Assembly (NCBI GenBank): GCA_008933995.1
Contig: WARS01000015.1
Coordinates: 12,736,957-12,800,956, forward strand
From: Datnioides undecimradiatus
Taxonomy: Eukaryota; Chordata; Actinopteri; Lobotiformes; Datnioididae
Length of the DNA: 64,000 nt
Direction: 5' to 3'
Each line of letters begins with the position of its first letter. Positions within the stretch are counted from its first letter, which is position 1. Below are positions 1-64,000 of the stretch, piece after piece. A program made the position numbers and the translations under genes. Below the pieces are notes generated by a model. That model was given only the letters and a program-made list of their open reading frames with translations. It did no database searches and was not told the DNA's origin.

Positions 1-345
1 GTTTCATCGTATGTGTCATTGGGTGGCAGCAGTGTGTAAAGTCACAACACATTTCTTTGCAATCAATGTAAGACTGAGGTCTGAGAACTGAGGAGCTTAA
101 ACATTTCAAAACAATATGAATTAAACAACAGAATTCAACTTTTCAGCAGACTTTCCTCCAGCAGCTATAGAATCATGAAACTTCAACATGTACTGCGCTG
201 TTTTTTTCAGACCAGACCTTATCCCCCAGCCACCTGTTGCATAAACATGTAGGTCGCTGTGATCAGCTGTGGAATAACTTAGAGGTTATTGTACTTACGC
301 ATCCACTCACTATGACCCCCCCCCAACATTCATCACAAGTCGCAC
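1..345 (-). other. taok3 intron, 5' end (continues off window)
   Basis: Sequence downstream of coding exon 13. A C-run at 314-324 is the only notable feature. No further exon is seen. Confidence 0.8.
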
Positions 346-25465
<25,120 letters not shown>

Positions 25466-25587
25466 TATGGGCTGGACATGGGCTAGGCGCTGGGGACCAC
25501 GCTCACATACACACTACTGCTTGTGCTGCTGCTGCTGCTACCGCCACCAGATGTCCACAACGACGGGCCCGGCATTGGCCAGCTTGA
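25466..25587 (-). promoter_or_regulatory. taok3 5' UTR segment with two upstream ORFs
   Basis: 122 nt leader between the candidate acceptor and the taok3 start. A 30-codon uORF starts at 25575 and stops at TAG 25485-25483. A four-codon uORF (ATG TCC AGC CCA TAA) starts at 25479 and its TAA (25467-25465) shares its last A with the main ATG, giving TAATG. Both uATGs have C at -3 (weak context). Such overlaps often affect reinitiation; the effect here is inferred. Confidence 0.6.
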
Positions 25588-26375
25588 CTTGGGAAACAGA
25601 ATTGTGAAGAAGACAGATGATGAGCAGATAACATTTTTATTGCTGTGCACTGAGCTGGACAAACCGGTGACATTTGATTCCCTTCAGGCTAACTACACAG
25701 ACCCCCTTTAATTTGCAAAGACAAAAACACATCACTTCCTGTGTCTAAGACAATTTTAACTGACCCAAATAAGCAAATGTTAACAATTTATAAACACGTT
25801 TTGAATTACTATTATTAGAGTCAGTGTTATATTGATTGCTATGTACTTAAGAACATGCACTCTAAAGCATTAAATTACATTGACATACACTTGTGCGACC
25901 ACACAGGTCATTGATACCAGAGAACATCTAGACATGTCTGATATAATGTTACAGGCCCTTCAAAGACATTCACATTTGTGTGTGTGTCTGTGTGTAAGTG
26001 TTTTAATGCCTTTCTATGAGTGTATGCATTTGTCTCATGGGCAGCTGATAGGTGAGAAGGCAGGGAAAAGACAGTCATATGATGACAGCTAGCTGTCTAG
26101 TCCTGCTGCTCATCCAAGTCACAGTCACACTTGCTCACGTAAATATACGCACACACACACGCACACACAAAACAATCGACAGCTGAAGCTGAGTCACTGA
26201 TGCATCATTTCCACACACGCACACAGTGCAACACAGTGTTGCCTGTGTTTTGTATCACAAGGCTGCAGCCAAGCCGTCAAGCGTGTACAGATCCTGGACA
26301 CCCTGCTCCAGTTAGCTTCGCTGCACATGCATCACACACACCCGTGCTCGTGCACACACACAGAGTTGCACACCA

Positions 26376-26440
26376 TCTCTCTCTCTCATCCCCTTTTCTT
26401 TCTCTGTCTCTCTCTCTCTCTCTCTCTCTGTCTGTGTCTC
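26376..26440 (+). repeat. (TC)n low-complexity tract
   Basis: ctctctctc runs broken by tgt and ttt; open frames across it are spurious. Confidence 0.9.
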
Positions 26441-28756
26441 TCTGTCTACTATGAAATCTCTGTGCACATCAGCCAGATGCAGCAAGCAAATCTGGCTCCA
26501 AAGACCAGCCCCACACAGAGCAAGCTGACATACAAGCAGAGGCAGCAAGACACACAGGCAGCCAGGCAAAGACGCTAAGCATCAGCATCATCCTAATCCC
26601 ATGCTCTTAAAGGGATCTAAACCATCACACCCACTCCAAAAATATCAGTCTTAGAGTCCTGTGCCCTCAGTTGGTGAGGGCTATTCTTTTAGGCCATATT
26701 ATTTCAATGAGGACTTTGACCAATGTCAGTAAGTTGGGGGTTTTTTTTGTTTATTTTTGTTTGCCTATCTCAATGATGCAATATGTACATTTTGCTATCA
26801 CTATCTAAACTTTCTTAATAAAATCATAAACTGTAAACTGAGACAAAGGGAAGTCATGTGAGATCATTTCCCTTTAACGTTTTGGAAAATAGTAATTCCA
26901 ACAGCCTTGTGATGGCTGTGAGGTGATGATGAACACTCATGTTGTGACTATATAGTAAGGAATTTATGTAATTATGTATTTCCATATGAGCTACCCCTGA
27001 GGCAGATGAGAGCAGTGCATTGGCCATGTGAAGATATAGTTTCTTCTTATGTACAAGGACCTCATAAAGCATCATGCCAACCTGCTGTCATCTACAAAGC
27101 TGCTGTACCATAACATCTAAGCTTTGAGAAAGAGAGCCAGTTGTATTGTAGCCTGACTAAAGTCAATTTCATGGCATTAAGCTTTGATTTCTCTCTGAGA
27201 TGCCCTAGAACATGCTTGGAAAACGGTAAAGTGCTGTCACATAAACAGCCAGCATGGTTTCAGTTTACCTGCTTACATTATGCGAGAGAACACATACAGG
27301 CTTACATTTTTGTTGCCATAAGGCATCTCGAAGTCTGTGACAGAGGCGTGACGAACGGTGAATGAATGGTACGGTACAGCATGGCTTGCATACAGCTTGT
27401 AGGCTGCAGATTCCTCTGTGGTAAAGGCACTTCAATGGAAAATAGTTGGTTACGTTCAAGATGTCTGCTTTTTTCTGTCCTGGTCTGGTTCTTAAACCTG
27501 AGTTTGGACACCAGGGCATTTTTTTGCATCTCATGTTATGTAATAGCAGGTTCATGGGTCAGTGCAAGCTTAGCCTGTAGGCTGAACTTGTAGAATTCTG
27601 GTAGACAAAAATATATAACTGTTATTTACTCATTTATTAATTCACTCATACATTTTCTAATAGAATTCTTACATATTTTGATGGAAACTGGACTGGCATG
27701 TGAATTGGCCACATTAGTTTAATGTCTGATGAGTGAATTATGTTGATATCAGTACCCAACAGCCATAATAAATTGCACCCCACCTCCTGTTAAACAGCTA
27801 TTAAATGTTAGACTTTGTTATGTTGAATGGCTTTTGATAGATGCTTTCCATAATTCTTCTGATATCAGTGGACCTTTTTAGCAGCGAACACTGTAAATTA
27901 GCCATCAGTTTAAAACTCTGTTGTTTTATTAATGTGCACATTATCTTAATTCAAGCAGAGTAATTCAATTATAGGCATATGTAACAAAGCAGGTCCCGCA
28001 AGAAAGCCATGCTGTGTTTCTATTTGCATGTGTATGCTTGTGTATTTACTGTGTGCATGTGTGTGTTTGTTTGTTTTCTGTTCACCTACAGTATGAACTT
28101 GTGTGTGCCTGTGTGTGTTAGTGAATCTGTCCATTTGTCTGTGTGACTTCTGGTTGCATCAGCCCTGTCTGTCTCTCATCTCTCCTGCTTGAGCTCTCTA
28201 GATAGCTGCTGAAATAAAGCCTGACACAACCCTGCATCTCAGCTCTCTCCTATCAAACACACACACAAACAGTATGACTATTCTGCTTCTACTTATAGAA
28301 AAAGAGACAAGAAAAAAGACTACAAAAAAGGTGATAAGAAGATTGGACTGAGAAAAAAAGATGAAAAGATTTAAAAGACACAAGACAGAAGAGGAGAAAA
28401 GACAAAGAAAGAAGATTCAGACAGACAGTCATACAGAGAGACAGACTTACTGAGAGTCAGAGAGCAGTTTTACACCATGTAAAAGAGCTTTGAACCTAAA
28501 CCACAATGGTGGAAGTAGTCAGCGGGCGAGTAAAAGACAGATAAAAATGGAACACATGAACACTGAAGTCATGTGATCACTCTGGAGACTGTGCACACCT
28601 CCCTCTCACCCTCTTTTCCACTTTCTCCTCCTCCTCCTCCTTTTCCTCTTCTCCTCTAAGATGTGTGAAGTGATGCAACGTGGCAACAACAGGTTGTAAC
28701 ACAGGAGCTTGGTAAAGCTGTTACTAGTACTGCAAAGCCCAATGTTTGGACAGTTC

Positions 28757-28816
<60 letters not shown>

Positions 28817-28822
28817 TGTGAG
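28757..28822 (+). repeat. Long (GT)n microsatellite
   Basis: Over 25 uninterrupted GT units followed by tttgtgtgagtgtg, the longest simple repeat in the window. Confidence 0.95.
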
Positions 28823-28902
28823 TGTGGTTACTGTGCATCTATGAATGGTATTGTGCTGAGAGAGAGCTGATTAGGCAAATGGCTTAGACAGATTAAATGC
28901 TT

Positions 28903-28988
28903 GGTGTGTGTGTGTGTGTGTGAATTCTTTACTCTATGTGCACTACCACACGCCAATGTATTTAACAGTACTTAAGTGCAGGTGTGCA

Positions 28989-29024
<36 letters not shown>
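28903..29024 (+). repeat. Two further (GT)n tracts
   Basis: (GT)n at about 28905-28922 and at 28990-29024, separated by unique sequence. Confidence 0.9.
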
Positions 29025-29027
<3 letters not shown>

Positions 29028-30477
29028 AATAACGAGCGCCTTGCATGCAAACAATGGTGTCTGAGTGAGCAAACCAGACGTGTGTGAGTGTGTGGGTTAC
29101 AGTCGGGGTGGCTTATGGTGCTCAAAGATTTGCTATACAATAAGGTATATAACAAAAAAAAACAATTATACATAAAAGAAATTACATGGTTCTTACCAAT
29201 CTGGCCTGGACTACACACACACGCGTGTACGCATATACACTCAAAAACACACACAAACACACAAACAGCTGAGAATACTGTAGGAGTCAATGTTTTTGAA
29301 GAACAATGAAAAGAGAAATTTCAAAGCATAATGTGAATTTACTATTACATCCCTGCATTTTATTCTGACATCTGTGGTGGAAAAACATTGAGAGTCACTC
29401 AGTAACCACTGTCTGATATCTAATACGTCACACAAGCCAGGACAATTCATTTTTAAGTTGGTAAATGCAACCTTGTAGACCTAATGTTCTCCAACTCTGG
29501 TGGCTGTATCTGTACATTAACACATGCCTGCATACATGTGATAAATGTGGAACAAAGTTCAACATGAATACACACAAGCAGAAATAGACAAAAACAAATA
29601 CTCTACACCCTCACACCCTAAGGCCCCCTGTTGGTGCAGTTATGACTAATTGATGTACCAAGATGTTGTTGCAGGACCAAGTCCATCAGGCTGGTGGATA
29701 TGATGGTATACCATGTGCTCCACCAGACATATCTAAATGGGACATAATATTGTCTACTCTTGGTCAATGATACACAAGAATATGAAATATGTCCCATTTA
29801 AATGATGTAGAAATGTAAATGTGATTATCAATATTGACTATGTTTGTGTATGTATATCTTTGAAAGAACAATATAGATGGATGAAGTCTGATGCTGGTCA
29901 TAAAAACACTGGGAACAAATTAAAACTGTCCACAACATTTTGAACTGAATCATATTCCCATTTAATCACAAGTTATGGCAAAACTTGAGAAGGAGATAGT
30001 GTTTAGTTAGTTTAGACAATTTTGCTTTATTTTCTCTTTTTAACAACTATATTCTTTCAACAAATTTCTTTAAAACCATAAACTGTGAGATAATTTTGGT
30101 ATATGCATGTATTGAGAGTGCAAAGAAATCACACCATTACGCCAGTGAGAGCACACAAGTGTCCATATGTGTTCATCAGTTTGTGTGTGTGTGTATGTGC
30201 GTGTATAGTCAGGGGGTTTAGCGGCTTACTGGCCCCCCTACCGGCTTTAGGCAGGAACAGGAATTAGGCAGACTGTGGGAATTCTTACTGGGATTAAAAT
30301 CACCAGCTCTAATCAGAAACGGAAAAAAAGAACTGGTAAATCTGCCAAATTGTGTGTTAAGACATAGTGTGAGGGCAGTGTGTGTGTAAAAGAGAAAAAG
30401 AATAAGAATTACGTAATGATTCAGTTCTCTTAACTCCTATCATGACATTATGGAGACCAGGCTTAGAGCTTTGAAGT

Positions 30478-30709
30478 TTTGTATATGTGTGTGTGCGTGT
30501 GTGTGGTGTGTGTGTGTGAGTGATGGGGCATATATATGTACGAGTGAATAATTAAGCCTGGATCATACACACAGAAAAAAATGAAAATCACTGCATTTCA
30601 GTAACCCTGTCTAATAAAAACTTAAAGACTGCGACTCTGATAGACTCTCACATCTCAGAGTGCAAGATCCCTGAAGAGTACTGAATGCCTATGTGTGACG
30701 TGTACACGC

Positions 30710-30746
<37 letters not shown>

Positions 30747-30748
30747 TC
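30478..30748 (+). repeat. (GT)n tracts
   Basis: Interrupted GT tract at about 30480-30520 and a clean one at 30709-30746. Confidence 0.9.
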
Positions 30749-32532
30749 TGTGCATGCCTCCTGCATGACATTAAATGGGTCAACTTTACTGTGAATGATA
30801 GAGAAGCCTATTTCAACGCTCAGTGCTGGGTTATATGGTGATGAGTAGCCAATTTCAAAGGCCAAATGTGATAGGATTTTCTTTATTAAAGGAAAATCTA
30901 AAGTGGCTCTTCCCCCTGTGAATCAACAACATGGCCACCCAAGGATAGCATTGATGTATAAATACAAACACACTTAAAACCATAAGAGCACAATAGTTTA
31001 ATGGTAACCTCAATTCTCCTATGTAATATGACATGTGTCAAGTGTTTTTCTTTATTTTTTTGAAAAATATTTGTTTTCTCAATTTGTGTGTATTTGAACA
31101 GTGCGCATTTTGCTACATTCAATCAGCAGAGAGGAAGATGGAATTCAAGCATATTTTGTACACATCTCTAGTGCCCTAAAAGCCTAATTGAACAAATAAG
31201 TATGTAGGTGTGGAACACACAGTGTGGAAGGCCTTTATGTTGCAGTGAGCTTTCTTGTGGACTTGACTGAGGAATAGGTCAGCCTAGGCCAGTCTGAACT
31301 TCACAGGTACTCTACCCTCAAGTTTACCACTTTGTTAGTGAGGGGAAGTTCATAGAGTTGAAAGTAGCCCTTGTCTTGCCCAGAGGGTTGTTCTTGTAAC
31401 CCAAATTGTTGTCCTTTACCACACCCAATCCCTACAAGCTCTTTTCCCCACTCATGGTGTGACTCAAAAGCAAGATTTGCCAACGGCTCAGAAAGTACAC
31501 ACAAGTACACACACATACACAAACACACGCACACACTTGACTTCCCACTAAATCCAATGGTTGTTGTTGGCTCTACATGTGATGATGACAAGTTGAAATA
31601 AAGATTTACATCACATCAATCACTAAGGGTTGAATATTCCCGCGCAAGACAAAACCTTCTATGAAAATTAAAGAAAAACTTTTTAAAGCTAAATAAAAAG
31701 TGTATTTTTTGAAGAAAGTGGTTTGAAAAAAAAATTGCAATTCAGTGCTGGCATTGTTTGGAAAAACCCCCACAATGAGTATGGTTTCCACTTAAATATT
31801 AAGACTGATGTGGGTGTGGGTGCAGAGTTTTAATGTAAAATATAATGTCAATGATCAAACTAGTTACATACTGTCAACAGCTGAACTGTTAAGAGCTAGC
31901 AGGCCTTTGGTTTTAAGTATCACAGTTTCTTTTTTTGCATTCTGCCAACAAGAAGCGCCAAATACTTATGTTGCAGCAGTGCCCTCACACAGGAGTTAAC
32001 ATGTGCATGCACACACAGACAAGTTGAGGAAGCCATGGTATACAGAAGGCCAAAGAAATGTTTCCTCCTTTCAGACTTAGCTTTAATTCAGTGCGACAGA
32101 AGGTTGGCTAGCTGTTATGTACATCAGAGAGCTGGCAGGGCAGCAGGTTTTCATTACGAGGTAAACAAGACCCAGTTTACAGTACAGTCGGCTGATGCCT
32201 GTGCTGTCTGTACAAATGCAGCAGAAAGGGGATTCTGACATACACCTACAAAAACACTAATACCTTTACAGTACAAAGAGTAAAACAGTGAACAGCAGGG
32301 TGACCTAAACAAGACAAGCACGAGTTGGTCTGTTGGATACCTACATATGCGTCAGACATTTTGCTTAGTTAACGATTTGCTATGCTGAAATTGCATTAAG
32401 ACAGTTTAAAAAAAAATAAAAATGTTGGCACAAAAAAACAACAATCAAAGAACAGATGAGGTGATGTGATAAAGCATGATGCGGTGTCCTAATACAGACA
32501 TCTAATAGACTAGATTGTGTCAGAGAGCCTAC

Positions 32533-32673
32533 CTGTAGAAAATGGGTGAAGGGGGATGTCAGACTAGATTCTTTCTCCTTGCTCTCCCGCACTCCCTCTC
32601 TCTCTCCTTTTCCTAGTTGAAGTCCAGTGTTGATGTCTTGCCGCCTTTCCTCATGACTGGAATGATAGTGTAC
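32533..32673 (-). other. taok3: Probable non-coding 5' exon of taok3
   Basis: 141 nt bounded by a good acceptor (TCTCTACCTCAG) and donor (CTACAG|GTAGGC) on the taok3 strand, upstream of the start-codon exon. It resembles no protein. It contains a 13-codon uORF from ATG 32654-32652 (G at -3) to TAG 32615-32613. Assigned by position and splice signals only; transcript data are lacking. Confidence 0.45.
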
Positions 32674-34318
32674 CTGAGGTAGAGATAAGAGGAAACAAAA
32701 CATATTTTAAAAAAAGATGAGTCAAAGGTGAATTGAGCCATTGAAAACGAATCACCTATATTGATATTTTTCCCAAAGCTTCCAACAATTCCAACTTGCG
32801 ATATGTGGATATGCTTGTTTTCTTAGTCTCTTCTGATTGCAAATACCTGTAGGCTTTAGATAAAACAAGCAATTTAATCTTTTAGAAAATCTGATCAGTA
32901 TTACTCCCCATTTTATACACAATTTGATTAAGAAAAATATTTTCTTATGTTCTGTTCTTGTTGTTTTTATTTTGCTTATCACTCAGATACAGGCTTCCCA
33001 GACACAGGACTTTGAGCATTACACTGTTGCTTTACAGCACAAAGTGCCGCTTTGTAGCACAGAGTAGCAAGAAGCAGGTGATGTTTCTCCAATGCAAACA
33101 GAGGAAGAGCTTTCAAATTTCCCCCACAATAGCAGATGGTGGAATGACTCAACAGCCAATGAAAATCTCCTTAATGACTGTCAGTTATTATCCTCTCAAC
33201 AACTCCAGGACCCACAGAAATGATCCCTTCTTTTTGTCAGCTTCAGGAAAGACGACAACATTTTTGCCACTATTTCTCCCACAACAGAAAGCTGAGAGGA
33301 AACACAGCCTTAATTCTTAGATACACAATGAATTGAAGCTGTTGTGTAAGGTAATGGCCGTCATTTGTCTCAATCAGTTGATATCAATTAACTTAAACTT
33401 AAAATATGGTACTAACTATCTTAGTATTTCATACAATGATCCAGAAACCATCTTCCGGTGATTTATTTTCTACACTTGATGTCCATGTTCAGGACCACAG
33501 AGAGCCCAAATTTTATCCCAGAATGCACTGAGAAGACAGCATCCCTAACTAATTGTCTTGCGTTTTTTTCCGTGCATCCTTTTTGCAACATCTTCTTTCT
33601 TTCCCTTTCAAATACTTAAGTTCAAGGACACTACACACATCGCACTGGACAAACACAAGCTTGCAAACACACAGCATACCCACACAAACACATCAAATCT
33701 GAGCGAGTTGTTCTGACAGCAGAGTGCCATCAGCTACTGGACTGTGTTTCTTTGTGACAAGCAGGTGGTGTGGCATCAACCGCATTACCAGTGAACACAA
33801 CTTGACCCTGAACTATACACACAGTCACTTACAAGACCAGGACACAATCAAACAAACTGTTGTCCACAAGCAACCTGACAATCAGAGAATACAGCAGATC
33901 CATTGTTCAATATGTAAATGACCTAGTGACCTTTGCTTTGAGACACTAAATTCCTGTGTGTAATTAAACTGGAACAGCTTTTTTCATCCTCCCCACGACC
34001 TCTCCTGTTTTATCAGTTTTTCACCCTGCCCTCTTGTCTTATTGGTTTTACCCTCCACTCTGTCTCAACCTCCTCCTCTCTTTCCAATTGTGCTGAACGG
34101 CAGATTGAGTGTTCAGAGGAACCACATTCAATAATAAAACAAGGAGTGAGGATGGAGGGATGAAAGAAGAGGTACAAAAATGTATCGGGCCCTTTCGAGT
34201 GTCCCTGAATGATTTATAACACATACTGACGCTTGCATGAGCCTCTGGGGAATTTGTGGCTGCACTTCTCCTCCTCCTCACTCACTCCACCCTGCTTGGC
34301 CTTTGCAATGAACAAGAG

Positions 34319-34347
34319 AAAGAGATAGAGAGATAGATAGATAGATA
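34319..34347 (+). repeat. (GATA)n microsatellite
   Basis: gagatagatagatagataag, about five units. Confidence 0.85.
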
Positions 34348-35163
34348 AGTATAAAAAGTCCATCTTCAAGAAGCTAATTTTCAAAATACAATCTCCTCTT
34401 AATTATTTTATTCTCAATTAATCTGCCAATTACTTTCTTGAGTAGGAACATAATTGTTTTCCTAAGAAAATGTGATAAAATATTAAATAGGCCATGTTAG
34501 AAGTTACCAGAGGCCAAGGTTCAAATATCTTGTTTTCTTGCTTTGTCAGACAATGCGTCCAAAACCCAAATACGCATCCATTAGAAAATTAGAAAATGGC
34601 CCCACTGGATCCAAGCATGACAGAAGGATCTGTAACATCACATCGCTGCACAAGGTGCCTACTTTTAAGGGGAGTGCAGGTTTTTTTTGCTTGTTTTAGG
34701 CTCAGTCATGCAACGATTTCAGTGCACCTTCTACAAACAACCTGCTACAAAACATATCCAGGCTGACTGTTGATATTAAGTTTTACAGAATCCTAATTTT
34801 TCTGATTCATAATGTTAAATTATTGAACTGATACAAGCATGATAGAAACAGTTGAAAGAATATAAAATGAAACTAGGCACGCAAGATGTCATAGTGAACA
34901 GTAATGGCATGAGAAGAGAGAAAAGTAAAAACAACAGCATAATAGAATGAGACAATCCAAAGTCTGCAAAGTGAAAATTAAAGCCAGCAATGATCTACTT
35001 CCTGATTTTCTGCATTTTTAGGTTAATATTAAGCTGCTTTTCACAGACAACTTGGTCAAACTAATTTAATTGGATAGTGCTCACCATGCACTTTACAAAC
35101 TACAATCATTAGTAGAAATAGTACAGATAGAAAACATGAAGTTACGGAGAAAAAACATATTTC

Positions 35164-35190
35164 TGTGTGTGTGTGTGTGGGGGGGGGGGT
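35164..35190 (+). repeat. (GT)n followed by a G run
   Basis: tgtgtgtgtgtgtg then at least ten G. Confidence 0.9.
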
Positions 35191-36261
35191 GTCTATCCTT
35201 GAGAGAGTGAGCTTCAGACCTCAGCCAGATCATCACAGAAAATTCTTACTTCTTCCAAGGCCTGTGGGGTTAAGGTCAGGCAGTACTACCACAGGCTTTC
35301 TGATGAAGTTTGTTGGTGCACTGGCTAATGATAAAAATCCAACTCCTACTTTCCGTTCCTCCTGTTACATGACACACACTGTGATATGAATCATAAATCC
35401 TGAGTCACAAGCCGTCAATTTCCGAGGCTGAACTTGGCTGTGAAAACTGTTTCAGCAACCTTGTATTGCATTACTGTTCTTGGGTAAAATAATCCAATAG
35501 AACAGCTTTCAGAGGGACTAGCCAAACAATTCATCAAGCTGGATGTGATATTGGGTATCAAACAAGGACTTTTGCCAAGTTCAGACTTCTTTCTGTTTTA
35601 TTTTTCTCATACAGATTTCCAAGAGTTCATGAAATGTTGGCCAACAAACTGGCTGTTGCAGAACTACCCAGGGAATTCAGAAAAATTGTCTATGGTCTTC
35701 AGTAGATGACAAATGTTGAACTGACTCACTTTTGGGTGTGAAAATTGCTTTTAAATCTATGTTAATTTGCCCTACAAAGACATATACAAGTGGTTTAATC
35801 ATTCCCTTTATTAAATATGGATTTGCCTGAATTTAATACATAAGAATGAGATTCAATGTTCACAAATTCAACACTTGAGGATTCCCAAAGGGCTTGATGA
35901 TGACAACTGAGGTGGGCTTCTGATGAGTCATGCTGGAGGTAGGTGTGCTTTAAATCACACATCCCTTAGTGAAATACTGCTTTAAATAAAGCTGAGACAA
36001 CCAAATATGAGGCGATTTTCACAATACGCAAAATTCTCCCCGGATGAAAATAAACTAATCCACTGAGATAGAAAGAAACTAAACATTATGTCCTGATTAT
36101 CCTGCCAGGGTGGCATGGTGTGGATTTTTATAGCAGTGACTCATTTTCACAGAGTGAAGAATATACACTCACACTCTCTCTCTCTAAAGCAGGATTTGGA
36201 GACTTCAGGGCAGCTCTCATCTCAGGAGCTTAGTGACACTATTGAGACATGCATGCATACA

Positions 36262-36283
36262 AACACACACACACACACACACA
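36262..36283 (+). repeat. (CA)n microsatellite
   Basis: About ten CA units. Confidence 0.9.
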
Positions 36284-38525
36284 TACAGTAAAGACTGTTA
36301 CCTTCTCAGACTAGCTTTGGGGCTAATGCCAACATAAATGTGGGTGTTGGTGGATTGAGGGACAAATACGAGACAAATAAGTGGCCTATCTACTAACTTA
36401 AAACCCTGGGCCAACTCTAAATCTGTAGTTTATTTGAAGTGATTTCCTCTTGTTGCCTTATAGCAAAAAACAGCCCAAAAACCTTACAATGGCTACTTCA
36501 CTCATGTTGTGGATATTTTAAAGTTGAACTTAGCCCCAATGATCTTTTACGGCCCTCTACATTTTCATCTTGCACGAGAATACTGGTCAGTATTCTCAGT
36601 TTCTTTCAGTTTCGTTGAGGAAAACTTTTTAACGAGATTACACTTAAAAAAAAAACTATGAAACAAGTCATCAAATTTGTGAAGTCATAACACTAGTCAA
36701 CAGCAGAAGACTGCCTGACTATAGAGAGCAATCACCAACAGAGTGCGCATTTGACCTGCCATGTGTCACTATTCAGGGAATTGAATGATTGGATAAAGAG
36801 TTTTATATTTTCATAAATACGTCTACCTTTCTTCCTAAGAGTTAGATAAGTAGATTGATACTGCTCTTATATATGTGTGGAAAATAAAAAGCTGAAACAA
36901 AGAGCTTAGTTTACAATCAACACAAAAATAGCTTGCCAGCCATTCTGGCTCTACGTAAAGGTGAAATCAGGTGAATGAGCCTGCCAGCCCCACTACACCT
37001 CAATAATTAACACACATCATCTTTACTGAATTTTTAAATGTAAATGTAAAAAGCACACATCAGATTGCAGGACATTTCTGGAGTTACCTTTTTTCAAGCA
37101 AATGCATTTAACGCTAAGCTTACAACAATGTGCATGGTGCAAAAACCCTCCCCTCACTATACATGTCAATAAGTGGATTAGTTCTTGATGGTGGCAAGCC
37201 AAATCATTCACACATCTAGATTAAACAGAAGAGTGGAGCTCGTCTTTTGACTGAGAGCATTAGGTCAGCATCAGTCTTAATCTCCATATTGATGAAGGGA
37301 AAAGCCACTTTCAATGATGCAGACTTATATGGTCTTACAAAGTGTAGAGTAGCACAAGCACAAATAGAACACATGAAAGCCTGAGAAACGTGAGAAACGT
37401 TCTCATACTGTTTTTTCTCCTCACACAAAGCCATATGTAGGATTTATTTGTAAGGTGGCAGCTATGCAATATTAAGCTGGCCTAGGGCAGTTTGTGAGGT
37501 GTTTGGGAATAGCTAGGGGCTGTGGGGGAAAGATAATCCATCTCCATTATGGAGCTTTGGACTACAGTGCACTATGGCACTGTCATTAAACTTCAAAATA
37601 TCATTATACTTATGGTTTTATCACTCACGCATACAAATACCACTATACATGCACAAGAAAAATGTTAGAGGGATCTCTAACATTATCTATGTAACTAGAT
37701 TTACATACAGCTATTTGTTTTAAAGCAAAATGATACGTCATATAGTTGGTAAGTTGACATTATTTAATTAACTGATTAATCATTATATGAAACATAGTTT
37801 GTCAACTCAGTACATACCACTGGTGAATATCTTTGAAACAGGCCATTATGACACTGTCCTGCTCAAAGTAAATAGTTGTTCTTTCACCCTCTCAGTGACA
37901 AAACAGAGAATGATCATTACAGCAAAACTTAACATTTCAGAGATAATCTAACATACAGGCATATGTTGGGGATATCTCACACGCATACGTATAGCTTTGG
38001 TGACACATTTTGGCACACACAGAGCAACCCTTATTCAGCTTTTCAGAGCAATCCCATGAATCCAGAACGGTCAGAATGTGTGTGTGCGTGTGTGTGTTCT
38101 ACCCTCCAGAGTGAAGCCTGGAGTTTTCTCTATTAAAGCCATTCATCCTCTCTGGCAACTATCACTGCTCACGCATTTTCAGCTGAGCTTTTTTTCAACC
38201 TGGTCAATAGTGTGTGTGGTCCACTGTTTTGCTTTTCCAAAAACCAACACAGTCTTTCTAACACGTGAACTCAATCTCAGTACTGTCTTTTTCCAAGCCC
38301 CTCCCCCTTGAATAAATACAAACATTCACACACACTGACTGAATGAAACAAGCAAACACAGTAAGTGCAGTGTCACAGAGCGCCGTCACTGGGCTGTTCA
38401 ATTATTCAACAGTCCCTTACAGACAATTTTGCACATCAGAGAAAGTAAGGGAGGAGGAGCAGGGGGTTGCTCATGGGTATCACTAATGGGGATTGAGTGT
38501 TACATTTGATCAACAGGTTACTGAC

Positions 38526-38526
<1 letters not shown>

Positions 38527-38556
<30 letters not shown>
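38527..38556 (+). repeat. (CA)n microsatellite
   Basis: About 14 CA units. Confidence 0.9.
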
Positions 38557-38559
<3 letters not shown>

Positions 38560-38763
38560 CAGGATAGAGAGCTGAAAAGTTCAATAGCATCACATTTTGC
38601 TAGAGAAGTTGTAACTGAACAAATACAGGTAACCAGATACAGAACTGCTTCACTTTTAAAAGCAGAAGGCTACATGTCCTTTTATATGACATACACTGTA
38701 ATGTAATATACCCACAGACTTGACAGTGATTGTTATCGCTCTTAAACTGTTTATAAAAGGATT

Positions 38764-38935
38764 TGAGAGGCAGTAGCTCAGGTGGTTGAACAAGCTGGCC
38801 TTTCATTGTTGGGCTGATCCAACAATGAAGGACATTGCTGCATCAACATTGCAGGATCATCTGAATGAAGGAAACTGGAAAAACAGGCAAGGCAGGGATG
38901 TGCCTGATAACCACCTGGATAAAGTGCAATAAAAA
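38764..38935 (+). mobile_element. Possible SINE fragment with tRNA-like head
   Basis: gaggcagtagctcaggtggt resembles the A-box head of common teleost tRNA-derived SINEs (gcagtagctcagt..). The tail ends ataaagtgcaataaaaac. The B box is not clear, so the copy is diverged or partial. Confidence 0.4.
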
Positions 38936-41900
38936 CACACATACACACACCTCCATTAGATTGCTGACATAGGTGACTTTATATGCAACTGTATATGTTA
39001 ATGTGTCGCGAATAATTTGTAATTCCAACTTTATTATGTCATAAAACCGCTTTTAGTTTTTGAAAATGCCAGGAAAGAACTGTTGAAAAGAACTGTTTCC
39101 TACTTCTTGAACTATAAATATTAATATATGAAAAATCAGATCTTTGATATAAAATTAAAAGATTATCAAAAACAAAAACACTTAAAAAAAAGATTGCTTA
39201 GGAACTGGTAGCAAAATCAAGTACTGCTATGGACACCAGTAAAAACAAACAAACAAAAACAACAACAAAAAAACCCTTTTGAATTATATCTTAAATGGTT
39301 TTGTACTTTCTTCATCACTCTACTTTCGAGCACTTACTTCTGCATCATGACAGCTTCCCAGTGCACCATGTGTCTTTCGTGACATGCCTGCAGTGTAACA
39401 CATGTCCAAATGTGGGAGTTTGATGTTTATATAATTTCTTTTCTCTCGGGCAATCATTTTGGTCTAACTCTATTTTTGAAAACCCTCGTAGGCCCCGCAC
39501 AGTACCAGTTCATTATTTTAAAAGCACGACTCCACCAGCGCCACCTCCTCTAAGCTGACTCACTGAACAAACACCAACATGCACGTGTGGTGGATTTAAT
39601 GCAAATGATGTCCGAAAACCATTCAATTAATCTGAAGTGATTTGCAGAGACTGTGCATGTGTACCTCAGAAGTAATTCCTTTGCCCCCAGGAGAATTTGA
39701 AATACAAAATAAATCTAAAAATATAAATATAAAATAATACTTGAATCATCTCAAGGCTCACACTAACAGTGTCTACAAAGGAGGCATAGCGTGAGTTGCA
39801 TGTCAGTCGAGCGGCAGCAGCAGCAGCAGCTTCATCCTCTGTGTCTCCACAGGATGCATTCGGGGATAGTGCAAGTGCACCCACATTTTGGAGCAGGCCA
39901 GACCCCAGTACACAATCACTGTCGTGAGGCACAAAAAAGAAGGAAATACACAGACTGATTGAAATAGGAGCGCATCTGTTCCATCAGTCACACTGAAAAA
40001 TGTGTCTTAAACATTTTTTTGTGGACATGTCATAATTTCATAACAAGTGAGAACAAGAAAAACAAAGAGAACGAAAAAGAGGGACAGGCACATGATGTAA
40101 CAGGGGGAAAAGGGTGAGAGTGATAAATCTCCACTTACAGTGGAGAATACAGGTGAAAACATGTTGAATAGTTCATTAGAATAATTTTCCACTAAAGAAA
40201 TAATCCTAACAAAAACTGTTGATAGTAAGGCTTTCTCCTTGGGGTTCCCCAACTGAGACCCCTTTCATAAAAGCAATGATCAACTGCAACCCTGCATGTG
40301 TCTATGAGCGGTTCAGTTTAACTGACATATTCTTGTCCTCAGCGTGTTTCAGACACATTATTCAGCATTTCACATGAAAAAAGCTTTTTCTTTAAAAAAA
40401 TCATTTCGTGCCCCAGGGATATATTTCTTCTTTCCTTACCAGTCAATCACCTTATGATTCCTGAGATTTTTCCCCATGTGATCTTTAGGACAGGTTGGGA
40501 ACTGTGTGACCCTGAGTAATCAGGACACTGTGTATATGATGAGCCTTTACTATTGAGTTTATCTAATGTCATTTGTGAAAGGGCTGAACACCAGACATTC
40601 CTTTCACTGAATGGCTTTTCCACAGCGCATATTTCTAATAGCAGGAAAAGCACAGTAATTAACAACATTAATAATGACCCTATTCTATTTAGCTGTGCCA
40701 ACTCAAGGTTGCTAGCAATGTACATGCTGGCTCAGTGACATGTCTGACTAGAACACTTAATGAAAGAGAGCCATTAGGGTTACACCTATGCTTTTCCTGC
40801 TATTTAAGTCTATTGTCAAGACTTTACTGACCTTAATAAGACTGATACTGCCCTTCTGAGTTGGAACAAAGTAATATTTGTACAGTGTGACAATGCAGAG
40901 GATCAATAGTAAAGACTCAACAGCTGTAGTGAACTAAATATGCGCTATACTCTTTAAGGGAAGTGTCCAAGACTGCTTCCGTACAAGATACTCAGTGCTG
41001 TGTTATTGTTCTTCTGATTTCATGAAGAATTCAACAAGTCCAAAGAGAAAGGTGTTTGTTGCAACACATCATATACTCTCATACAATCACTGCAAACTAC
41101 TGCTGGTGGAATTCTTGTCATAAAGAAGTCAGAGATCACAAATTGAAGAGCACCTTCACATTTCATCGTGGGCTGCTCAGGCAGAGGTCCTGCTGGCTAA
41201 TGAGCCCATATCAGGGGTTAAAGACAAGATTGGGTGAATGGAGACCAGTCAATCAGAGGGTTAACAAGGTGTAATCTTTAGAGCAAAGGCCCACACACAT
41301 GCTAAATTTAATCCATAACACTGACCAGGGGTCACTGGGTTCAACAGAGAATCTGTTACAACAGCTAAGCTTTATCAGTACCATTTAAATAGAAAAACTG
41401 ACATGTCTTGATACTCTATACACCCAAACAAATGATTTAGTATGTACAGTACTTATAATGTATAATGTATGCAGTATAATGTAAAAATGTGTTTAACTTC
41501 CTTGATGTTCACAGGCATGTCATTTGTTGATGAGACAGTTTTGAGTACTTATCAGCTAAAAGCATGGATAATGTGAATATGTGGTACCAAAGTATCCAGC
41601 ATTGCAACTTGGGCAAAATTTTTACTTCAGGCATTGCAGTTTTAATATGATAAGAATACTACAGGGACAAAGAAAAATAACAATCTAAAAATAAAACAAC
41701 ACATAATTATTCAACTTTTCAGAATCTTTTCCCACTGGGATATTTCCCCTGCTCTGGCATGCTTACACCATAATAGCATAATCAAAAATAGCACAGACAC
41801 ACGAATAAGGAAAATTATTCTCTCTGCTCCAGAATGAATTGACGGGAATTCGATCTAAATAAAAAGTGTTTACAAGGATTTATATTTGTGACTGATACAT

Positions 41901-42004
41901 TTTCAGAAAACACAATAAACCATAATGTATTTACACTTGCAGTCAACCAGTGTTGAGGGGTGATATGACAATTACAGGGAGTGGATACAGAAGGTAATGC
42001 AGTT

Positions 42005-42045
42005 GATAGATAGACAGACAAACTTTATTGATCCCAAACCTCAAG
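42005..42045 (-). mobile_element. LINE-type retroelement 3' tail
   Basis: gatagatagacagacaaact then ttattgatccca is the reverse complement of the 3' end typical of fish non-LTR elements (gggatcaataaagt(atct)n). Only the tail is present, a 5'-truncated insertion on the minus strand. Confidence 0.6.
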
Positions 42046-45000
42046 ATAGCCTTCTAGTGGCCTGATAAATTAAAACTGCAGAGATTTCTTGCTTTCTGGA
42101 TTTGAGATTAGCCAGTGTCCATGACTGTCTTTACTTCTACCCTGCTTATGCTTCATCACCTTTGTAGTTTCAAACTCTGATGCGTGATTAGAGTTCATGA
42201 TTCTCACAGAAAAAAAATGGAAACATTTTTGTGCTTAACTTTCAGTTGGGGTTCATGTGCATTAACTGACTGAATTGTTTTTAAAAAAAATAAATTTAAC
42301 ATGGGGCTAGAAACTAAAACAATGATGCACTGGAAGCTTACCCTGCTTGCAAAATAAAATAATATCACTGTTCCTGTTCTGGAAGCAAAGTGAAGAGAAG
42401 AGGACAGACAACAATTAAGGGTAAATGTCAATTAGATTTGGTCACTGAGGTCTTCACCTTTGGGTGATGATTTTCTATTGACCCTGGGTAACACATCAGG
42501 CTACTGCGGGTGCTAAACTGGTGTGAATGCCAAAGACAGGTCGTTCAATAAGTGCTGGTGTTTTCATCAATGTGTGTAACACTCACTGCCACTGGCCACA
42601 TCCAACCAGGCTCAGCTGGGACTCTGGTGGCGAGATGGCCCATATCGACTAGGCAATAACCCTGGGCCTGTTTATGACACTATCAATTCCCAGCTGTATT
42701 GATTTTCATTGTGCCTGCAAAAATACTCTTGAGTTGCACACCCAAACATGATAGCTCTGGAATTACACATACACTAACAGGAAAAGGTTAAAAAATATAA
42801 ATAAATAACAAAATGTACAAATGTGCTAAAGACCTATGCACAGAATGATTGAAGACCGACATTTTGTGCAGCTACTACAGTATATTCTGGTGCATAGACA
42901 TGCATGAACTCATATAGCGTGGTGCATCAGACAGTATAGCTGAGGAGTGATCAATCTGGGGCTGTTTGACATCAAGGCCACATGCCAGCCAATACAGATC
43001 AACTATGATTTGTTCCCAGTGTGATATGGTTGAGGTTTAAGCCCTCACATCAACTATTCTGGCTCTCTAAAGACTCATGAACTCCTTGCATGTGTGTCTT
43101 AGATGAGAGTCGTGCTGAGAGAGTCCTAGCTGTGTCCCTGACACCACAGTAACAAGTGCCTGTGGTCAAATGCCTACACCAGCTAGTGAGTCATCCTGCT
43201 GCTGTAGCCCCATTCTGCTTTCCCACAAGGCCATGCAAAATGCATGAGAGTTTGAGTGTGTGAGACAAAATGTACAAACATACATAGAGCTTGCACGTGC
43301 ACACAGCCACAAACGTAGATGAAAAGTGAATGTAATTATTACATCAAGCGCTATAGTCATTTAATCATCAATGTGCATGGACACACACAGGCAGAAAATA
43401 CAGAGATGAAGTTTTAGCTCTGTTTGTGTGTGTGTACGCACGCAGGCACACGCACGTTCGTGCGTGCATGTGTTTATGAGAAGAGCTGAGCATAGAATGA
43501 AGTGTTAGTCCAAAGCCCAACAGGATTTTCCAATCAAGAGACAGAAAGATTAAAAGAGGCCCATCGCGTGCTCTCTACTAAAAGCAGTGCAAAAGAGAAA
43601 TTATTTCAGTGAGTAGGACATGTAGCCACCACTTGCAAAAAAAATTTTTTTAATAATGAAATATTGAAGAGACTCAAATTAGCAGACATGTTGAGCTGCC
43701 ATTAGCTGGAGTGTGAATGGTGCTCCAGAGCAGAGTCAAGCTCCTGTTGTCCGTGCATGTGTACACCCTCCGCAGATAAGATGAGCAAATCAGAGTTCTT
43801 CCCTTATTCTCTGATGCAACAGAATAAGAACAAAGATTTAGACTCCTTGCCTAAGGAAGTATCTAAATCTTTTCAACGGCCTTCTTTCCTTAATCGGCCA
43901 TACAAGGTTCGCCAAAGTCAGAGCAATACCGACTGCCCTCCAGACAAAACCAAAGCAATGAACATGGGTCTGCTCTAAATCTCCAAGCTCAGTGAATGAT
44001 TCCATGTAAGACCTCTATGCTGGGTGGATGAGGCGCCCTCTCTGACTTTCTTGAAGGCCGTGTTCTTGGAGGAAAAAGGATGATGTCATGCAGTCATTCG
44101 CCAGGGTCTCATGGGATGGCGGGGGATGTTGTGATTCACATTTATACATTTATGGCTAGGACTCCCAGAGCTGTCAACTTCACAATAGACTGGATAAAAA
44201 TGTCTTGCAACCACCAGTGTATCACAGGGAGCCATTTTCTGAAGGAACCTATGGCTTTTAGTTGACCGCGAAGAGAAGACCAAAAACAGGGGGATATGGG
44301 TGTGGGCATTTATGTATCAAAGTCTGCAAGTGGCTCCAGAAATCTGCTTTGTTCACTGCATGCTAACATAAGAATTTTCCCCATGTTCTCTTTTGATCAG
44401 TATGACAGAGGAGCTGTTGCTGTGTCCAAGTCAACATGGAAGAAACTTCACCATCAATGCACTTGATAAAGTACTTGTACATTGGTAAGTAGTTTGAGTC
44501 ATCTAGCTATTACGCTATGATTGATGCGACGTAGCAGGAGGCGGTTAAGAATGCTAACCTACAACCTTTCATCCCTCTTCTGCCTAAATACTAAAAAAAA
44601 TGATCAGCTAAAATGAAAGAGAAAGATGAGTGGAGGAAATCAAGTAGAGGAAACCCCAAAAAGGAAACATGCATCTAGGCCACTGAGTCATTTCCCTTGT
44701 GTATTGCCTCTTCCTCTTCTACTTTTCAAATATACACTGACAGTATAAATTATGTACATCATCACTGGGGTTTACACAGAGTGGGAGAGCGCCCATGGGT
44801 TTTAGGACTTAGGATTTCAGCTTTTCATCCCCTGTAAAGTCTGCCCGCAATTAGTTTGGGAATTAATTCAGGCTCAGAACTTAGCCTTCCTCTTCCTCTT
44901 TTAGATCTGTACCGATTCATCCTAGCCTCTTTCTAACACATACACACACACACACTCATATAAATGCACATATGCACACATACATACACACACAAGTATG

Positions 45001-46621
45001 AAGGAGTAAAAAATAAAATATCTGCCCTGTGGATAGATTTTACCCACACAAATGACTTATGAGGTAAAACCAACATTACAGTACTGTGGTTTAATAGAAG
45101 TGACTTAACTAAATTATGTGTATGCTATTTCCATGTTTAGAGTGGGTCTGTGTATATTCAAGAGGAACTGAAATGGATGGTCAGGCCAATTGCATAAACA
45201 GAACCAACATGCATTAATATGCCAACTATAAAGTCTTGAGTCTTTTAAACCTCAGGTAGTGAAGTATTGATTGGATTTGTTCAATAAGTGTTTATGAAAC
45301 TATGCAATAATACAGCAGAAATTGACTTGTTAACTTCTTGCCTCTATGTCCATATGGGATTGTCTAAGACCTGAATAACCAGCCCTCAGTTACAATACAT
45401 TGGGAAATCTATAGCTTTTGTGTCTTCACTGTCTTGTAGGCTGGATGCAGTTAACCATTTTCATTATTGACTGATTTGACATTAAAGCTAGAACAAAATG
45501 ATTTGATACCTTTGCTTAAAAGACGACTTAAACAACGAAACTATGACTATGATTATGAACTAATTGCTAATACATCTAACAAAGATGTTATAGAGACTAG
45601 TTTTATATTTAAGGGACAATGTCAGTCCAAGAACTAGATCATCCTGCTGCCTGCTCTTTATTTATTCTGTTGTTTTCTAACATTTCTAACATTCACTGGT
45701 TCAGGTTTGCCGTTCCTGGTCAGATCTATTAACCTCTGCAACCCTTTACACCCTGTTTCTTTGGGAAAGGGGATCGGAAAGCAGCTACTAGTTTCTCCTA
45801 GTAAATTTTCACTCATTATATCCTCCACTTTGACTGTGCAGTCGGCTCACTATACCCAGATCACAAGTTATGACTACAGTCCACCAAAACGCTCTAGTTG
45901 TGTCCGTTGCAATATAATAATTAATTGGATAAATGTTTATATTGGTGACAATTATCTGAAAAAGGAAGGGTCAGAAACTAATGATGGTTACCCTTTATTT
46001 ATAACTCAGAGCCCAGTAAGACAGAGTGAGAGAGTATGTATGTTTAAGAAAGAATGAGAGGTGTAGCTGGACAGATAACAACTCTTTGACATGATGGATG
46101 TCAGAGAGCAGAAGATGTGGTAGTCTGCTGGCCCCCCATCATGTCTATTATCTTTAATAACAATTGTTAGATTCAGCACCTTTTATATTGGACTTTCTTT
46201 TGCTACTTCAAACTCTTAAATCATACTAGACCAGACACAATCAACAGTTTAAAAGTCAATCATTGAATGACTGCTAAATTATCCTGTGTGTTTGAGTGTT
46301 CACAGAGTGTATCAGCAATAACTTCCTGCCTGTGATTTTTGGTGAGAACAGTAACTTGCCCTAAGATTGGCATGCTTCCTGCTCCTTCATTGTGAATTGG
46401 TTAAGAATGTACAATAGGTTTCACACCAGAAACAATAGCTGGGTCATGAGGTTGCTGTCTATGAAGTGCCAGGAAGATTGTGTGATTGCACTGGCTTCTT
46501 TGATAACCTCATGGCCTGATAATTTAACTATTTCCCAGTTTGCCCCCTGGGACTATTTCAGCCCAGCAATTATCCTAGGGTTAGTGGCCTCCTGGCTTTG
46601 CAGTGCTGCACATCTGGTTCA

Positions 46622-46691
46622 TTTGTGTTTGTGCATGAAGAGAGTGTGTGTGTGAGTGTGGAAGTGTGAGTGTGTGTGAGAGGGAGGCAGT

Positions 46692-46725
<34 letters not shown>

Positions 46726-46740
46726 AAGGAAGGAAGTGAA
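46622..46740 (+). repeat. (GT)n and (GA)n low-complexity tract
   Basis: gtgtgtgtgagtgtgg passing into agagagagagatagagagag. Confidence 0.85.
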
Positions 46741-49700
46741 AGCAAGAATGAGTGAGGGAAGTAGCGGGTCAGGCTGTTGACTGGCAGAGTTTCCTCCAAG
46801 TCACAGTTTAATTGGACGATTATTCAGATCAACCTCAGGCTCTCTGGGTTCACAAAGGCACACAAAGCAATCCTACCATGGACTATTGAGCAACAAAAGG
46901 GTGGCAAAAGTACTTGCTTTGGCTCTCATTGCCTTCTTTTTTCTTTCTTTTTGCCTCCTATATTCCAATATGACACACCATTTGCATTCAGTCTGATGAA
47001 TCAGGGGTTAGCCAACAGCTCAGTTGGAGAGATAATGGTAGCAGCTATGGGAGAAGATTGAAATTCAGCTGTGTTGTCCAAGCTCGGCAGATAGCATAAC
47101 CTCCATTATGTATTAACCTTGTTGTGGTCTTGATGTTTACGTTATTGAGTTAGAATATCCAGCCAGGCCGAGTCACAGACTTAACTACAAAATAAAAAAA
47201 ATTTAAGTCACATTTAGCCTGATTCACTGCTGGCGAGAGCACAGCACAATCTCCCCTAGATTCATCAGAGGCAAATCTCCACTTGACCCAATGGAGACCG
47301 TCCAGTCACAGTATTAGGGCTGCACAGAGCTTGGGCAGAGGCCTAGTTTCTCTTGGGACTGGGGGGGATGGGGTGGGTTTGGCACACACTGCAGTAGCCC
47401 AATAGATGAGGCATTTTCAAGCATTTACATCAGGTACTATGGCAGCCAAACTAAAAAGGTTCATGGTGATCTTCATCCTGGCGACATTGCGCTTAAAAGC
47501 TCTGCATCATTTGGTAATGCTATGGACTCATAACTAATTAATACCAGCATTGGCCCCAGTACCCAAGACTGAGCTGCCATGGAAGTGCTAATCCAACACA
47601 TCTGTGAAACGTGCTCTGCAATGACACTTAAAAAGAAATGGAAGACAGGTCAAGATGCATGTTCTAAAAGGAGCTGAGTAGAAATTATGATGTAGAACTG
47701 TTAGACACAAAAGCGCTTTGGGCAGGCAAAGGGAGCTCCCAAAATAGACCAGTGTGGTGCAGTGTATTACCTCACCCCCACTCACATCAGCAAATGTGTC
47801 CATCACAATCATGCATCCTAAGCCTTGCTGACATGCCCCACTCTGCTAAGCTAGCAGTGCATACTGGAGTTTTCCCAGCCGGTTGCATGTGGGAGAGAGT
47901 CAGCATAACGGACTCAAATTGTAGGCCTATGACATGATACTTTCAATTTTTTAAAGACCCCTATTACAGTGAACCATGTAGTTCTAAAAATATTCCTGCC
48001 TAAGCCCTTTCCTTCGTTCTGCTGAGCTAAATTAAGCCCTAGACCCAGGAGGGGTGGTGGTGGGCAGAGATAAGACAAGTCAGCCATCAGCAATGGTGAT
48101 GTCTCTTTGGGTGATGATGATGGCTGCAGCCATAATTCCCAAGCACTTCAACTTGGCCTAGTCATGGAAGCGCAGACAGAGGCTTGCAGATTTCTGAGGA
48201 GAGCTGGAGACAGATGTAGCCGGACATAATGGGGGGTGATGGGGGTGGGTGCTCATGGTCACAGCTGCAACCTCACCAGAGGATTGGAGGCGCGCTTCTA
48301 ATGAAGGGCTGTAATCAAGTCGCTCATGCTAACCTCCCACACCCAGTGAGGCTCACTTGCCAAAATGCCTCTCTTATGACAGAGGTTTTAGTATGCTTGA
48401 GGAAAACAATAAGGGGAAGAACAGTCCATGTAATGCACAAGAAAGAATGACGTATTTAACAACCAATCTGTTCTGCATTTTGGTATATAACATATCAGAA
48501 TTGCGTGCGTAAACAAGTTAAGCCAGATGTCATGCAACGGACATCCTATGAAAGGTGTGAAAAAAAAAAGATAAGAACTGCCAGTGGAACAACTGCATTG
48601 GCATGTGCCTCCAGACAGCAAAATAGATTTTAAAATGCTACAATAACTATCTTTTAAAGTACAGAATATTTTCATTTTAAAAACCTCAAACAGTTGACAA
48701 CTAGATCATACTGTTCACCAAAGATCCGAACCGGTTGGTCAGACAAAGACAATTTTCAGCAGTGCGAGGTGGCGAGTGAACAGCAGAAGTGGCACAATCA
48801 CTAGGGAGGCATTTGTTGATGAGACATCTGTTGGGCCGTGACTTCCTCCCCTCCGAGACAGCTTTCAGTAGACCAAGGCCATGACTCAGGTCTGCACCAG
48901 CTGCCGGGCCATGACTAGATCCATTTCACATTTTTCCCTGTGACTCCGATCATGGTCAGTGGTGCAAATACACAGTTTCCATCAAATCCAGAAGTAAATG
49001 CAGATGAAAGACTTTGAGTTTGCTGTTTGGACCACTAGACGGATTATGAAAATTATTAAAATGTGTTTGTTGTTTTACAAACACGCACATTTAATTAAAC
49101 TGAGAAGACTGACAATTGAGATGGTCTTGGGTTCAAATGCTATGTTGATGCCCACCAGAAGAAGGCTTAGGGATGCACCCGCTGTGAGCATGGGCATGTG
49201 TGTTCAGTCCCTGTGATGATGTAATTAAATAAAGTGCTACTGCTACTGTAGATTAATCCTGTTACCAAATATCTATACTGGTTCTCTCTCTTGCTGTCTT
49301 CACAAGACCAAGATCTTGCAGCAGTGTAGAGTTTTGCTGTCTTCTGAAATCACCATTAAAAGCAGTATGAGTTAACACATCTGTTAGTAGAGGAGAGGTG
49401 GGGGAGGGCATAATTCTCCTTGTCATCTGAGACAGCATTCCTATATTAGACATGCTAAACCAGATCACTGCAGAACATTAAGCCTGACAGCAGCGCTTTA
49501 ATATTTGATGTGCTCTGCTACCGTGGCATAAACCACCAAACTGCTGTAGCACCAGCTAAACTGACAATGCTCTAATATATTTTTCAAAAGTCAGCCTTCC
49601 ATCACATGGAAGTGGAGAAAAGTTCATTGCTTTTAGCAGAGAGTTGTGAGAGATGCTTGGATTAGTCAGCAGGGAGGAGAAATGTAAATTTTTACTGGGG

Positions 49701-51201
49701 CTTTCTACAGGTTGCCCTAGATGCAAAACAAAACCAAAGCTTTCTCCACTGGCATCAGGGGTTTCAACTGTAGGAAAATATTATAATGGCTGTCTCACTG
49801 ATATGTACAGCTGACCTAGCACACAGCCAGTAAACTCATTACAGGGTTGGTGGCATGCCATAAGACATACAGTTCTACCAGTAGGCCTGTCATGGTTCTT
49901 CGACAGCAGAGCAGGTAAACTTGTTAACTTTGACATCCACATGACCCCAGAGAAGGAGAAGGGGGGGATTGAAAAGTCACAGACTCTGGTAAGACATCAC
50001 TTTCTAGGTCAAAGTAGGACAGAGCAGGCTGTCCAAAGCTCTGTTTTCAGTGCTAATTAAAATAGGCCCAGGTTCTGTAAGGCCAAAAGCCTGCCTGTAT
50101 GCCTTGTGGTTGTTCCTAAATTAGACAAGTCAAGATTCAACCAGGACTGAAAGCGATTGCATTAGGCACTGCAGCACATTAGAAGAGCTATGAAGCAGAA
50201 GCTAAAACAAGCACATAGAGGTCACACCAACAGTAACTACTATAGCCGGTTTACAGGAAGGCAGGGATTGGGATTATTTAATGCACAGATAAACTGATGT
50301 GGCCTTGAGTACATAATCAAGACATAGACCTGCAGAAACAAGAAATGCTTTTGATTAAGGTGTGGGAACAGATGGAAGGTTTTCCTTCTTATTTATTCTA
50401 TTTCCTCTTTGTGGAGCTAATAGTACAATTTACAGCCCCATAAGCCCCCATTCTCTAATTAGGATCAGAGGTTACACTCAGCAGGAGCGCTGCAGACTTT
50501 GTGCACACTAACACTATCTTTCTCAAACACTCTGAAGAATTTTGGATACTTGTCATCACGTGGGTTTATTCTGGTCAGTAAAGCCTATAAAGTCAATAAA
50601 GGGTACAATTCGCATTCCAACCTAAGCTGAATGACTCTGCAATAGTCACAGTTGTTTATCAGCTACAGCTACGATTAGCAAAATGAAAAAAACAACATGG
50701 ATAGATATGCTAATTTTTGCCCCTTTTCCAGCCTCATGTTCTGACGCATATGGACGTTCACGTGTGAAAAGGTAAACAGCCTGGAACAAAGGGTGATTTT
50801 GTATTTTAAAAGGTGCAAGATGCAACACTCCATACCGCCATATTGCTTTTTTGGGCCATGCTTAAAATTTTAAAACACTTTTTTTTGGGCAGGCGGGCTC
50901 AGTACAACAAAGTCATAATTGCTGTTAGCCATAGTGGTTTGTTCTGTAGTTTTTTTTGCTTAGTTGTCTAACAAGAGAAGTATATACTTGACCATGGCAT
51001 CATCATGTCTGACAAAATAATCACAAAATCTTCTTAAAGGGGACATATTATGAAAAACACATTTTCTCTTGCTTATACATATTTAACCTGGTCCCCCCTC
51101 AGCCCACCAACTCAGAGAGTGAGGAAGGCAGACAAGTCCTGCATCGTCTCTACAGCCCACCCACTGGTAAAATGGGGCTCCTACAGGCCGTTCAGATTCA
51201 G

Positions 51202-51227
51202 CTCCTGTCGCTACGTAACGACAGGAG
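51202..51227. repeat. Internal palindrome of MITE
   Basis: CTCCTGTCG and CGACAGGAG form perfect 9 bp arms around CTACGTAA. Confidence 0.9.
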
Positions 51228-51246
51228 TGATTTACCTAGGCCGCCC

Positions 51247-51276
51247 CCCCCTCTGAGTGAAACCACTGAGAGGGGG
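51247..51276. repeat. Second internal hairpin of MITE
   Basis: CCCCCTCTGAGTG and CACTGAGAGGGGG pair at 12 of 13 positions around a 4-base loop. Confidence 0.85.
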
Positions 51277-54216
51277 TGTTCATTTCGCTAGGTGAAGTTC
51301 GCTGTTTCCACCTGTAAACTAGCGGTGTGTCGCGATGTCGTCGGTCAGAGCCAGACATGCAAATTGGGAATAACTGACACAAATGCCTATATTCTGTCCC
51401 AGCCCCAGAAGACCAGAGGAGACCGTGGTTGTGGTTTTTTGTTTTTTTTTTCCAACCGTTTCCTCCTGCTGTGGGCTGTTCGTCAGGAGCAGTAGCCACG
51501 TTGGATACCGGTCCTGCACCGCTCTGCAACCCCCTCTCCATATGTCATGCAGGCAGCCAATCAGCGCAGTGCCTCATTATCATAGCCTCCCCGCCCACTC
51601 AGAACTCTGCATAGATAATGAAGGTAGAGAATGGGAGACTGCAGACCCTCCTCAGAGGCTGGCTTTTTTTTTGCAAGAAATTTCAAAAGCTTGTTTTTAA
51701 GACATCCAGGATCTGTTTAAAACAGCGTTCAGTTGCCATAATATGTCCCCTTTAATCAAGAAGAGCCATCATCAGAAAATCAATTACATATATTTACATG
51801 CACATACACTCTTGTAAACATAGTTGTTTTAAGTGGTGCACATTGGTGAGACAAGGTGTGGCATTCCTTTTTTTCTTATTTTCATTTTGAATCACTGGTT
51901 GGTTCAGTAATTATCATCAGTGATCATCATCATCAACATGGCATTTCAATTTACTGAGAGGTCCGAGAGGATTTTATAGGACTGTATTTATATTTTATAG
52001 CCAAATTCTTATTGGTATATACTGGAACAGAAACTTATTCAGTACAATCTTTGTCTAACATGTTTGTGAATGGAACCTGTTTGGTGACAGCAGAGTGAAC
52101 AGCCTAATGTGGTCATTTTAGGGGCGCCGATTATGCTCAATGTACAAACACAAGTCTCCTCAGACACTGATGGAATTTATAAGGTTGAAAGTAATTGATG
52201 ACAAGTTAGAGCAGTTAAGAGACATTGGTGAAACTTGTCTGAGTACTTTGCAAAAAACTAAATTGACATGCCTCTAAAAGCTTGTCATTGGCACTGCCCT
52301 AAAAAATGTGTGTTTTCACAATTTGACTTATGCCTAATTTTGAAACCAATAAACTAGTCCCAGTGTAAATTCATGCCTGCCTGTTGTGAACATGGCCTCT
52401 GTGTGAGCATGTCTGGCTCAGACCCCACTCCACCCCCTGTCTCTGACAGCCACATCAGCCAATTGTCAAGAGCAGCTGATGTGTCCTTTTCCCAGTGCAT
52501 CCATCACCATGCATGCACACATGCACGCACGCTCGCACACACACAGACCACTGCTACTCAAAAGGATTTGTGCAAATTCACGAGAAGACCCCTAGCTAAT
52601 GTCTCAATAATCTCTCATAGGCGCTCTATAAAAAGACATGACTGTTAGCTGTATGCTTATATGACTGCTTCTGTCTGTGTAAAGGAAGCTTGCTGTCACA
52701 TTACATATAGCAATGGCAAAATGAAAGCACAGGAGGACAAAATTCATCCAAAACACTGAACATTAGTCAGTTGATTGTGTGCCAGCAAGCACTATAAAAA
52801 GCTTTTCCCTGACCTGATGTGGCCGACCTCACTAGGGTCCAGCTGCACAAGAAATGAGCATTTAGCATGCCATAGCAAGTATCATCTCATATCACAAGCA
52901 AAATATTTACCTGAATACCCTAATAAAATACTTAACTGCCCTAGATACCATTGCAAATAAGGAAGTGTATCACTTTCTGTTCCTTCTCTCGGTTGCATGG
53001 TCAATAGGTTCCAGTGAGCCTAGTAGACATGGGTGAGGTGAACAAGGGGAAGACTTGCTCAACAGTCCTGTGCCCTTTGAACGAAATGTTGTCGGCTGTA
53101 AAACTGAGAGATATAATGACAAAAAGATTGTGAGCAGAGCACAGATCATCCTAAGATCACGCTCTCGGTTTGACGGTCCTTGCTCAGCATGATTTCCACG
53201 ATTGTACAGAACAAATGTGCGTGAAGAGTTTTTCTTTCACTTTGCGTCTCTGAGCGCCTCTAACAAAAAGATGTAGATTCCAGCGCACTACAAATAAATT
53301 TAAATGACATGTAGCCGCAAAGTCATGATTAAATGCTTTCTTAAAATAATTCTTTACAAATGACCCTTTAGCTGTGTAACACGGGTCTGCTGCCTCTCAC
53401 TCATGCGCTCTACACACTAGAGATGACATCATGTTGGGTCAGCTTGGGTTTTGGTGCTCAGCTTGCTATCTGCATCTGCCATTTCGAGCGCGTCATGTTA
53501 GCCTACATTTACTTTTAACCCTGGTTGCTCAATGAAGCACTGTTCTGCATGCAGATGATCAGCTCTTGCAGCATGCACGCCTAAAATGACTTATTTAAAA
53601 AAAAAAGATGAATGATGTGCGATGATTGTGTTTGCATTGAATGAATGCAAGCCAGTATTACAGTCGAAACAGTAAAAGCAAAAGTGTCGAGGCTACACGT
53701 AATGCTCGATTTGTTAACGAGTGCAGGGAGACGTAGTAAATGTACTAGAATTGTGGTTCGGGTCATGTGTCGTGGACGGTACACCGTCTCAGCCGAAAGC
53801 CATTGTGACTGTGCGTTCATAGTAAAATCTCACTCACAACAATGTAGGATGCAATGGAAGGTACCACAGTCGTTTTAGATGTGACAGACATGAAGACCGG
53901 CACACTCTGCGTGACAATGCTAAAATAACACCTAGGACAAGTTTACATAGCGTCCAGCCGCCGTGTCGGCTTTTTAAAAAACCCAACTGTACACTTCATT
54001 ACAACCTGTCATCCGCTTTGCTCTTAATACTCACCCCCTGAGGAACAAACCAAATGGCCGAGCGTCTTTCCCGTCAGCTCTCAACGTAAATTTCAGCGTA
54101 GAATTGAAGCAGGTGCAAAAACATATCAATCAACAAACAGGCACTTCGCTGGAGATGTTTAAAAGGCAAACCTACGCACTTAACCCCGGCGAGCCGATGC
54201 TGCTCTCTGTACTCAC

Positions 54217-54300
54217 CACCTCTGAGTAGAGTGGCGTTCAAACAACAAGCCGAACAACGTCGAAACCAGATGATGGTGGTCATTTACAACTTCAGGTGCA
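54217..54300 (-). other. Possible alternative first exon of taok3
   Basis: Near-ideal donor on the minus strand (GAGGTG|GTGAGTAC, GT at 54216-54215), preceded by CpG-containing sequence close to the candidate promoter. The 5' limit is unknown. It could be an alternative taok3 leader or a chance site. Confidence 0.25.
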
Positions 54301-54490
54301 ACCTACAAACGCATCTTATATCCACTTTTACTGCTTTTGACGTTTAGCCGCGGTAGCTTAGCCGTTAAAACAAGAGGAAGTGTCATTTCAGTTTGAGAGC
54401 GCGAGGCTAGCACGAGCTGTTAACCGTTTGAGGGGAGCAAACAGTGACGGCAAACACAACAGCAGAGACAAAAAAAAAACAGCCGCTCAC

Positions 54491-54700
54491 CTTTAGTAAA
54501 AGTCGTCGTTGTTGAAAAGCGTACTCACTTCAGGGCCATTTAGTCCGACTCTGAAGATGTCGGTGTGACTTTGCGAAGTGCTGTCAGTTGCTCTGGACTT
54601 CCTGAATGACGGAGCAGCGGGAGCACAACCCCTCGCCCGTGTTTGACAGTTAGTTTGACAGACAAGCGGAAATAAAGTTGTCGCGTGCAGTATAGGGTCC
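54491..54700 (-). promoter_or_regulatory. taok3: Candidate taok3 first exon and promoter
   Basis: On the minus strand a strong donor (CTAAAG|GTGAGC, GT at 54490-54489) and a second donor (CCTGAA|GTGAGTAC, GT at 54528-54527) end a CpG-containing stretch. Upstream are ETS-like sites (plus-strand aagcggaaat at 54664-54673; ggacttcctg near 54596), typical of TATA-less promoters. The exon start shown is arbitrary. The conserved divergent layout with suds3 supports the position; no transcript evidence is available. Confidence 0.45.
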
Positions 54701-55501
54701 CGTGAAGAATGCGCACTTGTGTATTTTGTTGAGAATAACCACAATCAGTTTATTGTTTTTGCAAGTGTCCTGTGCTCGATTGGTCTATCCAGTCCAAATG
54801 CAAAAGCATGCAGCAATAGATATTTGCGCCGTAAAGCTGCTTTAAATAACACGTGCCAATGTAAAAGTCAGCGACCAACGAGGCTGAACCTTATTTCCTT
54901 TGCAAATCATTAAAGATGCATGGACTGAGTCATCCCGATTCTCTTGCAACTTCACTATTGGTAATTCGCTCCGTCTCCTGACTGTAGTCAGTACAATGCT
55001 GCCATCTGCTGTTGTTTTTTTGAAGTTCAACTATAATGTGTAGTGAGGTTTTATCTGTATCAGGAATTGAGCACCACATACTCCACAGACTATAATAAAT
55101 AACGGTCTAAATACCAGGTTGCTCAAAGTGCATTTGTGGGATTCAGACAACAAAATTCAAGATGTAAGATTCAAGTCAACCAGGATAAGTGGTCAGGCTT
55201 AAATGGAACTGATCAAACCTCTCTCCTGCTCAGATCTTAAATTTGAAGGTTTTATCAGCCTAAAAATAAAAGTAGGCCTATTGTAGGTGGTCCAGATGTC
55301 CAAGTTTGAATTTTTCATCTTGAATTTTTGAGTTTAGTCTGAACTAATTGTGTGGGCTTTTAAATGTCTAAAAATGCCTGTTATGGTTTCTCATAGCCTA
55401 AAGTGAAGTCTGTAAATTTCTTAAGACTCACCACTTCATTTGTAAAACTGTGGATAGAATGAAGTCGATACTCTGACTGACATGTTTTCAGCCTAAAACA
55501 C

Positions 55502-55573
55502 ACCCCAGATGGGACTTGCATGCAAAAGCAATAGTTTAGCAGGCCACTGCCTTATCCATTAGGCCGCTGGGAC
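55502..55573 (-). pseudogene. tRNA-Arg-like pseudogene
   Basis: 72 nt on the minus strand. Acceptor arms GTCCCAG and CTGGGGT pair with two G:U wobbles. The D arm GCCTAATGGATAAGGC and the following GCAGTGGCCT match eukaryotic tRNA-Arg(CCT) closely, and AAGTCCCATCTGGGGT matches the 3' end. The anticodon reads GCT instead of CCT, the anticodon stem has a mismatch, and the 5' half of the T arm is scrambled, so it should not fold as a working tRNA. It could also be the head of a lost SINE. Confidence 0.65.
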
Positions 55574-56544
55574 TTCAGCATTGGACATAGAGCCACCGTG
55601 AACAAGATCACATTTTCTAGCTGTAACAATGACTATAATCCATTTCAAAAAGTTTGTTTCCATTGACAGGGATGTCAGCCTTTGGGGGAAGTAAATTCAG
55701 GGAATTGCCAAACCTGCAGACAAAAGTGAAAGTACCTGTTACACACAAAATGTGTCTTTATTGTCCAAGCAGCCCACAAACTGATTGATCAAGTGATTGT
55801 GTTGTCACTGTATCACTCTACTGTACACACAAGTTCAGTGACAAGAATCTTTTCAGAAATGTGATGAACATCTCCTTGAAATCCTAAGACAGCAACTTCA
55901 AAAACAGCTCTCATTATTATAGTGTCACTATCGGGATGCCATACTCATGTGATCTCGCATTTTGACCTTAATGTTGTTAAGCCACACCAGTAATTGAAAG
56001 ATTTCTAGCATAGCATGAAGAGTCTTCCAATAAAAACATAGGCCCATAGGTACCTCTGAGGACACTGACATCATGTCTTTAATGCTATTTAGGACATGTT
56101 TATACTTTACCATCACACACACACAAACATGGGATAGGTTTGTAGAATGAACCTTAAAAACAGCTCTGCAGAAACACACCTGCTTTGGGTTTGCCAGACA
56201 TGGCAAAGCCATTCACACAGACACACGCTGGATTAGAAAAATGGCTATATGACTTTAGGACAGCACCAAGGGGTACAGAGATAGAAATAGGCCAGGCTAG
56301 TGGTTTGATTGTCTGAGATGCTACTTTCAGATTCTCCATCTAATTAAAGATTTGTTTTTATTATTATCGTTGTGAAAAGCAAAAGGACCACAAATAACTT
56401 TATTTATTAAAAAGGACTCTAATTCATGATGTTATTTCCCACATTTTGTTATGGAAACAATTTAAGACATAGGAAAGTCTGGTCAACAAAGACCTTGTAT
56501 CCAAAGTCAGGGTACCAGTGAAGGCTGTAGGATATCACTAAATG

Positions 56545-56750
56545 CTAAAGGACCCAGCAAAAAAAAACAAAAAACAGTCTGGTGCTTTGTTAACTTTGGA
56601 CAATAGTAACCTGGTAGTTGTTTCCCCTTTTCCACAGCCTCTATGCTAAGCTAACCAGCTGCAGGATCCAGCTACATACTGATCTTGCGAGTGCCATCAA
56701 TCTGTTCTTCGCAGGAAAGTGAGTAAGCATATTCCCTGAAGCTATTATTT
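56545..56750 (-). repeat. Teleost interspersed repeat, copy 3
   Basis: Minus-strand copy with tatgctaagctaaccagctg, gagtgccatcaatctgttct and gaaagtgagtaagcatattc, the reverse-complement blocks of the repeat at 11803-12260 in the correct order. The best preserved of four copies. Confidence 0.65.
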
Positions 56751-57706
56751 TAATGAAAGAGTGACTACACGTTACATTTAATGCATGAAAAAGAAAACGT
56801 TATTTTCAACCATTTTTGCTTAAGTTATCTAAATAAAAGAGAACAAAGTGAATTGTGCATTTAATCATTTCATGGCATTCATTCCTTTTATACATGCAGG
56901 AGACCAGTGGCATGTTGGTGTCCTCTGAGTTGGTTTCAGCATTAGTAAATGAGTCTATGGAGCAGTTACGTCAGAGACCATTGTACAAGGGGTAATTCAA
57001 CAATTTGATGGCAGCCCTCCGTTTCAAGAGCTCTGACTAAATCACTCAGCCAAGCGTCCATCTGTGTGGGCTGGGTGGTGATAAACCCACCTATGTCAGA
57101 TGATTATGTGTCGCCATTGGAGGGCTGTTGAAATGGCATGGATATCATTGTGCAGTTGCCATCTATGAGGACAGTGGACAGCCTGGGCTTGTTTGGCAGC
57201 TCCAAAGCTATGACATAACCTGCAAACGATGCAAGAAATAAAGATGATGCCTGATTGTTACTACAAAAACTATCATGTTCAGTAAGTATATGTGTAGTGT
57301 ATGTGTAGGTTTACCAACTCTACAAAAATAGCACCACGAATAGAAGATTAGCCAGATATGGCAATTTTTGAAAAAGTTGTTGATGTGAATACTTAATGTT
57401 GAAAAACTGATATTAAACTGAAACTCTTGTTTGAAAAGTTACATTTTATTAATGATATACAAAGATGTGCAAATTCTCAAGGTTTGTTGAAAAACTGATG
57501 CCTAACTCAGCTGCTGGATGGAGAAGCAGCTGAAGGAATGTGAACAGTTTGAAAAGTGGTCAAAGGTCTAATTAGTACAACTGCCCCAGAAAAGTTTAAT
57601 GAATCTCAAAGTATGAACTATGTTAAACATAAAATTTTGAGATAATGAATATTGTGGTAAAACTACATAATGATACAAAACTGTACAAGTTGCAAACAAC
57701 ATATTA

Positions 57707-57775
57707 TAAGATAAGACTTTATTTATCCCACAGTCAGGAAATTTACAAATTACAGCAGCTCAAGGACAGACGAAA
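57707..57775 (-). mobile_element. Retroelement 3' tail fragment
   Basis: gataagactttatttatccc, then cagtcaggaaattta and tacagcagctcaaggacag, match the reversed 3' end of a common fish non-LTR element (..aatttccccattgtgggataaataaag). Short, minus orientation. Confidence 0.55.
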
Positions 57776-58793
57776 GAAAAAAAAAACAATAGACAAAAGG
57801 TCCGGGTGGCAAACTGCAAATATGAACAAAGTGTACATATAGAGATTGTTTCTGCTCTTCATAAATGCAGCACAGCCTGTATCTCATTCACTCAGTCCTG
57901 CACCAGTGAGATAGCCAATACAATTTAGGGTTCTATGGCTTGCCCAAGATTTTGAGTTAATATAACTGACTCCGAGGTGCGGATAACGTTTTTAAGCTTA
58001 AATTAAGTTCCTACCTGAAGGTATGAATCACTAGTTAAGAACTGAAAATGCATGAAAAAATTTAAAATTTGTCATTTTTGAGCATTTAATCCACTCCTTT
58101 GAATAAGGTAAAAAAAAAAAAGCGGAAGGAGTAATAAGAAGAAAGAGAAAGAATTTTATGTGTAGAATAACATAAGTTGTGAATGTCTTCACCATCCAGA
58201 CCCAATTACACTAATTAATCAAAACAAACGCCCATATTCTGGCAGTGTGGTCGAAGCTTGAAACAGCTAACGCAGGATTGCGATTTGACATAATTGATAA
58301 CAACATCATAATTGATCGTTTTATTAATAAATAAATGCGAAATCTTTTCAGAAATTTCTCACCAGTGACGGGATTAACACAATTACCATCGAACATCTTT
58401 AGCAGTGGTGGTTTAATTGAAAAACACTGATTGTAGAAAAACTAAATAGATGGCAGGCCAACCGGGAGTCAAAACAAAGAGACCCTACAACTCTTGATGC
58501 CCGAATATATGCCTGTTTAAATATTTTACTGTATAGTGTGATACGAATAGAAAAAAAATTATTACTGGTTGATTTGCTTTATTTGAAGTTCTTGATTTAA
58601 CTGTGTGAAAATTTACACTCAAGATTATTTTTTATATTACATGTTAATATCACAGAGAGTGTACACATACAGGCATAAGGTCAGACAACTTGGCACTCCG
58701 AGGTCCTTCCAGTTGTAGGCGCTGTTCCAAGCAAGCTGCAAAACACAAATCGATTGTTTATTTTGTGTTTGTTTACATTTTTCAAGCGAACAA

Positions 58794-58905
58794 ATGACTT
58801 CGACTTTGCTATCACCGATGGTGGATTATTACAATGATGAAGAAGAACTCGACAGCGTGGACGACGACGATGATCGAAGTTTCAGGGGAAGAGACTCGGA
58901 AGAAG
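58794..58905 (+). CDS. suds3: suds3 exon 1 (residues 1-38), acidic N-terminus
   Basis: 112 coding nt from ATG 58794; donor GAAGAAG|GTAACG. It encodes [20 protein letters not shown] then [18 protein letters not shown] second in-frame ATG lies at codon 9; both have C at -3. The first was chosen because it gives the longer frame, but the choice is not certain. Confidence 0.9.
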
Positions 58906-61900
58906 GTAACGTTAAACGAACTAACCAAAAGATTCGGCTCAGACTAATTGTTGGAAAAGAGACGGAAGCGCGCGATTATTGGAAAAAATAAACTGTTTTG
59001 ATTGCAGTTTTTACAATGAGCTACATTTTAGTCTCGGGTGTAATAATTTTCCCTGAACAGTGCAGTGTGCGCTTTTTTAGGACTTCCTTAGTCTAAATAT
59101 AACTACTTCATCCCAGTGCTGGAAAGCTCTTCAGAGCTTCAGCCGCACATAGTTAGCTTGCTTGCTAGCTAAAAGCAAGCTACAAAACCGACTACCACCA
59201 GGCTAGTTTCTGCCCAGCCAGGTAACATTTCAGAAGCAAGCGATATATAATAGCTAATCAGTTACACAGAGTGGATGTTTCCCGTGCTGATGGCGAGTTG
59301 AGCCCACGTTTAACGATTTCGTTACCAATAATGTCGTCTTTGTTTACTGCTAACTAGATAGCGTTTCTTTGCTCAAGTTGCGCGTGAGACATCAATCAGC
59401 TTTAACTTTATTACTGGTCGGACGGCTCCTACGCAATAAACAGTTTCTGACAGAAAGTAAATGCAACTCAAGATACGCCAACTTTAGACACGTTTCAGTC
59501 CACCTGGACTTAAGCAGTTTAAATGAATGATATTCCTATTGGGGCAGTTAGCGACAATTAGCAAGCTAGCTACGTTACGTTAGCTTCGAGCACTGACAGG
59601 TCGGCAGGCAGGCGAAACCCTGCGTGCTGTGTCCACTGCACTGCCCTTTTCACACTGTTCAGTGAGACGGGACGGGTTGCAGTGAAAGAGAAGGAAAGAC
59701 AAGGGGAAAGCAAGGCGATGACAGCACTACAAGGTTAGCTAGTTTCCTGACAATGACTTCCGAGCGAAGAGCTGGACTTATCTTTTTTCTTCTCCGGATG
59801 TGTTGACGGTTCTGTTATGCCCAACTACGTGAGCTGGAATCGGGTTACTCTTTTAACAGTAGACAAGCTAACTTAAGCTAGCACATAAATGCTAACCGAA
59901 AATGAAAGCTGCTGTGTCAGCTCAACACGACCGGGCCTTACTTGTCTCTTGTGTCGGGGTCTGAAGCTAACGTAGACAGACCAAGGTCCGCTACTGCTTG
60001 TAAACTTGCCTCCCAAGTTTGCCACATCGCACTAGCCGTAACATGTTAGCTTTGTCCTGCCGTTGGACTGACAGCACCACCAAGTTAGCCGAGGACCGTT
60101 TCTGATTATTCCTACCATGCGGCAAATGCTTGACACTCAAAGTAACAGCTACATTTCAGTCGGTCGTTACATTAATCTTAATGGATAAAAAAACAAGCCT
60201 TATATGCATTTAGCTGAACTTTTCTTCTGATGTAGATCCGAGAATGTAATGTGTATTGTCTGATCGGACAGGCTTGGACTTTCCCTGGTTTCCTAATCTA
60301 ACGAATCGGAGGGCATTCCCAAGTAGGGTGTTCACCATTACCTTTCAAGTGCCACGCACGTCCTTTGATCTGCAGAGATCTCAGCTGTCTGTCTCTCTGT
60401 TGTTGGACACGACTTGATTGCATCAAGTTGTTGCTGGAAGAGCTGAAAAAAATGCATCCACGGATATTTCGTGGTGCAGCATGCTGAAATGAAAGAGTGC
60501 GTTTTCAAACAAACAGTTTTGAATGTTGGTTGAGAAATAGTTATGACATTGGAGTCTATTCTTCTCCTGTCATGCCCTTTTTCCAGACACGGAAGATGCC
60601 AGTGAGACGGATCTTGCCAAGCACGACGAGGATGACTATGTGGAAATCAAAGAGCAGTAAGTGTTTTGCCAACTGTGGCTCAGCTGTTTTGACCTTTTGA
60701 GAAAACATCGTTTGAAGGTGAAAGTTTTGAATGTTTGAATGTTGTCCTCATGCTGCACAGGACAAAAGAAAATGTCATACTGGTTTATTTCATTGCAGAA
60801 TGTACCAAGACAAACTGGCCTCCTTGAAAAGACAGTTGCAGCAATTACAAGAAGGTAATTGCAATTTTTTTTCTTACAACTGATCTGTGTCAACATTTTT
60901 TGCTAAATCTGAAACACTGTTGTTCTTTATTCAGTGGGATGTGATTTGTGTGAGTGTGTATGTACAGGATACAGCCAGATCTTGACTGGTTACTCATGCT
61001 GGTGGTTAGGGATTACATCATCAGGCCATGAAGGCAGCTTCGTAAGGAAGTTTAAATGTGCACTCACTGTCTACGGCTAAAAATGGTAACCAGCTGAGAA
61101 ATGGGCAAGAACTGTTGACAGACTGTGTTTTGCCATTATTATCAAGTCTGTTTGCTATTTATCGATACATACAACATTTTCTGAACAGCTGACTGCTCTG
61201 CAACATCACTGGCTGTCCCATGAGCTCTTTTTTTGCTCAGACTGATTTGAGTGGTATGATTGTAGAGTGACATGCTGTGAGCTCCTCGTGAATACAAAAC
61301 ATGCAATGTCAGCGTAATCAAGCCTAGACTGGGTAGGTGTCTGGGAGATGAGATTCGCAGATCTGCCTGTTAGTTGTCTAGAAATATCAGTGTATTCTAA
61401 TGAAATAATTTATATTGGAAAATTAAGAATTGATTTGTTCTCAGCCACACAAACATCTAAGTTCTTAGAGATTGATTGATTAACGAATAAGATTGTTCGT
61501 TAATCGTTTTAGTAAAACACACTCTTGTCTTTGCAGGTACACTGCAGGAGTATCAGAAGAGGATGAAGAAGCTGGACCAGCAGTACAAAGAGAGACTCCG
61601 AAATGCAGGCAAGTTGAGGAGTAAATTGAGACAGAGCACACTGAGGTTTGTTAGTAATGCATCCTCACCAGCCATGTTGTGAGCAGAGTATTACAATTTT
61701 GGAGTGCTTTCTGCTGGGAAAAGGAGAACCTGCCCACATGCAAGGGTTTCTGCATATAAGAAGAGACGTGTTGGCCATGGAAGTGTTGTATCCAAAGCCT
61801 TGGGGTTGATGGGTAGCCACAAAATTGTCTGCCGGCAATGGCAATCTAGACGAAAGGCTGTATGTAGAATAAATACCCATTTCTCAGTTTTTTATGCGGT

Positions 61901-63752
61901 ATGAACATCTGAAATGATAAATTATGATGAAGCTTGTGAGCAGTGCATGTTGTGCAGACGAATGAATGAATTAACCAGAAATTTGGTAAACTGTTATAAG
62001 CATTTCCACAGCTGCAGCAATAAAATTCCTTACACAGTGTAGTAACTTGTTTTAGGATTTCACATGTTCTGAATGATTGTAGTCAAGCGCATTAAAACCT
62101 TTAGAACCTGAAAATGTTGTTTGTTGTGTATTAACTAGCATGTTTTCCTTCTTCTTTACAGATCTGTTTCTCCAGCTTGAAGTGAGTATGGTTCATCATG
62201 ATAATGGACTGATGTAGTTCATACCCAATTGACCTTTTTTTGGTATTTGAAAAACACTCCCCCTTTTTGATTTCTATCTCTCTACCTTCTGCAGACTGAG
62301 CAGGTGGAGAGGAACTACATTAAGGAGAAGAAGGCAGCGGTGAAGGAGTTTGACGATAAAAAAGTTGAACTGAAGGAAAACCTAATTGCAGAACTGGAGG
62401 AAAAGAAAAAGATGATCGAAAACGAAAAATTAACAATGGAGCTGACAGGCGGTAAGGGAGCGAGGGCTGGATTATTAATCAGGGATGTGCTCAGCAGAAG
62501 AGACAGGAATTGGGTAAAAAAAAAAAGGAATTGTGGCTGGAGTGAGAGTTTTATCCTTACAAACTTTAATATTAAGCTGTCTGACTAAAGTAGGAGCGTC
62601 AGATACCATCATAAATTGTAAAATTCTGTGCTGGATTTCTTTTTAAATGAATCACAAAGGATTTGTGTTGTTTGACAAAACCTTTAACACTATTAAGATA
62701 TTATTGTTGGATGTCAATTTAGCATTATTTCTTTCATACACAGACTCAATGGAGGTGAAACCTATCATGACTCGGAAGTTGAGGAGACGGCCCAATGATC
62801 CAGTCCCAATACCTGACAAACGAAGAAAACCTGCACCAGATATCCTTCACATAAATGTGCATTCTCTGATCGATTAGCTGTCGATTTATTGATTTTCATG
62901 AATCTGTGAGTGGTACATTATGCTAAGTTCTACAATTTTACAATGTCGTTTGGCATTTGACGCGTTTATCCAAAGCGAAGTACATGTAGAATAAGTACAA
63001 CACAAGCAAGACATGTTTTGAGTCTAAGAGATAGCTGGTGTCGACAGGTAGTGCACGACGTTGGTTGTTATTTTTCCCTCGATAGTGCATTATCAGATCG
63101 GCAGGCATTCTGAAAACATTAGGGTCTTCAGTAGGAACTCTGTTGATTAAGTGAATATTGATAACAGGGAAAGAGTCCATGATGCTCATGATGTGCCTAA
63201 AATGTCTCCCTTAACTCTTCAAACCTCAGCTAAATTATTTGCTAACAGATGAACAGATAATGGAAGATCTAAGAACACTTAATAAGGTGAGCGTTTCAGT
63301 TGTTCTTGATATTATGCACCTTTTTGAAATTCACTTTGTCTAATTTGTTTAAAAAAAAAATAATTACACCTTCTCTTTTACAGCTCAAGTCACCAAAACG
63401 GCCGGGTACGTCAGTGCTCTGCGTTAGCAGTTCAATTCCACTTGTCACCTTTTGTTTTTTGTACAAATTAAACCAAGAGTAACATGTTAATTAGGGAGCT
63501 GGTAGGCAGATGGTGTTGCATGTTTCCAGTCTTAATGCTAAGCTAAGGTAACTGTCGGCTGGTTGTAATTTATTATTGAGCTGACAGATAGACAGCCGTA
63601 CCAATGATCAGTGGCGATAACTAATCAGGTGTTGCTTCCTCTCCAGTGTCTCCCTCATCTCCAGAGCACGTCCCCTCTGCTCCCATGGAGAGCCCATCCC
63701 AGCGTTACGAGGCCCGCATTGAGGAGGGAAAACTTTACTACGACAAAAGATG
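58794..63752 (+). CDS. suds3: Sds3 corepressor subunit (suds3), 5' part; 10 coding exons
   Basis: Nuclear subunit of the SIN3-HDAC1/2 corepressor. Its coiled coil dimerises and its central segment docks on the SIN3 HDAC-interaction domain, supporting deacetylase activity. The joined exons give 257 complete codons plus two bases. The order is: an acidic N-terminus ([13 protein letters not shown]), [14 protein letters not shown], a long charged coiled coil (about 62-165: [20 protein letters not shown].., [20 protein letters not shown]..), the basic [35 protein letters not shown], then SPSSPEH and [12 protein letters not shown]. The near-identity with mammalian SUDS3 leaves no doubt. Human SUDS3 is about 328 aa, so roughly 65 residues lie past the right edge. 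The N-terminus is shorter than in mammals, lacking the Ala/Pro-rich start. The introns are unusual (AT-AC, GC-AG). Confidence 0.96.
58906..60586 (+). other. suds3 intron 1, CpG-rich in part
   Basis: Between about 59.2 and 60.1 kb CpG is clearly more frequent than elsewhere, with gttagc/gctaac repeats and a 10 bp hairpin at 59154-59182 (TAGCTTGCTT..AAGCAAGCTA). It may be the 3' part of the suds3 CpG island or an alternative promoter. No exon seen. Confidence 0.55.
60587..60656 (+). CDS. suds3: suds3 exon 2 (residues 38-61)
   Basis: 70 nt. Acceptor CCCTTTTTCCAG; donor GAGCA|GTAAGTG. It encodes [22 protein letters not shown], matching human [20 protein letters not shown] at 18 of 20. Confidence 0.95.
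60799..60854 (+). CDS. suds3: suds3 exon 3 (residues 61-80), coiled coil
   Basis: 56 nt. Acceptor TTCATTGCAG; donor GAAG|GTAATT. It encodes [18 protein letters not shown]. Confidence 0.95.
60855..61536 (+). other. suds3 intron 3
   Basis: No recognised feature. Confidence 0.8.
61537..61608 (+). CDS. suds3: suds3 exon 4 (residues 80-104), GC donor
   Basis: 72 nt. Acceptor GTCTTTGCAG. It ends GCAG|GCAAGT: a GC 5' splice site, since no GT nearby keeps frame. It encodes [23 protein letters not shown]. Confidence 0.93.
61609..62161 (+). other. suds3 GC-AG intron 4
   Basis: Begins GCAAGT and ends CTTCTTTACAG, 553 nt. A GC donor needs strong pairing to U1 at other positions, and AG|GCAAGT provides it. 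Confidence 0.9.
62162..62181 (+). CDS. suds3: suds3 exon 5 (residues 104-110), 20 nt microexon
   Basis: Twenty bases between CTTTACAG and GTGAGT. With the preceding G it encodes D-LFLQLE, corresponding to human ELFLQLE. The conserved protein segment requires this exon. Confidence 0.93.
62295..62451 (+). CDS. suds3: suds3 exon 6 (residues 111-163), coiled coil
   Basis: 157 nt. Acceptor CCTTCTGCAG; donor GGCG|GTAAGG. It encodes [20 protein letters not shown], then [20 protein letters not shown] and [11 protein letters not shown], nearly identical to mammals. Confidence 0.96.
62744..62839 (+). CDS. suds3: suds3 exon 7 (residues 163-195), basic segment
   Basis: 96 nt. Acceptor CATACACAG. It ends CCAG|ATATCCTTC, a U12-type AT-AC donor. 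It encodes [31 protein letters not shown]. Confidence 0.94.
62840..63224 (+). other. suds3 U12-type AT-AC intron 7
   Basis: 385 nt starting ATATCCTTC (consensus ATATCCTTT) and ending AC after the branch motif TCCCTTAAC (63207-63215; consensus TTCCTTAAC), with the branch A about 10 nt from the splice site. Only this AT-AC pair restores the conserved protein. It should be removed by the minor spliceosome. Confidence 0.9.
62945..63135 (+). repeat. Teleost interspersed repeat inside the AT-AC intron
   Basis: ttggcatttgacgcgtttat then ccaaagcgaagtaca matches the very common fish repeat motif ggcagacgcttttatccaaagcgacttaca. The boundaries are approximate. Confidence 0.5.
63225..63286 (+). CDS. suds3: suds3 exon 8 (residues 195-215)
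   Basis: 62 nt. It starts after an AC 3' splice site (TTCAAAC|CTCAGC); donor AAG|GTGAGC. With the preceding G the join reads [24 protein letters not shown], as in human SUDS3. Confidence 0.93.
63384..63405 (+). CDS. suds3: suds3 exon 9 (residues 216-223), 22 nt microexon
   Basis: 22 nt between TCTTTTACAG and GTACGT. It encodes LKSPKRP plus the first base of the next codon, as in the human protein. Confidence 0.93.
63515..63605 (-). repeat. Teleost interspersed repeat, copy 4
   Basis: gtttccagtcttaatgctaa then gctaaggtaactgtcggctgg, followed by ctgacagatagacagccgta, matches the minus-strand form of the repeat at 56545-56750. It lies about 40 bases upstream of suds3 exon 10. Confidence 0.6.
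63647..63752 (+). CDS. suds3: suds3 exon 10 (residues 223-258)
   Basis: 106 nt. Acceptor TTCCTCTCCAG; donor AGATG|GTGAATT. It encodes [34 protein letters not shown] and two bases of Trp258. This is the last suds3 exon in the window. Confidence 0.94.
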
Positions 63753-64000
63753 GTGAATTTATTTTATTTTATTTAAGCATCTCCGTGTCTCATTGTTTTC
63801 CCCTTTCATTGTATCTATTCCCACATAGCTTAGCTACAGCCTACGTCTCCACTAGATGGCCCCATTGCCATGGGTTGGATGGCTTCAGTGTTTGGTTGGT
63901 CTTCAAAAGACATTTTATAACCACTCTGATGGCAGCTTTTTTTATGTACAGAAAGAGATATATCTAAGGAGCCCCTGAATAAGTGCTGGTGCTTGAAACC
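63753..64000 (+). other. suds3 intron, continues off window
   Basis: Donor GTGAATT and 240 further bases. No exon seen. Confidence 0.85.

Follow-up and report, generated by a model that had tools for sequence, protein, structure and literature searches.

A predicted U12-type AT-AC intron in suds3 of Datnioides undecimradiatus and its relation to human SUDS3 intron 7

The suds3 gene in a contig of Datnioides undecimradiatus has an intron that begins with AT and ends with AC. Here, we ask whether this intron, the seventh counted from the exon with the start codon, is of the U12 type, which is removed by the minor spliceosome, or whether its termini are better explained in another way. The window, which is the whole stretch of DNA that was analysed, has 64,000 nucleotides (contig WARS01000015.1, positions 12,736,957 to 12,800,956 of the forward strand), and all coordinates below are counted from its first letter. 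The evidence of sequence, coding frame, solved peptide and published human intron makes it very probable that intron 7 of this vertebrate suds3 gene is U12-type, of the AT-AC subtype, and the orthologue of minor intron 7 of human SUDS3.

The suds3 gene and its surroundings

The gene lies on the plus strand. Its first ten coding exons are inside the window, starting from the ATG at 58794, and the gene runs beyond position 64000. The exon model is composed of the following segments:

58794..58905, plus strand: coding exon 1, with the ATG at 58794 (exon model)
60587..60656, plus strand: exon 2 (exon model)
60799..60854, plus strand: exon 3 (exon model)
61537..61608, plus strand: exon 4 (exon model), inside the stretch aligned to PDB 4zqa_A
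62162..62181, plus strand: exon 5 (exon model and solved-chain match)
62295..62451, plus strand: exon 6 (exon model and solved-chain match; the joined protein matches Pfam Sds3)
62744..62839, plus strand: exon 7, which ends with KPAP and the first base of an Ala codon
63225..63286, plus strand: exon 8, aligned to PDB 2n2h_A along with the beginning of exon 9 (24 of 25 residues identical)
63384..63405, plus strand: exon 9 (exon model)
63647..63752, plus strand: exon 10 (exon model); the gene extends past the window

When joined, the ten exons keep the frame open throughout and give a product of 257 residues that has no internal stop. The joined protein matched the Pfam family Sds3 (PF08598) with an E-value of 5.1e-18; of four single suds3 stretches, one reached Sds3 slightly under the Pfam cut-off and the remaining three matched nothing. 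In a search of solved chains, the suds3 protein aligned to two SDS3 chains, PDB 4zqa_A (E 6.5e-42) and PDB 2n2h_A (E 3.1e-08), with 79 of 84 and 24 of 25 aligned residues identical, respectively, as counted by hand from the printed alignments. A weak third match was the yeast-type sds3 chain 8i03_G (E 0.0093). The presence of the Sds3 domain, together with the identity to solved SDS3, identifies the gene as SUDS3/Sds3.

Seven of the nine suds3 introns in the window have GT-AG termini, intron 4 has GC-AG, and AT-AC is found only in intron 7. Intron 4, located at 61609-62161, has a strong major-type GC donor, CAG/GCAAGT (the slash marks the exon-intron border), with one mismatch in nine positions.

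Other features can be noticed elsewhere in the window. Three frames on the minus strand, opposite to suds3, resemble TAO kinase exons (8131-8430, 17109-17333 and 18113-18481). The last of these, the only one of the three that was scanned, matched Pfam Pkinase with an E-value of 2.9e-08. To judge from human synteny, these frames probably belong to taok3. Close to the kinase exons, on the plus strand and thus opposite to them, there is a Tc1-like transposase ORF of 306 residues (19310-20230; HTH_Tnp_Tc3_2, E 4e-11). A scan of the whole window against Rfam at gathering thresholds gave no matches.

Signals and reading frame at intron 7

Intron 7 and its predicted splicing signals are as follows:

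62840..63224, plus strand: suds3 intron 7, AT-AC, predicted U12-type, 385 nt, phase 1
62840..62848, plus strand: predicted U12-type 5' splice site ATATCCTTC, matching RTATCCTT at 8 of 8 positions
63207..63215, plus strand: predicted U12-type branch point sequence TCCCTTAAC, with one mismatch to TTCCTTRAY
63223..63224, plus strand: AC 3' splice site, from sequence and coding frame

Exon 7 ends at 62839 with the letters CCTGCACCAG, and exon 8 starts at 63225 with CTCAGCTAAAT. The borders of the intron read CAG/ATATCCTTC at the donor and TCCCTTAACTCTTCAAAC/CTC at the 3' end, where the intron terminates in TTCAAAC, with its last base at 63224. The features that define U12-type introns are the 5' splice site and the branch sequence, and the optimal distance from branch to 3' splice site is 11-13 nt (review, PMC3584512). 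The original description of the AT-AC class gives ATATCCTT, TCCTTAAC and an AC acceptor (PMC2831892). The donor of intron 7 (62840-62847) matches RTATCCTT at all eight positions, while the other eight introns mismatch it at 2-5 of 8. Intron 7 differs from the U2 donor consensus at four of nine positions, the other eight introns at one to three. The branch motif TCCCTTAAC agrees with TTCCTTRAY at 8 of 9 positions, and no other site in intron 7 comes this close to the consensus; in each of the other eight introns, the best site 8-20 nt from the intron end has 2-5 mismatches of 9. Counted from the end of the intron, the two A residues of TCCCTTAAC are at distances of 11 and 10 nt, and the branch A would be 63213 or 63214. 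The resulting distance of 10-11 nt is slightly short compared with the optimum. The lack of a distinct polypyrimidine tract, as a feature of U12-type introns, gives no help here, since intron 7, with 15 pyrimidines in the 20 positions before its 3' splice site, is inside the range of the other eight introns (12-17).

Neither the donor motif alone nor the branch motif alone is rarer than chance. Counting both strands of the window, RTATCCTTY is present once, as the intron 7 donor, and shuffled sequences contain 2.09. For the branch motif with up to one mismatch allowed, the count is 52 and the expectation 73.17. Because motif rarity by itself is uninformative, the argument rests on the position of the motifs at a coding boundary. 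In a single first-order simulation of 4 million bases, ATATCCTT had a per-position frequency of 1.6e-5, and 0.64% of 100,000 simulated AC dinucleotides had a branch motif, with one mismatch allowed, 8-20 nt upstream. The joint chance of donor and branch is about 1e-7, a product that assumes independence. The only other RTATCCTT in the window is ATATCCTT on the minus strand at 9312-9319 (first base 9319), with one frame open across it; no coding exon ending at this site was recognised when the site and its flanks were read.

The coding frame is decisive for the choice of splice sites. We enumerated GT-AG, GC-AG, AT-AC, AT-AG and GT-AC pairs with donors at 62760-62999 and acceptors up to 63285 that were at least 60 nt apart. 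The frame was left open by 79 of these pairs, of which a single one, AT-AC 62840/63224, kept the reference peptide. The AT-AC subtype is recognised by these termini together with a restored coding frame, and intron 7 shows both. The AC acceptor at 63223-63224 is pinned by the solved Sds3 peptide (PDB 2n2h_A), because the A-Q-L-N-Y that follows the exon 7/8 junction is also present there. The residue that precedes this segment is Ala in 2n2h_A and Pro in the window, and the start of the solved chain is too near for K-P-A-P to be seen in it. Given the human protein, the K-P-A-P at the end of exon 7 is presumably conserved. If intron 7 is kept, translation meets a stop after 206 residues.

A U12-type AT-AC intron at 62840..63224, with the coding frame selecting the AC at 63223-63224, had been proposed in a sequence-only reading of the same DNA. 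These coordinates were recovered exactly, and the choice of acceptor agrees with the enumeration. The same reading held that the AG five bases further on drops a residue and soon meets a stop. When joined to donor 62840, the AG at 63228-63229 gives PAPAKLFANR followed by a stop; the early stop is thus confirmed, while no residue is simply dropped, as the frame shifts instead.

Alternative explanations and the predicted splicing pathway

Intron 7 could be an AT-AC intron that is nevertheless excised by the major spliceosome, since U2-type AT-AC introns are known, for example in sodium channel genes (PMC2831892). In Table 2 of PMC7367187, 11 of the 13 vertebrate rows put their share of U2-type introns at 0.01-0.03%. 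However, the sodium channel introns have G at position +5 (PMC2831892), where intron 7 has C. The full match to the U12 donor and the presence of a U12 branch motif also argue against this explanation, as does the human intron, which is classed as minor and remains unspliced without ZRSR2 or CENATAC (PMC8280824). We consider excision by the major spliceosome highly improbable.

The true splice could also be a GT-AG pair nested at 62857-63229, which leaves the frame open and would give an altered in-frame peptide with four extra residues net. However, its donor, AAT/GTGCAT, has three mismatches in nine positions and lacks G at both -1 and +5, and its use would pass over a full U12 donor located 17 nt upstream. 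Moreover, the six residues DILHIN would take the place of A-Q, which is present in the solved Sds3 peptide, and we regard this pair as an exceedingly improbable normal splice. In addition to normal minor splicing, the major spliceosome might fall back on the same pair if the minor pathway fails, so that DILHIN in place of A-Q, at the edge of the Sin3-binding segment, would tune corepressor assembly; this is very unlikely. That a sequence error at 62840 masks a GT donor, GTATCCTTC, is hardly credible: one base change would indeed create a U12 GT donor, but the acceptor that keeps the frame is the AC at 63223-63224, GT-AC combinations are disfavoured (PMC3584512), and intron 7 would remain U12-type even with such an error.

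If intron 7 is U12-type, as preferred here, established knowledge of minor splicing predicts that U11, and then U6atac, would pair with ATATCCTT, and that U12 would pair with the branch motif CCCTTAAC. The minor spliceosome would then join 62839 to 63225 and so complete the Ala codon with which the Sin3-binding segment begins. We take the segment after the exon 7/8 junction to be the one that binds Sin3. Because the minor intron is placed directly before this segment, a failure of splicing would remove it: with intron 7 kept and a stop after 206 residues, either the message would be degraded or a protein without the Sin3-binding segment would be made.

Comparison with known minor introns

The minor intron of human SUDS3 has been described previously. 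In RT-PCR after loss of ZRSR2, intron 7 was taken as minor and intron 5 as major (PMC8280824). In CENATAC patient cells and in depleted cells, the SUDS3 minor intron was impaired while adjacent major introns were unaffected, and human intron 7 was retained upon loss of ZRSR2 or CENATAC (PMC8280824). Furthermore, a lariat assay represents the U12 type by SUDS3 'introns 7-8' and the U2 type by '9-10' (PMC11039992), and the SUDS3 minor intron serves in assays of CENATAC, ZRSR2 and RBM41 (PMC8280824, PMC11039992). Since human SUDS3 intron 7 is already a published minor intron, with its dependence on the minor spliceosome, the observation in the window is correct and is not new. In the zebrafish Zrsr2 paper, 'suds3' is absent from the main text. 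The intron in the window is a clean non-mammalian example of a known minor intron in the gene of a chromatin corepressor subunit, and it could help to link defects of the minor spliceosome to the function of HDAC complexes.

Retention of human intron 7 after CENATAC loss suggests AT-AN termini, but 24% of G-type introns are likewise affected by CENATAC loss (PMC8280824). Minor introns are reported to be conserved as to host gene, position and subtype (PMC8280824); switches of subtype between orthologues are also on record, with both subtypes found in 36 U12DB clusters (PMC2831892). The share of AT-AC among U12-type introns is 26% in human, 22% in zebrafish and 12% in each of two pufferfishes, and it is 8-26% over 13 vertebrate rows (PMC7367187, Table 2). 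The subtype is thus uncommon yet ordinary among U12-type introns, and the earlier statement that AT-AC introns are a small minority holds as to minority, not as to rarity.

AT-AC U12-type introns in general have in common a ATATCCTT donor, a TCCTTAAC-like branch and an AC end (PMC2831892, PMC7367187). Compared with these, the branch in the window carries C instead of T as the second base of TTCCTTRAY, and the intron is otherwise typical. BRMS1L is presumably a relative of SUDS3. It is listed among genes with minor introns, and the position of its minor intron is not given in the available text of that source (PMC3728624). Human SUDS3 intron 7 comes from another vertebrate, and its termini are unstated in the available text of PMC8280824 and PMC11039992. 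It shares with the window intron the same gene, the U12 type and the same number counted from the ATG exon, a match that presumes that exon numbering starts at the ATG exon in both genes. The human introns called major, 5 and 9, correspond in the window to introns 5 and 9, which are both GT-AG.
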